From: Erysipelotrichaceae bacterium NK3D112
GTDB taxonomy: Bacteria > Bacillota_I > Bacilli_A > Erysipelotrichales > Erysipelotrichaceae
DNA: 64,000 nt
NCBI GenBank assembly: GCA_000701725.1
Contig: JNJQ01000012.1
Span: 1-64,000, forward strand
Direction of reading: 5' to 3'
The notes below the pieces were generated by a model. The model worked only from the letters and a program-made list of their open reading frames with translations. It was not told the origin of the DNA and ran no database searches. This document shows, piece after piece, positions 1 to 64,000 of the stretch (position 1 is the first letter of the stretch; each line of letters starts with the position of its first letter). Position numbers and translations under genes: made by a program.

Positions 1-75
1 CAGGAAGATCATACAGTCGTAACGTGAGGCCTCAGTCCTGCAAGACACCCTCATACTATACGGCTTAACAAGATC

Positions 76-104
76 AATATACACTTTGGCATATTCCATT
101 ACAA
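76..104 (-). promoter_or_regulatory. candidate promoter reading out of the window
   Basis: Read on the minus strand, TTGTAA and TATATT are separated by exactly 17 bases. Transcription would run leftward past position 1, so the gene served lies outside the window. No open frame is visible in the first 286 bases, which otherwise hold only this site and the hairpin at 175-232. This rests on two hexamers and their spacing alone. Confidence 0.35.
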
Positions 105-174
105 CTGTATTCGTTCAGCTTCTGCTGTTCTTTTTGTCATTTCGGCACCTGTCTATGTAAACTGTTGATATCAT

Positions 175-232
175 CAGAAAAACCAGAACCGCTGAAGATT
201 CACCTTTTTGCGCTTCTGGTTTTCTGTTTTTT
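175..232 (+). terminator. long hairpin with U-run, probably bidirectional
   Basis: The arms at 175-188 and 214-226 pair as AGAAAA(A)CCAGAA with TTCTGGTTTTCT, with one bulged A and a 25-base loop, followed on the plus strand by six T. It can also fold on the minus strand, downstream of folC, where no T-run follows. It therefore separates folC from whatever lies to the left. Confidence 0.6.
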
Positions 233-286
233 ACTGGTTTCAATCAATATCATTTAGCTTAACTGAATGACATTGGTGTGCAACAG

Positions 287-1483
287 TCATTTCATAAGAT
301 ATTCTCTGACAGTACTGATGAAGTAAAGCGAGCCTGTGATGACAACAGTTCCTTCCTTTGCAAACTGTTTTGCTTTTTCAATCGCAATGTGCCAGTCATT
401 TTCAATCACGCCGTGTTGTGAAACAAGATCATCCGCCGTATCGGCGCGGTAATAATCAAACGCCGTCACGATCAGAAGATCCGCATGTTCCTCAAGCATC
501 GATGCCATCTGTCTGCCCGGCTTGTCGCGCAGCGCGCTGAACACGATTGCCAACGGTTTTTTCAGAAGCGCAAGTGAGGCGCATAAGGCGCGGATGCCCT
601 CCTCATTATGGGCCCCGTCCAGAATCACATCGGGATGTTCCGACACCTTTTCAAAACGGCCCTTCCATGTGCATTGGGCAACCGCCTGTTTCACCTTTTC
701 GCATGTGATGTCAAAACCGAGAAAACGGAGTGCTTCAAGGGCCATCGCCGCGTTTGCCTTCTGGTATTCGGCACCGCTGATTTCATAGCGCTCACCGTAA
801 AATTCCATCTCCCCTTTGCCAATGTCACGGTAATCACCTAAGCGTTTCGCGGCGGCATGCATCCGGGCTGCACGCAGACGGATCACCCTTTCGCATTCCG
901 GCTTCACATAGCCGAAAATGCAATGGCCGTAAGGCTTGATGATACCCGCCTTTTCAAAGGCGATCTGCGTCAGTCTGTTTCCGAGCACTGCCATATGGTC
1001 AAAGCCGATCGTGGTGATAATGCTTAGGAGAGGATGCTCGATGATATTGGTATTGTCCAGCCTGCCGCCAAGCCCCGTTTCTATCACCGCATAATCCACA
1101 TGTGAGTCGCGGAACCATTCGAAAGCAATCAATGTGTCAATCTCGAACATGCCGAGATCATATTTTTCAATGATCCCCATATTCTTTTCGAGATACTGAT
1201 TGAACACCTCTTCGTCAATCCACTCATCATCGATTCTGATCCGATCAAAATGAGCGTCGAGATGAGGTGAAGTGAATGTGCCGGTATGAAAGCCGAGGGC
1301 ATTCAGGCATGCCCGGATGTAATTGACGGTGCTGCCCTTGCCGTTGGTGCCCGCCACATGAATGATCTTCAGTTCGTCCTGCGGATTACTAAGTTCCGCA
1401 CACGCTTCGCGCAGCGGCTGGAGTCCATGATAGCGGTTGGGCCTTGCCATGACCCAGTATTGATCTCTCTTATTGTTTTCCAT
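287..1483 (-). CDS. folC: folylpolyglutamate / dihydrofolate synthase (FolC)
   Basis: This Mur-ligase-family enzyme adds glutamate to folates in the cytoplasm; family members may also make dihydrofolate from dihydropteroate. The ATP-binding loop GTNGKGS lies at about residues 45-51, preceded by IHVA, and the glutamate-ligase C-terminal half carries LDGAHNEEGI near residue 290. At 398 residues it is slightly short for the family (about 420-430). It overlaps the end of ung by 14 bases, which suggests translational coupling. No clear ribosome site precedes the chosen ATG; the downstream ATG at residue 12, behind AAGAGAG, is an alternative start. The family call is firm, but whether it is bifunctional cannot be told from sequence. 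Confidence 0.93.
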   Translation of the reverse strand: MENNKRDQYWVMARPNRYHGLQPLREACAELSNPQDELKIIHVAGTNGKGSTVNYIRACLNALGFHTGTFTSPHLDAHFDRIRIDDEWIDEEVFNQYLEKNMGIIEKYDLGMFEIDTLIAFEWFRDSHVDYAVIETGLGGRLDNTNIIEHPLLSIITTIGFDHMAVLGNRLTQIAFEKAGIIKPYGHCIFGYVKPECERVIRLRAARMHAAAKRLGDYRDIGKGEMEFYGERYEISGAEYQKANAAMALEALRFLGFDITCEKVKQAVAQCTWKGRFEKVSEHPDVILDGAHNEEGIRALCASLALLKKPLAIVFSALRDKPGRQMASMLEEHADLLIVTAFDYYRADTADDLVSQHGVIENDWHIAIEKAKQFAKEGTVVITGSLYFISTVREYLMK

Positions 1484-2150
1484 AGATATTGGGAATCTGC
1501 CAGTCCACCGGTGTCAGTCCTTTGCTGACAAGGAATTCATTGGCGCGCGAGAAGTGGCGGCAGCCGAAGAATCCGTTGTATGCGGAAAGCGGTGAAGGAT
1601 GCGGTGCCTCCAGAACAAGGTGTCTTGAACGGTCAAGCATCCCTGCCTTGTTGCGGGCGTCCCTTCCCCAAAGCAGAAAGACAACCGGTTCTTTCTTTTC
1701 ATTGATGCGCATGATCGCATGGTCAGTGAAGATTTCCCAGCCCTTGCCGGCGTGGGAGCGGGGTCTTGAATCCTGCACGCTCAGAACCGTATTGAGCAGG
1801 AACACCCCCTGGCGCGCCCATGGCATGAGATAGCCGTTGTCGGGTATATAGCAACCCAGATCGTTCTGAAGCTCTTTGTAGATATTCTGCAGACTCGGCG
1901 GTACGGGAACCCCGGGATTGACCGAGAAGCACATGCCGTGCGCCTGTCCCTTCTGGTGATAGGGATCCTGGCCGAGAATCACGACTTTCACATCATTGAT
2001 ATCGCAGTTTTCAAATGCCGAAAACACCTGCTGTTTGGGCGGATAGATTGCCTTTGTCTCATATTCCTCATGAATGAAGGATGCCAGCTTCACGAAATAC
2101 GGCTGCTGCCATTCCTCTTTGAGCCATGGGGTCCAGCTGTTCTTTTTCAT
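1470..2150 (-). CDS. ung: uracil-DNA glycosylase, family 1
   Basis: The enzyme removes uracil from DNA as the first step of base-excision repair. The water-activating motif GQDPYH is at residues 60-65 and the DNA-intercalation motif HPSPLSA near residue 185; both are intact, as is LLWG before them. The length of 226 residues is normal. Its start codon overlaps the stop of the upstream DUF885 peptidase gene (ATGA), and folC follows with a 14-base overlap, so the three genes form one minus-strand operon. A shared function is not obvious; this looks like operon packing rather than a pathway. Confidence 0.97.
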   Translation of the reverse strand: MKKNSWTPWLKEEWQQPYFVKLASFIHEEYETKAIYPPKQQVFSAFENCDINDVKVVILGQDPYHQKGQAHGMCFSVNPGVPVPPSLQNIYKELQNDLGCYIPDNGYLMPWARQGVFLLNTVLSVQDSRPRSHAGKGWEIFTDHAIMRINEKKEPVVFLLWGRDARNKAGMLDRSRHLVLEAPHPSPLSAYNGFFGCRHFSRANEFLVSKGLTPVDWQIPNIYGKQ

Positions 2151-4030
2151 GCGAACGGATCTCTCCTCTTCGATTTTCTGATCAGGATGATGCCGCCGAT
2201 CACGGCAATCACTGCCAGCGCGATACCGCCGACAAACGGCCAGGGACTTAACGGTCTTGCCGGGAATTCCTCTTCCTCTTCAACCGGAACACTCTGGGAC
2301 GGATCAAAGGTTGAGATCCATTTGTCCACATCCTTTTCGACCAGTTCAAACGGTCTGTCGCCATAGGTCAGAAGAACCTCGTTGAAAGCGGTCTGATCAA
2401 ACTGGCTGCCAAGTGTGCTCTTCGCTTTGTTTCGGATCGTCATGAACTGGGCAAGACCGGCGCCATAAGGCACGATCACACCCGGTGTTTCCATGACAAA
2501 GTCATAAAGATCCGCGGCCATGGAGGAGTTCAGACCGATATCCTCAAGATAGGCGCCAAGCTCCTCAACATCCCATCCCAATGCATTGACACCGATATCA
2601 CATGCCGCGTTCATCGCATAGGAAAGCGATGTGTTGATGCGGTTGAATTCGATGGCGTATTTGTTCATGCCGCTGTAGCTCCACGCATCATCCTCCGCAT
2701 ACATCGCCCATCCTTCGGTATAGCCGATATTGCTTAAGGCACTGCGCATCATGGACGGTTTTGTATTCAGATACCAGGTGATCTGATAGAGATGGCCGGG
2801 GAAGCCTTCATGGGCAAGGGTGCTGTAAAGCTCATTGACATCCGCGACATTGTCGCCGTTGATTCTGACCACATTGTCCTCAATCATGTCCACGGGAGGC
2901 TGCAGATAATAAGCCACAATACCGTCTGAAGCGACTGCCGGATCCAGATAGGAAGCCTTGTATCTGACTTTCGGTCCTTCCGGATAAACACTCATGTTTT
3001 TCTCATGGAAGGCAATGATTTCGGAAGGATCTGTGATATCAACCGTATCCTCAAGAAGATCATCTGATTCCACGGAATACATCAGGCTGATGTATTTTTT
3101 GATTTCCGTATTCAGATAGGCGGTGCAGATATCCAGAATCTCCTGCGGTGATTTATCGGAGCTTGCCTTGAATTTTGTGCGTGCTTCGTAATATTCCTTT
3201 CCGCCGGGCAGATCGGCGATACTGACGCCTTCCTGTCTGGTGCCGCGCCAGCCTTCCAGACGCTCTGCGGCTCTTTGATATGCGGGGATGTAGGAGCTGA
3301 ACAGGATTTCCCTGTTTCTTGCCTTGTAGGCCTCTCTTTCGCTTTCTTCAAGTCCCTCAAACGCGTCGATGTTTTCCTCAAAGATCACAATCAGCGGATT
3401 GTCATCGGTGCGCGCAACGAACTTATTGATCGCATCCAGGGTGGAATCCAGGGCGCCGTCCGTCATGAATATGCCGTGCTCCACCTGTTTTGCGGTGATG
3501 TCAAGAGCGCCGTCAATATAGTCCGAAACACTTTCCAGAACGGAAAGATAATCGTCGATATCCTGTTTCTCATAGAAGACGAATTCGGTGAAATTGGTCG
3601 GCAGATTGTCAATAAGACCTTCGCTCGGCATAAACCACCAGTCGTAGTCCGGATAGGAGTTGAGCTCGATCATCCGTTCGCAGGTGAATTTGAAAACATC
3701 ATAATCGTGCTGCTGGGTTTCACTCAGGGAGTCATAATCAAACGCCTCCAGTTTTGCCAGCGATTCTTTGGTGTCATTGATCGCCTGCTCATAATCCTCC
3801 CAGGCGGCGCTGCCGATCACCGGTTCCGGTTTCTCAATGCCATAGGCGGCGTAATCGCGCAGCGTGAAATGCATGGTCGTATAATCGGATTCCATGGCTT
3901 CTCTGAACTCATCCATCATGAATTCATCAAATGCGGGATTTCCGGCATTTTCAGCGGATACGGGAATATATCCTGAGACTGCCATGGCAAAGCCAAGCAC
4001 AGCCGTAATCATCTTTTTCATTATTTCCAT
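2147..4030 (-). CDS. DUF885 membrane-anchored zinc peptidase
   Basis: The N-terminus is a signal peptide (residues about 4-26, ending near VSA), so the body is extracytoplasmic. The C-terminus has one membrane segment (GGIALAVIAVIGGIILI) followed by KSKRR, giving a protein anchored at its C-terminal end with a short cytoplasmic tail. The metal motif HEGFPGH, preceded by STLA and followed by a downstream EGW, is the DUF885 form of the HExxH gluzincin site, so a metallo-carboxypeptidase-like activity is expected; the substrate is unknown. The ATG at 4030 is supported by GGAGG seven bases upstream. It is the first gene of the operon with ung and folC. A Glu-rich stretch (VEEEEEF) precedes the anchor. 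Confidence 0.85.
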   Translation of the reverse strand: MEIMKKMITAVLGFAMAVSGYIPVSAENAGNPAFDEFMMDEFREAMESDYTTMHFTLRDYAAYGIEKPEPVIGSAAWEDYEQAINDTKESLAKLEAFDYDSLSETQQHDYDVFKFTCERMIELNSYPDYDWWFMPSEGLIDNLPTNFTEFVFYEKQDIDDYLSVLESVSDYIDGALDITAKQVEHGIFMTDGALDSTLDAINKFVARTDDNPLIVIFEENIDAFEGLEESEREAYKARNREILFSSYIPAYQRAAERLEGWRGTRQEGVSIADLPGGKEYYEARTKFKASSDKSPQEILDICTAYLNTEIKKYISLMYSVESDDLLEDTVDITDPSEIIAFHEKNMSVYPEGPKVRYKASYLDPAVASDGIVAYYLQPPVDMIEDNVVRINGDNVADVNELYSTLAHEGFPGHLYQITWYLNTKPSMMRSALSNIGYTEGWAMYAEDDAWSYSGMNKYAIEFNRINTSLSYAMNAACDIGVNALGWDVEELGAYLEDIGLNSSMAADLYDFVMETPGVIVPYGAGLAQFMTIRNKAKSTLGSQFDQTAFNEVLLTYGDRPFELVEKDVDKWISTFDPSQSVPVEEEEEFPARPLSPWPFVGGIALAVIAVIGGIILIRKSKRRDPFA

Positions 4031-4054
4031 CCTGAGACCTCCGGTTCTTTTAAA

Positions 4055-4063
4055 AGTATATCA
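4055..4063 (-). promoter_or_regulatory. extended -10 promoter for the DUF885-ung-folC operon
   Basis: The minus strand reads TGATATACT, an extended -10 element (TGnTATACT), about 25 bases before the ATG at 4030 and just beyond the pulA terminator. No good -35 hexamer is visible, as is usual for extended -10 promoters. Confidence 0.5.
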
Positions 4064-4073
4064 TTATTTGCCA

Positions 4074-4104
4074 TACAGAAAGAGGGAGCTTGCACAGCTC
4101 CCTC
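4074..4104 (-). terminator. terminator of pulA
   Basis: The arms at 4082-4089 and 4097-4104 form a perfect 8 bp stem (GAGGGAGC/GCTCCCTC) with a 7-base loop. On the minus strand it is followed by TTTCT, a short U-tract, 29 bases after the pulA stop codon. Confidence 0.7.
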
Positions 4105-4132
4105 CATCGTGTTTCTTAAGAATGTGTGCGGT

Positions 4133-6250
4133 TTACTTTGCCAGCACATAAAGGCTGAGCGCCGGAACACGGACTTCCGTGAATGTGTCCTCTCTTGCCC
4201 CGCCGTTTTCGTCAAAGATGATTTTCCAGCCCGATTCGAAGTTGTAATACTTGTCATCGAAGGTCGGATTGATAATCACTTTGAGAACCTCGGTCTCATT
4301 AGGTGTGTCGGAACATGTGATCTCATAGAAGATCACACCGCCCTCTGCCACCGAAAGACGCACATACTTTTCAATCTGGCGGGCAAAGTGGAGGCGGAAG
4401 CCTCTGTATTTCTTACGCAGAGCAATCGCTTTTTTCGTGTATTCGATCAGATGCGAATTGTAGACGGCTCTTCTCCAGTCCATCTGGTTGATGTGATCGC
4501 CGGCGTTGTAGGAATTGGAATTGTTGCGTTTGGTGCCGGCAAATTCAAATCCCGCATGGATAAACGGAACGCCCTGGGCAACCATTGTGCATGCGATCAT
4601 GAGCTTCTGGCGCTTCTGTCTGGTCGCTCTGTCCTCATTGCTGCAGCATGCGTGCATCTTGTCCCAGGCGGTCGAGTTGTCATGGGTTTCAATGCCGTTG
4701 ATTGACTTGTCCGGTGAGTCAAAGCGCATATAGAACGGATCGTTGAGCACATTGCCGCAAAGCGCGGAAAGCGTGCCGAAGGAAAGTCCGAGGTCGCCGG
4801 TCACGTAACCTTTGACATATTTCTGATCATCGGAAGTCTTGCCTTTGATCATATCGCGGAAGAAATCATTGAAATGGCCGATGCCGGGCATCTTGTCCTG
4901 GTTCTGGATGGTTGCCTTCAAAGAGGAATCCAGAATGGTGGGCATGTCCCAGCCCTCGCCGTAAAGCATTGCCGAAGGCTTGACGCTCTGAATGGTTTCC
5001 CTGACCGCGTTCATCGTGTCGATGTCAAGAATTCCCATCAGGTCAAAACGCATGCCGTCAATGCCGTAAATGGACATGATCCGCCGCACCGCATCGATGA
5101 TGAACTTTCTGACCATCGGCTTTTCGGATGCGAAATCATTTCCGCAATAGGTGCCGTTGGAAAGGAATCCGCCGGAATTGTAGCGGAAGTAATAATACGG
5201 CAGCACCGCGTGGAACGAGGATGTCTCCACGTTGTAAAGGTGATTGAACACCACATCCAGGTTCACTCTGAGGCCATGCTTGTGCATACGGCACACGAGT
5301 GTTTTCAGTTCCCTGACCCTTGCGTAAGGATTGTCGGGATCGCTGGAATAGCTGCCTTCGGGGGTGATGAACTGCATCGGGTCATAGCCCCAGTTGTAGC
5401 CGTTTTCGGTATGGAATTCGTCCACTGTGCAATAGTCCATGACCGGCATCAGCTGCACATGGGTCACCCCCAGCGATGCCAGATAGGAAAGTCCGGTGGG
5501 CATGTTCTCATAGGATGTGTTTTCCTGCGAGAGCGCTCCGAAGGTGCCGTTTTCATCGGTTCCGGTCAGTGATGAGGATGTCATGTCGCGGACATTGGCC
5601 TCATAGATGACCGCGTCCGTGCCGCTGATTTCCTCCAGCGGATAGTCCTGGATTCTTGAAATCTCATCCAGATCGATGACCGCGCTTTCACGTCCGTTGC
5701 CGATGCTGCTGATGCCGTAAGGATCAACGCATTCGACCACTTCGCCGTTTCTTTCCACGAAATATGTGTATGTCGCATATTTGAGATTGGTGATGATGCG
5801 TCTGCGCCAGACACCCTTGTCACCCCTGTTCATCGGATAGCTTTCCAGGGTTCCGTGATTGCGGATGCGCAGGGTGACGCTGACCGCAGTGGGTGCCCAC
5901 AAAGCGAAATCGGTATGGGTCCAGTGATAGGTGGCGCCAAGATCATCGCCGTTGTAGAAGAAGCGGTCATTGAACTGCTGCGTATTGACGATCATGCGGT
6001 ATTCAAGGGGTACGGAAAGGCCATGCGCCTCACGCACATGGTAGGAAGTTCCGAAAACCAGTCCTGCCGGGCAGGTCAGATTGTATCTGACATAGCCCGA
6101 ATGTTCCTCAATTCCGGTGATCAGCATCTGTGTGCTGTAGCCTTTGTCACCTGTGATATGGAAACTCTCTGACCGGCCGCCGTAAAAATTCCGGTTGATA
6201 TGGACCGTCACCTTGCCGAAGTCATCGAGATATGCATTCATGCTGGGCAT
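4133..6250 (-). CDS. pulA: type I pullulanase (glycogen/maltodextrin debranching)
   Basis: This is a GH13 enzyme that hydrolyses alpha-1,6 branch points. The type I signature YNWGYDP is near residue 290. The catalytic motifs are all present: DGMRFDLMG (nucleophile Asp), YGEGWD (acid/base Glu) and ETHDN (transition-state Asp). N-terminal beta domains (about 1-150) precede the barrel. There is no signal peptide, so it acts inside the cell, fitting debranching of glycogen together with glgP upstream. GGGAGGT a few bases before the ATG at 6250 supports the start. It follows glgP after a hairpin and is closed by the terminator at 4074-4104. Confidence 0.95.
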   Translation of the reverse strand: MPSMNAYLDDFGKVTVHINRNFYGGRSESFHITGDKGYSTQMLITGIEEHSGYVRYNLTCPAGLVFGTSYHVREAHGLSVPLEYRMIVNTQQFNDRFFYNGDDLGATYHWTHTDFALWAPTAVSVTLRIRNHGTLESYPMNRGDKGVWRRRIITNLKYATYTYFVERNGEVVECVDPYGISSIGNGRESAVIDLDEISRIQDYPLEEISGTDAVIYEANVRDMTSSSLTGTDENGTFGALSQENTSYENMPTGLSYLASLGVTHVQLMPVMDYCTVDEFHTENGYNWGYDPMQFITPEGSYSSDPDNPYARVRELKTLVCRMHKHGLRVNLDVVFNHLYNVETSSFHAVLPYYYFRYNSGGFLSNGTYCGNDFASEKPMVRKFIIDAVRRIMSIYGIDGMRFDLMGILDIDTMNAVRETIQSVKPSAMLYGEGWDMPTILDSSLKATIQNQDKMPGIGHFNDFFRDMIKGKTSDDQKYVKGYVTGDLGLSFGTLSALCGNVLNDPFYMRFDSPDKSINGIETHDNSTAWDKMHACCSNEDRATRQKRQKLMIACTMVAQGVPFIHAGFEFAGTKRNNSNSYNAGDHINQMDWRRAVYNSHLIEYTKKAIALRKKYRGFRLHFARQIEKYVRLSVAEGGVIFYEITCSDTPNETEVLKVIINPTFDDKYYNFESGWKIIFDENGGAREDTFTEVRVPALSLYVLAK

Positions 6251-6269
6251 AAGTTACCTCCCTAACTGT

Positions 6270-6296
6270 GAAAAGGCGCCATGAAAGCTGGCGCCT
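6270..6296 (-). terminator. intercistronic hairpin between glgP and pulA
   Basis: AGGCGCC at 6274-6280 pairs with GGCGCCT at 6290-6296, and the minus strand continues TTTTC. It may terminate part of the transcription or protect the glgP 3' end, lowering pulA expression relative to glgP. Confidence 0.6.
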
Positions 6297-6303
6297 GCCG
6301 TTG

Positions 6304-8706
6304 TCAAACACTCATTTTTTCGAGTTTCCAGATATCCTTGGCGTATTCCTCAATGGTTCTGTCACTGGAGAAATAGCCGGACTTCGCAATGTTTACCAGG
6401 CAGCTGCGTGCCCAGGAATTACGGTTGAGATATCTTCTTTCGATCTCATCCTGTGCCTTGAGATAGGAATCAAAGTCAGCGAGAACGAAGAATTCATCAT
6501 TCTTCATCAGGATTTCGTCGAAGATAATGCGGAAGTCATCATTGTTGGAGGACCATGTTCCGTCAATCAGAGACATCATTACTTTTCTGATTCTCTGGTC
6601 GCCATCGAAGTATCCGCGGGCGTTGTATCCCCAGCGGATGTTATTGATATCATCAACAGTCATACCGAAGATAACATCGTTGTCTCTGCCGACCAGCGCG
6701 TCGATCTCAACGTTGGCACCATCCATTGTGCCGATTGTGATCGCGCCGTTCATCATGAACTTCATGTTGCCGGTGCCGCTGGCTTCCTTGCCGGCGGTGG
6801 AGATCTGTTCGGAAATATCTGTTCCCGGCACAAGGACCTCACTCATCGAAACGTTGTAGTTGGGCAGGAAGACAACCTTGATCATGCCGTTGACATCCGG
6901 ATCATTGTTGATCTTCTTGGCAACGCAGTTGATCAGTTTGATGACCTTCTTCGCAAACACGTAGCTGGAAGCAGCCTTGGCGGCGAAGATGTATGTGTGC
7001 GGATACATTCTGTAATTCGGATCCGACTTGATGCGCTGATAGCGGTAGATGATGTTGAGGACATTGAGCAGCTGTCTCTTATAGGCATGCAGTCTCTTGG
7101 CCTGGACATCGAAGATGGAATCCGGATCAACCGCAACACCTGTTCTCTCACGGATGAAGTCCGCAAGGATCTGCTTGCGTTCCGCCTTGACGGCAAGGAA
7201 CTGCTGCTGTGTCTCGATTTCATCGACATGTCTCATCAGGCCTTCCATCTGTCTGTAATCAGATTCATAGCCTGTGCCGATCTTGGAGCCGATCAGCTCT
7301 CTGAGCTGCGGATTGCTGTAAAGCATCCATCTTCTCGGAGTGATTCCGTTTGTCTTGTTGGAGAAACGCTCCGGATAAATGCGGTAGAAATCACGGAACA
7401 GGTCATCCTTCAGGATTTCACTGTGGATTCTTGCAACACCGTTGACACTGTGTGAGCCGATGATGGCAAGATGCGCCATGTGCACCTGGTCATCGCGGAT
7501 GATCGCGCAGCGGTCAGCCATGGAATAATCATCCGGGAAACGCTCTCTGACGAAGTTCTTGAAGCGGCGGTCGATTTCCTCCATGATCATGTAAATTCTC
7601 GGAAGCAGGATCTGGATGTACTTGACCGGCCATTTCTCAAGCGCTTCGCTCATGACTGTATGGTTTGTATACGCCATGACTTCCTTGACGATTTCCCATG
7701 CGTCATCCCACTGGTATCCGTGGTTGTCCATGAGGACACGCATCAGTTCGCAGATGGAGAGAACCGGGTGGGTATCGTTGAGCTGGATGGCAATGTGCTT
7801 GCCGAGATCATCCAGACTGTCATGTGTCTTGAGATAGCTGTTGAGAATGCTGTTGATGCCTGCGCAGACGAAGAAGTACTGCTGCTTCAGACGCAGATAC
7901 TTGCCTTCCTCGGTGGAATCGTCCGGATAGACGTTCAGGCAGATATCATCAACATCGGAAAGATATTTACGGTAGTCAACTCCGCGCGGAGCGATATCCG
8001 CAGGTTCGGCACTCCATAAACGGAGTGTGTTTGTCATCTTTGTGTTGGCGCCGACCATGGCCATGTCATAGGGCACCGCGAGAATATGAGTGGCGTGCAC
8101 ATGCTTGAAATGCATGTCGCCCTTTTCGTCATAGGAAACTTCCAGGCTTCCGTAGAGTTTGACATCAACGGAATGCTTCGGCTTGCGGATTTCCCACGGG
8201 TTGCCGATTCGCAGCCACATATCAGGAACCTCAACCTGTTCGCCGGCATGGTTGATCATCTGTCTGAACAGACCTGCGCGGTAGCGGATGCAGTTGCCGT
8301 TGACCGCATAATTCAGCGAAGCCGCTGAATCCATGAAGCAGGCAGCCAGTCTTCCCAGACCGCCGTTGCCAAGTCCCGGATCCGCTTCCAGCTGAGCAAT
8401 CGCGTTGTAATCAAGGCCAAGCTCTTCCAGGCCTTCCACGACGGTATCATAGATGCCGAGGTTCTGCAGATTGCTGGTCATCAGTCTGCCAAGCAGGAAT
8501 TCCATGGAGAAATAATAGACCTGCTTCGCACCTGTCTCATTCTCCTTTACCTTAGTATCCTTCCAGTTTACGTTGGCATAGTCACGCACCATCTCACCAA
8601 GAACCAGATACTGTTCTGTGGGATGTGCCTCTTCGGGGGCAGTGCCGTAGGACTCGATAATCTTTCTGGTGAATTCTTTTTTGAATTCGCTTTTGTCTTT
8701 AAACAT
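6304..8706 (-). CDS. glgP: glycogen/maltodextrin phosphorylase
   Basis: The enzyme releases glucose 1-phosphate from alpha-1,4-glucans with pyridoxal phosphate as cofactor. The 800-residue length fits the GT35 family. The PLP-lysine region SGTGNMKFMMNG near residue 660 is intact, as is the glycine-rich stretch GLGNGGLGRLAACFMDS near residue 110. GAAAGG precedes the ATG. It begins 27 bases after glgB and is followed by pulA, so synthesis of branches, phosphorolysis and debranching share one operon. The product can be passed to the phosphoglucomutase encoded upstream at 10988-12670. Confidence 0.97.
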   Translation of the reverse strand: MFKDKSEFKKEFTRKIIESYGTAPEEAHPTEQYLVLGEMVRDYANVNWKDTKVKENETGAKQVYYFSMEFLLGRLMTSNLQNLGIYDTVVEGLEELGLDYNAIAQLEADPGLGNGGLGRLAACFMDSAASLNYAVNGNCIRYRAGLFRQMINHAGEQVEVPDMWLRIGNPWEIRKPKHSVDVKLYGSLEVSYDEKGDMHFKHVHATHILAVPYDMAMVGANTKMTNTLRLWSAEPADIAPRGVDYRKYLSDVDDICLNVYPDDSTEEGKYLRLKQQYFFVCAGINSILNSYLKTHDSLDDLGKHIAIQLNDTHPVLSICELMRVLMDNHGYQWDDAWEIVKEVMAYTNHTVMSEALEKWPVKYIQILLPRIYMIMEEIDRRFKNFVRERFPDDYSMADRCAIIRDDQVHMAHLAIIGSHSVNGVARIHSEILKDDLFRDFYRIYPERFSNKTNGITPRRWMLYSNPQLRELIGSKIGTGYESDYRQMEGLMRHVDEIETQQQFLAVKAERKQILADFIRERTGVAVDPDSIFDVQAKRLHAYKRQLLNVLNIIYRYQRIKSDPNYRMYPHTYIFAAKAASSYVFAKKVIKLINCVAKKINNDPDVNGMIKVVFLPNYNVSMSEVLVPGTDISEQISTAGKEASGTGNMKFMMNGAITIGTMDGANVEIDALVGRDNDVIFGMTVDDINNIRWGYNARGYFDGDQRIRKVMMSLIDGTWSSNNDDFRIIFDEILMKNDEFFVLADFDSYLKAQDEIERRYLNRNSWARSCLVNIAKSGYFSSDRTIEEYAKDIWKLEKMSV

Positions 8707-8733
8707 AAGAAGTACCTTTCTAATTTTGCGGGT

Positions 8734-10710
8734 CTAAGCGGATTTGGCGCCCTTCCCGGTTTTCTTTTCAGCCGGTTTCTTTTTCGCAGAAGCCTTTGCC
8801 TTCGCAGAGGCTTTCTTTTCTTCTGTTTTCAGAGCTTTCTTCGCGGCGGTCGTCTTCTTTCTGGCTTCCTTTTTCTTGTCCACCAGCAGGTAAATCGCCG
8901 TCCAGGGTGCAATCCGGATGTCAATCACATCCGCAAAGTGTGCATTTCCGTCAGGATTCTTCCTCGAAACTACCGGATTATAATTGCACATATTGCATCC
9001 ATCGTAAATATCTTTTTCAGAATTCAGAATTTCCGTATAGGTTCCTTCATAGGGAACCGGGATGGTGTAATTCTCATAGGATTGCGCCGTATTGTTCAGA
9101 ATACAGACGATCGCTTCCTTTTCATCCTCGCGGTAGAAACTGTAGACGCTCTGTTTCGCATTGTCTGCATCAATCCATGCAAATCCCTTTCCGTTCACGT
9201 AATCATCCTTGTACATGCACGGATGGGAAGTGTAAATACGGTTCAGATCGGTAAAGTATCTCATAAACGCATCATGACGCGGATAATCGAGCAGAAACCA
9301 ATCCAGTTCCTTATTTTCATCAAATTCACGGAAAGACGCAAGCTCATTGCCCATGAAATTCAGCTTTTTGCCCGGGTGGGCGAACATGTATGCATAAAGA
9401 TTTCTGACCTGCGAGAACTTCGCGTCATAATCTCCCCACATACGGTCAATAATGGTTTTCTTGCCGTGGACATTCTCATCATGGCTCAAAGGCAGCAGGA
9501 ATCTCTCGCTGTAGAAGTAAGCCATGGAGAAGGTCAGTTTGTTGTGATCCCAGATGCGGTAAAGCGGGTCGATGCTGTAATACTTGAGTGTATCGTTCAT
9601 CCAGCCGAGGTCCCATTTGTAGTCAAATCCGAGTCCGCCATCCAGCGTGCTCCAGGTGACTTTGGGGAAATCGGAACTGTCTTCGGCAATCAGCATGACC
9701 GACGGGAATGCCTGGGAAAGATACCAGTTCATCCGTCTCATGAAGGCCAGTGAGCCGTCATTGGTGCCGCGGTTGGAGTTGCCGCCCCAGTAGATCAGAT
9801 TGCTGACAGCGTCAATGCGGATGCCGTCAATGTGATAAACATCGCACCAGAAAGCTGCCGCAGACATCAGGAATGAGCGCACCTCCTCATTCCAGAGATC
9901 GAAATTCATGGTTCCCCACTGTGATTCCGCGTCATTCACATCCTTGTATTCATACAAAGGCTGACCGTCGAAATATCTCAGCCCGAACGCGTCCTTGACA
10001 AAATGCACAGGCACCATATCCATGATGATGCCGATGCCTTCTCTGTGGCATGCGTTGACAAATGAAGCAAACTCGGTCGGATTTCCATACCGGCTGGTCA
10101 CCGAATAATAGCCGCTGGCCTGATAGCCCCATGAACCGTCAAACGGATATTCATTGAGCGGCATCATTTCGATATGCGTGAAGCCTCTTTCCTTGACATA
10201 GGGAATCAGATGTTCCTCAAGTTTGCCATAGGTGAAGGGGAAGCCCTGATCCTTCATCCAGCCGCCGGCATAAACCTCATAAATGCTTACGGGGCGGTCG
10301 AAGTTCTTTGTTCTGTTTTTCATCCATGCCTGATCAGACCATGAAATATCGTTCAGATTGTATACCTTGGACGCATTCTCAGGACGTGTCTCACTGTAGA
10401 AAGCATACGGATCGGATTTATACAGTTTGTTTCCCTGCGCATCCTCAATCTGGTATTTATAGGATTCCCATTCCTTCACGCCGGGGATGAAAACACTCCA
10501 GATTCCGGTATAGCCGGTATTTGTCATATCAACCGGATTGTAGCCCCAGCCGGTGAAAGAACCGATCACGCTGACCTTTTTCGCATGAGGAGCATATACG
10601 GTAAAGCGAACTCCTTCGCCTCCCTCATATGAAAAATGCGCACCAAAAAACCGGTACGCATCAATACAGTGTCCTCTGTGAAAGCTGTCTATGATCTTCG
10701 CGTGGTCCAT
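8734..10710 (-). CDS. glgB: glycogen branching enzyme with a Lys/Ala-rich C-terminal tail
   Basis: This GH13 enzyme introduces alpha-1,6 branches into glycogen. A CBM48-like N-terminal domain (about residues 15-110, with VYAPHAKKVSVIG) precedes the barrel. The catalytic motifs are DGIRIDAVSN (nucleophile), LIAEDSS (acid/base) and LSHDENVHGK. The normal fold ends near residue 610 at TAIYLLVD. The last 48 or so residues are an extreme Lys/Ala-rich, low-complexity tail (for example KKASAKAKASAKKKPAEKK), much like histone H1 tails and not part of the family. The frame ends cleanly 27 bases before glgP, so the tail is not an obvious frameshift product. A good sigma-A promoter lies at 10777-10805. 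Confidence 0.95.
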   Translation of the reverse strand: MDHAKIIDSFHRGHCIDAYRFFGAHFSYEGGEGVRFTVYAPHAKKVSVIGSFTGWGYNPVDMTNTGYTGIWSVFIPGVKEWESYKYQIEDAQGNKLYKSDPYAFYSETRPENASKVYNLNDISWSDQAWMKNRTKNFDRPVSIYEVYAGGWMKDQGFPFTYGKLEEHLIPYVKERGFTHIEMMPLNEYPFDGSWGYQASGYYSVTSRYGNPTEFASFVNACHREGIGIIMDMVPVHFVKDAFGLRYFDGQPLYEYKDVNDAESQWGTMNFDLWNEEVRSFLMSAAAFWCDVYHIDGIRIDAVSNLIYWGGNSNRGTNDGSLAFMRRMNWYLSQAFPSVMLIAEDSSDFPKVTWSTLDGGLGFDYKWDLGWMNDTLKYYSIDPLYRIWDHNKLTFSMAYFYSERFLLPLSHDENVHGKKTIIDRMWGDYDAKFSQVRNLYAYMFAHPGKKLNFMGNELASFREFDENKELDWFLLDYPRHDAFMRYFTDLNRIYTSHPCMYKDDYVNGKGFAWIDADNAKQSVYSFYREDEKEAIVCILNNTAQSYENYTIPVPYEGTYTEILNSEKDIYDGCNMCNYNPVVSRKNPDGNAHFADVIDIRIAPWTAIYLLVDKKKEARKKTTAAKKALKTEEKKASAKAKASAKKKPAEKKTGKGAKSA

Positions 10711-10776
10711 ATGATCCTCCTGAAACCAAAATCGATGAAAATTGCACGATAAAAATCATCTCTTCCAAGCTGTCAA

Positions 10777-10805
10777 AGTATACCCCAAAATCGCAATAAT
10801 CTCAA
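10777..10805 (-). promoter_or_regulatory. promoter of the glgB-glgP-pulA operon
   Basis: On the minus strand TTGAGA (10800-10805) and TATACT (10777-10782) are separated by 17 bases, about 67 bases before the glgB ATG. This is one of the best sigma-A-type matches in the window. Confidence 0.75.
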
Positions 10806-10833
10806 TGTCTCCAAAGTAAAAAAACGTGAATTT

Positions 10834-10893
10834 ATGCATGCTTTTCATGCATGTCACGCATAATTTTGCATATCATGCATTGACGCATATGCG
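10834..10893. repeat. cluster of GCAT-containing hexamers upstream of the glgB promoter
   Basis: ATGCAT occurs at 10834, 10847 and 10875, with the variants ACGCAT (10856 and 10883) and TTGCAT (10866) between them, and a 10 bp palindrome CGCATATGCG at 10884-10893. The cluster lies 30-90 bases upstream of the glgB -35 element, where activators usually bind. No known operator was recognised. Confidence 0.4.
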
Positions 10894-10930
10894 AAAAATG
10901 CAGGTTTTCATTTACAATTTGGGAATTCAT

Positions 10931-10967
10931 AAAAAAATGAAAAGGCACCGCCGGTTATGGCGATGCC
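10931..10967 (-). terminator. terminator of the phosphoglucomutase gene
   Basis: The arms at 10944-10952 and 10959-10967 give a 9 bp stem (one G-U pair) and 6-base loop on the minus strand, followed by TTTTCATTTTTTT, about 20 bases after the gene's stop codon. Confidence 0.8.
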
Positions 10968-10987
10968 CTGAATTAATTTTTTTCAGA

Positions 10988-12670
10988 TCAGGAAAGGATC
11001 GGTTTGCAGGCTTCCGCAAGCGCATCCTTTTCAGCCTGGGCCTCAGCGAGGTCCTTGCCGAGGGTTGTGAAGTATGTCTTGACCTTCGGTTCTGTTCCGG
11101 AAGGACGAACGATAACGGTAGCGCCGTCCTCGAGGCTGTAAATCAGAACATTGGCCTTGGGCAGACCTGTTTCCTCAGGCTTGAGGTAGTCTGTGACCTT
11201 GACGACAGCCTTGCCTGCGAACTCGGTAGGCGGAGTTGTACGCAGACCTTCCATGATGGAAGCCATCTTGTCCATACCGGAGAGTCCCGGGAACTCGAAG
11301 CTGTCAACCTTGTTCAGGTAACGGCCGTACTGCGCATAGATTTCTTCCAGTCTCTGCTTGATGGAGGAACCGATGCTTCTGTAGTAAGCAGCCATTTCGC
11401 AGATCAGCATGGAGCCGATGACCGCGTCCTTGTCACGGACATACGGTCCTGCCAGATAGCCGTAGCTCTCTTCGAAACCGAAGATGAATCTGTCAACTTC
11501 GCCTGCTGCTTCCAGCTGTGCGATCTGATCGCCGATCCACTTGAAGCCGGTCAGTGTGTGACGCAGCTCAACACCGTAGTGCTCCGCAACCTTGTCGGCC
11601 AGCGGTGTGGAAACGATGGACATGACAGCAACGGGTTTTTCAGGCATTGTGCCCTTTTCGATTCTGCCTGCGCAGATGTAATCCAGCAGCAGAACACCCA
11701 TTTCGTTACCGGAAACCAGTTCATATGAGCCGTCCGGACACTTCATGGCGATACCGACACGGTCAGCGTCAGGGTCAGTCGCCAGCATCAGATCAGCGCC
11801 GACTTCCTTCGCCAGTTCGAGGCCCTTCTGCAGAGCTTCGAAGATTTCAGGGTTCGGATACGGGCAGGTTGTGAAGTAGCCGTTGGGATATTCCTGCTCG
11901 GGAACGATGGTGATGTCGGTGATGCCCATATCATTGAGGACATGAGTAACCGGAACAAGACCTGTGCCGTTGAGCGGTGAGTAGACAAGCTTGAGTCCTG
12001 CTGTCTTGCAGAGGCCCGGTCTGACCTGTCTGGCTTCGATTGCCTTGTAGAATTCATCGAGGCAGTCCGGTCCGACGAACTTGATCAGGCCCTTTTCAAC
12101 GCCTTCCGCAAAGGAGATGAACTTGGCGCCGTTGAGAACGTCTGTCTTCTGGATGGAATCATAAACAATCGCAGCCGCGTCGTCTGTCATCTGGCAGCCG
12201 TCCGGTCCATAAGCCTTGAAGCCGTTGTACTTGGCAGGGTTATGGGAAGCGGTGATCATGATACCTGCGTTGCAGTTATAGTAACGTGTCGCGAAGCTGA
12301 GTGCGGGAACAGGCATCAGCTCATCATAGATTCTGACATTGATGCCGTTGGCAGCCAGAACGCTTGCCGCATCTCTTGCGAACTTCCAGCCCTTGAGACG
12401 GCTGTCATAGCTGATTGCGACAGTCTGTGTGCCGCCCTGTGTGAGAACCCAGTCAGCGACACCCTGTGTTGCCTGTCTGACAACCCAGATGTTCATTCTG
12501 TTTGTGCCCGCGCCGAGTGTTCCGCGCAGTCCGGCTGTGCCGAATTTCAGAGCAACCGCAAATCTTTCCTTGATCTCATCATCATTGTCTTTGATGCTGA
12601 GCAGTTCGGGTTTCAGATCGCAGTCTTCCAGATCTGCTTCGAGCCAGCGTTTATACTCATCAAGATACAT
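10988..12670 (-). CDS. pgcA: phosphoglucomutase / phosphomannomutase (alpha-D-phosphohexomutase)
   Basis: The enzyme interconverts glucose 1-phosphate and glucose 6-phosphate, linking glycogen phosphorolysis to glycolysis and sugar nucleotide supply. The phosphoserine loop TASHNPAKYNG is near residue 140, the metal loop ATDPDADRVG near residue 305, and the C-terminal phosphate-binding loop VRPSGTEPK near residue 525; all are intact. The 560-residue length fits the Bacillota PgcA type. I chose the ATG at 12670, about ten bases behind GAAAGGAAAGG; an in-frame TTG three codons earlier abuts that site and is less likely. The gene sits between the ptsH terminator and its own, and the promoter is not clear (a GATAAT lies near 12690). 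Confidence 0.95.
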   Translation of the reverse strand: MYLDEYKRWLEADLEDCDLKPELLSIKDNDDEIKERFAVALKFGTAGLRGTLGAGTNRMNIWVVRQATQGVADWVLTQGGTQTVAISYDSRLKGWKFARDAASVLAANGINVRIYDELMPVPALSFATRYYNCNAGIMITASHNPAKYNGFKAYGPDGCQMTDDAAAIVYDSIQKTDVLNGAKFISFAEGVEKGLIKFVGPDCLDEFYKAIEARQVRPGLCKTAGLKLVYSPLNGTGLVPVTHVLNDMGITDITIVPEQEYPNGYFTTCPYPNPEIFEALQKGLELAKEVGADLMLATDPDADRVGIAMKCPDGSYELVSGNEMGVLLLDYICAGRIEKGTMPEKPVAVMSIVSTPLADKVAEHYGVELRHTLTGFKWIGDQIAQLEAAGEVDRFIFGFEESYGYLAGPYVRDKDAVIGSMLICEMAAYYRSIGSSIKQRLEEIYAQYGRYLNKVDSFEFPGLSGMDKMASIMEGLRTTPPTEFAGKAVVKVTDYLKPEETGLPKANVLIYSLEDGATVIVRPSGTEPKVKTYFTTLGKDLAEAQAEKDALAEACKPILS

Positions 12671-12714
12671 TGTTTTCAACCTTTCCTTTCAAAATTATCA
12701 CAATAATGCATTTT

Positions 12715-12745
12715 GTTAAAAAAGGAGACGCTCAGAGCGTCTCCC
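12715..12745 (-). terminator. strong terminator of ptsH
   Basis: GGAGACGCT and AGCGTCTCC (12724-12744) form a 9 bp stem with a 3-base loop, followed on the minus strand by TTTTTT. It lies 20 bases after ptsH. Confidence 0.9.
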
Positions 12746-12764
12746 TTTTGTGCGTCAACTTTAA

Positions 12765-13031
12765 TTAAGCGATGACTTTCTGAGCACGAAGAACATCTTC
12801 GATTGTCTGAACAGCGACATCCTCGTCTTCACCCTCACAGGAGACTGTGATTTCGGACTGTGTCGGAATGCCCAGGGACATAACGCCCATGATGGACTTC
12901 ATGTTGACTGTACGGCCCTTGTAGGAAACCTTGACTTCACTCTTAAACTTGCTTGCTGCATTGACTGCAACTGTAGCAGGACGTGCGTGTAATCCGACCG
13001 GGTCAATAACTGTTACTGAAATCTCTTTCAT
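12765..13031 (-). CDS. ptsH: phosphocarrier protein HPr
   Basis: HPr passes phosphate from enzyme I to PTS EIIA proteins and, when phosphorylated on serine, acts as corepressor with CcpA. The active His15 lies in GLHARPA (residues 13-19) and the regulatory Ser46 in MKSIMGV, the site used by HPr kinase in Bacillota. The length of 88 residues is normal. GGAGG precedes the ATG. Here it is monocistronic, between malQ and the phosphoglucomutase gene rather than beside ptsI, which is not in the window. A cre-like site lies at 13088-13101, so its own expression may respond to the pathway it controls. Confidence 0.98.
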   Translation of the reverse strand: MKEISVTVIDPVGLHARPATVAVNAASKFKSEVKVSYKGRTVNMKSIMGVMSLGIPTQSEITVSCEGEDEDVAVQTIEDVLRAQKVIA

Positions 13032-13087
13032 TATTAATTTACCTCCACTGATTGACTAAATGTATTTTATAACATCATGCCTGAACC

Positions 13088-13101
13088 CGCAAGCGGTTAC
13101 A
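13088..13101 (-). promoter_or_regulatory. cre-like site upstream of ptsH
   Basis: On the minus strand TGTAACCGCTTGCG resembles the CcpA box TGWAANCGNTNNCA, differing at the last base. It lies about 57 bases before the ptsH ATG, close to where a -35 would be for the TTATAAAAT near 13060. No site is seen directly at malQ. Confidence 0.45.
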
Positions 13102-13161
13102 TTTTTTTCTTAATAAGTGCTGCGGGATTTGCTTTTTCCTGAATTGTATGGTCCGGCTGCT

Positions 13162-14676
13162 TCAATCCGCGCACTTTTCTTTGATTCCCCAGTTATAACG
13201 GCAGTACAGAAGCATTTTTTCCTTCAGCTTCGCACTGATTTCAGGATCAAAGCATCCCGGCAGTGCACGCCATGTCCATGCCGGCTGCTTGCCGGAAGGA
13301 TCATTGAAACGGGCTTTGGAGTCAAGTTCCAGAAGGTCCTGCATCTGCACGATGGCAAGATCGGACTGGCAGCTGTATACAGCCCTGAGCATACCCCAGG
13401 TGAAGCCTTCCTCTTTGTTGAGGCCGAGATACTTTGCGGCCCGCTCGATTCTGCCCTTGTTTTCCTTTGCCTCTTTCCAGCCGATCAGGGTGTCATTGTC
13501 ATGGGTTCCGGTATAGACAACGGAATTCTTCTCATACTGGAACGGCATATAATATCCGCCCGGATCATTGGGATCAAAGGCATACTGGATGATCTTCATG
13601 CCCGGCTGGCCGCTTTCTTTGACTAACGCCTTCAGCTCATCGGTGAGCTGGCCGAGATCTTCGAGGATCAATTGCTTGCCGCCAAGTCTTTCTTCCATCT
13701 TGCGGAACACGTCCAGACCCGGTCCCTGGCGCCAGTGGCCGTTTGAGGCATCGGGATCATTTGCCGGAACAGCAAAGTAGGAAAGATAGCCCTGGAAATG
13801 GTCGATGCGGATCACATCAAAAATGCGTGACATATAATCAACCCTTCTGATCCACCAGTCATATCCGGTATTGCGCAGATGATCCCAGCTGATCAGCGGA
13901 TTGCCCCACTTCTGGCCTTTGGGGTGGGCCCCATCCGGTCCGAAACCCGAAACATAGACCATATTGTTGTTCTGATCCATTTCGAAGGCTTCCGGATGAG
14001 ACCACACATCGATGGAGTCGGCGGCGATATAGAAAGGCAGGTCGCCGATGATTTTAATGCCTCTTTTTGCGGCGTAGTTCTTGATTTTCATCAGCTGGGT
14101 GTAGAAGAAATACTGCACCCTCTGCCAGAAGATGACATCCTCGGCGAGCTCTTCCGCCTTGCGGGCGGTTTCCCAGCTGTCGTGTCTGCGCAGTTCCTGC
14201 GGCCACTTCTGCCACGGTTCCCCTTTCATGGCTGTCTTGATGGCCATGAAAACCGCATAGTCTTTCAGCCAGTCCTTTTCTCTTTCGGCAAAGTCAAAAT
14301 ATTCCTGCGGATGGAGCAGTGGCAGTCTGTCTGCCGCAAGCTTCAGCACTTTATTGCGTTCATTGTAAAGCAGTCCGTAATCAACGGCATCCTTGTGTTT
14401 CTGCCATTTGACAGCTGTGACTTCCTCTTTTTTCAGCAGGCCCTGGTCAATCAGTTCATCCAGATCAATCAGATAGGTGCTTCCCGCATAGGATGAAAGC
14501 GCCTGGTACGGCGAATTGCCGTAACCGGTCGGTCCCAGCGGCAGCATCTGCCAGTAGGTCTGGCCTGCGTCAGCCAGAAAGTCAATAAAATCTTGTGCGG
14601 CTTTGCCCAGTGTTCCGACTCCGTACGGAGATGGAAGGGATGTTACGGGCATCAGCACGCCTGCACTGCGAATCAT
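13162..14676 (-). CDS. malQ: 4-alpha-glucanotransferase (amylomaltase)
   Basis: This GH77 enzyme disproportionates maltodextrins, joining short glucans into substrates for phosphorylase. It begins RSAGVLMPVTSLPSPYGVG, the typical GH77 N-terminus, with LPLGPTGYGNSPYQ after it. The catalytic triad is seen in VIRIDHFQGY (nucleophile Asp), LILEDLGQ (Glu) and GTHDNDT (Asp). Length 504 fits the bacterial family. GGGGGA seven bases before the ATG at 14676 sets the start; an in-frame TTG two codons earlier is unlikely. It belongs with glgB, glgP, pulA and the phosphohexomutase in an intracellular glucan cycle, though it appears to be a separate transcript. Confidence 0.96.
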   Translation of the reverse strand: MIRSAGVLMPVTSLPSPYGVGTLGKAAQDFIDFLADAGQTYWQMLPLGPTGYGNSPYQALSSYAGSTYLIDLDELIDQGLLKKEEVTAVKWQKHKDAVDYGLLYNERNKVLKLAADRLPLLHPQEYFDFAEREKDWLKDYAVFMAIKTAMKGEPWQKWPQELRRHDSWETARKAEELAEDVIFWQRVQYFFYTQLMKIKNYAAKRGIKIIGDLPFYIAADSIDVWSHPEAFEMDQNNNMVYVSGFGPDGAHPKGQKWGNPLISWDHLRNTGYDWWIRRVDYMSRIFDVIRIDHFQGYLSYFAVPANDPDASNGHWRQGPGLDVFRKMEERLGGKQLILEDLGQLTDELKALVKESGQPGMKIIQYAFDPNDPGGYYMPFQYEKNSVVYTGTHDNDTLIGWKEAKENKGRIERAAKYLGLNKEEGFTWGMLRAVYSCQSDLAIVQMQDLLELDSKARFNDPSGKQPAWTWRALPGCFDPEISAKLKEKMLLYCRYNWGIKEKCAD

Positions 14677-14701
14677 AATCAAATCCCCCTAAACAGATAA
14701 C

Positions 14702-14730
14702 ATTGTACCAAAAAAGACAGACTGTATAAA
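14702..14730 (-). promoter_or_regulatory. candidate malQ promoter overlapping the rlmH terminator
   Basis: On the minus strand TTTATA and TACAAT are separated by 17 bases. The -35 lies in the terminator loop, so the rlmH terminator and malQ promoter share sequence. The -35 match is weak. Confidence 0.35.
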
Positions 14731-14737
14731 TCTGTCT
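14710..14737 (-). terminator. terminator of the yybS-rlmH operon
   Basis: AGACAGA (14715-14721) and TCTGTCT (14731-14737) pair around a 9-base loop, followed on the minus strand by TTTTT. It begins one base after the rlmH stop codon and ends the eight-gene operon. Confidence 0.9.
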
Positions 14738-14738
14738 C

Positions 14739-15215
14739 TTATTTGTGATACGGTTCATTCCGTCTGATCCGGAAGGAACGGTAAATCTGTTCCAGCACGA
14801 TGATCCGGCAAAGCTGATGCGGAAAGGTTCCGCTGGAGAGTTTCCAGCGCAGATCCGCCCGCTGAATCAGCTGCGGACTGAGTCCGAGCGAGCCGCCGAT
14901 CACAAAATCGATCCGGTTATGCGATGTGTTGTAAAGTGTTTCCATCTTCTCGGCAAGCGCTTCGGAGGTGAATTCCTTGCCCGCCAGATCCAGCAGAATC
15001 ACATAGTCATCGTCCCTGATCTGTTTCAGAAGACGTTCGCCCTCGATCTGCTTGACCTGTTCGTTTTCAGCGGCGGAGTTGCTTTCCGGCGCCTTTTCAT
15101 CGGCTGTTTCGATGATCTCAATGCGGTCATAGGGACTGATTCTCTTTGTGTAATCATCAATCCCGTCTTTCATCCAGCCCTTCTTCACCTTGCCGCAGGC
15201 GATTATTCTGATCAC
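14739..15215 (-). CDS. rlmH: 23S rRNA (pseudouridine1915-N3)-methyltransferase RlmH
   Basis: RlmH is a small SPOUT methyltransferase that modifies pseudouridine 1915 in helix 69 of 23S rRNA, using S-adenosylmethionine. The SAM-binding knot is visible in DFVIGGSLGLS (about residue 105) and the conserved C-terminus reads FPHQLCRIIVLEQIYRSFRI and ends with YHK. The 158-residue length is normal. Its start overlaps the upstream htrA-like gene by four bases. Location behind walJ and an htrA-type gene is the usual Bacillota arrangement. Confidence 0.98.
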   Translation of the reverse strand: MIRIIACGKVKKGWMKDGIDDYTKRISPYDRIEIIETADEKAPESNSAAENEQVKQIEGERLLKQIRDDDYVILLDLAGKEFTSEALAEKMETLYNTSHNRIDFVIGGSLGLSPQLIQRADLRWKLSSGTFPHQLCRIIVLEQIYRSFRIRRNEPYHK

Positions 15216-16258
15216 TGCAGAATCACGCTCACTTCCTTTGTTTCATTGTTGCGCAGAATGCTGAAATGCACTTCATCACCGGGCTGATGTTCATATAGCT
15301 CCTGCATCAGAACGGATTCATCGCTTAATTGCACGGTGTCCATGCTCATGAGGATATCGCCTTCCTCAAGAATGTCGATTACAGGTGAATTCTCCGCGAT
15401 GTATGTCACCATCACGCCGGAAGTCACATCCAGCTTGATGTTCCGCTCGCTCTTTTCATATGCGCGCATGGAGCTGACACTGCGCACGGTCACGGAGAGT
15501 GAACCTCTTATGACTTCGCGGGTTTCCTTCATTTCGTCATATAGGATTTTCAGCTCATTGGAGCAGATGGCGCTGCCCATTCTGTCGCCGCCATAGGAGC
15601 GGGTGATCATCATGCCGATCATCTGACCGCCGATATTGAGCACAGGACCGCCCATCATCTCGCCGGTCACATTGCCGTCAAAATCGATCGTGGTCGCAAA
15701 CCAGGAGCTTCCCGCAAGAATTCTGCGCTGGGAAGGTCTTGATACAATGCCGTAGCTCATTGGCGCGCTCTGGCTCAGCGGACTGCGCCCGCCCAATACT
15801 GCCGCGTATTCGCCCTGTCTGACAAGGGAGCTGCTCGCGATGCGGATCAATGACACTTCGAAGGACGGATTGACTCTGAGCAGACAGACACCGGTGTCCT
15901 CATCGCCTGCCACATATTCCGCCTCCACCGATGCGGAGCTGTCGAAAATCACTCTGACGCCCTCTTCGTCATAGCCGCTCTGATCGCATGTGAGCACATA
16001 GACGCCGCTGTCGTCACGGGCATAAACGATGCCGCTGGTGATGTGGCGGATGCCGCTGGTCCAGGTTTCGACGGTGACGATGGAGCTTCTGACATCCTCC
16101 GCCATTTCGGAAAGGTCATTGGAATAGTCCACCACAACGCTTTCGGGCTCGCTTCCGCTGTTTTCGCGGGGCTGTTTCGGATCATTGAAGATGAAATAAG
16201 TCAGGGCCGCATTCCAGAGCAGCAGTCCAGCTAACACTGCCAGCATCCATTTTTTCAT
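15212..16258 (-). CDS. HtrA/DegP-family protein without catalytic residues (pseudoprotease) with PDZ domain
   Basis: An N-terminal membrane anchor (residues 4-24) precedes a trypsin-like domain (about 45-235) and a PDZ domain (about 270-348, with PVIDILEEGDILMSMDTV). It sits at the htrA position between walJ and rlmH. The fold-specific landmarks are there, but the catalytic ones are not. Where HtrA has TNNHV this protein has LTCDQSG (89-95), where it has TDLAVL this has TGVCLL (122-127), and where it has GNSGGP this has GEMMGGP (199-205). His, Asp and Ser are therefore all replaced. An extracytoplasmic scaffold or sensor is more likely than a protease. AAAGGA before the ATG at 16258 fixes the start, which overlaps walJ by 77 bases. 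Confidence 0.85.
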   Translation of the reverse strand: MKKWMLAVLAGLLLWNAALTYFIFNDPKQPRENSGSEPESVVVDYSNDLSEMAEDVRSSIVTVETWTSGIRHITSGIVYARDDSGVYVLTCDQSGYDEEGVRVIFDSSASVEAEYVAGDEDTGVCLLRVNPSFEVSLIRIASSSLVRQGEYAAVLGGRSPLSQSAPMSYGIVSRPSQRRILAGSSWFATTIDFDGNVTGEMMGGPVLNIGGQMIGMMITRSYGGDRMGSAICSNELKILYDEMKETREVIRGSLSVTVRSVSSMRAYEKSERNIKLDVTSGVMVTYIAENSPVIDILEEGDILMSMDTVQLSDESVLMQELYEHQPGDEVHFSILRNNETKEVSVILQ

Positions 16259-17009
16259 AGCCAAATCCTTTCCGGATCATTTCATGCTGGCCCGCAGCAG
16301 AGATGATCAGCCTCTCATTCAGTCTTTCAGGGCACTGTGAGGAAAGAAACCGGACGGTTGTTTCCAGTGCCTTTTCACGTGTGTTTGCCTCCTGCGAGAT
16401 ATGGGCGAGAATCACCGCTTTTGTTTTCGGGGTGATGATTCTGCTCAACACATCCGCGCAATCCTCATTGCAGAGATGTCCCTGATCACTGTAAATCCGG
16501 TATTTCAGGAACTGCGGCCTTCTGGTCGCCATCAGCATTGCCACATCGTGATTCGACTCCATGACAATGTAATCCGCATCATAAAGCAGCGGCAGGTAAT
16601 TCTGATTCACATAGCCGGTATCGGTGATATAGACCAGCTTTTCAATGCCGTCCTCAATCACGTATCCGACTGTCCCCGGCGCATCGTGAGACAGCGCAAG
16701 CGGGGTGATTTTCATCGTTTCCAGGGTGAAGGGCTTCATCGGCTGCACATGGAAACTTTCAATCCCGTCGATTTCCACCGGCGAGTAAACAGGCAGATCC
16801 GCAAAGGTGCGGATCTGGGCAATGTGGTCGCTGTGATCATGGGTGATCAGCACCGCATCCAGCTCATCCCTGCTGATGGAGAGTTTGTCCAGACAGGAGA
16901 GCAGATATTTTTTCGTGGTGCCGCAATCGATCATGATCAGGCCGGTTCCATCGCGTATCACAAAGCTGTTGCCTTTGGAGCCGGAAGCCAGTAATGCAAA
17001 TTCCATCAT
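16182..17009 (-). CDS. walJ: WalJ/YycJ-type metallo-beta-lactamase-fold hydrolase
   Basis: This cytoplasmic MBL-fold protein belongs to the YycJ family, linked in Bacillota to cell-wall and DNA-replication coordination. The start region MMEFALLASGSKGN is typical, and the metal motif THDHSDH is near residue 60. Later ligands are seen in ITDTGYV and VILAHIS. I start at 17009, where ATGA overlaps the stop of the M23 peptidase gene; an earlier in-frame start would add 13 residues unlike the family. Its last 25 codons overlap the start and anchor of the next gene. The WalRK kinase pair and WalHI, which often precede walJ, are absent from this stretch. Confidence 0.9.
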   Translation of the reverse strand: MMEFALLASGSKGNSFVIRDGTGLIMIDCGTTKKYLLSCLDKLSISRDELDAVLITHDHSDHIAQIRTFADLPVYSPVEIDGIESFHVQPMKPFTLETMKITPLALSHDAPGTVGYVIEDGIEKLVYITDTGYVNQNYLPLLYDADYIVMESNHDVAMLMATRRPQFLKYRIYSDQGHLCNEDCADVLSRIITPKTKAVILAHISQEANTREKALETTVRFLSSQCPERLNERLIISAAGQHEMIRKGFGYEKMDAGSVSWTAALECGPDLFHLQ

Positions 17010-18541
17010 CCTGCCGGCACCGCCTCGCAGCTGAGATAGCCGCTGCACGCATCCATCGGATTGAGGAAGTCCTCATCGCCGTCATTGAGCACCATGAAGT
17101 GCACATGCGGGCCGGTTGCCAGGCCGGTCATGCCGATATGTCCGATGACATCGCCCTTGCGCACCGTATCGCCCGTTTTGAGCTCGGAAGGCTCACGGAG
17201 ATGGCCGTAGTATGTCATCAGGCCGTTGTTGTGGTTGATGATGATGTAATAGCCGTTGATGAATGTATAGCTGTTTGTCTGAACCACGCCGGTATCTGCC
17301 GCATAGACATCCCCCCAGCGGTCATACTGGTTGATGAAATCGGTTCCGTTATGTCCCCAATAGCATCCGATGCGGCATGTGATGGCCGGGTTGTCAACCG
17401 GATATCTCATATTGCCGGTACCGACATTGGGCTGCTGCATGGTTCCGACCGCGATCACTTCGGTGGTCGGGGCCGTGACTTCAACGCTGGACTGTTCCGT
17501 ACCGACAACCAGCACGCCGTTGATCCACTTCTCGTTGTAAAGCACATTGCGTGAGCCGTTGACGCCTTCCTGCCTGACTTCGGATTCGCCGATCAGCAGG
17601 GTTTCATCCTCCACATATGTGGTGTCATAATACACCGGCACAAGACGCAGCGACTCCTTTGTCACAACGACATCAATCGGCGATTCGAAGTAGGTTACGC
17701 AAAGCTGATCCCCCTCTTCAAGCGCCTGGTCGACGGAGCTGATCTTGTCGCGGTTGAGATTCATGATCTGGGTCGCGGAAAGACCGTGGTTTTTCGCGCC
17801 GACACCGGCCACGGAGTCATATTTCTGGACTGTATAATATTCTCTTTCGGTATTGGAGCCGTATTTGAGATATTCCAGAATCGCCTCTTTGGTAACGAAG
17901 ATCTCATCGGGCGACGCATAATCCTTGGCGGTGGCAACCCGCTGGGTGACGGCAATGCCGGTGTCCTGTGAGCCGTATGTGGTCAGAGGCGGAATGGTAT
18001 CGCCGTTGCGGATCGCGCTGAGCGAGGCGGCATCGGTGAAATTCATCACGTATTCGTTGAAGGCCTGCTGGTAAAGCTCCTCGCTTGCCACGTAAATTCT
18101 TGAATAGACGCCGGTTTCATCGCTGAACGAAACAGCGGTTGCCTCCAGCGTGTACAGGGAATTCCTGTCCAGATAATCCATGATTGCCTGGTCGCAGTCT
18201 GTATAGGTGATATAGCTCTGCTCACTGGTCATGTACATGTCCTGGGCAAGTGAGACCGCGGAATCGGGATAATCCTTTTCATAGCGTTCCTTGTAAACCT
18301 GCTTCAGATGCCATGTCAGCTTGTTCTCATCATGAACAATGCCGATCAGTTCTCCCTGTCTGTAAATGGGATGGATGGTGACCGGAGACTGCACGATCCG
18401 CAGGGGCTGCTGATCAAACAGACCGATCTCTCCCGTTTCATTCAGCTGCCGCGAGGAGGAAACCCCGCCGAAGCCCGGGAAAAAGAACACAATCAAAACA
18501 GCCGCAATGAAACAGATCAGCGCTGCTAGTAATTTTTTCAT
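17006..18541 (-). CDS. membrane-anchored LysM/G5/M23 endopeptidase
   Basis: An N-terminal membrane segment (residues about 3-24) anchors an extracytoplasmic protein of 511 residues. A long N-terminal region is followed by a LysM-like segment (YYTVQKYDSVAGVGAKNHGL, about 240-290), a G5-like domain (EVRQEGVNGSRNVLYNEKW, about 315-355) and a C-terminal M23 domain (about 385-505). The zinc motifs HNGTDF and PHVHF are intact, so active peptidoglycan cleavage is expected. It sits between dnaB and walJ, where many Bacillota carry the walRKHI genes, and so may be the wall-acting member of this operon. Confidence 0.9.
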   Translation of the reverse strand: MKKLLAALICFIAAVLIVFFFPGFGGVSSSRQLNETGEIGLFDQQPLRIVQSPVTIHPIYRQGELIGIVHDENKLTWHLKQVYKERYEKDYPDSAVSLAQDMYMTSEQSYITYTDCDQAIMDYLDRNSLYTLEATAVSFSDETGVYSRIYVASEELYQQAFNEYVMNFTDAASLSAIRNGDTIPPLTTYGSQDTGIAVTQRVATAKDYASPDEIFVTKEAILEYLKYGSNTEREYYTVQKYDSVAGVGAKNHGLSATQIMNLNRDKISSVDQALEEGDQLCVTYFESPIDVVVTKESLRLVPVYYDTTYVEDETLLIGESEVRQEGVNGSRNVLYNEKWINGVLVVGTEQSSVEVTAPTTEVIAVGTMQQPNVGTGNMRYPVDNPAITCRIGCYWGHNGTDFINQYDRWGDVYAADTGVVQTNSYTFINGYYIIINHNNGLMTYYGHLREPSELKTGDTVRKGDVIGHIGMTGLATGPHVHFMVLNDGDEDFLNPMDACSGYLSCEAVPAG

Positions 18542-18559
18542 GGGCTGCCTTCCTTTCTG

Positions 18560-19906
18560 TTACTGGTCTCTGGAGATGTTATAGAGAGCGGTGGTGGCGC
18601 CTTCAAAGGCAAGATAGATCTTGCGCACCGCACCGTTTCTGTGTTTGGCGATGTTGATTTCAAGCCGCTCGGTGCCTTCTTTCTGGGCCTGCTCACGCAG
18701 CGCCTCATCATAGTAGGCTTCTCTGAACAGCATCATGACGATGTCGGCATCCTGCTCGATGGCGCCTGATTCACGCAGGTCGCTGAGCATCGGACGCTTG
18801 TTGTCACGGGCTTCCACGCTTCGGCTTAACTGTGACAGCGCAATCACCGGCACGCCCAGCTCACGGGCAAGTCCCTTGAGGCTGCGGGAAATTTCCGAGA
18901 CTTCCTGCTGTCTGTTTTCGCCGCGGGTTCCGGATCCGGTGATCAGCTGGATATAGTCGATCAGGATCAGATTCAGACCGTGCTCGGCCTGCAGACGGCG
19001 GCATTTGGAGAAGATCTCACCGGTCTTGATGCCGGCGGTGTCATCGATGAAGATATTCGCCATTTTGAGTTCGCCGGCGGCCTCATTCAGACGGTTCCAG
19101 TCCGCATCGGACAGTCTGCCGGTTCTGATCTTGTCGCCTTCAAGATGGCTCTTCGCACTCAGAAGACGCATGGCCAGCTGTTCCGCTCCCATTTCCAGAG
19201 AGAAGATGGCCACCGCTCCTTTGGGCTGATACTGGGCAACATTCATGGCCAGATTCAGCGCCACAGCGGTTTTTCCCATGGCCGGACGGGCAGCCAGAAT
19301 GATCAGATCACCCGGCTGGAATCCATGCAGGGTGTGATCAAGATCGGTGAATCCGGTTTTCAGACCGGTAATATCGGTCCGGTTGTCGGACATTTTCTGG
19401 ATATGTTCCAGGGTCTGCGTCATCAGTTCGGGAGAATTCTTGAATTCCCCGGTGCGGCGGTTGCGGGATATATCCAGAATCGCCTTTTCGGCATTTTCGA
19501 GATATTCATTGACATCCGGCTGGCCGCTGAAACCGTCTTCCGTGATTTTCTCGGCCGCTGCGATCATTTTGCGCATAATCGCCTTTTCATGGATCATCTC
19601 GACATAGCTTTTGGTGTTGGCGCTGGTGATGGCAGCCTCCGAAAGATCGGTCAGATATTCCAGGCCGCCGCTCTTGTCGAGAATCTCAAGATCCGCGAGC
19701 CTTGTGGCAACGGTGGTCAGATCAATCGGGGTGCCGCTTTTATAAAGACTTTCACATGCCAGAAAGATGCGGCGGTTGGCATCGATAAAGAAATCATCCT
19801 CATTCAGGCCCTCCTCCATTGCCATACGCGCGGCATTGGGATAGACCATCATGGTGCCAAGCAGACTGGCTTCCGCTTCCGGAGCAGAGGGCAGTTCTCT
19901 TGGCAT
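18560..19906 (-). CDS. dnaB: replicative DNA helicase DnaB
   Basis: This RecA-fold hexameric helicase unwinds DNA at the fork (called DnaC in Bacillus). An N-terminal primase-interacting domain (about 1-110) is followed by a linker and the ATPase domain with Walker A ARPAMGKTA near residue 205, Walker B LILIDYIQL near 310 and the DNA-binding SQLSRSVEARDNKRP. Length 448 is normal, and there is no intein. The ATG lies one base after the rplI stop. The order yybS-gdpP-rplI-dnaB is widely conserved in Bacillota. Confidence 0.98.
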   Translation of the reverse strand: MPRELPSAPEAEASLLGTMMVYPNAARMAMEEGLNEDDFFIDANRRIFLACESLYKSGTPIDLTTVATRLADLEILDKSGGLEYLTDLSEAAITSANTKSYVEMIHEKAIMRKMIAAAEKITEDGFSGQPDVNEYLENAEKAILDISRNRRTGEFKNSPELMTQTLEHIQKMSDNRTDITGLKTGFTDLDHTLHGFQPGDLIILAARPAMGKTAVALNLAMNVAQYQPKGAVAIFSLEMGAEQLAMRLLSAKSHLEGDKIRTGRLSDADWNRLNEAAGELKMANIFIDDTAGIKTGEIFSKCRRLQAEHGLNLILIDYIQLITGSGTRGENRQQEVSEISRSLKGLARELGVPVIALSQLSRSVEARDNKRPMLSDLRESGAIEQDADIVMMLFREAYYDEALREQAQKEGTERLEINIAKHRNGAVRKIYLAFEGATTALYNISRDQ

Positions 19907-19907
19907 T

Positions 19908-20357
19908 TTACTGCTCGCTTCCGATCAGTCTGACCTTGATCGTACCGATCACATTCTTATGCAGTTCCACTCTGACTTTGGTGACACCGAGCGACTGGAT
20001 CGGCGCGGTGTCAAGAATCTTCTTCTTGTCGATGGTGATGCCCTTCTTCATCAGCTCCTGGGCGATCTGCTTGGTGGAAACGGAACCGAACACCTTGCCT
20101 TCAACGCCTGAGCGCACATGGAAATCAAGGGTCATGCCTTCCAGTGTTTCAGCGGTTGCCTTCGCAGCCTCTTCACGCTTCTTCTCTTCGGCCGCCTCGA
20201 TTTTCTTTTCCTCACCGAGGATTTCAAGGCTCTTCTTTGTCTCCGCGACCGCAAGACCTCTTGCGATCAGGAAATTTCTCGCATATCCGTCGGAAACCTC
20301 GACAATCTGTCCTTTCTTTCCGACCTTTTTCACATCCTGTTTAAGAATCACTTTCAT
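19908..20357 (-). CDS. rplI: 50S ribosomal protein L9
   Basis: L9 binds 23S rRNA on the large subunit and limits frameshifting. MKVILKQDVKKVGKKGQIVEVSDGYARNFL is represented at the N-terminus by the usual short rRNA-binding domain, followed by a long charged helix (about 45-75) and a C-terminal domain. The ATG at 20357 has a perfect AAGGAGG nine bases upstream and gives 149 residues, the usual length. It overlaps the end of gdpP by 17 bases. Confidence 0.96.
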   Translation of the reverse strand: MKVILKQDVKKVGKKGQIVEVSDGYARNFLIARGLAVAETKKSLEILGEEKKIEAAEEKKREEAAKATAETLEGMTLDFHVRSGVEGKVFGSVSTKQIAQELMKKGITIDKKKILDTAPIQSLGVTKVRVELHKNVIGTIKVRLIGSEQ

Positions 20358-22311
20358 CTGCTGCTTCCTCCTTAAGATATTTCTCAACTGCCGCAATCAG
20401 CTCCGCCTTGAGGGCGTCAACACTGCTCTTGGGACGCTGGACCGCCGCGGCGCTCAGATGGCCGCCGCCGCCCATGGTCTCCATGATTCTCTGCACGTTG
20501 ATCCGGCCTCCGGACCTGGCGCTGATGCATGTATCTGATCCGCTCTGGGCGATGACGAAGGATGCCTGGACTGACTGGATTGTCAGAAGACTGTCGGCAA
20601 CCTGGCTCATCAGCGAGCGGGTCATGTTCTTTTCTCTGATCGGGGCGATGATCACACCGCCGGGATATCTTTCCGCGGTGGCCATGGCCATGGATTTGAC
20701 GGTGAACTCCTCAAAGGTGTCGCGTAGCCAGTCATAGGCGGTCTGCGGATCGGCACCGTATTTGCGCAGCACGCTGGCCGCGTCATAGGTTCTTGATCCG
20801 GTGCGCACACGCCATCTCTGCGTGTCGATGATCATGCCTGCCAGCATGAACGAGGCATCGATGTCACTGAGATTGGTGCGCTGCGACATATAGGGGATCA
20901 TTTCGGTGAGCAGTTCGCATGTGCTTGATGCGCCTGCCTCGATATAGATCAGCACCGGCTTGACGCCCATGTCGGTGGAACGTCTGTGATGGTCGATCAC
21001 CACCACCTTGCGGGCCTGTTCCAGCAGCTTTGCGCCGTTGGACTGACGCACATTGTGATGGTCGGTCATGATCACAAGGGAGTTGTCCTGAAGCTGGTTG
21101 ATCGCCTCGCCTTCGGTGACGAAGTTCACTTCCTTTTTCAGGATTTCCTCATTGGCCTTCATGGCTCCTTCGAGCTTTTCCTCAATGCCGCCGGTGCGGG
21201 CGATGATGCAGACCTGCTTGTGCAGCGACGAGCAGATTCTGGAAAGGCAGATCGCCGAACCGATGCAGTCAAAGTCCGCATTCTTGTGACCGCAGATGAT
21301 CACGTTGCTGGACTGCTGGATGAGATCGCGGAGTGCATGCGACATGACGCGCACACGCACACGGCTGCGCTTTTCGGTTGCTTCGCTGGAGCCGCCGAAG
21401 TATTTGACCTCTTCGCCGACCTTCTGCACGGCCACCTGGTCGCCGCCGCGTGTCTGGGCGAGGTCCATCAGGTTGGAAACCATCTCATCGAGTTCAAACA
21501 GATCGTTTGTGCCTCTTGCAAAGGCCAGTGAAAGGGTGATCGCCACATCCATCTTCTGCGCTGTTTTTCTGACTCTGGAAAGAATGGAGAAGTGATCCGC
21601 CGCCAGTTCCGCAAAGCGCTTTTCATTGAGGATCAGCAGGTATTTGTTGTGGTTGTTCAGACGTCTTGCGAGAACACCGTGCTGATTGCAGTATTCCACC
21701 AGCGGTGTGCGCACAGCCGCGGTGATCGCGGTGGTGTCCGCCTCATCGGCATACTGGACGCTTTCCTCATAGTTGTCAAAGTTCGCCAGACCGAGAACGA
21801 TCTGTTCATCGTAATACTTTTCACGGTAGGTGCTCACTTCCGTCACGTCTCGGAAGAAGATGATCTGCGAATCTTCCGATCTGCGGATCTCGTAAATCTT
21901 GTCATCCAGTCTGACCGTGGCGGTGTCGCTTCTGCCCGCGATCAGATCATCCGCTTCCGGAATCCAGGTGAGCAGCTTGTGCCCCACGCGGTTGATGCCG
22001 CGGGTGGTGAACAGTTCCGACATCCAGGTGACCACATAATCATCATCGTAAATGACCATGCCGATCTCACCGGTCAGATAGGCCTGACGGGCGGTGGATC
22101 CGAGCATCTGCTTCACCCCGGTCGTCTCTTCCTCAATCGCATCCTCAACACGGTCAAACAGCAGGAAGGCTCCGGCTGTCTCAAGCACAAGAATGACCAG
22201 CGCGCTGAGCACATTGGCCTTCAGGGCAAACCAGAAGAAGGCGATCACCGCAGCTTCTATGAGAATAATGATGAAAACCAGCCGTTTGGTTCTGTCAATT
22301 TTCTGCCGCAT
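20341..22311 (-). CDS. gdpP: c-di-AMP phosphodiesterase GdpP
   Basis: GdpP hydrolyses the second messenger c-di-AMP, which controls potassium, osmotic balance and wall stress. Two N-terminal membrane segments (about 10-55) precede a PAS-like region, a degenerate GGDEF domain (about 170-300) and a DHH/DHHA1 domain (about 330-650). The metal motifs GHKNADFDCIGS, TDHHN and IDHHRRS are intact, and GGGGHLSAAAVQ marks the DHHA1 part. AAAGGAGG before the ATG at 22311 sets the start, nine codons inside the longest open frame. It overlaps yybS by 17 bases. Confidence 0.95.
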   Translation of the reverse strand: MRQKIDRTKRLVFIIILIEAAVIAFFWFALKANVLSALVILVLETAGAFLLFDRVEDAIEEETTGVKQMLGSTARQAYLTGEIGMVIYDDDYVVTWMSELFTTRGINRVGHKLLTWIPEADDLIAGRSDTATVRLDDKIYEIRRSEDSQIIFFRDVTEVSTYREKYYDEQIVLGLANFDNYEESVQYADEADTTAITAAVRTPLVEYCNQHGVLARRLNNHNKYLLILNEKRFAELAADHFSILSRVRKTAQKMDVAITLSLAFARGTNDLFELDEMVSNLMDLAQTRGGDQVAVQKVGEEVKYFGGSSEATEKRSRVRVRVMSHALRDLIQQSSNVIICGHKNADFDCIGSAICLSRICSSLHKQVCIIARTGGIEEKLEGAMKANEEILKKEVNFVTEGEAINQLQDNSLVIMTDHHNVRQSNGAKLLEQARKVVVIDHHRRSTDMGVKPVLIYIEAGASSTCELLTEMIPYMSQRTNLSDIDASFMLAGMIIDTQRWRVRTGSRTYDAASVLRKYGADPQTAYDWLRDTFEEFTVKSMAMATAERYPGGVIIAPIREKNMTRSLMSQVADSLLTIQSVQASFVIAQSGSDTCISARSGGRINVQRIMETMGGGGHLSAAAVQRPKSSVDALKAELIAAVEKYLKEEAADESDS

Positions 22312-23239
22312 GGGCACCTCCTTTGCATATACGTTCATGCAGATCGGTTGTGATGTACAGGAATCCGGTGATGGCCACTGCCAGTGACATCGTCATAAAC
22401 AGAAGAATGATGATCAGCAGCGCCACCCACACATTGATTGAGGGAAAGCGCCTTGGCAGCAGAATCAGCACCGCGATAAAGCCGTACATGATCAGATACA
22501 TCATCCCGATCGTGCCGGCCGCCTGGGCGGCAGTCTGATAAACCTCGGTACTGAACGGTCTGATCAGGGAATAGTAATAGACACACATTGCCGCAAATGC
22601 CAGATAGCCTGACCATTTCGGCGGATAATACTGCTCAATCGGTGTGGATTTGGGCAGCGGGAAGCGCAGCCTTTTCAGCATCATTCTGGAAACCAGATGG
22701 GTTACCATGCCTTCCATCACACCGGTCAGGATTGCGGAAATGACAAAGAGTGTTCGAAGTGAATTGGGATTGGTCAGCGACACCGGCAGGGCAACGCCTG
22801 TTTCAGCGGTTAGCTGATCGAAGATCTTCGTGTATTCGGTGATTTCCGAAGTCACGTCATAGCCGAAGAAGGATGCAAACACCACCATCGCCAGCAGTTC
22901 GACAATGCCGCCGAGAATCAGCGTGCGCAGAACGATCCTTCTGTTCTCCGTGCCGTTATGCACGCCGGCGCCATAGATTGTGCCGATGATGCTTTCCGCG
23001 CCGACAAAGAAGATGCTCTGCGGTGTGCCGAGGATAAAGACCAGCGCCATCAGCGCACCCAGCACCATTCCGCTTGAACGCAGTCCGTACTTCGCCGCAT
23101 AGAAAACCATCGGCAGCGGGAACAGGAACAGCGCCAGGGATGAAATCGTGCCGGCCAGCTGTCTGTCCATTAACAGAACCGCGCCGACAATGGCAATCAT
23201 CATCGCGCCGTCTGTGATTTTTCTGGTATTCTGATTCAT
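22295..23239 (-). CDS. yybS: YybS-family (DUF2232) membrane protein
   Basis: This is a polytopic protein with about seven or eight hydrophobic segments across 314 residues. The family has an S-component-like fold (as in ECF transporters), but the substrate is unknown. Recognition rests on its position directly before gdpP, rplI and dnaB and on the layout of membrane helices; no catalytic motif is visible. There is no strong ribosome site (only GAAAC before the ATG). It is the first gene of an eight-gene operon with an extended -10 promoter about 60 bases upstream. Confidence 0.8.
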   Translation of the reverse strand: MNQNTRKITDGAMMIAIVGAVLLMDRQLAGTISSLALFLFPLPMVFYAAKYGLRSSGMVLGALMALVFILGTPQSIFFVGAESIIGTIYGAGVHNGTENRRIVLRTLILGGIVELLAMVVFASFFGYDVTSEITEYTKIFDQLTAETGVALPVSLTNPNSLRTLFVISAILTGVMEGMVTHLVSRMMLKRLRFPLPKSTPIEQYYPPKWSGYLAFAAMCVYYYSLIRPFSTEVYQTAAQAAGTIGMMYLIMYGFIAVLILLPRRFPSINVWVALLIIILLFMTMSLAVAITGFLYITTDLHERICKGGAHAAEN

Positions 23240-23295
23240 AAGTTTCTATGTATTCTTCAGCCCGCATGACAAAAAGAAGCCGAGGGCTTGTGTTG

Positions 23296-23326
23296 ATTAT
23301 AACACATTCCGGCAAACCTTCCTCAA
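23296..23326 (-). promoter_or_regulatory. promoter of the yybS-rlmH operon
   Basis: The minus strand has an extended -10 TGTTATAAT (TATAAT at 23296-23301) with TTGAGG 19 bases upstream. It is 57 bases before the yybS ATG and back to back with the azlC promoter. Confidence 0.65.
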
Positions 23327-23350
23327 ATGAGATCTGACGGCTCAAAATGC

Positions 23351-23379
23351 TTTACTTCCGCAGGGCATGCTGATATAAC
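23351..23379 (+). promoter_or_regulatory. azlC promoter, nearly leaderless
   Basis: TTTACT and TATAAC are separated by 17 bases, and the -10 is extended (TGATATAAC). Only ten bases lie between the -10 and the azlC ATG, so a normal start site would leave a leader of a few bases with no room for a ribosome site. Confidence 0.45.
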
Positions 23380-23389
23380 TGAAAACAGC

Positions 23390-24124
23390 ATGAAAGAAAA
23401 AAAGAAAGATTTTACAGTAAAAGCGGACTGGCTGCGCGGACTGAAGGACGGCGTGCCGATCGCGCTTGGATATATGGCGGTCTCCTTCTCGCTTGGAATT
23501 GTCATGAAGCAGGCCGGAATGAATCCGTTTGAGGGCTTTCTGTTCAGCCTGCTCAACCTGGCAAGCGCCGGTGAATATGCGGCTTTGCAGGTGATCGCGG
23601 CGGATGCGGCATATCTTGAGATTGCAATAGTCACGCTGGTCGCCAATGCCCGCTATCTGCTGATGAGCACCGCCTTAAGCCAGAAGTTCAATCCCAAAAC
23701 GCCTTTGATCCACCGCTTCTTTGTGGGCTATGGCATCACGGATGAGCTGTTCGGACTCGGCATCGGGGAACCCGGCTGGCTCTCCCCGTGGTATTACTAT
23801 GGCGCCCTTGGCATCTCCGCTTTGTTCTGGGCACTGGGTTCAGCCGGAGGCATCATTGCCGGCAACATTCTTCCCGCCCGCATTGTCAGAGCGCTCTCTG
23901 TTGCTCTGTTCGGCATGTTTCTGGCGATCATCATTCCGCCCGCAAAACATGACAAGGCGGTGGCCGCGGTTGTCGCAAGCGGCTTCGCGTTAAGTTTCCT
24001 GTTTGACCGGCTGCCCTTCATCCATGTGAGCTCCGGCACCAAGACCATCATTCTCACAATCCTGATCGCAGGTGTTGCGAGCTGGCTTGCGCCGCATACG
24101 GAAAGCGGAGGTGATCAGGCATGA
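23390..24124 (+). CDS. azlC: AzlC-type branched-chain amino acid exporter, large subunit
   Basis: AzlC is the large membrane subunit of a two-part exporter for branched-chain amino acids and analogues. The conserved N-terminal helix GVPIALGYMAVSFSLG and the later NARYLLMSTALSQK are typical, and the protein has about seven hydrophobic segments. I start at 23390 (MKEKKKDF, 244 residues); upstream in-frame codons encode an atypical polar extension. No ribosome site is visible. It overlaps azlD by four bases (ATGA). Confidence 0.92.
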   Translation: MKEKKKDFTVKADWLRGLKDGVPIALGYMAVSFSLGIVMKQAGMNPFEGFLFSLLNLASAGEYAALQVIAADAAYLEIAIVTLVANARYLLMSTALSQKFNPKTPLIHRFFVGYGITDELFGLGIGEPGWLSPWYYYGALGISALFWALGSAGGIIAGNILPARIVRALSVALFGMFLAIIIPPAKHDKAVAAVVASGFALSFLFDRLPFIHVSSGTKTIILTILIAGVASWLAPHTESGGDQA

Positions 24125-24432
24125 AACATTCCATTCTTCTTTATATTCTGATTTCCGGCGGTGTTTCTTATCTGATCCGTGTGCTTCCGCTGACCTTAAT
24201 CCGCAAGCCGATCAACAACCGCTTCATCCGTTCGTTTCTGTATTATGTTCCTTACGCGACACTTGCCGTGATGACCTTCCCGGCCATGGTGGAATCCACC
24301 GGTTCCCCCGTTTCCGGATATATCGCGCTGTTTGCGGGCATGTATCTGGCTGCCAAAGGCAAAAGCCTGCCGTTTGTGGCTTCGGTCTGCTGCATCGCCG
24401 TATTGCTCACTGAGCTGATCATGCACATATGA
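24121..24432 (+). CDS. azlD: AzlD-type small subunit
   Basis: This 103-residue protein has four hydrophobic helices and carries VSYLIRVLPL near the N-terminus, the AzlD hallmark. It partners with AzlC; the four-base overlap with azlC and the gene order are standard. GGAGG (in the end of azlC) lies nine bases before its ATG. Confidence 0.93.
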   Translation: MKHSILLYILISGGVSYLIRVLPLTLIRKPINNRFIRSFLYYVPYATLAVMTFPAMVESTGSPVSGYIALFAGMYLAAKGKSLPFVASVCCIAVLLTELIMHI

Positions 24433-24438
24433 AAAACA

Positions 24439-24485
24439 GGGTACCATCCTGCCTGTCCCGTAAGGGAGATTGGCAATGATACCCT
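24439..24485. terminator. shared hairpin terminator of azlCD and trmD
   Basis: GGGTA(C)CAT at 24439-24447 pairs with ATG(A)TACCC at 24477-24485 around an inner hairpin TCCC-GTAA-GGGA. TTTATTCTTCTTT follows on the plus strand. It touches the trmD stop codon, so it can serve both convergent genes. Confidence 0.6.
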
Positions 24486-25199
24486 TTATTCTTCTTTGAT
24501 TTCTTCCAGAAGCTGTTTTTCTTCCTTGCTCAGCTGTCTTGCCGCGATCAGGTCGGGCCGTGTTTCAGCTGTTTTGCGCAATGATTCCTTCAGCCGCCAG
24601 CGGCGGATTTTTTCATGATTGCCGCCAAGCAGAACCTCGGGAACCTCCTGTCCGCGGAATGTGCGCGGCTTTGTATATTGCGGATATTCAAGCAGTCCGT
24701 TTTCAAAGGATTCCTCTTCCGTGGATTCGCTGCGGATGGTGCCAAGCAGCCTGACAACGGAATCGATGACAGCCATGGCCGCGATTTCACCGCCGGAAAG
24801 CACATAATCGCCGATGGAAAGCAGTTCATCGCAATACGGATATACCCTTGCGTCTATGCCTTCATAATGTCCGCAGATCAGGATCAGATGATCTTTTTCA
24901 GAATATTCATGCGCCTTCTGCTGGGTGTAGGTGTTGCCGGCCGGGGCGAAGAGCACCGTATGACTGTTTTCACTCAATACGGATTCGAGCGCACTGACCA
25001 CAGGTCCGGCACGCATGATCATGCCTGCTCCGCCGCCATAAGGCGAATCGTCAATATGGCGGAAGCTGCCGCCGGCGAAACTTCGGATATCAACGATCTC
25101 GATATTGAGCAGATCGCGCTTTGCCCCGCGGGCCACAAGGACAGAATTCAGAAAGCTGTCAAAGAACTCCGGACACATGGTCAGCACGGAGATTTTCAT
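24486..25199 (-). CDS. trmD: tRNA (guanine37-N1)-methyltransferase TrmD
   Basis: TrmD is a SPOUT methyltransferase that makes m1G37 in tRNAs such as the proline tRNAs, preventing frameshifting. The conserved substrate segment SPYGGGAGMIM is near residue 55, and the knot reads GDYVLSGGEIAAM near 115. Length 237 is normal. GGAGG precedes the ATG. It lies three bases after a CapA-type gene instead of in the usual rpsP-rimM-trmD-rplS cluster. A tRNA-Pro(CGG), a typical TrmD substrate, lies 1.4 kb away, probably by chance. Confidence 0.97.
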   Translation of the reverse strand: MKISVLTMCPEFFDSFLNSVLVARGAKRDLLNIEIVDIRSFAGGSFRHIDDSPYGGGAGMIMRAGPVVSALESVLSENSHTVLFAPAGNTYTQQKAHEYSEKDHLILICGHYEGIDARVYPYCDELLSIGDYVLSGGEIAAMAVIDSVVRLLGTIRSESTEEESFENGLLEYPQYTKPRTFRGQEVPEVLLGGNHEKIRRWRLKESLRKTAETRPDLIAARQLSKEEKQLLEEIKEE

Positions 25200-25202
25200 G
25201 AA

Positions 25203-26411
25203 TCAGAAGCCTCCGACCTGGATGGAGTCATCCATTTCGGTAATGACCTTGGTATAGCGGCTGTATACTTCCTGATAGCCGGGATACAGATCATCATTGA
25301 GCTGGGAGAACGGAATCTCCTCAAAATCGGTATGGGCACTGCGGTTGGAATACGTCCAGTGCAGATCCGCCTTGACATCGGTGATTTCAATATCGGTTCT
25401 GCTTCCCTTGGTGGTCTTGTTGATGGTGAGTCCCGCCATCATGCCGATCATTGATTCCTCCCATGGCCACTGATCACTGATCAGATTGCCGAGCGCATAG
25501 AAACAGATGGTTTTGTCATTGATCCATTCCACCGGCTGGATGCAGTGCACATGGTTGCCGATGATGATATCAGCACCCGCATCGGACAGCTGGCGGGCAA
25601 TGGAAAGCTGGGATTCATTGGGCGACATGGAATATTCATCGCCCCAATGGATGGCAACGATCACAACATCCGCCTTTTCTTTTCCCTGACGCACCTGATC
25701 AAGCATGGTGTCCATGTAGCCGTCATAGCAGTTGACCAGATATTCCTCGCCTTCCGGACACTGCAGTCCGTTCATTCCGTAAGTCCATGAGACAAAGACA
25801 TAGGAGATGCCGTTGACTTCATAAACAGGCAGTTCATTGTATTCCTCCCAGGAGGTGTTTGTGCCGTCCTCAACCACGCCTTCCTGCGATTTCCAGAATG
25901 CTTTGGATGCGGCAATGCCTGCACCCCATCTGTCGAGAGCATGATTGGTTGCGGTTGAAACAAGATTGAAGCCCTGATCAACCATATCGCGGCCCCATTC
26001 CTGGGGAGAGTTGAACATCGGATAATTGGAAAGCCCGAGCTCCTCGCCGCCCAGGATTGTCTCCTGGTTGTAATAAGCCAGATCATACTGTTTTGCAATA
26101 TCGCCGATACGGTGGATCTGTCTGGTGAAGTCCCAGCCTCCGTCCGCGGTGCGGCCGTCATTGTATACAGTGTCATGCAGAAGCGCATCGCCGACCATGA
26201 ACAGCGTCGCCGAAGTCTTCGAAATCACCGGCGAATAGCCTTCCTCATTGTTATTCCTGTGTGCGGGCTGTGCCAGTTTGACATAATCATTGCGTTTGTC
26301 ATAATTGCTGCCCAAGGTCTTCCAGAGTACGGCTCCCCCTGCCGCTGCCGCAATCAGTGCGATTGCCAGAACGATCACTGAAATGCGGACTCTTCTTTTT
26401 CTTTTTGCCAT
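25203..26411 (-). CDS. CapA-family (PGA_cap) metallophosphatase-like protein
   Basis: An N-terminal membrane segment (residues about 10-30, after KRKRR) anchors an extracytoplasmic calcineurin-like domain of the CapA family, named for poly-gamma-glutamate capsule synthesis. Metal-ligand motifs are visible: FMVGDALLHD, TNHALDRWG and IGNHVHCIQP. Length is 402 residues from the ATG at 26411, which has GGGAGGG six bases upstream. There is no capB or capC gene nearby, so capsule synthesis is not supported. Many stand-alone members exist with unknown roles. It is cotranscribed with trmD (three-base gap). Confidence 0.85.
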   Translation of the reverse strand: MAKRKRRVRISVIVLAIALIAAAAGGAVLWKTLGSNYDKRNDYVKLAQPAHRNNNEEGYSPVISKTSATLFMVGDALLHDTVYNDGRTADGGWDFTRQIHRIGDIAKQYDLAYYNQETILGGEELGLSNYPMFNSPQEWGRDMVDQGFNLVSTATNHALDRWGAGIAASKAFWKSQEGVVEDGTNTSWEEYNELPVYEVNGISYVFVSWTYGMNGLQCPEGEEYLVNCYDGYMDTMLDQVRQGKEKADVVIVAIHWGDEYSMSPNESQLSIARQLSDAGADIIIGNHVHCIQPVEWINDKTICFYALGNLISDQWPWEESMIGMMAGLTINKTTKGSRTDIEITDVKADLHWTYSNRSAHTDFEEIPFSQLNDDLYPGYQEVYSRYTKVITEMDDSIQVGGF

Positions 26412-26550
26412 ATGATCCCTCCCGGAATTCAGCATACAACCTGCATACTATCTTATCACACAAACAGGGCTGAATCGTCTTCTTCAGCGAAACAGAGTCC
26501 CAGCCAAAGAATCGGTCATAGAATCTGCGCTGAATCCGAAAATATTTTTG

Positions 26551-26579
26551 TTGGCTTTTTAAATCTTATGTGCTAACAT
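26551..26579 (+). promoter_or_regulatory. promoter of tRNA-Pro
   Basis: TTGGCT and TAACAT are separated by 17 bases and end 15 bases before the mature tRNA 5' end. The -10 is only a fair match. Confidence 0.5.
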
Positions 26580-26594
26580 AATTACGCTGAACGT

Positions 26595-26671
26595 CGGGGT
26601 GTGGCTCAGCTTGGTAGAGCGCTTCGTTCGGGACGAAGAGGTCGTGAGTTCGAATCTCGTCACCCCGACCA
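26595..26671 (+). tRNA. tRNA-Pro (anticodon CGG)
   Basis: The acceptor arms CGGGGTG and CACCCCG pair perfectly, with discriminator A and an encoded CCA. The anticodon arm CTTCG-TTCGGGA-CGAAG gives the anticodon CGG, which reads CCG. The T-loop TTCGAAT is standard and the D-loop contains TTGGTAGA. It is 77 bases long and reads alone, with its own promoter and terminator. Confidence 0.97.
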
Positions 26672-26673
26672 TC

Positions 26674-26700
26674 AAAAATCCGGTCTATGCCGGATTTTTT
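26674..26700. terminator. terminator of tRNA-Pro, also usable by the PRD regulator gene
   Basis: AAAAATCCGG and CCGGATTTTT form a 10 bp stem with a 6-base loop, followed on the plus strand by more T. Because the stem ends are A/T-rich on both sides, it can also stop minus-strand transcription coming from the regulator gene. Confidence 0.85.
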
Positions 26701-26761
26701 CTTTTTCTTGACAATGTTATTTTTCATCCGCATCAGTATGTGATCACGGATCCAAAACCGT

Positions 26762-28648
26762 TCAGTCGCTCAGAAAGCGCAGGAATGAGATGTATGAGGA
26801 GAAGATTTCTCTGATCTTTTTCTCATCCGCCTGCTGCAGTCTGTCCGCAATCAGTTTGCGGATCTCATGGTATTCCCATGAATCCTTCCTGCCGAAATAA
26901 ATGACCGCGGCTGAAATTGATTTCCTGCCGTGCTTTAACGGCCTGTCAAAGACAAGAATGCACCAGGGACAGCGGCACGGCATCTCCCTGACCGTTTCCG
27001 CCAGCACCGTATTTTGGATCACTTCGGTATTGAGGTCCTTCTCGGTGATCCGTGAAAAGTTCATTGTTGTTTCGCCATAGACGGACGCAATCTTCTGGGC
27101 AATGATTTTTCTTGTCTCTTTGAGATCAGAGCCGTCCAGATGATCCGCGTAAAGACCGGGATGAAAGCGGAACTGCGGAATGCACATGCGGAATCTGCTG
27201 TGCATGAAGGATTCAACCGTGTTGAGATCATCCTCATTGACCCATTGTGAAATACAGATATACGGCAAAGGCAGAGGTTTATGAATACTGATGGTGGAAA
27301 TGATCAGATCGTATGCGGAAAGATCCTCCTCATAAAGCTGATAATACTGAATCGTATTTGTAATGTGGGCAAAGGGAGAGATCCTGTTTTCAATGCTCAT
27401 GGTCAGTATATGGGAGCCGACATCGGTATGACCGCAGATAAACAAAGCTTTTAGCGGCGGTTTTTCGGTTTCCCGCATCACTGACTGAAAAGCCTGTGTC
27501 AGATAGACAATGTGGCTCTTGCCGCATGTTTTTCCGGTTTCCGCAGTCAGTATTTCCGCTGCACAGAGGGCATGACTGTACGCAAGCGGATATCTTGTGA
27601 ATGCGGTATTCCACATTTCCGTGCGGATCTTCTCATCGCATCTCAGCTGGCGCATCACATGGCGCACAGCCTGCACGATCAGTCCCTTTTTCGCGGATGC
27701 CCTGTAGTCGACAAACGTCGATTTCATGATCTGTTCAAATATCCGCTCCGATACCTCATCCGCATCATGATCATCAAATGACATATGGACGGCGGAGCGC
27801 TTGCATGCAATGGCGGCAGCGAGCGCTCTGATTTCATTTTCATTCAGTTCGCAGAAATTCAGGCTCTTGATACTGAAGGCGATTTCCCTTGCTGCAGCCG
27901 CTTCTTCACTGTTTTCCTTCACATCCTGCAGAACATATTCTTTCAGCTCGTTTCCGGACACAATCCGGGTTATCTGAACGGCGATGCCGATCAGAAGATC
28001 GCACAGTGCGATATCCGTAAAAATGATGTCATATCTGCGGAACACATCGAAAACATTGCGTTCCCACGCGGTTTCATCCGCCGCAAGCGTATCCAGAAAA
28101 TCATAGAACATCGCAGTATCCGAAAATGCCGTGAAGTTGAAATCGGTGAGCGCATGGCGTTTGTCAATCTCATTTCCGAGCATACGGATTCCGTGATACG
28201 GTCTCTGTTCAATGGTCAGGCTGTATTTTTTCAGAACGATGCGGATATCTTTCAATAAGGAACTGACTGCCGTACGGCTTAACAGCAGCTCATCCGCCAG
28301 GTCATCCACCAGAATATAATCATCCGCCTCGATCAGCCTGCGGTTGATATAAATCTGCCGGTTGAGCATGTCATCCGGGATCTGCGATACCGACTTCTCC
28401 CCTTCCTCAATCATTTCCAGAAGGCGGTTTCTTGTTTTCAGCGTCAGTCCGCTGAGCCGGTATCCCTTATTCGTTCTGGATTCCAGTTCAATTCCTTCCT
28501 GCGCCAGCCTGTCTCTGAGCAAAGGAACAATTTCACGCACCATCCGTCTTGAAATACCGGAAGATGCTGAAATCTCATAAGAAGATACATAATCATCATT
28601 TGCCATCAGCAGTCTGATCACTGCGGTTTCCTGTTTGTTCAGTTTCAT
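26762..28648 (-). CDS. orphan PRD-containing transcriptional regulator (MtlR/LicR type)
   Basis: The protein has an N-terminal winged helix (about residues 1-65, with SSYEISASSGISRRMVREIV), a second HTH (about 95-150, LADELLLSRTAVSSLLKDI), PRD-like helical regions (about 170-390) and an EIIB-like Rossmann segment (about 400-480, ALFICGHTDVGSHIL). The C-terminal 120 residues resemble an EIIA remnant, but no phospho-His motif is evident. The architecture is that of PTS-controlled activators. No PTS gene is adjacent, so its target is unknown. The ATG at 28648 is chosen because the HTH begins there; its ribosome site is weak. A possible leader peptide and attenuator precede it. Confidence 0.8.
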   Translation of the reverse strand: MKLNKQETAVIRLLMANDDYVSSYEISASSGISRRMVREIVPLLRDRLAQEGIELESRTNKGYRLSGLTLKTRNRLLEMIEEGEKSVSQIPDDMLNRQIYINRRLIEADDYILVDDLADELLLSRTAVSSLLKDIRIVLKKYSLTIEQRPYHGIRMLGNEIDKRHALTDFNFTAFSDTAMFYDFLDTLAADETAWERNVFDVFRRYDIIFTDIALCDLLIGIAVQITRIVSGNELKEYVLQDVKENSEEAAAAREIAFSIKSLNFCELNENEIRALAAAIACKRSAVHMSFDDHDADEVSERIFEQIMKSTFVDYRASAKKGLIVQAVRHVMRQLRCDEKIRTEMWNTAFTRYPLAYSHALCAAEILTAETGKTCGKSHIVYLTQAFQSVMRETEKPPLKALFICGHTDVGSHILTMSIENRISPFAHITNTIQYYQLYEEDLSAYDLIISTISIHKPLPLPYICISQWVNEDDLNTVESFMHSRFRMCIPQFRFHPGLYADHLDGSDLKETRKIIAQKIASVYGETTMNFSRITEKDLNTEVIQNTVLAETVREMPCRCPWCILVFDRPLKHGRKSISAAVIYFGRKDSWEYHEIRKLIADRLQQADEKKIREIFSSYISFLRFLSD

Positions 28649-28678
28649 ATTGAAGTACCTATGAATAATATAAAACAC

Positions 28679-28735
28679 AAAAAACGCATCATCCGCAATC
28701 CTTTGCGTCACAAGTTGTGCCGTAAAAATGCGTTT
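28679..28735 (-). promoter_or_regulatory. structured leader with terminator-like end before the PRD regulator
   Basis: On the minus strand the 8-base arms AAACGCAT (28728-28735) and ATGCGTTT (28682-28689) pair perfectly. They enclose two smaller hairpins (CAC/GTG at 28709-28719 and CGCAA-AGGA-TTGCG at 28694-28707) and are followed by a run of six T. This looks like a three-way-junction terminator 31 bases before the regulator ATG. No annotated minus-strand gene precedes it, so it may be an attenuator of the regulator's own transcript. Confidence 0.45.
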
Positions 28736-28787
28736 CAGCGATACGGATCATGAAATCCTTTATGTGCCATACATGCCCTCCCGCCAT
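28689..28787 (-). CDS. possible 32-codon leader peptide
   Basis: An ATG at 28787 has a strong ribosome site (AAAGGAG, six bases upstream) and opens a 32-codon frame beginning MAGGHVWHIKDF and ending in KDCG. Its UGA stop (28689-28691) touches the 3' arm of the terminator-like stem, so a ribosome reaching the stop would cover that arm. This is the geometry of translation-dependent attenuation. No homologue is recognised and a clear promoter was not found, so it may be chance. Confidence 0.35.
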   Translation of the reverse strand: MAGGHVWHIKDFMIRIAETHFYGTTCDAKDCG

Positions 28788-28870
28788 GATCCGCTCCTTT
28801 CCCGGTGAATTCGTCTCAGCTGATTCCTCACGTTCTCTCTGATACAGAGCATCTCAAAAAAGCACATGCA

Positions 28871-28879
28871 TGATATGAT
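28871..28879 (+). promoter_or_regulatory. extended -10 promoter of the ppk2-NUDIX pair
   Basis: TGATATGAT is an extended -10 (TGnTATGAT) 26 bases before the ppk2 ATG. No clear -35 is seen. Confidence 0.45.
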
Positions 28880-28905
28880 TGGTTCAGCAATGGAAAGGAG
28901 CCGTT

Positions 28906-29772
28906 ATGCTCGGAAAATACAGATACGACGGAACAGAACCGTTCCGCATCAAAAAAGCATCTACAGACGAAACATCCCTTTGCGATGACAAAAAGATTGC
29001 CAAGGAAAAGATGGAGCAGAACGAGGAGGAGCTCGATGAGCTTCAGCAGAAACTCTATGCCGAAAAGAAAGAGGGACTGATTGTCCTGTTCCAGGCAATG
29101 GATGCCGCGGGCAAGGACGGCACCATCCGTCACGTGCTGCAGTGCCTTTCTCCCCATGGCGTCTATGAGGCAGCCTTCAAATCCCCTTCTTCCAATGAAC
29201 TGGCCCATGATTATTTATGGAGAATCGTTCAGCAGGTGCCGGCCAAGGGTGAAATCGCGATCTTCAACCGTTCCCACTATGAGGATGTGCTGATCGGCAA
29301 GGTCAAATCACTCTATGCCTCCCAGGCCCAGGCCAGAAGAATCGATCTGGACAAGGTCATTCCCAACCGCTATGAGGATATCCGCAATTTTGAAAAGTAT
29401 CTCTGGAATAACAATGTCAGAGTCGTCAAGATTTTCCTGAATATCTCCAAAGAGGAACAGGCAAAGCGTTTCCTCAGCCGCATTGAGGAGCCGGAGAAGA
29501 ACTGGAAGTTCTCCAGCGGCGATGTGGAGGAAAGAGCCTACTGGGATGCCTATATGGAAGCCTTTGAGGATGCCATCAACAAAACCGCCACGAAGCATTC
29601 CCCGTGGTATGTGGTTCCCGCCGACAACAAGTGGTATATGCGCTATGTCGTTTCGGAAATCATTCTGAATGAGCTGCGCGATATGGATCCGCAGTATCCG
29701 GTTGTCACAAAGGAAAGACTGGAAGAATTCGCCGGATGGGCTGAAAAGCTGAAAGCTGAGCTGAAAAAGTAA
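28906..29772 (+). CDS. polyphosphate kinase 2 (polyphosphate:nucleotide phosphotransferase)
   Basis: PPK2 enzymes use polyphosphate to phosphorylate nucleoside mono- or diphosphates. The Walker A region FQAMDAAGKDGTIRHV is near residue 65, the Walker B-like region FNRSHYEDVL near 120, and the lid region with conserved arginines (KRFLSRIEEPEKNWKFS) near 190. A single 288-residue domain is present. The overall pattern resembles the short class that can act on AMP and ADP, but class assignment needs alignment. AAAGGAG six bases upstream of the ATG sets the start. It is followed 32 bases later by a NUDIX gene. PPK1, which makes polyphosphate, is encoded at 35812-37968. Confidence 0.92.
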   Translation: MLGKYRYDGTEPFRIKKASTDETSLCDDKKIAKEKMEQNEEELDELQQKLYAEKKEGLIVLFQAMDAAGKDGTIRHVLQCLSPHGVYEAAFKSPSSNELAHDYLWRIVQQVPAKGEIAIFNRSHYEDVLIGKVKSLYASQAQARRIDLDKVIPNRYEDIRNFEKYLWNNNVRVVKIFLNISKEEQAKRFLSRIEEPEKNWKFSSGDVEERAYWDAYMEAFEDAINKTATKHSPWYVVPADNKWYMRYVVSEIILNELRDMDPQYPVVTKERLEEFAGWAEKLKAELKK

Positions 29773-29804
29773 TATTATGGCTTCGCACTTGAGGAGGTGT
29801 GAGT

Positions 29805-30341
29805 ATGGCTGTTCAAATGATTCACTGCATGCAGTGCGGATGCAGGCTTGAAGAGAAATATCTGGAATCGGAAGGAAAGATGATTCCCTGGTGCCCGCAG
29901 TGCGGTGAATACCGCTTTCCCGTATTCAATGCCGGTGTATCGATGATTATCACCAATCCCGCACGGGACAAGGTTCTTCTCATACGCCAGTATGGAGGCG
30001 ATCAGCATATTCTGTGCGCAGGCTATATCAACAAGGGTGAGGATGCCGAAAACGCGGCAGTCAGAGAGATCAAGGAAGAGCTTGGTCTTGATGTGGAATC
30101 CATCAGCTTCAACCGTTCCCATTATTATGCGCCAAGCAATACCCTCATGTTCAATTTCACCGCCGTTGTGGAAGAGGAAAATGCCGTCCCCAATGAGGAA
30201 ATCGATTCCTGGAGCTGGATGAGCATCGATGAGGCAAAGAACCGGATCCGGAAGAATTCGCTTGCCCAGGCATTTCTGAACGGCTGGCTTTACGGCACCT
30301 ATGTTTTCCCGGAAACACCCGCCCGTCCCTATAAAGGCTGA
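29805..30341 (+). CDS. NUDIX hydrolase with N-terminal zinc ribbon (NudC-like)
   Basis: A four-cysteine zinc ribbon (CMQCG and CPQCG, about residues 8-36) precedes a NUDIX domain. The NUDIX box is a perfect match: GYINKGEDAENAAVREIKEE, then LGL, with the GX5EX7REUXEEXGU spacing. NADH pyrophosphatases of the NudC type share this layout, but the NudC-specific SQPWPFPxS motif is absent, so the substrate is open. GAGGAGG seven bases before the ATG at 29805 sets the start. The gene is cotranscribed with ppk2, suggesting nucleotide housekeeping. Confidence 0.85.
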   Translation: MAVQMIHCMQCGCRLEEKYLESEGKMIPWCPQCGEYRFPVFNAGVSMIITNPARDKVLLIRQYGGDQHILCAGYINKGEDAENAAVREIKEELGLDVESISFNRSHYYAPSNTLMFNFTAVVEEENAVPNEEIDSWSWMSIDEAKNRIRKNSLAQAFLNGWLYGTYVFPETPARPYKG

Positions 30342-30346
30342 AACTC

Positions 30347-30396
30347 AAAAGGACTTCAATCTCTGATGATCATTTCAGAGATGAAGTCCTTTTCTT
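30347..30396. terminator. strong bidirectional terminator
   Basis: AAAAGGACTTCA-ATCTCTGA pairs with TCAGAGATGAAGTCCTTTT (one bulged base), giving a stem of about 18 bp and an 8-base loop, with U-tracts on both strands. It closes the ppk2-NUDIX pair from one side and the ABC exporter genes from the other. Confidence 0.9.
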
Positions 30397-32216
30397 TATG
30401 CCATACCGTACTGGTTGACGATCATTTCCTCGTATTGTCTTGTGTAAAGCTGGTAGTAGGCGCCTTTCTTTCTCATCAGATCGGCATGTCTGCCCCGCTC
30501 GATGATCTTTCCGTCTTCAACGACAAGAATGATATCGGCGTCGACAACCGTGGAAAGACGGTGGGCGATGACAAAGGAGGTTCTTCCTTTGATCACCGTG
30601 TCAATGGCATCCTGGATCGCTTTTTCGGTCAGGGTGTCAATGGAGGCGGTTGCCTCATCAAGGACCAGAATGCGCGGATCAGCCAGGATCGCTCTGGCAA
30701 AGCAGAGCAGCTGCTTTTCACCGGTGGACAGCAGATCGCCGCCCTCGCCGACCTCACTGTCGAGGCCTTTGTCCATTTTCTCAAGCACGCCTTCCGCGGA
30801 AACCAGTTTCAATGCGTTCATGATTTCCTCATCGCTCGCGTCGGGTTTGCCATAGCGCAGATTGTCGCGGACCGTTCCGGAGAACAGATGCGGTGTCTGC
30901 AGTACATAGCCGATATTGGAATGCAGCCACAGCTGCGATCTTTCACGTGCATCCCTTCCGTCGATCAATACCTGGCCTTTGGTCGGTTCAAAGAAACGGC
31001 AGACCAGATTGACCAGCGTGGATTTGCCCGCACCGGTTTCACCGACGATGGCAACGTTGGTGCCGGCCGGAATTTTCAGATTGAAATTCTCAAGCACCAT
31101 CTCATTGCCGTCCGGATACATGAAGCTGACATCGCGGAATTCGACATCGCCTTCCAGTTTTTCCCAGTTTTCTTTTTTGGGTTCAAAGGTGTCGCCGTAT
31201 TTCGCGATAACTTCCTTTGAATCGGCCACATCGCTTTCGGTATCCATGAGTTTTGTGAAACGCTCGATGTTGACCTGGATGGCAATCAGTGCAGCGATGG
31301 TTTCAATGATGAACTGGATCGGCTCCATCATGTTCATCGCATAGGTCATAAAGACGGACAGGGTACCAATCAGCATCACCCCTTCTCTTGTCAATACACC
31401 GCCCTTGGCCAGAACCAGGGCAAGCGCGACGGAACCGAGCATGGTCATTACTGCCGAGAAGGAAGCGGAGTAGCGGGTTGCCCGCACAGATGTCCTTCTC
31501 ATTTCGGAAGTGTCTTTTCTGAAATCAGAACCGATGACATCCTCAATGACGAGGGTCTTGATGGAACGCACACCGGTGATGCCTTCGTTGAAGTTGCCGG
31601 TGATCTTGGAATTGATTTCCCTGATTTTGCGGTTCAGGGTGACAAGTCTGCTCTGGAAGAATGTGATCAGCAGCGCCGCGGCAGGAACCAGCAGCAGAAT
31701 ATAAACCGCCAGTTTCGCATTGATCAGCACCATGTTGATCAGGATGAAGATCAGATACGATCCGTTCCAGACGATATCCATCATGCGCCAGGCGACCAGC
31801 TCACCGATCTTGCCGGTGTCGCTCATGACTCTGGCGTGGATATAGCCGACGTTGTTCTGGTTGAAGTAGGCAAACGACAGTGTCTGAAGATGGTTGAACG
31901 AGGCATCGCGCAGATCCCTGTCCACATCCATTTCCGTCATGCCGGCAAAATACATTGAGATGTAATTGATCGCCACCTGGAACAGCAGCACACCCATGAA
32001 CAGCAGCGCGAAGATGAGGGCTGTATCCATGGTCTGCTCACCGATGAAGTGATCGATCGCGTAGCGTGTGAACAGCGGGAAGATCGAGTCGATCAGGCTG
32101 GCGGTGATGCCCATGGCGATCATCATGGCGATCCGCACACGGTATTTCTTCACATAGGGAAGAATCTTCGGAATACCGAACAGCGGAAGCCTGACATTCT
32201 TGTTTTCTTCACTCAT
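30396..32216 (-). CDS. heterodimeric ABC exporter subunit, catalytic Walker B half
   Basis: This half-transporter has six membrane helices (about residues 25-330) and an ATPase domain (about 370-590). Walker A is GETGAGKST and Walker B LVLDEA keeps the catalytic Glu, but the signature is degenerate (STGEKQ rather than LSGGQ). The partner encoded upstream has the opposite pattern, so together they form one canonical and one degenerate ATP site, as in TM287/288 and BmrCD. Export of drugs, peptides or lipids is possible; the substrate cannot be told. Its ATG overlaps the partner's stop by four bases. Confidence 0.93.
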   Translation of the reverse strand: MSEENKNVRLPLFGIPKILPYVKKYRVRIAMMIAMGITASLIDSIFPLFTRYAIDHFIGEQTMDTALIFALLFMGVLLFQVAINYISMYFAGMTEMDVDRDLRDASFNHLQTLSFAYFNQNNVGYIHARVMSDTGKIGELVAWRMMDIVWNGSYLIFILINMVLINAKLAVYILLLVPAAALLITFFQSRLVTLNRKIREINSKITGNFNEGITGVRSIKTLVIEDVIGSDFRKDTSEMRRTSVRATRYSASFSAVMTMLGSVALALVLAKGGVLTREGVMLIGTLSVFMTYAMNMMEPIQFIIETIAALIAIQVNIERFTKLMDTESDVADSKEVIAKYGDTFEPKKENWEKLEGDVEFRDVSFMYPDGNEMVLENFNLKIPAGTNVAIVGETGAGKSTLVNLVCRFFEPTKGQVLIDGRDARERSQLWLHSNIGYVLQTPHLFSGTVRDNLRYGKPDASDEEIMNALKLVSAEGVLEKMDKGLDSEVGEGGDLLSTGEKQLLCFARAILADPRILVLDEATASIDTLTEKAIQDAIDTVIKGRTSFVIAHRLSTVVDADIILVVEDGKIIERGRHADLMRKKGAYYQLYTRQYEEMIVNQYGMA

Positions 32217-34042
32217 AAGGCTTCCTCCGTTTCGATCTGGCTCTGCTGCATCTGCAGTTCATAAATCTTCGCGTACATGCCGCCCTTTTCGATCAGTTCC
32301 TCATGGGTTCCCTGCTCGGCGATTCTGCCCTTGTCCATGACGATAATCTGATCCGCATGCATGAGCGTCGTGATGCGGTGGGCGATCAGGATGACCGTGG
32401 TGTCCTTGACATTCTGTTTCAGGGCTGCCCGGATCCGTGCGTCCGTCTCCGCGTCAACGGCGGAAAGCGAATCATCGAAGATCATCACCGGCGGCTTTCT
32501 GATCAGCATCTGGGCGATCGCGGTCCTTTGTTTCTGGCCGCCTGAAAGGGTGACGCCCCTTTCGCCGACAAATGTTTCATAACCGTCGCGGAAATGCTCG
32601 ATGGCGTCGGTCAGCTGGGCCACTTCAGCCGCTTTGTGAACACGGCTGATCTCCTTGTTGCGGGTGGCGATGGAGATATTTTCGGAAAGGGTTCTGGAGA
32701 ACAGGAACGGTTCCTGCAGAACCATGCCGATGTTCTTTCTGACCCATTGGGCTTTGATATTTTTCAGATCCGTATCGCCGATCAGAATCCGTCCGCAGCC
32801 TTCAGGCAGAGGATACATTCTGTCCAGCAGATACATGAGGGTGGATTTGCCGCTGCCGGTGGAGCCGAGAATGCCAACCGTGGTGCCGGCTTTGACCGTG
32901 AAGCTGACATTGTCGAGAATCTTCGCGCCATCCTCCGTATAGGAATAGGACACATTGTCAAAGGTGATGTCCTGTCTGAAATCCGGTTCACTCGCACCCG
33001 GTACATCCTTTTCCTCTTCCGAGTTCATGATATAGCGCAATCTCTCAATCGAAATGCCCGCCTTGGACAGGTTGGCAATCACACGGCCGAGCATTCTGAC
33101 AGGCCATGTGAGCATCGCGTTGTAAGTAACAAATTCAATGAAGCTGCCGGCGGTGATCTCGCCGTTCATGGCAAGATGGGAACCGAACAGCAATACTGTC
33201 AGCAGCTGCACATATGAGATGAAGTCGCCGCTGGTCCAGAAGGCGCTCATCAGCTGCATCAATCTGATCCACATGTTTGTATAGTAGGCATTCTGCTTTT
33301 CAAAGCGCTGCCGCTCATACTTCTCACGGCCAAAGGCGCGCACGACACGCACACCGGTCAGGTTTTCCTGGGCAATGGAGGAAAGCTTACCCTCCTCATT
33401 GTCAACGATGGCAAACTGGGAACCGATCTTCTTGTGGAACCAGAAGGAATAGCCGATGATCACCGGGATGAAAATGCCCGAGGCACACATCAGTTTCGGA
33501 CTGATTCTGTACATGTACCGCAATGCCATGGCAATCAGCACAAAGATTCTTAACAGCGAAGTGAGCTGCTCGCTTAAGAACATCTTGATCTGTTCCACAT
33601 CCGATGTGCAGCGCTGGATGATATCGCCGGTATGATTGACGGAATGCCAGGCAAACGGCAGTCTCAGAATGTGTGTGAACAGCGTGTCGCGCATGTTCTT
33701 GACGAGGGTTTCCGCACCGATTGAGTTGAACAGACGGAACAGGAAACGGCATACGGCCGAGCATAACGCCACCAGCACAACCGCCAGTCCCACCAGCCAC
33801 AGCTTTTCCCGCAGCACACTCACGCCGCCCATCGCCTCGGCAAAACCGTTCAGATAAAAAGGCAGAGCGGAAGGTTTGTCCCCGATTAATGAGTCAACCG
33901 TATATCCGATGATTTTCGGGTTCACAAGATCCAGAAGGCTCACCGCGCATGCGAAAAGCACGGCCAGCGCAAACCAGCGCTTGGATCCGTTCACGAAATA
34001 TAACAGGAGGCTTCCTTTTGTTTCAAACTTCTTCTTTTCCAT
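32213..34042 (-). CDS. heterodimeric ABC exporter subunit, degenerate Walker B half
   Basis: Six membrane helices (about 20-320) precede an ATPase domain. Walker A is GSTGSGKST and the signature is canonical (LSGGQKQR), but Walker B reads MIFDDS with Asp in place of the catalytic Glu. This complements the downstream subunit. No ribosome site is visible before the ATG at 34042; a -10-like TATACT lies only 14 bases upstream, implying a very short leader. The ppk1 operon terminator lies just before it, so the pair is a separate unit. Confidence 0.93.
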   Translation of the reverse strand: MEKKKFETKGSLLLYFVNGSKRWFALAVLFACAVSLLDLVNPKIIGYTVDSLIGDKPSALPFYLNGFAEAMGGVSVLREKLWLVGLAVVLVALCSAVCRFLFRLFNSIGAETLVKNMRDTLFTHILRLPFAWHSVNHTGDIIQRCTSDVEQIKMFLSEQLTSLLRIFVLIAMALRYMYRISPKLMCASGIFIPVIIGYSFWFHKKIGSQFAIVDNEEGKLSSIAQENLTGVRVVRAFGREKYERQRFEKQNAYYTNMWIRLMQLMSAFWTSGDFISYVQLLTVLLFGSHLAMNGEITAGSFIEFVTYNAMLTWPVRMLGRVIANLSKAGISIERLRYIMNSEEEKDVPGASEPDFRQDITFDNVSYSYTEDGAKILDNVSFTVKAGTTVGILGSTGSGKSTLMYLLDRMYPLPEGCGRILIGDTDLKNIKAQWVRKNIGMVLQEPFLFSRTLSENISIATRNKEISRVHKAAEVAQLTDAIEHFRDGYETFVGERGVTLSGGQKQRTAIAQMLIRKPPVMIFDDSLSAVDAETDARIRAALKQNVKDTTVILIAHRITTLMHADQIIVMDKGRIAEQGTHEELIEKGGMYAKIYELQMQQSQIETEEAL

Positions 34043-34056
34043 AATCAGTGAATGAA

Positions 34057-34062
34057 AGTATA
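34057..34062 (-). promoter_or_regulatory. -10 element close to the ABC exporter start codon
   Basis: TATACT on the minus strand ends 14 bases before the ATG, with no ribosome site between. A second -10-like TATAAT lies about 20 bases upstream. The -35 is poor in both cases. Confidence 0.4.
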
Positions 34063-34098
34063 ACCGATGTGGCTGAAATTATAAAGAATAAAGCACGC

Positions 34099-34145
34099 AA
34101 AAAACGGATCAGTCTGCGGGCATCATGCCTGCGGACGGTCCGTTT
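34099..34145 (-). terminator. terminator of the ppk1-nucleoside kinase operon
   Basis: AAACGGA (34102-34108) and TCCGTTT (34139-34145) form the outer stem, with an inner hairpin GCAGGCAT/ATGCCCGC. Six T follow on the minus strand. It lies 15 bases after the kinase gene's stop codon. Confidence 0.85.
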
Positions 34146-34160
34146 GGAATGCGGTATGTT

Positions 34161-35825
34161 TCAGCCGGTCAGAACACTGCCACCGATGAATTCACGGATG
34201 ATGGAATTGCACGGGATCGCCGTCTCATCCTCAAGTGACACAAAGAATTTCAGATATCCGAGATACCGCTGCGCCTCGGGATATTCGGGCAGATCGGGTG
34301 TGATCTCTTCCAGAAGAGGCTGCGCGTATTTCTTCAGCACCGCCAGCTCATAGATGAAATGGCTGTTGAAGAAGGCATCCGCTTCCGAATTGTACGGGAA
34401 GATGTTGTCATCCTCGCCATGGCGCACCGCCGGCCAGTCATGGATGGTGGTGGCCGCACTGCGGCCGCGGGTGCGGTGATCGCGCACCAGTCTGCGGAAG
34501 AGTCTGGCATCGGTGGTCGGGATTCTGTGATGCATGTCGATGTTCAGCTGAGTCAATGGGGAAATATAGATTCTGAATTTGTCTTTGTCATCAATGCCTT
34601 CGGACAGCTTCGGATTAAGGGCGTGAATGCCTTCAATCACGATCGCCTGATCCTCGCGGATGGAAGTGATCCGCTTGCCGAAGATCTTGGTGCCGCTGAT
34701 GAAATCAAATTCGGGAATATCCACTTTCTTTCCGCTCAGCAGATCATTCATCTGGGAAGCGAACAGTTTTGTATCGACGGCGCTTAAGCCTTCATAGTCG
34801 CGGTTGCCGTTCTCATCCACCTCCATGTCATCGCGGTTGATGAAATAATCATCCGTGCCAAGATACAGCGGATTGATGCCGCTGACTCTGAGCTGAATGC
34901 AAAGACGTTTAGCAAATGAGGTCTTGCCGCTTGAGGAAGGGCCCGCGATCAGAATGATTCTTCTGCCGCTGTGACGGATCTTTTCGGCAATCTCGGCGAT
35001 CTTCTTTTCATGAAGCGCCTCGCAGAGCAGAATCAGATCCCGCGCGTTTCCTTTCAGAACGGTCCGGTTGAGCTCGCCGGCATTGTTGATGCCGCAAAGT
35101 CTCTCCCAGTGGGTCTCTTCGGAAAAAGCGTCATAGAGAATCGGCTGATCCTCATAGACGGGAATACTGGCCGGATCGCGGTGATGGGGAAATCTCAGCA
35201 GCACGCCATTGCGGCAGCGGCGCACTTCAAAGCGTTTGAGATAGCCGCAATCAGGAACAAGGTGCAGATAGAACAGCAGCTGCTCATCATCCAGCGTGCA
35301 AAGATATGCGAAATCGAGATCCTCGCTGGTCTCAAACAGTCTTAACGCATCATGCAGCCTGTGCTCTTTCAGGAATTCAGACGCCGCTTCACGGTTGACC
35401 TTCTTTTCAAGGAACGGTGTGCGCTTTTCCATATACACGCGCATCCGCTCTTCAATTCTTCTGCAGTCCTCATCAGTGACGGCAGGCACATGAATGTTTG
35501 TGAAAAGGCCGCGTGAAAGCGAATTGTTGATGGACACCCTTGTCTTTGCGCCAAACACATCATGAACCGCATGAATGTAAAGCAGTGTCAGGGATGCCTG
35601 GTAAACCAGATTCGCATACGGGTTGCGCTGATCCAGCAGTGCCACCCTGCAGTCTTTGCGCAGCGGCATGTCAATCCGCTCATGCACGTTATCAACCAGA
35701 CATGCGATGATGTCATAGGGCAGATCCGCGCTGAACTCTTCCGCGATTTTTTCGGGTGTGATCCCCTTTTTGTATTCTCTTTTCACCAGTGTGCCTTCAG
35801 GCATCACGATTTCAGTCTGAATCAT
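34161..35825 (-). CDS. nucleoside (uridine-type) kinase with a threonyl-tRNA-synthetase-like N-terminus
   Basis: The N-terminal third resembles the TGS and second additional domains of ThrRS (about residues 1-230, EGTLVKREYKKGITPEKIAEE). The C-terminal part is a P-loop kinase of the uridine kinase/phosphoribulokinase group, with Walker A AGPSSSGKTSFA near residue 285 and LGTDDYFINRDD after it. This fusion is a known Bacillota family usually annotated as nucleoside kinase; its physiological substrate is uncertain. The ATG at 35825 is in the last codons of ppk1 (14-base overlap). The A/G-rich lysine codons of ppk1 upstream may act as its ribosome site. The longest open frame would add 23 unlike residues. 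Confidence 0.85.
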   Translation of the reverse strand: MIQTEIVMPEGTLVKREYKKGITPEKIAEEFSADLPYDIIACLVDNVHERIDMPLRKDCRVALLDQRNPYANLVYQASLTLLYIHAVHDVFGAKTRVSINNSLSRGLFTNIHVPAVTDEDCRRIEERMRVYMEKRTPFLEKKVNREAASEFLKEHRLHDALRLFETSEDLDFAYLCTLDDEQLLFYLHLVPDCGYLKRFEVRRCRNGVLLRFPHHRDPASIPVYEDQPILYDAFSEETHWERLCGINNAGELNRTVLKGNARDLILLCEALHEKKIAEIAEKIRHSGRRIILIAGPSSSGKTSFAKRLCIQLRVSGINPLYLGTDDYFINRDDMEVDENGNRDYEGLSAVDTKLFASQMNDLLSGKKVDIPEFDFISGTKIFGKRITSIREDQAIVIEGIHALNPKLSEGIDDKDKFRIYISPLTQLNIDMHHRIPTTDARLFRRLVRDHRTRGRSAATTIHDWPAVRHGEDDNIFPYNSEADAFFNSHFIYELAVLKKYAQPLLEEITPDLPEYPEAQRYLGYLKFFVSLEDETAIPCNSIIREFIGGSVLTG

Positions 35826-37968
35826 TTTTCTTTTTCTTCTTTTTCTTCGGTTTGTAGGTAGTGTCAAACACAACCGCTGCCGGACGCTGCACAACTGCTG
35901 CAGGCGGCAGACTCTGATTCGATGCGGCTGTCTTTTCCATCATCATCTCCTGTGCGCTCACCGGCACCTCAACGTCGCGGATCTTATGATAGCGGCCGGT
36001 CGGGAACAGCACTCTGACTTTGGTGTTGTCAGCCATGTAAAGATCAATCATCCGGTGGATTCTCGCCGCGCATGCCGCATCTTTCAGCGGGCAGGCGATC
36101 TCGACTCTGCGTTCGGTGTTCCGGGTCATGAAGTCAGCGGAGGAAATATACATCTTCTCCTCTTCGTTCTTACCGAAAATGTAGATTCTGGAATGTTCCA
36201 GATAGCGGCCGACGATCTGTCTGACCTCGATGTTTTCAGTCTTTCCCTTGACACCGGGCACCAGACAGCAGATGCCTCTGACCAGCAGTGTAATCTGCAC
36301 GCCGGCACAGGATGCCTCCTTGAGCTTCACAATGATCTCTTCATCGGTGACGGAGTTGACCTTGGCAAAGATATATCCCTCTTCCCCTTTGGCAATCTGC
36401 TCATCGATCATCGCAAGCAGCGAGCTCTTCAGGCTCACCGGCGCCACGAGCAGTTCATTGTAGGTGCCGTCAAGCTTGCCGATGGCCATGTTCTGGAAGA
36501 ACGCGATCGCATCGTCAATGATTTCCGGTCTGGATGTCATATAGGCAAGGTCGGTATAAAGCTTTGCCGTATTCTCATTGAAATTGCCGGTGGAAAGCAG
36601 AGCCGCATGGGTTGTTTTTCCCTTTTCCACCCGCGTGATCAGGCAGATCTTGGAATGTACTTTGTATTTTTCAAAACCGTAGATGACATTGCAGCCGGCA
36701 TCCTCAAGACGTTCGGAATAGTCAATGTTGTTCTGCTCATCGAATCTGGCCTTGAGTTCAATCAGCACATCGACTTCTTTGCCGTTTTCCGCCGCAAGGC
36801 ACAGATAATCAACCAGTCGGGCATGGCTGGCAAGACGGTAGATCGTGATCTTGATCGAAACCACATTCGGATCAGATGCCGATTCCTTGAGCAATTGCAG
36901 GAACGGCTCCATTGATTCATACGGATAGGAAAGCAGGACATCCTTCTTCTGGATCTGCGGGAAAATCTTTCTGGAATAATTCAGGGACGGTGAGAGCTTG
37001 GGCTCATATGACGGATAAGTCAGCGCTTCCTTCTGCTCATCATTGAGCAGTGATGGCAGCGAGTAGACATATTTGAGATTCATCGGCACGCTGCACACAA
37101 ACACCTCGCGGTTGGTGATGCCGAGGTTGGACTGCAGATATTTCTTGAGATGGTCGCTGGGCTTCTTTGAGAAAGTGAGCATCGTCACATTCATCTTTCT
37201 GCGCTCCTTGAGCACTCTCAGCATTTTCTTGCGGTAATCAAGGATATTGGCAAAGATGTCATCATCAGCATCCACATAGGCGCTTCTTGCGACCGAGATC
37301 TTCATGATTTCCGTGATCTGCGCATCCGGGAAAATCTCCGGAGCATAGCTCATGATCAGATCCTCGGTATGTACAAAACGGACCTTCTTCTTGTGCGGCA
37401 ATGAAATGATCGCAGGAAGTGTCGTGGGCACCGGCACAAAGGCGAATACCGAGCGCTTGGCATATTTCAATACAGCCGCGATATAAATGGTGCCGAACTG
37501 CAGATTCGGGAACGGATGATGGGTGTCGACGATCTGCGGCGCCAGCAGAGGCGCGATTGATCTGCGGAAATACTTGCGCAGATATTTCACCTCATTCTTG
37601 TCGCATTCGGAAACCGGAATGTCCTCGATGCCGGCACGCGCGAGTCTCTTTCTGAGTTCCTCAAAAATCACATCGCGCTTTTTCAGACCGCGCTTGGCAG
37701 CCGGATAGATGGCATTGAGCTGGCCCTTCGGTGAGAGGCCGGATTTGTTGTCCACCTTGGTGACGGACGCCTTGTCCATATCATAAAGACTGCCCACTCT
37801 GACCATGAAGAATTCGGTCAGGTTGGATGTGTAAATCTCAACGAATTTCAGCCGTTCGATGTCCGGAACGGTCTTGTCCTTTGCCTCATTGAGGCAGCGC
37901 ATGTCAAACTGCAGCCATGAAAGCTCGCGGTTCTGTGTGTATCCCTCTTTATATAAATCCTTGATCAT
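35812..37968 (-). CDS. ppk1: polyphosphate kinase 1
   Basis: PPK1 polymerises ATP gamma-phosphate into polyphosphate. The N-terminal domain begins NRELSWLQFDMRCLNEA. The phosphorylated-histidine region YKVHSKICLI lies near residue 430, followed by LLSTGNFNENTAKLYTD; the C-terminal catalytic domain includes SADFMTRNTERRVE near 640. Length 718 is normal apart from a C-terminal tail with a run of seven lysines (KPKKKKKKKNDSD). The ATG follows AAAGGGG. It heads an operon with the nucleoside kinase, with a promoter and palindrome just upstream. Confidence 0.96.
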   Translation of the reverse strand: MIKDLYKEGYTQNRELSWLQFDMRCLNEAKDKTVPDIERLKFVEIYTSNLTEFFMVRVGSLYDMDKASVTKVDNKSGLSPKGQLNAIYPAAKRGLKKRDVIFEELRKRLARAGIEDIPVSECDKNEVKYLRKYFRRSIAPLLAPQIVDTHHPFPNLQFGTIYIAAVLKYAKRSVFAFVPVPTTLPAIISLPHKKKVRFVHTEDLIMSYAPEIFPDAQITEIMKISVARSAYVDADDDIFANILDYRKKMLRVLKERRKMNVTMLTFSKKPSDHLKKYLQSNLGITNREVFVCSVPMNLKYVYSLPSLLNDEQKEALTYPSYEPKLSPSLNYSRKIFPQIQKKDVLLSYPYESMEPFLQLLKESASDPNVVSIKITIYRLASHARLVDYLCLAAENGKEVDVLIELKARFDEQNNIDYSERLEDAGCNVIYGFEKYKVHSKICLITRVEKGKTTHAALLSTGNFNENTAKLYTDLAYMTSRPEIIDDAIAFFQNMAIGKLDGTYNELLVAPVSLKSSLLAMIDEQIAKGEEGYIFAKVNSVTDEEIIVKLKEASCAGVQITLLVRGICCLVPGVKGKTENIEVRQIVGRYLEHSRIYIFGKNEEEKMYISSADFMTRNTERRVEIACPLKDAACAARIHRMIDLYMADNTKVRVLFPTGRYHKIRDVEVPVSAQEMMMEKTAASNQSLPPAAVVQRPAAVVFDTTYKPKKKKKKKNDSD

Positions 37969-38000
37969 ACAGGCTTTTCCCCTTTCGCCCTGTCCATTCC

Positions 38001-38034
38001 ATTATATCGTCACATCCATGGAAATATTCCACGG
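38001..38034 (-). promoter_or_regulatory. ppk1 promoter with a palindromic operator over the -35 region
   Basis: TATAAT lies at 38001-38006 on the minus strand. The interval 38016-38034 reads CCATGGAA-ATA-TTCCACGG, a 19 bp inverted repeat with one mismatch, centred where the -35 would be. The regulator is unknown. This is the only upstream sequence before ppk1, in a 78-base gap. Confidence 0.5.
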
Positions 38035-38046
38035 CAAATCTGTTTT

Positions 38047-39060
38047 TTACTGCTTTTTGTTCAAAGCTTTCACCGCATCGAATTCGGTTTTCGTGATATG
38101 GCAGTAGCCCCAGGGATTCTTTCCGAGATAATTCTGGTGATACTCCTCCGCGGTATAGAAATTTTTCAATGGCTCCAGCTCCACAAAGAAGCGGTCATAT
38201 TTCTTTTTCTCTTCCTCAAAAATATCTTTGAGAAGCTTCGCATCCTGCTCGTCGGTATAGTAGACACCGGTCTGATACTGGGAGCCGATGTCATTGCCCT
38301 GCCGGTTGGCCACGGTCGGATCAATGCACAGGAAATATGCTTTCATGATTGTTTCCAGGGACACGATTGCCGGATCATATACAATCCGCACGGTCTCACG
38401 GAAGCCGGTGTTGCCGCGACACACATCTTCATAGCGGGGATTGCTGATCGTGCCGTTGGCATAGCCTGTCATTGTGTCAACAACGCCATCCAGAAGTTTA
38501 AACGCCTTTTCACTGCCCCAGAAACAGCCGGCAGCCAGATAAATCACTTTCATTGTTTCACCGAAATCCTTTTCTTCCCTTTGACCGGGATTTCTGTAAT
38601 AGGCAAACAGGATTCTTCCATCCTTCTTTTCAATCTGTTCAAAGCCGTTGTGGCGCAGCAGTGCCTGCGAATATTCATTGTGTTCCTGCACAGCCGCATA
38701 GACGGTATGGATGCCGTTTTGAATCAGATGGTGTACCAGAACATAGACTGCCTCGGAAGCGTAGCCCCGATGGCGCATTGCGGGCATGGTGCGATAGCCG
38801 ATCAGAAGATGTCCGTCCTCACAGCCGTACATTTCAATAATGCCTTTGAGTTTTCCGTCATCCTTTGCGATAACGCCGAGAATGTATTCTTTTCCTTCCC
38901 GCCAGGACTGCTCAGAACTCTGCAGCATCGCGCGCGCCTTTGTTTCATCCAGAGGATGATCGAACAGCTCTTTGAGTTCGCAGATATCCGTTTCATCCGG
39001 TCTTCTCAGAATGATCTTTTCCGATGTGAGCACAGGACTTGTTTCATTGATGATCAGCAT
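38047..39060 (-). CDS. GNAT acetyltransferase fused to peptide-methionine (S)-S-oxide reductase
   Basis: Residues about 1-160 form a RimJ/RimL-like GNAT domain, with the acetyl-CoA region RHRGYASEAVYVLVHHLI near residue 98. Residues 170-337 form a complete MsrA domain with the catalytic Cys179 in GCFWG, the conserved GYANG and YQTGVYY, and a near-terminal GYCHI. MsrA repairs oxidised methionine. The two parts are joined in one frame by a short charged linker (NPGQREEKDFGET). The ATG at 39060 follows CGGAG. Met170 could serve as an internal start for free MsrA, with AAGGA 14 bases upstream. The acetylation target is unknown. Confidence 0.9.
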   Translation of the reverse strand: MLIINETSPVLTSEKIILRRPDETDICELKELFDHPLDETKARAMLQSSEQSWREGKEYILGVIAKDDGKLKGIIEMYGCEDGHLLIGYRTMPAMRHRGYASEAVYVLVHHLIQNGIHTVYAAVQEHNEYSQALLRHNGFEQIEKKDGRILFAYYRNPGQREEKDFGETMKVIYLAAGCFWGSEKAFKLLDGVVDTMTGYANGTISNPRYEDVCRGNTGFRETVRIVYDPAIVSLETIMKAYFLCIDPTVANRQGNDIGSQYQTGVYYTDEQDAKLLKDIFEEEKKKYDRFFVELEPLKNFYTAEEYHQNYLGKNPWGYCHITKTEFDAVKALNKKQ

Positions 39061-39147
39061 GTTTCCGCTCCGTTTCACGTGATTCCATTATATCTGAAAA
39101 AGGCCATGCGTACATGGGACACACGGCCTTATGTCTGTGATGAGTGC

Positions 39148-41409
39148 TTACTTTCCGAAGCGTTCCATCAGGCGCGCCATCGCGTCGTCCATGGTGACTT
39201 CCTTCTTCTTCGGCTTCTCGTCTTTCTTTCTGTTCTTGGAGCTCTTGCGGTGCTTGTAGGCGGCATCGCGCTGTTCCAGCTGTTCCTTCGGCAGCATACT
39301 CAGCGATACTCTTCCTCTTTCCTCATCCAGCTCATAGACCCATACATCGACAATGTCGCCGACCGAGACGATGCTCATCGGATCGACATTTCTGCGCATG
39401 CTCATTCTGGTGGTATGAACCAGACCGTCCTCATGCAGACCGATATCGACGAAGGCGCCGAAATCAACGACATTGCGGACTGTGCCGGAGAGCTTGTCGC
39501 CGACATGCAGATCGCTCATTTCCAATACATCGCTTCTTAACAGAGCGGTTTCAAACTGGTCACGGTAGTCGCGCAGCGGCTGCGTGATGGAATCCTCGAT
39601 GTCCTTGAGTGTATAGGAATCAATGCCAAGATCCTTGATCTTATCTTCCGGGAAGGTGATATCGGCAGCCCCGAGCTGGGTGATGCCGCATGCCTTCATC
39701 AGGGCACGGGCAGCGTCATAGCTTTCCGGATGGATGGAAGTCGCATCCAGCGGCTCCTCGCCGTCTGTAATACGCAGGAAGCCTGCGCACTGCTGATAGG
39801 CCTTGGGACCGAGCTTCTTGACTTTCATCAGCTGTTTGCGGTTGGTGAAGCGTCCGTTTTCATTTCTGTAATTGACGATTTCCTTTGCGACCGCGCTGTT
39901 AAGACCGGAGATATGGGTCAGCAGCTCCATCGATGCGGTGTTGAGGTCCGCACCGGTGCGGTTGACGCACTTCATGATCGCTTCATCCAGTCTTTCCGAA
40001 AGCGCCTTCTGGGGCAGATCATGCTGGTACTGGCCGACACCGATGGATTTGGGATCGATCTTGATCAGCTCGGCAAGCGGGTCAAGCAGTCTTCTGCCGA
40101 TGGAAACCGCACTTCTTTCCTCAACCGCCAGATCAGGGAATTCAGCTCTGGCCGCTTCCTGGGCACTCCATACGGATGCGCCTGCCTCGGAAACAATCGC
40201 GTATTCGGTTTTCAGGCTGTTTTCGCGGATGACTTCGGCGACCAGCTTTTCGCTTTCACGGCTGGCGGTGCCATTGCCGATGGCGACAATCTCAACCGCG
40301 TATTTCTGGATCAGTCTGAGCAGTGCCTTCTTGCTTGCCTCAATATCGCCGCCCTTCTTGGAGAACGGATAGATCTTTTCGACGGTGAGCATCTTTCCGG
40401 TCGCATCGATAACCGCGAGTTTGCAGCCGTTGTAATAGCCCGGGTCAAAACCGAGAACAATTCTGCCCTTGAGCGGTGCCTGCAGCAGCAGCTTTTCAAG
40501 GTTGGCGGAGAAGATCTCGATGGATCTTGTATGCGCGCGGTCGGAGAGCTCCGAACGGATTTCTCTTTCGATGGACGGGAACAGCAGTCTTGTGCAGCCG
40601 TCATCCGCCGCCAGTTTCAGCTCATTGTCAACGATAGTGGACTGCTGATGGGTCAGGTTGTTCAGTGCCTGTTCCTTGAGTCCTTCCTCATCAAAGATGA
40701 AATTGACGGTGATCACCTTCGCCTTTTCGGCACGGTCAATCGCCATGATTCTGTGATCGGCGAGAGTGGAGATCTTTTCGGAATAATCATAGTAATTCTG
40801 ATAGACCTTTTTCTCATCCTCGGCATCTTTCTTCAGCTTGGTCTCAATGACACCGGCCTTCATGATCGTATCCTTGAAGGCCCATCTCTGCTTGGCATTG
40901 TCAGAGACGGCTTCGGCGATGATATCCATTGCGCCCTGGACGGCATCCTTGATATTCTTCACATCGTCATTGATATACTTCATGGCCTCTTCGACCAGGT
41001 TTCCCTCTGTCGGCAGCGCGAGCATCCAGTCAGCCAGCGGCTGCAGACCGTTTTTGATCGCGGTCGCGGCTCTGGTCTTTTTCTTCTGGGCATAAGGACG
41101 GTAGATGTCCTCGACCTGGGAGAGCTTTGTGCACTCCTCGACACTCTTTTTGATTTCATCGGTCAGTTTGCCCTGCTCGGCGATCAGCTTGAGAACGTTC
41201 TCCTTGCGTTCAGCGAGCTTGAGCTGATAATCATACTGCTTCTGGATGTAGAGGATCTGTTCCTCATCGAGTCCGTGTGTCTGTTCCTTGCGGTAACGGG
41301 CAATGAAGGGAACGGTGTTGCCTTCCTCAAGAAGGGATAATGTATTCTGCACCTGGCTGAGATTGATTTTCAGCTCAGATGCGATCGATCTGATAATTTC
41401 CTCGTTCAT
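39148..41409 (-). CDS. tex: Tex-family RNA-binding protein
   Basis: Tex is a cytoplasmic S1-domain protein affecting transcription and RNA. The N-terminal helical domain holds VPFIARYRKEQTHGLDEEQ, followed by a YqgF-like domain (about 320-440, FDPGYYNGCKLAVID), helix-hairpin-helix motifs (about 500-560) and an S1 domain (about 645-720, GTVRNVVDFGAFVDIGLHEDGLVH is the region). A charged tail (KSSKNRKKDEKPKKK) ends the protein. Start 41409 has AAAGGAG nine bases upstream and gives 753 residues; the longest open frame adds 21 unlike residues. Confidence 0.96.
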   Translation of the reverse strand: MNEEIIRSIASELKINLSQVQNTLSLLEEGNTVPFIARYRKEQTHGLDEEQILYIQKQYDYQLKLAERKENVLKLIAEQGKLTDEIKKSVEECTKLSQVEDIYRPYAQKKKTRAATAIKNGLQPLADWMLALPTEGNLVEEAMKYINDDVKNIKDAVQGAMDIIAEAVSDNAKQRWAFKDTIMKAGVIETKLKKDAEDEKKVYQNYYDYSEKISTLADHRIMAIDRAEKAKVITVNFIFDEEGLKEQALNNLTHQQSTIVDNELKLAADDGCTRLLFPSIEREIRSELSDRAHTRSIEIFSANLEKLLLQAPLKGRIVLGFDPGYYNGCKLAVIDATGKMLTVEKIYPFSKKGGDIEASKKALLRLIQKYAVEIVAIGNGTASRESEKLVAEVIRENSLKTEYAIVSEAGASVWSAQEAARAEFPDLAVEERSAVSIGRRLLDPLAELIKIDPKSIGVGQYQHDLPQKALSERLDEAIMKCVNRTGADLNTASMELLTHISGLNSAVAKEIVNYRNENGRFTNRKQLMKVKKLGPKAYQQCAGFLRITDGEEPLDATSIHPESYDAARALMKACGITQLGAADITFPEDKIKDLGIDSYTLKDIEDSITQPLRDYRDQFETALLRSDVLEMSDLHVGDKLSGTVRNVVDFGAFVDIGLHEDGLVHTTRMSMRRNVDPMSIVSVGDIVDVWVYELDEERGRVSLSMLPKEQLEQRDAAYKHRKSSKNRKKDEKPKKKEVTMDDAMARLMERFGK

Positions 41410-41506
41410 GAAAAGTACTCCTTTCAACTGTGTTATCTTATCACGGCTAAGCGCAGGATGCACACATGACATTGTGAACGATTATTCACTTGACTTGCCG
41501 CTCACA

Positions 41507-41530
41507 TACAAAAGGGACTTGCGTCCCTTT
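41507..41530 (-). terminator. terminator of the MacB-like ABC pair
   Basis: AAAGGGAC and GTCCCTTT (41511-41530) form an 8 bp stem with a 4-base loop, ending in a short U-tract (TTTTG) on the minus strand. It separates the permease gene from tex. Confidence 0.65.
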
Positions 41531-41564
41531 CGGAAATATCGATGAACTTCGTGTTTTTTCACAC

Positions 41565-42839
41565 TCAGCGGGGATCATGAATCGTGCTGACTGCACGGCG
41601 GTATGAATACATGGATAACAATGCGCATAACACCAGCGGCACCGCAAAGCCGATCAGGAAAACGGCAGTGAAACCGGCGCTCATGTCATGGTTCATATGG
41701 CCCACCGCAATGATATTGACCAGATACAGCAGTCCGATCAGAGTGATGAAGCCATAGAAGCCAATCACCTCGCCCCTGCGGATGGCTGCGGAATCCTCAT
41801 CGGTGCAGCCGATCTGATCAAGGGTCATGAAATAGCGTGTGCGTCCGGTCAGATCGGTTGAGTATTTGAACAGCACGGCCAGTGAGAGCAGCACATTCAT
41901 GACAATGAATGACATCGTATACATCAAAAGCTCAATCGGTTTGGTCTGCTTGGAAACAAGCGATGTGCTCAGAAGGCATGCACATCCCAGCATCAGCAGG
42001 AGATTCAGCTTGAGCAGCCTTAAGTCATGGCGGATAAAGCCGTCCTTGACAAATGCCCGCAGCTTCGAAGGATTTTTCTCATTGCGCGCGCTGAGCCAGG
42101 GCACAAACACCGTGTCAATGCACATGTTGAGACCCACAAGGGAAAGCAGCGCATAGACGATCATACCGCTCTCGGTGGTATAAAACAGAGCGATGGGAGC
42201 GAGCCATAATACCAGACAGAGAATCTTCTTAAGGACACCCGGCACATTGCCGAGGTAGAAGATTCCGCTTTCCGAAGCGGTCATGATGTCCTTGGAGAAC
42301 ATCATTGTGGCCGCGTTTCTGAGGGCGAAGCTCAGGTTAAGCATAATGACAAAGAACACCACAAAGCCGAGAATGATCCCGACCATCAGATTGGCTTCAT
42401 AGCTGTTGGCAATCACCAGTGAACTGTTCAGAACGCTTGCCAGCAGATGATTCATCATCGGTATCATCATATTGGCAATGATCAGACCGATTGGAATCGC
42501 AATGATCAGAAGAATGACTGTCTGGATGAGCAGATACGTGGCCAATTGAAGCGCGGTGGCTCCGCAGATCAGACGGACTGCCAGCTCCTTCGCCTTCCGC
42601 TTGACGAAGAAGTCATTGGCAAACAGAATCGCGGTCATACAGATCACAATGACCGTTACCGAGATCAGGGTCGCCAGCGGATCCGTTCCTGCGGTCAGAA
42701 GGCTTGCCCCGTCCGGATCGCTCATCATCATGTTGAAGAACAGATAGATGAAAATCGATGTGAGCAGAAGGGTCAGCCAATAGAAGAAGGAGCGGGCGAA
42801 ATCATCGCGCAAAGAGCGCAGGGCGTCACGGACGATCAT
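41565..42839 (-). CDS. FtsX-like ABC permease
   Basis: This membrane protein of 424 residues has about ten hydrophobic segments, beginning RDALRSLRDDFARSFFYWLTLLL, the usual start of small FtsX/MacB-type permeases in Bacillota. It overlaps the ATPase gene by four bases. A BceAB-type peptide-resistance role is possible, but BceB-like proteins are longer with a large external loop, and no two-component system is adjacent. The substrate is unknown. Confidence 0.85.
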   Translation of the reverse strand: MIVRDALRSLRDDFARSFFYWLTLLLTSIFIYLFFNMMMSDPDGASLLTAGTDPLATLISVTVIVICMTAILFANDFFVKRKAKELAVRLICGATALQLATYLLIQTVILLIIAIPIGLIIANMMIPMMNHLLASVLNSSLVIANSYEANLMVGIILGFVVFFVIMLNLSFALRNAATMMFSKDIMTASESGIFYLGNVPGVLKKILCLVLWLAPIALFYTTESGMIVYALLSLVGLNMCIDTVFVPWLSARNEKNPSKLRAFVKDGFIRHDLRLLKLNLLLMLGCACLLSTSLVSKQTKPIELLMYTMSFIVMNVLLSLAVLFKYSTDLTGRTRYFMTLDQIGCTDEDSAAIRRGEVIGFYGFITLIGLLYLVNIIAVGHMNHDMSAGFTAVFLIGFAVPLVLCALLSMYSYRRAVSTIHDPR

Positions 42840-43606
42840 GCCGCAAGTATCTCCCTGGATTCGGCGGAGTTGATTTCGACGATCTTCTGGAAGTATTCGT
42901 CCTGGGTGAGATTTTCTCTGTCAAGAACAGTCTCAATGTTGCCGTCCTTGATATAGATCAGTCTTGAGGAGTAGGAAGTGATCAGGGGGTCATGGGTAAC
43001 CATGACAATGGTCACGCCGTAATCACGGTTGAGCATCTGCAGGATGTTCATGAGCTCGCTGGAATTTTTCGAGTCAAGATTGCCGGTGGGCTCATCGGCG
43101 ACGATGATGCGGGGATGATTGACAAGCGCACGGCAGATCGCGGCTCTTTGTCTCTGGCCGCCTGAGCACTCATTGGGGAACTTCTTCAATAACTGCTGAA
43201 TATCCATCTGGCCTGCCAGCTCATTGACTCTCTTGTGAATCTCATCGCTGTCCATGTGTGCCAGTGACAGCGGCATGGCAATATTCTCAAACATTGTATG
43301 GGTATCCAGGAGGTTGAAACCCTGGAAGATGAAACCGAGATTCTGGAAACGGAAGCGTCCGATCTCATTGGAGCTCATCGCTCTGACCTCACGGCCGTTG
43401 ATATAAACGTGTCCGCTGGTGGGCAGATCAATCGTTGAAATGTTATTGATAAAGGTCGACTTTCCGCTGCCGGAAGGTCCCATGATGGCGACGAAGTCCC
43501 CTTCATGAACCTGGAAATTGATATCATGAAGAGCTTCAAAGGCATTGGGTGTGTTACAGTTGTACACCTTCTTCATGTTTTTCGCTTCCAGAACAATTTC
43601 ACTCAT
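42836..43606 (-). CDS. ABC transporter ATPase, MacB/LolD-like
   Basis: This is a 256-residue ATPase with Walker A GPSGSGKST near residue 45, signature CSGGQRQR near 145 and Walker B VADEPTGNLDS near 165; the TGNLDS ending marks the MacB/LolD/FtsE group. It pairs with the FtsX-like permease downstream (four-base overlap). The ATG at 43606 follows AAAGGAA after about ten bases. The longest frame would add 21 residues that do not fit the family. Confidence 0.93.
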   Translation of the reverse strand: MSEIVLEAKNMKKVYNCNTPNAFEALHDINFQVHEGDFVAIMGPSGSGKSTFINNISTIDLPTSGHVYINGREVRAMSSNEIGRFRFQNLGFIFQGFNLLDTHTMFENIAMPLSLAHMDSDEIHKRVNELAGQMDIQQLLKKFPNECSGGQRQRAAICRALVNHPRIIVADEPTGNLDSKNSSELMNILQMLNRDYGVTIVMVTHDPLITSYSSRLIYIKDGNIETVLDRENLTQDEYFQKIVEINSAESREILAA

Positions 43607-43862
43607 AAACTGATTTTCCTTTCTTTCTCTGACCGTTTTATTGTAAACGAAACCCGTGTCTTTTTTCATCTGTTTTACGCACCCGCCCGAGAATATCTGC
43701 CGCGTAAAGAAAAGACCTCCTGTGCAGGCATGATACTCTCCTTCACGGTAGTACTATGGCTGTCTGATCACAGACTGAAAAAAGGCTGCAAGTATGTTTC
43801 ATTGCCGCTTCTGTCACTAAAGAACCTTAAAAATCACACCGTATGGTCAAATCGTTCAAAAA

Positions 43863-43871
43863 TGATAGAAT
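43863..43871 (+). promoter_or_regulatory. extended -10 promoter of the SPFH gene
   Basis: TGATAGAAT is an extended -10 element 25 bases before the SPFH ATG. The rest of the 290-base gap back to 43607 holds a TACAAT near 43640 (minus strand) that may serve the ABC genes; I see nothing else in it. Confidence 0.45.
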
Positions 43872-43896
43872 GAATCTTGTACAGGAGGTAAAACAA

Positions 43897-44826
43897 ATGC
43901 CTGACTTTATCAGAATTATTATCTGGGTTGCCGTAGCACTGATCGTGCTGGCAATCATCGTATCCTGCATCAATATCGTTCCTCAGCAAAACGCATATGT
44001 CATCGAACGTCTTGGCCGCTACAAGGCCACATGGGATGCGGGACTTCATTTCAAGCTGCCGCTGGTGGACAGAATCGTGCGCCGTGTTCTGCTCAAGGAA
44101 CAGGTTGCCGACTTCGCCCCGCAGCCTGTCATCACAAAGGATAATGTCACCATGCAGATTGACTCGGTCGTCTATTTCCGTGTCATGAATCCGCATGACT
44201 ATGCTTACGGTGTCGAAAACCCGATCATGGCAATGGAGAATCTCACCGCTACCACGCTGCGTAATATCATCGGTGACATGGAGCTTGATACAACACTCAC
44301 ATCGCGTGATTCCATCAACTCCAGCATGCTGCAGATCATCGACCAGGCAACCGACCCGTGGGGAATCAAGGTTACCAGAGTCGAGCTCAAGAATATCCAG
44401 CCGCCCGCAGCCATCCGTGAAGCAATGGAAAAACAGATGAAGGCGGAACGTGAAAAGAGAGCCGCCATCCTGACCGCCGAAGGTGAAAAGCAGTCCATGA
44501 TTCTTACTGCCGAAGGTAAGAAAGAATCCGCAGTCCTTGAGGCTGAGGCAAACAAGCGTGCAACCATCCTCGCCGCCGAAGCGCAGAAGGAAAAGGAAAT
44601 CAAGGAAGCGGAAGGCCGCGCTGAAGCAATCCGCGCTGTCCAGAACGCCCAGGCTGACGGTATCCGCGCCATCAAGGAAGCCGGCGCAGATGATGCCGTG
44701 ATCCGTCTCAAGAGTCTTGAGGCTTTCCAGGCCGCGGCTGATGGCCAGGCCACCAAGATCATCGTTCCCAGCGACATTGCGTCACTGGCCGGACTTGCCA
44801 AGAGCGTGACAGAAAGCATGAAGTAA
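43897..44826 (+). CDS. SPFH/band 7 membrane-scaffold protein (stomatin/QmcA-like)
   Basis: An N-terminal membrane helix (about residues 3-28) is followed by an SPFH domain (about 30-180, QQNAYVIERLGRYKATWDAG) and a long Ala/Glu-rich coiled coil (about 180-270, with repeated AEG and AEA units). Such proteins form oligomeric membrane microdomain scaffolds and often control proteases. AGGAGG nine bases before the ATG at 43897 sets the start. A small membrane protein gene follows after one base; a standard NfeD partner is not present. Confidence 0.93.
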   Translation: MPDFIRIIIWVAVALIVLAIIVSCINIVPQQNAYVIERLGRYKATWDAGLHFKLPLVDRIVRRVLLKEQVADFAPQPVITKDNVTMQIDSVVYFRVMNPHDYAYGVENPIMAMENLTATTLRNIIGDMELDTTLTSRDSINSSMLQIIDQATDPWGIKVTRVELKNIQPPAAIREAMEKQMKAEREKRAAILTAEGEKQSMILTAEGKKESAVLEAEANKRATILAAEAQKEKEIKEAEGRAEAIRAVQNAQADGIRAIKEAGADDAVIRLKSLEAFQAAADGQATKIIVPSDIASLAGLAKSVTESMK

Positions 44827-44827
44827 T

Positions 44828-45112
44828 ATGGCATCCATGTTCTTTTTCGTATGGATCATCATCATACTCACGTTCTTTGCGGTCATTATCAATTCAACCA
44901 GAATCAGAATTCCTTCCTTCAAAGGCAGAACCATCGCCCATGACGGTCATGTGATTCCGAAGGAAAAAGACATCACCTGCGAAACCGCCTACGGTCATAA
45001 CCACGGCAAAATGCAGGATGACAGAAGATTCATCGTCCACGAGGATCCGCCTGAGGGCTATGTCATCCTCAATGGCGTCAAGCGCAGTCTTGAAGAATGC
45101 AAATATCTCTGA
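44828..45112 (+). CDS. small membrane protein paired with SPFH, unknown function
   Basis: The 94-residue product has one N-terminal membrane helix (residues about 4-22) and a polar cytoplasmic or external tail. The tail includes CETAYGHNHGK (a Cys and two His) and ends with a Cys (EECKYL). I do not recognise the family. It starts one base after the SPFH stop codon, so the two are translated from one message. A partner or anchor for the SPFH oligomer is a reasonable guess. A strong terminator follows. Confidence 0.75.
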   Translation: MASMFFFVWIIIILTFFAVIINSTRIRIPSFKGRTIAHDGHVIPKEKDITCETAYGHNHGKMQDDRRFIVHEDPPEGYVILNGVKRSLEECKYL

Positions 45113-45125
45113 AAAAAAGAGGCAC

Positions 45126-45157
45126 AACGGCATCCGCAAAAAACGGATGCCGTTTTT
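45126..45157 (+). terminator. terminator of the SPFH operon
   Basis: AACGGCATCCG and CGGATGCCGTT form a perfect 11 bp stem with a 7-base loop, followed by TTT, 13 bases after the stop codon. Confidence 0.9.
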
Positions 45158-45209
45158 CAATCGGCAATGAAAAAGACGATGCGCAGTTCACACCGTCTGT
45201 ATAGCTTTC

Positions 45210-45779
45210 TCATTGTCCGGATATCTTTGCCCAGTCTTCCCTTTTCAGAATGCAGACCTCATCATCCTCGATGGTGCCCATCCGTGTTTCAAAGCGGTCA
45301 TACGCATAGTGCGTGAAGCCGCATTTTTTCATGACCCGCTCAGAGCGCTGATTCCTGAGGAAATGTCCGCAGAAGATCACATCCAGATGTTTTTCCTCAA
45401 ACAGCCAGCGGATCACTTCCCTGAGGGCTTCGGGCATCAGGCCTTGTCCCCAGCAGTCCTTTGCCAGCACATAGCCGATCTCACGGCATTTCAGCCGGTC
45501 GAATTCGGGAAACCGTTTTTCGTTGTAATACTCAATGCCGAGTGAACCGATGACCCTGCCGTCTTTTTCAATGGCGAAGGTTTTCCTTTCATCGATGAAC
45601 ATATTGAGAATCATCTGTGATTCCTCTTTGTTTTCATGCGGTTTCCAGCCGGCCATCTGTCCGACCCCGTCCACAGACGCATATGCATAAAAATCATCCA
45701 GATCCTTCTGTTCAAACGGTCTGAGCAAAAGCCGTTCTGTTTTCAGTTGCACTCCGGTGATATCAATCAGAAGATTCAT
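45210..45779 (-). CDS. GNAT N-acetyltransferase, RimJ/RimL-like
   Basis: The protein starts with TERLLLRPFEQKDLDDFYAY, typical of the RimJ group, and has an acetyl-CoA segment at CWGQGLMPEALREVIRWLF (about residue 110). Length 189 is normal. AGGAGG six bases before the ATG is strong. It lies nine bases after the DUF1294 gene in the same operon. The substrate is unknown. Confidence 0.88.
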   Translation of the reverse strand: MNLLIDITGVQLKTERLLLRPFEQKDLDDFYAYASVDGVGQMAGWKPHENKEESQMILNMFIDERKTFAIEKDGRVIGSLGIEYYNEKRFPEFDRLKCREIGYVLAKDCWGQGLMPEALREVIRWLFEEKHLDVIFCGHFLRNQRSERVMKKCGFTHYAYDRFETRMGTIEDDEVCILKREDWAKISGQ

Positions 45780-45788
45780 GGCTTCCTC

Positions 45789-46073
45789 CTATATTTTCAC
45801 AAACACAATCAGCCAGACGCATAACGCAATCCACAGAACCAGAAATAACGGTACCAGAACCCGGAACTTCGGATGTTTTGTCTTGTGGCGGAAAAGCTTC
45901 ATGGAGATGAAAGCACCCAAAGCCCCGCCCAGTCCTGCCGAAACCAACAGTGCGAACTCGGAAATGCGCCATTTCCGTTTCTTTGCCTTAAGCTTGTCAA
46001 TCGCAAACATGAACAGGCTCATGACATTGATCAGAACAAGATAAATGATCAGAAGATATCTTTCACTGCTCAT
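45789..46073 (-). CDS. DUF1294 membrane protein
   Basis: This 94-residue protein has two or three hydrophobic helices and the DUF1294 pattern: FAIDKLKAKKRKWRISE, then GGALGAFISMKLFRHKTKH. The family function is unknown. It overlaps the end of the upstream membrane protein gene by 11 bases and is followed closely by the acetyltransferase. Confidence 0.85.
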   Translation of the reverse strand: MSSERYLLIIYLVLINVMSLFMFAIDKLKAKKRKWRISEFALLVSAGLGGALGAFISMKLFRHKTKHPKFRVLVPLFLVLWIALCVWLIVFVKI

Positions 46074-47424
46074 CTGCTTTGTCTCCTTTTACAAAACCGG
46101 AAGGCAGCGTGTCAATGTGCATGTATGTGACCATATAGAGAACACTGACCGTGAGAACATCCGTGAAAGATGCCATGGCATTCCAGTAAAGCAGCACGCC
46201 GGCAATGATGATCAGACTCAGACAGACCATATGAATCAGTCCGCGGATGTGATCAGTGCTGCCGGATTCATTGTGTGCATATCTTTCCGCAATCAAAGGC
46301 AGAAGAATCTGCTCCGCCGCAAAGGCACTGGCCAGTATGCCGCCGAGCAATGCATTGACCGTAAATGCATATATCAAGGCAATCACGGAAACACATGCGG
46401 ATGCCGCTTTGCGCATCATGACATTGACTTTCATTCCGGCAGCTGCGCCTTTGCCGTATGAATGACACAAAGCCGCAAACAGAGCAGATACACACATCAA
46501 AGCGCATGCCGTGATTGTTGAGAACTGTGCACGATAGCCCAGGATATTGCGGACAGCGCTCACATACATGATGACGCCGCATGTCAGCACAAGAAACGAA
46601 ATTCCCAGCATGACATAAGGCTTTGGTTCACTGCACACGGTCTTTGTGTCAGTATGTTCAGGCACCTGCTCTGCATCATTCAGATATGCATCAAGGATTT
46701 CAATGGAACGAAGGTCTTTGCGCAGGGATGCGATTGAGTCTGTCTGTTTTACATGTGCGCGGATCAGGTCCATGAACATGAACAAGATCATGAACACACC
46801 ATACAGTCCCGCTCTTCCTTTCTCCATTTCATACAATGCGAAAACAAGCACTGCGCATAAGAGAACGGTAAGCATCAAACCCGGAATCAGATGAAGCTCT
46901 CTGACAAACTTCTTTATATCAGTGATCTTCTTTTCAGCCATCTTCTTAAACAGAAATAAATAAATCATAAAGCCGGCAGCCAGAATCAGACCGCAGCGGT
47001 AATCCAGCGCCGTCACGGCAATGATCAGGATGACATCCTGAATCAGAAGCTGCCTGCTTTGCACGATTCCATTCATCTGAAAATGAACGGCATCCTCAAT
47101 ATACGGATACAGCATCTCTTCACTTTCTTCCTCATGGATAAGGGCATCCTCAAGTGTTTCCAGACACCGCTCTTCTGTTTCCAGACGGAGTGTGCCGGCA
47201 ATGGAGGTGAACAGGAAAATGCCTGCCGCCGCACCGAATGCGCAGGCCAGGGCGATCAGGGAAATGTACATGTTGCCGATACCCGCAAACAATGTGTTCA
47301 GCGTCAGGGAAGCAGCGTAATACATGATCATCTCTGTCAGGACGATCACTGCCGCAAAGATATATAAGAGGACTGTTTTTTTCTGTGTGCCCTCTTTGAG
47401 TAATGTTCTGATGTTTTTCTGCAT
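46063..47424 (-). CDS. polytopic membrane protein resembling an ABC-exporter membrane domain without ATPase
   Basis: The product has about ten hydrophobic segments. Residues about 15-260 resemble the membrane domain of half-ABC exporters by layout: six helices with long charged intracellular loops (RLETEERCLETLEDALIHEE) and an amphipathic end (SLRKDLRSIEILDAYLNDAE) where such proteins lead into the ATPase. No Walker A, signature or Walker B is present; instead, about four more helices follow. I do not recognise the family. I prefer the ATG at 47424, seven bases after a TATAAT; an ATG at 47433 lies within that element. It heads an operon with DUF1294 and the acetyltransferase. Confidence 0.7.
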   Translation of the reverse strand: MQKNIRTLLKEGTQKKTVLLYIFAAVIVLTEMIMYYAASLTLNTLFAGIGNMYISLIALACAFGAAAGIFLFTSIAGTLRLETEERCLETLEDALIHEEESEEMLYPYIEDAVHFQMNGIVQSRQLLIQDVILIIAVTALDYRCGLILAAGFMIYLFLFKKMAEKKITDIKKFVRELHLIPGLMLTVLLCAVLVFALYEMEKGRAGLYGVFMILFMFMDLIRAHVKQTDSIASLRKDLRSIEILDAYLNDAEQVPEHTDTKTVCSEPKPYVMLGISFLVLTCGVIMYVSAVRNILGYRAQFSTITACALMCVSALFAALCHSYGKGAAAGMKVNVMMRKAASACVSVIALIYAFTVNALLGGILASAFAAEQILLPLIAERYAHNESGSTDHIRGLIHMVCLSLIIIAGVLLYWNAMASFTDVLTVSVLYMVTYMHIDTLPSGFVKGDKADEQ

Positions 47425-47431
47425 ATCAGTC

Positions 47432-47437
47432 ATTATA
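47432..47437 (-). promoter_or_regulatory. -10 element at the start of the membrane protein gene
   Basis: TATAAT on the minus strand ends seven bases before the ATG at 47424, so transcription would begin about at the start codon. No -35 match and no ribosome site are visible. Confidence 0.45.
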
Positions 47438-47459
47438 GCCTATCGCATGCTTTCTCAGA

Positions 47460-47465
47460 TATAAT
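47460..47465 (+). promoter_or_regulatory. -10 element of the GH1 gene
   Basis: TATAAT lies 29 bases before the GH1 ATG, leaving a normal leader with CGGAGG. No clear -35 is seen. It is back to back with the element at 47432-47437. Confidence 0.5.
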
Positions 47466-47494
47466 ATCTTAGGTATCAACGGAGGATAAAAACA

Positions 47495-48910
47495 ATGAGC
47501 AGATTTCCCGAAAGCTTCCTTTGGGGCGCTTCCTCATCCGCTTTTCAGATTGAAGGCGGCTGGGATGAAGGCGGCAAAGGAATGACTGTGGCCGACTACA
47601 ATTCTTTCAAACGTTCCGACCGTCAGGCCGATTCCAAAGTAGCCAGCGATTTCTATCATCATTATGAGGAAGACATTGCCCTGATGAAGGAGCTCGGCAT
47701 GATGATTTACCGTTTTTCCCTCTCCTGGGCAAGAATCATTCCGGACGGGGACGGTGAGGTCAATCCCGAAGGAGTCGCCTTCTATCATAAGGTTATTGAC
47801 TGCCTGATCGAAAACGGCATTCAGCCTTTTGTCACTCTCTATCATTTCGATCTGCCCTATGCGCTTGTCGAAAAGTACAACGGCTGGGAGGACCGCCGCT
47901 GCATTGACGCATTTGAAAAGTATGCGCGTGTCTGCTTTGAGGAATACGGCGATCAGGTGAAATACTGGCAGGTCATCAATGAGCAGAATCTCATGATCCG
48001 CGTGGATGAGAGAATGAATATCAATGAACCCGATCCGTACAAAGCCGATAAGATGCGCGCGGCAATGGATTATCATATGTTCCTTGCCCATGCCAAAGCA
48101 ACCAGGCTCTGCCATGAGATTGTCAGGGACGGAAAGATCGGTCCGGCTGTTTCCAGCACATGCACATATCCTCTTACCAACAAGCCGGAAGATGTTTGGG
48201 CGGCAAGAATGAATGACTATATGAAGACGGTCTACTGCCTTGACATGCATGTGTACGGAAAATATTCCGGCATCTACATGAGATATCTGAAAGAGCGTGA
48301 CATCGTGCCTGAAATGCTTGAAGGGGATGAGGAAATCCTGAAATACGGAAAACCCGACTACATCGCCTTCAACTATTACCGCACCCTTTGCGCAAGCTAT
48401 CTGCCCGCGGATGACGAACATCCCGTCGGCATGCGTGTATACCGCGGCAATGAGGTCGACTTTGACCAGTACGGCTACTGCCGTGATGAAAGAAACACCA
48501 ATCTCGCCGCTTCCGAATACGGCGCCCAGATTGATCCGATGGGATTAAGAATCGTGCTCAATGATTATTACAGCAGATATCATCTGCCCCTTCTGATCAC
48601 AGAGAACGGCCTGGGCATGGCGGACACCCTGACCGAAGACGGAAAGGTTCATGATCCCTACCGCATTGACTACATCCGTGAGCATATCAAAGCATGCGCG
48701 GACGCGATTGAGGACGGAGTTGAGCTGATGGGCTATTCCCCCTGGTCATTTGAAGATCTTCTTTCTTCACACCAGGGCTTCCGCAAACGCTACGGCTTTG
48801 TCTATATCAACCGCGAAGACATGGATCTCAAGGATCTTGCCCGCATTAAAAAGGATTCTTATTACTGGTATCAGAATGTCATCCGCACCAACGGTGAGGA
48901 GCTTGACTGA
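47495..48910 (+). CDS. GH1 family glycosidase, probably 6-phospho-beta-glucosidase
   Basis: The N-terminal GH1 signature FLWGASSSAFQIEGG is at residues about 8-22. The acid/base Glu is in INEQN (NEP in most GH1 members) and the nucleophile Glu in ITENGLG near residue 368. Near the C-terminus the region after SPWSFEDLLSS contains RKRYGFVYI, matching the Ser/Lys/Tyr phosphate-binding set of 6-phospho-glycosidases, so a PTS-imported beta-glucoside phosphate is the likely substrate. GGAGG nine bases before the ATG supports the start. No PTS gene is adjacent; the nearest EIIC is at 57399. Confidence 0.9.
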   Translation: MSRFPESFLWGASSSAFQIEGGWDEGGKGMTVADYNSFKRSDRQADSKVASDFYHHYEEDIALMKELGMMIYRFSLSWARIIPDGDGEVNPEGVAFYHKVIDCLIENGIQPFVTLYHFDLPYALVEKYNGWEDRRCIDAFEKYARVCFEEYGDQVKYWQVINEQNLMIRVDERMNINEPDPYKADKMRAAMDYHMFLAHAKATRLCHEIVRDGKIGPAVSSTCTYPLTNKPEDVWAARMNDYMKTVYCLDMHVYGKYSGIYMRYLKERDIVPEMLEGDEEILKYGKPDYIAFNYYRTLCASYLPADDEHPVGMRVYRGNEVDFDQYGYCRDERNTNLAASEYGAQIDPMGLRIVLNDYYSRYHLPLLITENGLGMADTLTEDGKVHDPYRIDYIREHIKACADAIEDGVELMGYSPWSFEDLLSSHQGFRKRYGFVYINREDMDLKDLARIKKDSYYWYQNVIRTNGEELD

Positions 48911-48917
48911 AACCATT

Positions 48918-48939
48918 GACCGGCTGCGGCCGGTCTTTT
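48918..48939 (+). terminator. terminator of the GH1 gene
   Basis: GACCGGC and GCCGGTC form a 7 bp stem with a 4-base loop, followed by TTTTC, eight bases after the stop codon. Confidence 0.8.
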
Positions 48940-48945
48940 CATTTG

Positions 48946-48972
48946 AAAAAAGCAGTCAGAAGTCTGACTGCT
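48946..48972 (-). terminator. terminator of the hydrolase gene
   Basis: AGCAGTCAGA and TCTGACTGCT form a perfect 10 bp stem with a 2-base top, followed on the minus strand by TTTTTT. The stop codon overlaps the stem by one base. Confidence 0.85.
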
Positions 48973-49910
48973 CATGCATCATATTGATGGAAGAAATTCC
49001 GTAATGCCTGTTCATACCGCGCCGGATCAATCTGTGCACTTGCCCCGTGCGATGCCCCTTCCACATAGACGGTTTCATGTTCTGAAACGCAGGCATCCGC
49101 ATTGAGCTCTGTGTGATACGGTTTCACAAACCGGTCTTTTTTGCCATGGAAGAACAATACCGGAACCTTTGCTCGTCTCATGGCACCAAGGGTGTCTGCC
49201 TCCTTCATGGAGAAGCCGGCCAGCAGTCTGCACCAGCAGTCCAGCGCCAATCTTACGGGTTTCACGGAAACCTTATACCAGGATTTCTGCACATCCGCAA
49301 CGATCCGGTCCATGGTTGTGTATCCGCAGTCCGCGATGATTCCCCTGACGCCGGGAAGCTCTCTGTCGGCATTCATCAATACGTTGGAAGCGCCCATGGA
49401 TACGCCATAAAGATAGACCGGAAGGTTCTTTTCATTGTGCTGACTCATCCAGACGGTCCACTTTGCGATATCATCTTTTTCCTTCGCTCCGAAGGTGATG
49501 TATTTCCCTTCGCTTTCCCCCATGGAACGCTCATCGATTGCCAGAATCGCGCAATCCCCTTTCAGCATCGGAAAGCTGAAACAGAAATCGGATTCGGGCG
49601 AGCCATGGTAGCCATGGCAGAGGATCATGATCCGCTTTGCATTTTCATTGGGATACCAGCGGGCATGCAGTTTCAGACCGTCATCCGAAGTGATCCATTC
49701 ATCCTCATACGGGATGGCGGCCATATTTTCCTTTGCCTGCTTTTTGGCAAAGTAAAGCTTACCTTTTTCACTTTGAGGATCGGGTTCCTTCCGCGGTTTC
49801 TTCCACATCGGATTGTCCTCGATCACAGTCAGGCGGAATGTATAATAGCCGGCTGCCGCAAGCAGTGCGGATGCACCGCCAAGAGCGGAAATGAATAATT
49901 TATGCTTCAC
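48972..49910 (-). CDS. membrane-anchored alpha/beta hydrolase
   Basis: An N-terminal hydrophobic segment (residues about 4-24) anchors the protein. The alpha/beta-hydrolase fold shows LCHGYHGS (oxyanion region), the nucleophile elbow GVSMGAS near residue 165, an Asp in GKKDRFV and the catalytic His in GASHGA. BAAT/esterase-like hydrolases of this layout are common in Bacillota; the substrate is unknown. I use the GTG start at 49910, six bases after AGGAGG, which lies in the last codons of the MATE gene (11-base overlap); the longer open frame adds 23 basic, unlike residues. Confidence 0.85.
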   Translation of the reverse strand: MKHKLFISALGGASALLAAAGYYTFRLTVIEDNPMWKKPRKEPDPQSEKGKLYFAKKQAKENMAAIPYEDEWITSDDGLKLHARWYPNENAKRIMILCHGYHGSPESDFCFSFPMLKGDCAILAIDERSMGESEGKYITFGAKEKDDIAKWTVWMSQHNEKNLPVYLYGVSMGASNVLMNADRELPGVRGIIADCGYTTMDRIVADVQKSWYKVSVKPVRLALDCWCRLLAGFSMKEADTLGAMRRAKVPVLFFHGKKDRFVKPYHTELNADACVSEHETVYVEGASHGASAQIDPARYEQALRNFFHQYDA

Positions 49911-51252
49911 GCATAGCCTCCTGTTCCTTTTTCTTCGCGACCGTAAACAGATAGATGATGCACAGAATTGTCTGCACAAGCGAGGAGGCCGGAGTTGCGA
50001 GTCCCACCCTGAACAGAGAGACAGGCTTCATTTTGCTCATCAGATACGATACCGGAATTCTGACTCCGAAGGCGCCGATGATACTCTGGGCCATAACGAA
50101 TTTCGTATAGCCGCAGCCGTTGAAGTATCCGTTGAAACAGAAGAAGAACGCGGTCAGAACGCAATCAATCGCATATGCCTTGAGATATTCCCAGCCCTGC
50201 GCGACAACTTCCGCATCCTTTGAGAAGATACCGCACAGCAGATCCCCATGGAAGAAGGAGAAACATCCGATCACGATGCCGAAGGCCAGCGAAACGCCGA
50301 TGCCCATGGCCAGTGCCTTGCGGGCACGGTCCATTTTCTTTGCCCCGTAGTTCTGCGCGACAAAAGAAGCCATTGACTGGCCGAAGGCGCTTGGAACCAG
50401 CATGATGAAGCCGCATACCTTTTCCGCCACGCCCATACCGGCGCTTGCCATCAGTCCAAGTGAATTGACAATGGCGAGGATGATCAGAAAGCTCATCCCG
50501 ACCAGCAGATCAGCCAGGGCGATCGGAAAGCCGAAGCCGGTGATCTGTCTGATGATGCCTGAATTGAAGCGGATCATGTCCGTGCGGAATTCAAAGGGCA
50601 GCGTGATTTTTCTGATCAAAAGAAGCGAGATGAACACGCTGAATGCCTGGGCCGCAACAGTTGCGAGAGCAGCACCGGAGGCACCCATATGGAAATTGTT
50701 GACAAGAATATAGTCGAGCACCATGTTCATGGCCGCCGCAACACCGACCGCAAACAGCGGAACCCTCGAGTTGCCAAGTCCACGGAACAAAGCGCCGAGC
50801 AGATTGTATGCGGTGATGAACACAAAACCGGCCGAACAGATGCGGATATAGCTGACCGTCATGTCAAACGCCTCTTTCGGGGCATTCATCAGATTTGCCA
50901 GAAATGAGGCGCCCGGAACCATGAGAAATGAAAGGCACAATGCGATCAATGCGAAAAATGCAATGCTAGTGCCGACTGCCCTTCCGGCCTCTTCAGGTTC
51001 GTTTTTTCCGAGCAGCTGGCCGATCAGGATGGTTGTGCCCATGGAAAGGCCGGCGATCACACTGGTGGCGGTCATCATGATCTGCGCGCCGGTCGATACC
51101 GCCGAAACATCCGCACTGGCGGCGAATCTGCCGACGATCAATACATCCACAGCGCCATAAAGCGACTGCAGAAACAGTGCAAACATCACCGGCAGCGCGA
51201 ACTGCAGCAGCGGTTTCAATATCTTTCCTTCCGTGAAATTACCGGATGCCAT
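49900..51252 (-). CDS. MATE-family efflux transporter
   Basis: Twelve hydrophobic segments span 450 residues. The first helix region LQFALPVMFALFLQSLYGAVD is typical of MATE proteins, with the second half starting near residue 235 (FGFPIALADLLVGMSF). MATE proteins expel cationic drugs or metabolites with Na+ or H+. GAGGT precedes the ATG at 51252. The gene is translationally coupled to the hydrolase that follows. Confidence 0.93.
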   Translation of the reverse strand: MASGNFTEGKILKPLLQFALPVMFALFLQSLYGAVDVLIVGRFAASADVSAVSTGAQIMMTATSVIAGLSMGTTILIGQLLGKNEPEEAGRAVGTSIAFFALIALCLSFLMVPGASFLANLMNAPKEAFDMTVSYIRICSAGFVFITAYNLLGALFRGLGNSRVPLFAVGVAAAMNMVLDYILVNNFHMGASGAALATVAAQAFSVFISLLLIRKITLPFEFRTDMIRFNSGIIRQITGFGFPIALADLLVGMSFLIILAIVNSLGLMASAGMGVAEKVCGFIMLVPSAFGQSMASFVAQNYGAKKMDRARKALAMGIGVSLAFGIVIGCFSFFHGDLLCGIFSKDAEVVAQGWEYLKAYAIDCVLTAFFFCFNGYFNGCGYTKFVMAQSIIGAFGVRIPVSYLMSKMKPVSLFRVGLATPASSLVQTILCIIYLFTVAKKKEQEAMREA

Positions 51253-51272
51253 AAAACTTACCTCTTTCAATG

Positions 51273-51299
51273 AAAACCGGTCCACAATCCGTGAACCGG
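51273..51299 (-). terminator. terminator of gdhA
   Basis: CCGGTTCAC and GTGGACCGG form a 9 bp stem (one G-U pair) and 5-base loop, followed by TTTTC on the minus strand, about 40 bases after the gdhA stop codon. Confidence 0.7.
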
Positions 51300-51339
51300 C
51301 AATTCATCATAATGTTAACAATCTGAAACGGAATGTCAA

Positions 51340-52686
51340 TCAGAACAGACCCTGGGCGAGCATTGCGGTTGCGACCTTGAGGAAGCCTGCGATGTTGGCA
51401 CCCTTGACCAGGTCATATCCAAGACCGTACTCCTCTGCGCATGCGGCGGAGTTGTCATGGATGGACTTCATGATCTGCTTGAGCTTCGCATCAACTTCTT
51501 CCGCTGTCCAGCCGATTCTCTCGGAGTTCTGGCTCATTTCCAGTGCGGATACGGCAACGCCGCCGGCATTGGCAGCCTTTGCGGGACCGACGATGACGCC
51601 GTTGTCCTGCAGATACTTGACAGCTTCGTTTGTGGCAGGCATGTTCGCGCCTTCGAAGTAGTACTTCACGCCGTTGGCAACGATCTTCTTGGCCTCTTCC
51701 ATACCGATTTCATTCTGGGTTGCGCACGGAATGCAGACGTCAACCTTGACACCCCAGGGCTTTTCACCCTCGTGGTATTCGCATCCGAACTTCTCGGCAT
51801 ACATCTTGATGTTTGCCTTTCTGGATGAACGCATTTCAAGCAGATAGTTCAGCTTTTCTTCGGTTGTGATGCCTTCCGGATCATAGACATAGCCGTTGTG
51901 GCCGGAGATGGTGACAACCTTGCCGCCGAGCTCAGCGATCTTCTTCGCAGCGCCCCAGGCAACGTTTCCGTATCCGGACAGAGCGAATGTCTTGCCTGCC
52001 GGTGTGTCATTTTCATGCTCGAATACTGAGCATGCATAATACAGAACGCCGAAGCCTGTCGCTTCCGGACGGATCAGGGAACCGCCGTATGTCAGACCCT
52101 TGCCGGTCAGAACGCCGTTGTCATAAGCGTCGCGGATTCTTCTGTACTGACCGAACATATAGCCGATTTCTCTGCCGCCGACACCGATGTCACCTGCGGG
52201 AACGTCTGTGGACGGACCGATGTGACGCTGCAGCTCTGTCATGAATGACTGGCAGAAACGCATGATTTCATTGTCGCTCTTTCCGTGAGGATCGAAATCG
52301 CTGCCGCCCTTGCCGCCGCCGATCGGCAGTGTGGTCAGGCTGTTCTTGAAAATCTGTTCAAAACCAAGGAACTTGAGGATGCCGAGGTTAACGGACGGAT
52401 GGAATCTGAGACCTCCCTTGTACGGGCCGATCGCTCCGTTGAACTGTACACGGTAGCCTCTGTTGACACGTGCTTTGCCTTCATCATCAACCCAGGCGAC
52501 GCGGAACTCAACGACTCTTTCCGGTTCAACCAGTCTTTCCAGAAGCGCAGCTGCCTCGTATTCAGGATGTCTTTCAACAACCGGTTCGATGGAAGTCAGA
52601 ACTTCTTCGACTGTCTGCAGGAACTCAGGTTCGTTCGGATTCTTTGCTTTTGTCTCTTCGATGACTCGCTTTACATATTCGCTCAT
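51340..52686 (-). CDS. gdhA: glutamate dehydrogenase, NADP-type
   Basis: The enzyme interconverts 2-oxoglutarate plus ammonia and glutamate. Its 448-residue length and the motifs KGGLRFHPSVN (glutamate binding), PIGGGKGGSDFDP (catalytic Lys) and FALSGYGNVAWGAA (dinucleotide fold) match the hexameric E. coli-type, usually NADP-dependent enzyme. GGAGGAG before the ATG at 52686 sets the start; the ATG five codons earlier overlaps that site. A perfect 18 bp palindrome lies 160 bases upstream. Confidence 0.96.
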   Translation of the reverse strand: MSEYVKRVIEETKAKNPNEPEFLQTVEEVLTSIEPVVERHPEYEAAALLERLVEPERVVEFRVAWVDDEGKARVNRGYRVQFNGAIGPYKGGLRFHPSVNLGILKFLGFEQIFKNSLTTLPIGGGKGGSDFDPHGKSDNEIMRFCQSFMTELQRHIGPSTDVPAGDIGVGGREIGYMFGQYRRIRDAYDNGVLTGKGLTYGGSLIRPEATGFGVLYYACSVFEHENDTPAGKTFALSGYGNVAWGAAKKIAELGGKVVTISGHNGYVYDPEGITTEEKLNYLLEMRSSRKANIKMYAEKFGCEYHEGEKPWGVKVDVCIPCATQNEIGMEEAKKIVANGVKYYFEGANMPATNEAVKYLQDNGVIVGPAKAANAGGVAVSALEMSQNSERIGWTAEEVDAKLKQIMKSIHDNSAACAEEYGLGYDLVKGANIAGFLKVATAMLAQGLF

Positions 52687-52842
52687 GTTATTCTCCTCCA
52701 TTCATTTCTGGTCCGGAACATCCGGCTAAGCGATTTTTTACAGAATTCAATCCAGTCTGTACGTCGAAATACGAACATTCATATTTCTTTAAGACCTTGG
52801 TTATTTTACAACCTTACAAGCTTGATGAAAAGCCTTTCAATG

Positions 52843-52860
52843 AATGTAAATTTTTACATT
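52843..52860. repeat. perfect 18 bp palindrome between gdhA and the aminopeptidase gene
   Basis: AATGTAAA-TT-TTTACATT is a perfect inverted repeat with a 2-base centre. It lies in the 266-base upstream region of gdhA, where the -10 is not clear (TAAAAT near 52805). A dimeric regulator site is likely; its owner is unknown. Confidence 0.5.
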
Positions 52861-52906
52861 TTATATTTTTTTGGAAAATATGACTGGTTTCCCTCTATTT
52901 TGCGTC

Positions 52907-52935
52907 AAAAAACCGGATTCAAGGGATGAATCCGG
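52907..52935 (-). terminator. terminator of the aminopeptidase operon
   Basis: CCGGATTCA and TGAATCCGG form a perfect 9 bp stem with a 5-base loop, followed by TTTTTT on the minus strand, 17 bases after the stop codon. Confidence 0.9.
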
Positions 52936-52952
52936 CTGTATTGTCATGCATG

Positions 52953-54191
52953 TCAGTCAATTACGAATGAACCGCTGCGGAACACCGGGATCACATTTCC
53001 GTCATATGTGATGCCGTCAATGTCCATATCAGCAGTGCCGAACATGAAGTCCTCATGCTGGAGGGAGGTGTTGCCGCCTTTGGATAACAGTTCCTCCTCG
53101 CTCATCTCAATGCCGCCTTCGATATTCTCCGGATAGCATCTTCCAAGGGCCAGATGGCAGGAGGCATTTTCATCGTAAAGGGTGTTGTAGAAGAGAACAC
53201 CGCTCTGCGAAATCTTTGATTCATGAGGCACCAGAGCCACCTCGCCAAGATGCGAAGAGCCTTCATCAAAACCAAGCAGTGTGCCCAAGGCTTCCTCATT
53301 CTTTTCCGCATGATATTCAACGACCTTGCCCTCTTTGAATACCAAAGTGAAGTTTTCAATCAATACGCCGTTATAGGAAAGCGGTCTGCTTGAGACAACC
53401 GTGCCTTCCGTCTTGTCACGATGGGGCATGCAGAAGACTTCCTCGGTGGGAATGTTGGGATCGAAGTAGACACCGGCCGGGGTCGTGCATCCTCCGCCCA
53501 CCCAGATATGGTTTTCGGTCAGAGGCACATGCAGATCAGTGCCGAGACCGTTTCTGAAATGCAGTTCACGGAAATTGAATGCGGTCATTTTTTCCGCATG
53601 GCGGATGAGCTGCGCATCGTGGTCCTTCCACCATTCAACCGGATCATTGTCCTCGCTCACACCGGACACATCAAACAGCACTTCCTCAAGCTTTCTGAAT
53701 GCTTCTTCCTCATCCAGTTCAGGAAATACAACCTGCGCCCATTCCTTTGAAGCCACACCGAGCACGCACCACTGTCCGAAGTTGTTGGCTGTGTAGGCCT
53801 GAAGATCTCCCATCTTCTCATGATATGCCTTCTGATATGCGCGGATCTTGTTTGCAGGCACGTCTTTGAGAGCACCGGGTCTGTCGGAAAGAACGGACAG
53901 GTAGCATCCCTTCTGATCATGGACAGCCTGTTCTCTCTCATGGAGCCACTCACCGATATCCGCGAGGGTTTCCTCACTCTGGTTGAGATAATCGAGTTTT
54001 GTGATCTTCTGATCCCGCCATCTGACATCCACGCTCTTCGCGCCTGCTTTGTATGCCTCTTCCGCAACCATTTCCACGAAGCGGTGATCGCGCACATCGG
54101 CACGGACAACCAGCGGCTGATCAGGCTGCACATTGACACCTCTTCTGACCGCAAGCTGTGCGAGTTTTCTGTATAAACTTTCGTTTCTCAT
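52953..54191 (-). CDS. M29-family aminopeptidase
   Basis: These cytoplasmic metallo-aminopeptidases (AmpS/PepS/aminopeptidase T) trim peptides. The N-terminus RKLAQLAVRRGVNVQPDQPLVV is typical. The metal-site region includes EVFCMPHRDKTEGTV (Glu and His), and later ligands appear in LGEVALVPHES and in the C-terminal HEDFMFGTADMDIDG. Length 412 is normal. The start codon overlaps the stop of the upstream membrane gene by four bases. Confidence 0.95.
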   Translation of the reverse strand: MRNESLYRKLAQLAVRRGVNVQPDQPLVVRADVRDHRFVEMVAEEAYKAGAKSVDVRWRDQKITKLDYLNQSEETLADIGEWLHEREQAVHDQKGCYLSVLSDRPGALKDVPANKIRAYQKAYHEKMGDLQAYTANNFGQWCVLGVASKEWAQVVFPELDEEEAFRKLEEVLFDVSGVSEDNDPVEWWKDHDAQLIRHAEKMTAFNFRELHFRNGLGTDLHVPLTENHIWVGGGCTTPAGVYFDPNIPTEEVFCMPHRDKTEGTVVSSRPLSYNGVLIENFTLVFKEGKVVEYHAEKNEEALGTLLGFDEGSSHLGEVALVPHESKISQSGVLFYNTLYDENASCHLALGRCYPENIEGGIEMSEEELLSKGGNTSLQHEDFMFGTADMDIDGITYDGNVIPVFRSGSFVID

Positions 54192-55435
54192 TCACTGTCC
54201 TCCTTCAGAATGAATTCCTTCCGGTATCCGTCCAGGCTTTTGATCGAACGGATATATTCTTTGGAAAGATATAACGATGAGGGGCCAAACGGGTTGATCA
54301 CAACCCCCTCATAACCTTTGCTCAGCATTTCACTGGCCTGCTGGAAGTCCATGATCAGCACCAGCGTCTTCTCATCTTCCATGATATTTTCATAGCGGCT
54401 TAACGCGTCCCAGTCAGTGAACACCGGGAATACCGATTTGTCCGGTTCACGGGATGAGCTGACCGCCTGGAACAGCACACTGTGCGATCCGTTCATCGCT
54501 TCCGTGACATCGCCGCTGAGCGCGTCCGTCTCATCGGTTTTGGCTGCCACCAGATAATTGCCGTGCACGCAGTCATAAATGAATGTGCTCATAAAGCGGC
54601 TGTCATCCATATACTCACTGTAAGCACTGAGCATGCCCGAAATTCTCGGATTCTCGGCATCGATGCGCTTATGAAGCGTATGCCCTGCCTGCGTATTGCT
54701 TAAAACGGTGAAATCATACCAGGTGAAGGGAGCTTTATCCGGAATGCTTATATAGATCGTTGCCTTGCCGTCAGTAACACTGCTGACTTTCTTTCCTTCC
54801 GCAAAGATCCGGGTGATTTTCACTTTGATGGAATCCTGTGAGCCGGAATGGGCATAGGCATTGTCATTGGCTCTGAGTTCCCCCTGCACGGTTCCCCTGA
54901 TCCCGCCGTCATCCAGGAATTCCTCCGCCAGGAATGTGAATCTTCTTTTTCTGTTCAGAGAGAAGATTTTCTCCGCCGCTTTGATCTGTTTGTTTCTGGG
55001 AATAAATCGATGATAATTGCGGATGTAAAGGAAACCAGCAGCCAGCAGAGCGAGTATGAACAGCGCAGGAGAAGTCTGCCCGGGTGAGCGCAGCAGCGAA
55101 TCCGTCTGCGTTTCGTTGATATAGATCATTGAAAAAAGCACCGTCATCACAAGGGAGACAAAGAGCACATTCATCGGCCATCTGCCTTTGAATATGGTCT
55201 TCGCCACAATTCCTTCCCCCTCATCAAAACGGCGGTTGAAATAAATGATCAGACACATGCATCCGAACATGATCAGGATAAAGAAAAACAGAACAAGAAA
55301 GGCAGCACCCGGACTGATCTCACCATTCATGAAATCAATTGCCAGCATTACAAGCATGCATACGCATAGCACAAAGAAAAAGCCTGCGGCCAAGCCTGCC
55401 AGTAAAGACAGTGTTTTACGGATCTTTCTGTTCAT
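54188..55435 (-). CDS. membrane protein with a C-terminal SseB-like domain
   Basis: Four hydrophobic segments lie in the first 130 residues, followed by a cytoplasmic region. Residues about 150-270 are unassigned. The last 120 residues match the SseB fold by pattern: SVFPVFTDWDALSRYE and GYEGVVINPFGPSS. SseB-type domains occur in stress and secretion-linked proteins but have no defined activity. A -10-like TATACT sits four to seven bases before two in-frame ATGs (55438 and 55435) and no ribosome site is visible. It is cotranscribed with the aminopeptidase. Confidence 0.7.
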   Translation of the reverse strand: MNRKIRKTLSLLAGLAAGFFFVLCVCMLVMLAIDFMNGEISPGAAFLVLFFFILIMFGCMCLIIYFNRRFDEGEGIVAKTIFKGRWPMNVLFVSLVMTVLFSMIYINETQTDSLLRSPGQTSPALFILALLAAGFLYIRNYHRFIPRNKQIKAAEKIFSLNRKRRFTFLAEEFLDDGGIRGTVQGELRANDNAYAHSGSQDSIKVKITRIFAEGKKVSSVTDGKATIYISIPDKAPFTWYDFTVLSNTQAGHTLHKRIDAENPRISGMLSAYSEYMDDSRFMSTFIYDCVHGNYLVAAKTDETDALSGDVTEAMNGSHSVLFQAVSSSREPDKSVFPVFTDWDALSRYENIMEDEKTLVLIMDFQQASEMLSKGYEGVVINPFGPSSLYLSKEYIRSIKSLDGYRKEFILKEDSE

Positions 55436-55442
55436 CATGGAA

Positions 55443-55451
55443 AGTATAACA
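55443..55451 (-). promoter_or_regulatory. extended -10 promoter abutting the SseB-type gene start
   Basis: TGTTATACT on the minus strand is an extended -10 element, ending 4 bases before the ATG at 55438 and 7 before the one at 55435, so the transcript would be leaderless. Confidence 0.45.
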
Positions 55452-55497
55452 GAGAAATAAACATCTGCTTTGTTTTATCCATTAATTTGGCGTGATC

Positions 55498-55524
55498 TTA
55501 AAAAAGACCGCATTGCGCAGTCTT
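55498..55524 (-). terminator. terminator of the Cof phosphatase gene
   Basis: AAGACTGC and GCGGTCTT (one G-U pair) form a stem with a 5-base loop, followed by TTTTTT on the minus strand. The stem begins at the stop codon. Confidence 0.85.
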
Positions 55525-56375
55525 CATTTCCAGCCAAGCGGCTCAATCCAGTGTTTAAAAAGGAACTTTCCGGCCCCGTCCTCATCGCAGGTGAACTCCG
55601 TGACAAAGTCCGCTGCCGCTTTCATCTTTTCCGATCCGTTTTTCAAAGCGATGCCGATTCCGCATGTCATCAGGCCGAGATCATTGTCCATATCGCCCAT
55701 GCCCGCAATCTGATTCATTTCAAGACCGCTTTGCTTTGCGAAGACTTTGACGCCTTCGCCCTTGTTGCAGTTTTTGTGAATGATCTCAACAATGCCCGGG
55801 AATGTGTTCACGCTGGTATATTCCGTTTCCGGATGTGAAGCGAGATAGTCATGAATATGACGCATGACCTGTTCCTGCTGTTCGGGGAAATATCTGTAAA
55901 TCACCGTATGAACCGGTCTGACGCATAAGCGGTCATAATCACCGTGTGTGTCGATGATTTCCATATGGTTGCGCTTCATGGAGGCAGCCTGCATCTCATC
56001 GATGCCGGTGGCGACCATATGATCCCCTTCATAGATGGAAGCGATCAGGCCGAGCGGTTTCATCCACATCATGATTTCCTTCAATGTGTTTTCGCCTAAC
56101 GCATACTGTTCGAAAAAAGCATCCGTTTCACTTAAGAGCACCTGTCCGCCGTTCATGCCGATCAATACATCGAACTGAAACGGAAGATTCCATTCTTTGT
56201 ATCTGTTTTTCAAAGATGTGTTGATCACTCTTCCCGAAGCGATGCCAAGCTTAATGCCGTGATCATGGAGAATGTTCAATGCTTCAATGGTCAGCGGTCC
56301 GGGCATCTCCCCTTTTGTCACAAGAGTGCCGTCAATATCGGCGATCAATGCTTTCATCTGTCTGAAGTCCATCAT
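55524..56375 (-). CDS. Cof-type HAD phosphatase
   Basis: This HAD hydrolase has motif I IADIDGTLV near residue 10, motif II in GIASGR near 45, a large C2b cap and motif IV AGMGDMDNDLGLM near 225, all intact. Such enzymes dephosphorylate sugar phosphates or flavin intermediates with loose specificity. AAGGAAATC before the ATG at 56375 sets the start (283 residues). It lies downstream of the chbG-like gene but behind a terminator. Confidence 0.9.
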   Translation of the reverse strand: MMDFRQMKALIADIDGTLVTKGEMPGPLTIEALNILHDHGIKLGIASGRVINTSLKNRYKEWNLPFQFDVLIGMNGGQVLLSETDAFFEQYALGENTLKEIMMWMKPLGLIASIYEGDHMVATGIDEMQAASMKRNHMEIIDTHGDYDRLCVRPVHTVIYRYFPEQQEQVMRHIHDYLASHPETEYTSVNTFPGIVEIIHKNCNKGEGVKVFAKQSGLEMNQIAGMGDMDNDLGLMTCGIGIALKNGSEKMKAAADFVTEFTCDEDGAGKFLFKHWIEPLGWK

Positions 56376-56481
56376 GATTTCCTTCTTTCTAACCGTCAAT
56401 ATAGCACAAAACTTATAGCTGTGTCTTTTCCGCCTGATCTGCTGTTTTGGCTGCGCACCACTCTGAAAAGTTCTGTGAATG

Positions 56482-56515
56482 AAAAAAACTCCCGTGAACT
56501 GTATCCGCGGAAGTT
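56482..56515 (-). terminator. terminator of the EIIC-chbG operon
   Basis: AACTTCCG and CGGGAGTT (one G-U pair) pair around a 13-base loop and are followed by TTTTTTTC on the minus strand, about 30 bases after the deacetylase stop codon. Confidence 0.75.
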
Positions 56516-56543
56516 TTGAAAGGGGTTTGTTGATTCAATTCAG

Positions 56544-57335
56544 TCAGAGCCATTCCTTGGGAAGGTCTTTGAATGAAGCCAGTTCAATATTGTTGTCCTT
56601 CACCCACTTCTTGATCTCATCCGAGGTCATGCATTCAAGATCCTTCGGACGGCAGAGCGTGAAGCTTGTCAGTTTGAACAGGTCAGCGTCTGCGTATCCG
56701 CAATGGGAAACGATATAGACATATTCACTGTTCATGACATCCTCACCAAGGCCTGTGATATAGCTGATCGGATCTTCATTGAGCTGCGCTTCGGGTCCGC
56801 CCCAGACATACCAGCCCATGCCGGGTTCTGTGACTTCCTCTCTGTCCATGAAGGCGACGGAGCAGAGAACACCATATTCCTTTGCCAGTGTGCGTGTGAC
56901 CTCATCGGTTGTCTTTGTGCCATAGGCATGGTTATGAATGTAATCGGGTTTGTGACCGACCAGTTCAATGTATCTTTCAATCTGAGCCTTGAATTCCGCA
57001 TAGAGCTCATCTCTGTGATCAGCCAGATGATCATGATCATTTTCATCTGTATCCAGCGCTCTGTTTTCCTTTGAGCCAAGGAATGTGCCGTCCTCATGTG
57101 TGAGGGTGGGCAGCTTTTCATGGCCAAGGATGGAAGGTCCGGTGGAGGCGTTGAGGTCAATTCCGAATGCGATCTGATCCAGATAAGGTCTGATCCATTC
57201 AACACATTCCTCAATCCAGGGCATATTGGCAAACATGCCCGTATTTCTAACGACACCGTTTCTGATGCCGTGGATGCAGCCGAGAGAGACTGCTCTTGTG
57301 ATTCCGTAATCGTCACTCTGTACAAGAAGTTTCAT
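56544..57335 (-). CDS. ChbG/YdjC-type carbohydrate deacetylase, variant metal site
   Basis: YdjC-family enzymes remove acetyl groups from chitooligosaccharides and related sugars. The catalytic Asp is in QSDDYGITR (residues about 6-14). A second site, normally GxHLNL with a metal-binding His, reads GIDLNAS here, with Asp in place of His. The third His region reads YIHNHAYG. The metal site could still work with an Asp ligand, but the substitution is unusual. AGAGAG before the ATG at 57335 sets the start. It follows a PTS EIIC gene after a hairpin, so it may act on the phosphorylated, imported sugar. Confidence 0.85.
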   Translation of the reverse strand: MKLLVQSDDYGITRAVSLGCIHGIRNGVVRNTGMFANMPWIEECVEWIRPYLDQIAFGIDLNASTGPSILGHEKLPTLTHEDGTFLGSKENRALDTDENDHDHLADHRDELYAEFKAQIERYIELVGHKPDYIHNHAYGTKTTDEVTRTLAKEYGVLCSVAFMDREEVTEPGMGWYVWGGPEAQLNEDPISYITGLGEDVMNSEYVYIVSHCGYADADLFKLTSFTLCRPKDLECMTSDEIKKWVKDNNIELASFKDLPKEWL

Positions 57336-57360
57336 ATCGTTTTCTCTCTTTCTTTTTATC

Positions 57361-57385
57361 AAAAAGGAGGAGGTTCCCCTCCTCC
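57361..57385 (-). terminator. attenuator-like hairpin between EIIC and chbG-type gene
   Basis: GGAGGAGG and CCTCCTCC form an 8 bp stem with a 4-base loop followed by TTTTT on the minus strand. It would lower the deacetylase message relative to the EIIC message. Confidence 0.7.
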
Positions 57386-57398
57386 GTCCATTGTGTGA

Positions 57399-58664
57399 TT
57401 ATTCAGCTGTTTTCTGTTCCTGTTCGAGCATCTGCTTATCATATGCCTTTATGAAAGGAATGTAAGCGATGACGATGATGGCGAACAGTACGAAGCCCCA
57501 GATCAGGCCGCCGATACCGTAGTTCATCATGTTGCCGACAAAGAACGGGAGGTTGGAAGCGTTGGAGCCGGCTGTGCCGTTGGCATAACCGAGCAGGCCG
57601 ATTGTCTTGAGAAGATGTGTTCCGAAGACGGAAACCGTCGGAGCGATGAGAACCCACGGTACGAAGAAGATCGGGTTCAGAATCATCGGCAGACCGAAGT
57701 AGACAGGCTCGTCAACACCGAAGAATGCCGGCAGGAAGCCAAGTCTTGTGATGGATTTGCAGGATTCGGACTTGCAGAAGATCAGGGCGGCGATAACCAG
57801 CGGAATAGAACCTGTACCGAAGCTCAGCGCGTCGCCGATGAACTTGTGAGGCAGAGGCATATTGCTCTGATAAGCTGTCATGTTGTCCATCTGCAGCTGC
57901 ATGAAGAGCATCATGATGACCGGACCGACAGTCATGCCGCCATGGATACCGCAGAACCAAAGGCCATAGAGAACAACTATGAGGATCCAGTAGCCGAATA
58001 CGTTGGAGCCGACTGCGTTAAGCGGTGTGGAAACGATGGAATAGATCACCTGGTGGAAGCTGCCGAATGAAGTCTTTGCGAATACTGCGCCGATGATTCC
58101 GAAGAGAATCATGGATACAGCACCCGGAATGATACTTGTGAACTGAGCGGAAACCATCGGAGGAACCTGCTCAGGCAGTTTGATGACGATGTTCTTTTCT
58201 GTGCAGAACTTGAAGATATAACCGACTATGAAGCCGATGATGATTGCAGTGAACAGACCGCTTGAGCCAAGCCAGGAAGTCGGCAGCATGCTCGGAGCAT
58301 ACGGTTCTTCCGGTGTAACGATCGGTGTGACGATCAGGAAGCAGACCAGGGAAGTCAGACCGACTGCGATGTCGCTCTTTGCGCATCTGTGAGTCTTTGC
58401 GAACTGATAGGCAACCAGGAATGCGACGTAGACACCGAACATTCCGATGGTCCACTGATAAATTGTTGAGAGCACTGCCTTGATGCCTGTTGATGTGATG
58501 AATGCCTGATAAGCTTCAATGCCAAGGCCGTTGAACAGAGCTGTGAAGCCGCCGATCATGGTAATCGGCATCAGCATCATGAACGCACCCTGGATGATGT
58601 TCAGAACACTGTTCTGAGCGAATTTGGCGGAGATTGCAATAAGTTTGTCCAAAAACTTTTCCAT
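57399..58664 (-). CDS. PTS EIIC component, lactose/cellobiose family
   Basis: This membrane permease domain of 421 residues has about nine helices. The motif region GIHGGMTVGPVIMM and the later GFLPAFFGVDEPVYFGLP are hallmarks of the cellobiose/diacetylchitobiose EIIC family. No EIIA or EIIB gene is adjacent, so it must borrow these from elsewhere. It has a strong promoter with a cre site at the start of transcription and is followed by a ChbG-type deacetylase. The divergent RpiR regulator probably controls it. Confidence 0.93.
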   Translation of the reverse strand: MEKFLDKLIAISAKFAQNSVLNIIQGAFMMLMPITMIGGFTALFNGLGIEAYQAFITSTGIKAVLSTIYQWTIGMFGVYVAFLVAYQFAKTHRCAKSDIAVGLTSLVCFLIVTPIVTPEEPYAPSMLPTSWLGSSGLFTAIIIGFIVGYIFKFCTEKNIVIKLPEQVPPMVSAQFTSIIPGAVSMILFGIIGAVFAKTSFGSFHQVIYSIVSTPLNAVGSNVFGYWILIVVLYGLWFCGIHGGMTVGPVIMMLFMQLQMDNMTAYQSNMPLPHKFIGDALSFGTGSIPLVIAALIFCKSESCKSITRLGFLPAFFGVDEPVYFGLPMILNPIFFVPWVLIAPTVSVFGTHLLKTIGLLGYANGTAGSNASNLPFFVGNMMNYGIGGLIWGFVLFAIIVIAYIPFIKAYDKQMLEQEQKTAE

Positions 58665-58713
58665 TTTCTTTTTACCCCTCGGTTTTTATTTTCGCGCTGA
58701 TCAGGCGCATTTG

Positions 58714-58727
58714 TGAAAGCGCTTTTG
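58714..58727 (-). promoter_or_regulatory. cre site just downstream of the EIIC promoter
   Basis: The minus strand reads CAAAAGCGCTTTCA, matching the CcpA box (read on the plus strand as TGAAAGCGCTTTTG). It lies about 12-25 bases after the -10 element, the classic position for CcpA repression by roadblock. Confidence 0.75.
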
Positions 58728-58738
58728 TTCACATCCAC

Positions 58739-58767
58739 AATATAGCGCGAATCAAAACGTGTGTCAA
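58739..58767 (-). promoter_or_regulatory. EIIC promoter
   Basis: A perfect TTGACA (58762-58767) is separated by 17 bases from TATATT (58739-58744) on the minus strand, about 75 bases before the EIIC ATG. It is the strongest promoter match in the window. Confidence 0.8.
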
Positions 58768-58784
58768 TATTAATTTATTGTTTT

Positions 58785-58803
58785 TGAAACATATTTCGTT
58801 TCA
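58785..58803. promoter_or_regulatory. palindromic operator between EIIC and rpiR genes
   Basis: TGAAAC and GTTTCA (58785-58790 and 58798-58803) form an inverted repeat with a 7-base centre. It lies 17 bases upstream of the EIIC -35 and just upstream of the rpiR -10, where it can affect both. A site for the adjacent RpiR protein is the simplest idea. Confidence 0.5.
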
Positions 58804-58810
58804 GATCATG

Positions 58811-58816
58811 TATAAT
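58811..58816 (+). promoter_or_regulatory. -10 element of the rpiR gene
   Basis: TATAAT lies 26 bases before the rpiR ATG, with the palindrome occupying the -35 region; no good -35 hexamer is present at 17 bases. Confidence 0.55.
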
Positions 58817-58842
58817 AATCTTGCGGAAAGGATAAAAAAGCC

Positions 58843-59583
58843 ATGAATATCTTTGAAATAATGGATGCCAGCGCATCATCATTTTCCAAAACCGACCGGC
58901 TGATTTACGAATCCATCCGGAAATTTCCGGATGAGTTTGCCAATGAGTCCATTACCACCATCTCCGAAAAAGCAGGCTATTCCAAACCTGCCCTTTCCCG
59001 GTTTGCCAAGAGGCTCGGATTCGGCGGATTCGCGGAATTTCAATACCAGTTATCGCAGGATCTGAAAAACCGCAGAGAGAAACCGGCTGAGCGCACAAAT
59101 GCAGAGATCTATGCAAATCTTCTGATCCAGGTGGAAGAATCTCTGAAACCGGACGTGATCAAAGCTCTGGTCGAAAGAATGAGAAGCAGCCGCCAGACGG
59201 TGATCTTCGGTACCAATCTTTCCAGGCTGCCTGCCGAAATGCTTTACATCAGTCTGCAGTTTGAAAAAGACATCCTGCCGGTTCTGCCCCCGAATGATAT
59301 TCCGCCGATCATTCACGGTCCGGAAGATCTGTATATTTTCTTCTCCGCATACAAAGGCGATTCACATCAGAACATCATGAAAGATCTGCGCAAGCTGCCG
59401 GAGGAAAAAAGACCGTATCTGGTCCTGGTTACAGCCAATTCCAAACATCCGCTGCGCCACAATTTCAATGAGACAATCGTCCTGCCTTCCGTTTCACTGG
59501 CAAGCGGTTCACAGGTTGTCTATTCTGACACCTTTGCTTTCATGATGTTCAATGACTTCATCCTGCGTCAGATGAACCGATAA
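58843..59583 (+). CDS. MurR/RpiR-family transcriptional regulator
   Basis: An N-terminal HTH of the RpiR type (about residues 1-75, with ITTISEKAGYSKPALSRFAKRLGF) precedes a SIS domain (about 100-240) that usually senses phosphosugars. Length 246 is a little short for the family. It is divergent from the EIIC-chbG operon and separated by promoters, a palindrome and a cre site, so it likely controls that operon in response to the imported sugar phosphate. GGAAAGG precedes the ATG. Confidence 0.92.
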   Translation: MNIFEIMDASASSFSKTDRLIYESIRKFPDEFANESITTISEKAGYSKPALSRFAKRLGFGGFAEFQYQLSQDLKNRREKPAERTNAEIYANLLIQVEESLKPDVIKALVERMRSSRQTVIFGTNLSRLPAEMLYISLQFEKDILPVLPPNDIPPIIHGPEDLYIFFSAYKGDSHQNIMKDLRKLPEEKRPYLVLVTANSKHPLRHNFNETIVLPSVSLASGSQVVYSDTFAFMMFNDFILRQMNR

Positions 59584-59616
59584 CGCCGAGTGCCTTTGCG
59601 CACCCGGCGTTTTTTG
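59582..59616 (+). terminator. terminator of rpiR
   Basis: AACGCCG(a)GTGC and GCAC(c)CGGCGTT pair with a small loop, followed by TTTTTT; it begins inside the stop codon. Confidence 0.9.
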
Positions 59617-59649
59617 GATTAATTCGGAAGAAAATACCGGTCAATCAGA

Positions 59650-59655
59650 TATAAT
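59650..59655 (+). promoter_or_regulatory. -10 element of the second MATE gene
   Basis: TATAAT lies 28 bases before the ATG, with no good -35 at the usual distance. Confidence 0.45.
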
Positions 59656-59683
59656 TGAATGGAACTCAAAAGAGGAAGCGGAT

Positions 59684-61042
59684 ATGAGCGAAACAAAAAC
59701 ATATGATACCGGCGCCCTGTTCAAAGAGACGATCCGGATGGCATGGCCGGCACTGCTGGAAAGCTTCTTTGTGGCCCTTGCCGGTATGATTGACACCATG
59801 ATGGTTTCCACGATGGGAACCTACGCGGTGGCGGCGGTCGGTCTGACCACTCAGCCCAAATTTATTACTCTGGCAATCTTCTTCTCGATCAATGTTTCCG
59901 TCAGCGCGCTGGTCGCCCGCAGACGCGGACAGCAGGATCAGAGAAGCGCCAATGAAATTCTGCTTACTGCCCTGATTCTGACATTGCTGTTCTGTGCGAT
60001 TCTCAGTGTCATCACAGTGATCTGGGCCTCCCCGATTATCAGCTTATGCGGATCCAACGCGGATACACATGAGTCCGCAGTGCTGTATTTCCGGGTTATT
60101 CAGGCGGGCATGATCTTCAATGTCCTCTCATTGTGCATCAACGCCGCCCAAAGAGGCTCCGGCAACACGAAGATTGCGATGACAACCAATATCACCTCAT
60201 CCATTGTCAACATCATCTTCAACTATCTGCTCATCGGCGGAAACTTCGGCTTTCCCAAATGGGGCGTGTTCGGTGCAGCCTTCGCGACGGTGCTTGGCAC
60301 AGTGGCAGCTTCCATCATGAGCGTGCGCTCCCTCTTCAATCCGAACAGCTACGTATCCATTCCCTTTATCAGAAGAGAAAAGATCCGCTCCCAGGGCGAA
60401 TCACTGCTTTCCATTCTGAAACTCGGCTCAAATATGCTCATTGAAAACATCGCCATGCGTGTCGGTTTTGTCACAACCGCGGTCATGGCTGCCAAACTGG
60501 GCACCGATGCCTTCGCGGCCCATCAGGTCGGTATGAACTTCCTGTCGCTTGGCTTCTCGTTCGGAGACGGCATGCAGGTGGCGGCGGTCGCTCTGATCGG
60601 CAGATCGCTCGGTGAAAATGATCCGGACAAGGCAAGGGTTTACGGAAGGCTTTGTCAGAGAACGGGTCTAGGCATCTCGTTTGTACTGGCAATCATCCTG
60701 TTCTTCTTCGGAAGAAACCTGTTCTCGCTCTTCTTTACGGACCTCGCCGTTCTGGATATGGGCGTTCTGATTTCCAAATATATCATCGTCATCATCCTCT
60801 TCCAGATTTCCCAGATTATCTTCGGCGGCTGTCTGCGAGGCGCTGGCGACATGAGATACTGTCTGTTCGCCTCCCTGATCTCCGTCACTCTGATCAGAAC
60901 CGCGGTCACATGGGGACTCACCAGTGTGTTCGCACTTGGTCTGCATGGCATCTGGATCGGTATTCTTTCCGATCAGCTCTCCCGGTTCATCTTCCTCTCC
61001 CTTCGATTCAAAGAAGGCTCATGGGCAAAAATCCGGATCTGA
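59684..61042 (+). CDS. MATE-family efflux transporter
   Basis: Twelve hydrophobic segments over 452 residues. The first helix reads RMAWPALLESFFVALAGMID and the second half begins near residue 245, giving the usual two-fold MATE layout. It differs from the MATE protein at 49900-51252 and is not a recent duplicate by eye. GAGGAAG precedes the ATG. It stands alone with its own promoter and terminator; the substrate is unknown. Confidence 0.93.
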   Translation: MSETKTYDTGALFKETIRMAWPALLESFFVALAGMIDTMMVSTMGTYAVAAVGLTTQPKFITLAIFFSINVSVSALVARRRGQQDQRSANEILLTALILTLLFCAILSVITVIWASPIISLCGSNADTHESAVLYFRVIQAGMIFNVLSLCINAAQRGSGNTKIAMTTNITSSIVNIIFNYLLIGGNFGFPKWGVFGAAFATVLGTVAASIMSVRSLFNPNSYVSIPFIRREKIRSQGESLLSILKLGSNMLIENIAMRVGFVTTAVMAAKLGTDAFAAHQVGMNFLSLGFSFGDGMQVAAVALIGRSLGENDPDKARVYGRLCQRTGLGISFVLAIILFFFGRNLFSLFFTDLAVLDMGVLISKYIIVIILFQISQIIFGGCLRGAGDMRYCLFASLISVTLIRTAVTWGLTSVFALGLHGIWIGILSDQLSRFIFLSLRFKEGSWAKIRI

Positions 61043-61064
61043 TCAAACCGGCATATCTTTATAC

Positions 61065-61088
61065 ACGGAGGGCATTCCCCTCCGTTTT
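61065..61088 (+). terminator. terminator of the MATE gene
   Basis: ACGGAGGG and CCCTCCGT form an 8 bp stem with a 5-base loop, followed by TTTCATTT, 22 bases after the stop codon. Confidence 0.75.
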
Positions 61089-61149
61089 CATTTGCATTGC
61101 ATGCATTCCATCCCTTTGGTAACATATGGAGCGGAAACGAGGATAACGC

Positions 61150-61800
61150 ATGAACACAAAGTACAGAGCCGCTCTGTTTGATCTTGACGGCACCCTCACA
61201 CAATCAGGTGAAGGAATCATGAAATCCTTCCGCTACGCCTTTGAAAAGATGCATCTTGAGCTGGACGATAACGCTGATCTTTCCGTCATCATCGGTCCCC
61301 CTCTCAAAGGTTCATTCGCTCTGTTCGGTGTGCCGGAAGACAGACTGGATGAAGCTGTTATAACTTACAGAGAACGCTATAACACCATCGGCAAATATGA
61401 AAACACGCCTTACGAAGGAATCGAGGAGCTTCTGCGCAGGCTGAAAGAGGACGGTATTTCACTCTATGTGGCCACCAGCAAGCCTGAACCGATGGCGAAG
61501 GATATTCTGGAGCACTTCTCTCTGGATCAGTATTTCGATGAGATTGCCGGGGCAACCTTCGACGGCAGCCGCGATACTAAAAAGGATGTCATCCTTTATC
61601 TCATGGAAAAAGCAGGCTTCAATGACAATGCCGTGATGGTCGGAGACACCGAATTCGATATCATCGGTGCCCATGAAACCGGACTCGATGCGATTGGGGT
61701 TGAATGGGGATACGGCACATATGAGTCCATGCATAATGCGAAGCCAATCGGGATTGCCGCAACCATGGACGAGCTTTACGCATTGATTACAAACGAATAA
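61150..61800 (+). CDS. HAD hydrolase, phosphoglycolate phosphatase-like
   Basis: HAD motif I FDLDGTLTQSG is near residue 10, motif II in YVATSKPE near 105, the conserved Lys of motif III in DTKKDVI, and motif IV MVGDTEFDIIGAHE near 170. With the small helical cap (about 20-85) this is the PGP/PpaX layout. Length 216 is normal. Substrate could be phosphoglycolate, pyrophosphate or another small phosphate; Bacillota PpaX dephosphorylates Ser-HPr product pyrophosphate, but the assignment cannot be made by eye. GAGGATA precedes the ATG. Confidence 0.9.
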   Translation: MNTKYRAALFDLDGTLTQSGEGIMKSFRYAFEKMHLELDDNADLSVIIGPPLKGSFALFGVPEDRLDEAVITYRERYNTIGKYENTPYEGIEELLRRLKEDGISLYVATSKPEPMAKDILEHFSLDQYFDEIAGATFDGSRDTKKDVILYLMEKAGFNDNAVMVGDTEFDIIGAHETGLDAIGVEWGYGTYESMHNAKPIGIAATMDELYALITNE

Positions 61801-61807
61801 GCATATG

Positions 61808-61838
61808 AAAAATCCGCATGCCGCGGATTTTTCTTTTC
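61808..61838. terminator. bidirectional terminator between HAD and ABC genes
   Basis: AAAAATCCGC and GCGGATTTTT form a 10 bp stem with a 5-base loop. T-runs occur on both strands, and it fills the gap between the convergent genes. Confidence 0.9.
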
Positions 61839-63629
61839 TCATTCAAACTGGCTGGCGTATAAACGGTAATACGTTCCTTTTGCCTTCATCAGCTCATCAT
61901 GGGTACCCTGTTCCACCATGTCGCCATGATCCATGACAAGAATGTGATCGGCATTCTGAATGGTGGAAAGACGATGAGCGATGACAAAGCTTGTTTTGTC
62001 TTTCATCAATGAGCGGATTGCCTTCTGCACCTGACGCTCTGTTGTCGTGTCGACATTCGAGGTTGCCTCATCAAGGATGAGCATGTTGGTGTTGTAAAGC
62101 ATGGCTCTGGCGATGGTGAGCAATTGTTTCTGTCCCTTGGAAATATTGCCGCCGTCCTCGGTCACAATGGTGTCATAGCCTGCCGGGGAGCGCATGATGT
62201 AATTGTGGATTCTGGCCGCTTTGGCAGCTGCCACAACCTCTTCCATGGTCGCCCCTTCCTTGCCGTATGCAATATTGTCAAAGATGGTTCCCTGGAATAC
62301 CCATGTGTCCTGCAGAACCATCGCGTAATTTCTGCGCAGGCTTTCCATCGTATATGAGGTATGCGGTTTGCCATCCACCCGGAATTCACCGGAATCCGGA
62401 TCATAGAAACGCATGAGCAGATTGATGATCGTTGTCTTGCCGGCACCGGTATGACCGACGATGGCAATTGTCTCACCCGGTTTTGCGGTAAAGCTCAGAT
62501 CGTGCAGAACCGTCTTGCCGGGCAGATAGCCGAATTTCACATGTTCCGCCTCAACCATGCCTTGTGCCTGTGTCAGCACTTCGGCATTTTCAATATCCGC
62601 TGTTTCCTCAGGCTGATCGAGCAGCTGGAATACTCTTTCCGCCGCTGCCAGGGCACTGAAGATCTCATTGACAATGTTTGAAATCTCATTGATCGGACCG
62701 GAGAATTTGCGGCTGTAAAGAACAAAGCTGGAAATCTGTTCCAGACCGACGACCCCGTTCATATAAAGCAGAGCGCCGCCCATGCCGATGGCTGCCAGAC
62801 CGATATTGGAAATCATACCGATGGTCGGGCCCATGGTCATACCCATACTGTCGGCGTTTTTATAGGCTTCCGCCGCCGCTCTGTTGATTTCGGAGAATTC
62901 CTTTGCGCTGACCTCTTCATGGGCATAGGCAAGAATGGTCTTCTGTCCGGTGAACATCTCTTCCGCGAAACCGTTCATGCGTCCGTATGATGCGCTGCGC
63001 TTGCGGTAGAGAGGACGAGTGATTTTGCTCATCTTTCTGGTAAACCAGACAGACACCGGAATCGTGAAGACCATGCACAGCACAAGCGGCACGGAAATTG
63101 AGCACATGATGATGAAACTGCCGACGACGGTTACCGTACTGGTGAGAATGTGGATCACATCCGAGGAAAGACTGGTTGTGACCACATCAATATCATAGGA
63201 AACGCGGCTGATGATATCACCCGCCTGGTTGCGGTCAAAGTAGCTGACCGGAAGCTTCATGAGTTTGTTGAAGACATCCCGTCTCATGTTTTCGGCCACC
63301 TTGCGGCCGACTCTGGCCATGGAAATCGTGATGATGAAGGAGAGGACATTGGAGCCGACATACGCCGCAAGCATCAGCAGCGCATAGTGCTTTACCATGG
63401 CCATATCCACATGGCCCGGACCAAGCCTGTATCCTTCTTCGGCGACACCGATCGCCTTTCCGGCAAAACGGGGTCCGAGAAGATTTCCGAGGTTGCTTAA
63501 AAAGGCACAGCATAACAGAAACAATACGACCCATTTGTAAACCATGAGATACCTGATGATTCTGATCAGGGTGCCTTTCGCGTCTCTTGGCTTTTCTTTT
63601 TTACCGCCGCGGTCACCTCTTCCCGGCAT
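61839..63629 (-). CDS. heterodimeric ABC exporter subunit, catalytic Walker B half
   Basis: After a polar, glycine/lysine-rich N-terminus (RGDRGGKKEKPRDAK), six membrane helices (about 25-320) lead to an ATPase domain. Walker A is GHTGAGKTT, Walker B LILDEA keeps the catalytic Glu, and the signature is degenerate (ISKGQKQL). The partner gene six bases upstream has the opposite pattern, so the pair again forms one canonical and one degenerate site. The ATG at 63629 has AAAGGAGG eight bases upstream; an in-frame GTG three codons earlier is less likely. The substrate is unknown. Confidence 0.93.
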   Translation of the reverse strand: MPGRGDRGGKKEKPRDAKGTLIRIIRYLMVYKWVVLFLLCCAFLSNLGNLLGPRFAGKAIGVAEEGYRLGPGHVDMAMVKHYALLMLAAYVGSNVLSFIITISMARVGRKVAENMRRDVFNKLMKLPVSYFDRNQAGDIISRVSYDIDVVTTSLSSDVIHILTSTVTVVGSFIIMCSISVPLVLCMVFTIPVSVWFTRKMSKITRPLYRKRSASYGRMNGFAEEMFTGQKTILAYAHEEVSAKEFSEINRAAAEAYKNADSMGMTMGPTIGMISNIGLAAIGMGGALLYMNGVVGLEQISSFVLYSRKFSGPINEISNIVNEIFSALAAAERVFQLLDQPEETADIENAEVLTQAQGMVEAEHVKFGYLPGKTVLHDLSFTAKPGETIAIVGHTGAGKTTIINLLMRFYDPDSGEFRVDGKPHTSYTMESLRRNYAMVLQDTWVFQGTIFDNIAYGKEGATMEEVVAAAKAARIHNYIMRSPAGYDTIVTEDGGNISKGQKQLLTIARAMLYNTNMLILDEATSNVDTTTERQVQKAIRSLMKDKTSFVIAHRLSTIQNADHILVMDHGDMVEQGTHDELMKAKGTYYRLYASQFE

Positions 63630-63644
63630 AGGCTGCACCTCCTT

Positions 63645-64000
63645 TCATTCGTTCATATCCCCCATCTGGATCTCATAGGTCTCACGATAGGGTTCACATG
63701 TTTTCATCAGCGTCTCATGATCGCCATAGCCGATGCATCTGCCGTTGTCGAGGACCAGAATCTTTGTCATGTTCATAACACTGGAAACACGCTGGGCAAT
63801 CATGATCAGGGTTGAATCCGGATAATTTTCCATGATCGATCTGCGCATGGAGGCATCCGTCTTATAGTCAAGCGCGCTGGAGCTGTCATCCAGGACAAGA
63901 ATTTCCGGCTCTGCCGCAAGCGCTCTGGCCACGAGGATTCTCTGTTTCTGGCCGCCCGAGAGGTTGGCGCCTTTGATTGCCGCCTCATAGGCAAGGCCTT
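63645..64000 (-). CDS. heterodimeric ABC exporter subunit, degenerate Walker B half (partial)
   Basis: Only the C-terminal 117 residues are in the window; the gene continues past 64000. The signature NLSGGQKQRILVARAL is canonical, and Walker B reads ILVLDDSSSALD with Asp in place of the catalytic Glu. The switch His is replaced (IAQRVSS instead of IAHRLS), which also fits the non-catalytic half. It is the upstream partner of the gene at 61839-63629. Confidence 0.9.
   Translation of the reverse strand, partial: GLAYEAAIKGANLSGGQKQRILVARALAAEPEILVLDDSSSALDYKTDASMRRSIMENYPDSTLIMIAQRVSSVMNMTKILVLDNGRCIGYGDHETLMKTCEPYRETYEIQMGDMNE

Follow-up and report, generated by a model that had tools for sequence, protein, structure and literature searches.

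The HtrA-position gene and its operon

The window (the whole stretch of DNA analysed, 64,000 nucleotides) carries an operon in which a G5- and LysM-containing M23 peptidase, walJ, an HtrA pseudoprotease and rlmH follow one another in this order, all on the minus strand. The features are as follows, with domains and residues of the pseudoprotease listed under its gene.

17006..18541, minus strand: M23 peptidase carrying G5 and LysM domains; in the window its zinc ligands (H, D, HxH) are all present
16182..17048, minus strand: walJ, encoding a metallo-beta-lactamase-fold protein; at its 3' end it shares 77 bases (16182-16258) with the beginning of the HtrA gene
15212..16258, minus strand: HtrA-derived pseudoprotease gene; 348 aa, open frame; Pfam Trypsin_2 (1.2e-12) and PDZ_2 (3.1e-12); same-place orthologues family-wide
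16187..16258, minus strand: N-terminal membrane anchor, residues 1-24 (MKKW...WN); helix 2-24 in the AlphaFold model
15521..16117, minus strand: trypsin-like (pseudoprotease) domain, residues 48-246; Pfam match 75-216; aligned by VIA-align to the DegQ and HTRA1 protease domains
15980..15982, minus strand: former catalytic His, now Gln93; H in 43/43 intact-triad relatives and in 0/67 of the genus (67 species taken, 3 rows gapped at this position)
15890..15892, minus strand: former catalytic Asp, now Gly123; D in 43/43 intact-triad relatives; in the genus Gly 30/67, Asp 28/67
15785..15787, minus strand: Arg158, gained, G-S-P of active relatives having become G-G-R; R in 62/67 of the genus
15653..15655, minus strand: former catalytic Ser, now Met202; S in 43/43 intact-triad relatives; in the genus S 5/67, never seen with His
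15215..15514, minus strand: PDZ domain, residues 249-348; PDZ_2 3.1e-12
14739..15215, minus strand: rlmH; its GTG start lies in a GTGA that also contains the HtrA stop, so that the two genes overlap by 4 bases

The HtrA-position frame runs from an ATG at 16258 to a stop ending at 15212, with no internal stop. The original prediction had placed a gene of HtrA layout (membrane anchor, trypsin-like domain, PDZ) between walJ and rlmH, with an M23 peptidase two genes upstream; walJ and rlmH were indeed identified on either side on the same strand, as was the peptidase, and the layout itself was borne out by Pfam and by structure. An AlphaFold model of the window protein had a mean pLDDT of 90.1 and the HtrA fold, and VIA-align matched it to Legionella DegQ with a Z of 30.9 over 281 residues, and to the protease domains of DegQ or HTRA1 at ~2 Å over ~185 residues. 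Pfam found both the trypsin-like and the PDZ domain in each of the 33 members scanned. The window protein also matches the NCBIfam HtrA models, yet falls under the cut-off of every one of them. We noted little synonymous change in the part shared by walJ and the HtrA gene (16182-16258); walJ/HtrA overlaps of similar size are usual within the window's genus and absent from several other genera.

The window motifs read VLTCDQSG, DTGVCLL and GEMMGGP, as the original prediction had given them, and alignment put Gln93, Gly123 and Met202 at the places of His, Asp and Ser. GEMMGGP is no insertion into GNSGGP: it aligned with PGNSGGP without a gap, so that Ser, Asn and oxyanion Gly have all been replaced, with the following GG retained. 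Further losses in the window protein affect the oxyanion Gly (200), L3 Arg177 and the L2 positions at ~226-232, all of which intact relatives keep (loops named as in HtrA generally). The oxyanion Gly, the L1 loop, L3 Arg177 and the L2 positions are lost in most other members of the genus as well. At the column of the gained Arg158, Pro stands in the four intact relatives set beside the genus rows and in 86% of intact relatives. The model for an intact relative shows a short helix after the catalytic His, which the window model lacks; the intact orthologue from Anaerorhabdus furcosa was predicted with a pLDDT of 86 and compared by secondary structure only.

Collectively, the window protein shares anchor, trypsin-like domain, PDZ and fold with HtrA, DegP and DegS (MEROPS S1C), among them the walJ-linked HtrAs of other Erysipelotrichaceae. 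It is an HtrA by architecture and fold, but one that has neither His, Asp and Ser nor the oxyanion Gly nor the L3/L2 activation residues. Judged by these residues, it has probably lost protease activity.

Spread and timing of the triad loss

Of the 70 species in the window's GTDB genus, a genome search found the HtrA gene in 67 (G012 was left unjudged because its contig ends in walJ). Lactimicrobium massiliense belongs to the genus, as do many rumen and gut MAGs labelled 'Solobacterium'; in GTDB, Bulleidia takes in Solobacterium moorei, Lactimicrobium and Galactobacillus (PMC12786226). None of the 67 species has an intact His-Asp-Ser triad, and given a high-confidence fold that matches HtrA over its full length, the loss lies far beyond chance or error. 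The original prediction had named two results that would tell against it, a triad at other positions and a mutation of this strain alone among normal relatives. Neither was seen: alignments of the window protein and of the 67 species rule out an intact triad at shifted positions, and the agreement of 67 species rules out a single-strain mutation or an assembly error.

Could the protein still cut through a rearranged active site? In favour of this, Asp is kept in 28/67 species and Ser in 5/67. However, His is seen in no member, and the oxyanion Gly, L1, L3 Arg177 and L2 have gone with it in most, including the window protein. Moreover, in sequence alignments the window protein had no substitute His or Ser at a displaced site, and in the alignment of the 67 species no substitute column of His or Cys exceeded 28/67. 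We therefore regard residual cleavage of this kind as extremely improbable. In five genus members (L122, L022, L107, L116 and L067) the Ser loop does have Ser, either kept or gained back; four of the five cover the His loop, and all four are without His there.

Outside the genus, 37 of the 47 inspected orthologues of the family, from 27 genera and including that of Anaerorhabdus furcosa, retain His-Asp-Ser, while two have Thr for Ser and eight have lost the triad. Nearly all adjoin walJ, M23 or rlmH. The M23-walJ-HtrA-rlmH operon extends across the family, and in the 27 other genera the same operon place is held by an HtrA with an intact triad, in keeping with the original prediction that the locus encodes a protease in other lineages, as far as its residues can indicate. 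In the sister family, walJ directly adjoins rlmH, and HtrA lies elsewhere, intact.

In a tree of WalJ and RlmH, the genus formed one clade (support 99) with intact lineages outside it; the triad label needed eight changes on this tree, at least four of them forced by strongly supported branches. A tree of HtrA from which the catalytic loops had been cut out again gave the genus as one clade (99), with at least three changes needed for the other losses. The pseudoproteases of the genus are nested among intact walJ-linked orthologues, which points to descent from an active HtrA, and because the genus is one clade, the pattern suits a single ancient loss. Outside the genus, the triad was lost at least three more times, the exact number being uncertain in quick trees with long branches.

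Constraint on the gene and a second HtrA

Taking eight pairs of close species together, the pseudoprotease gene had a dN/dS of 0.105-0.108; the same pairs gave 0.129 for walJ, 0.081 for rlmH and 0.056 for M23. By contrast, active orthologues gave 0.026 (three pairs), so the pseudoprotease evolves approximately fourfold less strictly (0.108 vs 0.026). Within the gene, dN/dS was 0.083 for the protease core, 0.255 for the former His loop and 0.121 for the PDZ domain, which at ~0.12 is about as constrained as the whole protein. The former Ser loop gave 0.015 in a small sample, and between close species 1 of its 64 positions had changed against 143 of 1592 (p = 0.04); this comparison was picked after looking, and the low change is only suggestive. 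The anchor-coding part had a pS of 0.155. We set aside extra conservation of the anchor as a sign of function because the anchor lies in the 77-base walJ overlap, which by itself lowers variation there.

A dN/dS of ~0.1 together with the clade-specific Arg158 indicates a gene constrained less than the active protease and much like its ordinary neighbours. The gene is maintained by purifying selection and is not decaying; the original prediction had called it intact and maintained, which holds, since there is no internal stop and its dN/dS of 0.11 falls between those of walJ (0.13) and rlmH (0.08). A dying HtrA whose frame stays open only through the walJ overlap and its coupling to rlmH would account for the overlaps of 77 and 4 bases, for the relaxation relative to active orthologues, and for remnants of the gene in G071 and G076. 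We nevertheless consider slow decay very unlikely. The gene persists in 67/70 genus genomes with no internal stop seen, its dN/dS stays at ~0.1, near neighbour-gene values, over the whole protease and PDZ parts, far past either overlap, and a frame kept merely as a spacer would not preserve amino acids.

G071 and G076 are small-genome species that have lost the HtrA gene and kept M23, walJ and rlmH. The remnants, at L264:2185-2488 in G076 and in L265 of G071 (genomes of 1.4-1.5 Mb), consist of the anchor followed by frame breaks.

The window genome encodes a second HtrA in which NNHVV and GNSGG are preserved, and the second copy was intact in 13 of the 13 congeners in which it was read. On contig C4 of the window genome, L261:933-1988 encodes a 352-aa protein whose N-terminal domain is TIR-like by eye; it also has a membrane helix and a trypsin-like domain in which H, D and S are present. 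A further HtrA match was present in 7/7 genera with triad loss and in 18/27 with His kept (one-sided p = 0.09). Such a distribution would suit a pseudoprotease that regulates its active paralogue, by forming mixed trimers with the intact HtrA or by blocking it, and there is a parallel in MamO of magnetotactic bacteria, which promotes MamE-dependent proteolysis without an active site of its own (PMC4794232). Yet the association is weak and equally expected if redundancy merely permitted the loss, and at ~21-25% identity between pseudoprotease and second HtrA mixed trimers are unlikely. We judge regulation of the paralogue to be quite unlikely.

The M23 peptidase and the proposed role

The M23 and HtrA genes stay adjacent even in genera where walJ no longer sits between them. 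M23 occurs without HtrA at the locus in 4 of the 14 genomes lacking HtrA there, and HtrA without M23 in three genomes with enough flank, so the link between the two is not strict. Zinc ligands of the M23 peptidase are lost in 5/62 loci of the genus with the dead HtrA, against 0/41 loci of other genera with HtrA, and these losses fall in two sublineages of the WalJ+RlmH tree. M23 proteins with HDAS, HDML, HNHY or FDHT instead of HDHH were seen at L189 (Lactimicrobium massiliense), L191, L025, L187/L128 and L126. No shared PDZ-ligand motif was seen at the M23 C-terminus, the tails of which differ in length and sequence between species. WalH (YycH) was rejected as a partner, since the window genome gave no match to YycH.

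A link of the HtrA pseudoprotease to the M23 peptidase is plausible, with indirect support from the conserved adjacency and from the ligand losses confined to this genus; the original prediction, borne out in part, had suggested a scaffold, an inhibitor or a sensor, perhaps for this peptidase. A further-reaching version, which we put forward as an unlikely one, is that the pair has become a non-enzymatic structural or signalling assembly of the envelope, in which HtrA catalysis was lost first, genus-wide, and the M23 zinc ligands afterwards in two sublineages, one made up of Lactimicrobium massiliense and its relatives, the other of G072/G086. If true, two enzymes, one for the wall and one for quality control, would now act jointly without catalysis.

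The triad has been lost, yet the gene is kept about as strictly as its neighbours, which suggests a job at the cell envelope that probably involves no cutting. We slightly favour the view that the ancestor of the GTDB genus (Bulleidia sensu lato) had a membrane-anchored HtrA which lost catalysis a single time and has since persisted as a binding module; the best reading is an envelope scaffold or holdase that bears a PDZ domain. The pseudoprotease would be exposed on the outer side of the membrane and, as in other HtrAs, would probably form a trimer. With its PDZ domain and its altered active-site surface it may hold exported clients or an envelope partner and leave them uncut; the leading candidate partner is the M23/G5/LysM wall hydrolase encoded in this operon. 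The separate, intact HtrA would be left to cleave misfolded exported proteins. The loss of the gene from G071 and G076 counts against this explanation, in that the gene must be dispensable at least there, and so do the loose pairing with M23 and the weaker constraint relative to active orthologues.

Chaperone activity of DegP without proteolysis is established, and protease-dead DegP and DegQ still act as chaperones. A chaperone function of HtrA is likewise stated in the literature (PMC12735335; PMC8592123). The protein might thus be a holdase only, binding unfolded exported proteins in general with no dedicated partner and no role tied to the operon, as the retention of fold and PDZ after the loss of catalysis and the similar constraint on PDZ and protease core would allow. 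The strongly conserved M23-walJ-HtrA-rlmH neighbourhood and the gain of Arg158 point to a more specific role, however, and we think this plainer alternative rather unlikely.

The protein is a real, clade-wide, selected HtrA pseudoprotease, and its nearest precedent is MamO, an HtrA that was turned non-catalytic and kept for another function (PMC4794232). As with MamO (PMC4794232), pseudoproteases arose several times in parallel and the catalytic loop L1 is altered. In MamO, His and Asp persist, a TauE transporter domain forms the C-terminal part and metal is bound via a di-histidine motif (PMC4794232), whereas the window family has a PDZ domain, no conserved His column (best 28/67) and a Gram-positive gut host. 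A MamO-like surface di-histidine metal site is ruled out by the lack of a conserved His or Cys column. As for a bond with the wall, mycobacterial HtrA acts with LppZ on the wall amidase Ami3 and restrains this hydrolase (PMC12735335). There, too, an HtrA is tied to the control of a peptidoglycan hydrolase, but it is an active protease, so the likeness is a functional analogy and not evidence.

HtrA is often discussed as protease and chaperone, and natural lineages with the non-cutting half alone are rare. In the open-licence literature searched we found no Gram-positive HtrA pseudoprotease, and MamO was the sole bacterial HtrA found there to have kept the non-cutting half. For annotation, calls of 'trypsin-like peptidase' at the walJ-rlmH locus of these gut bacteria are probably wrong on activity. 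The family offers a natural series in one operon, with 27 genera intact, two HtrAs with Ser replaced by Thr, and several independent complete losses; since the series includes a cultured commensal, a non-catalytic role of HtrA is testable without engineering. The two Thr-bearing proteins, at L129 (g27) and L138 (g44), are walJ-linked and have His and Asp, as in MamO, possibly a halfway state.
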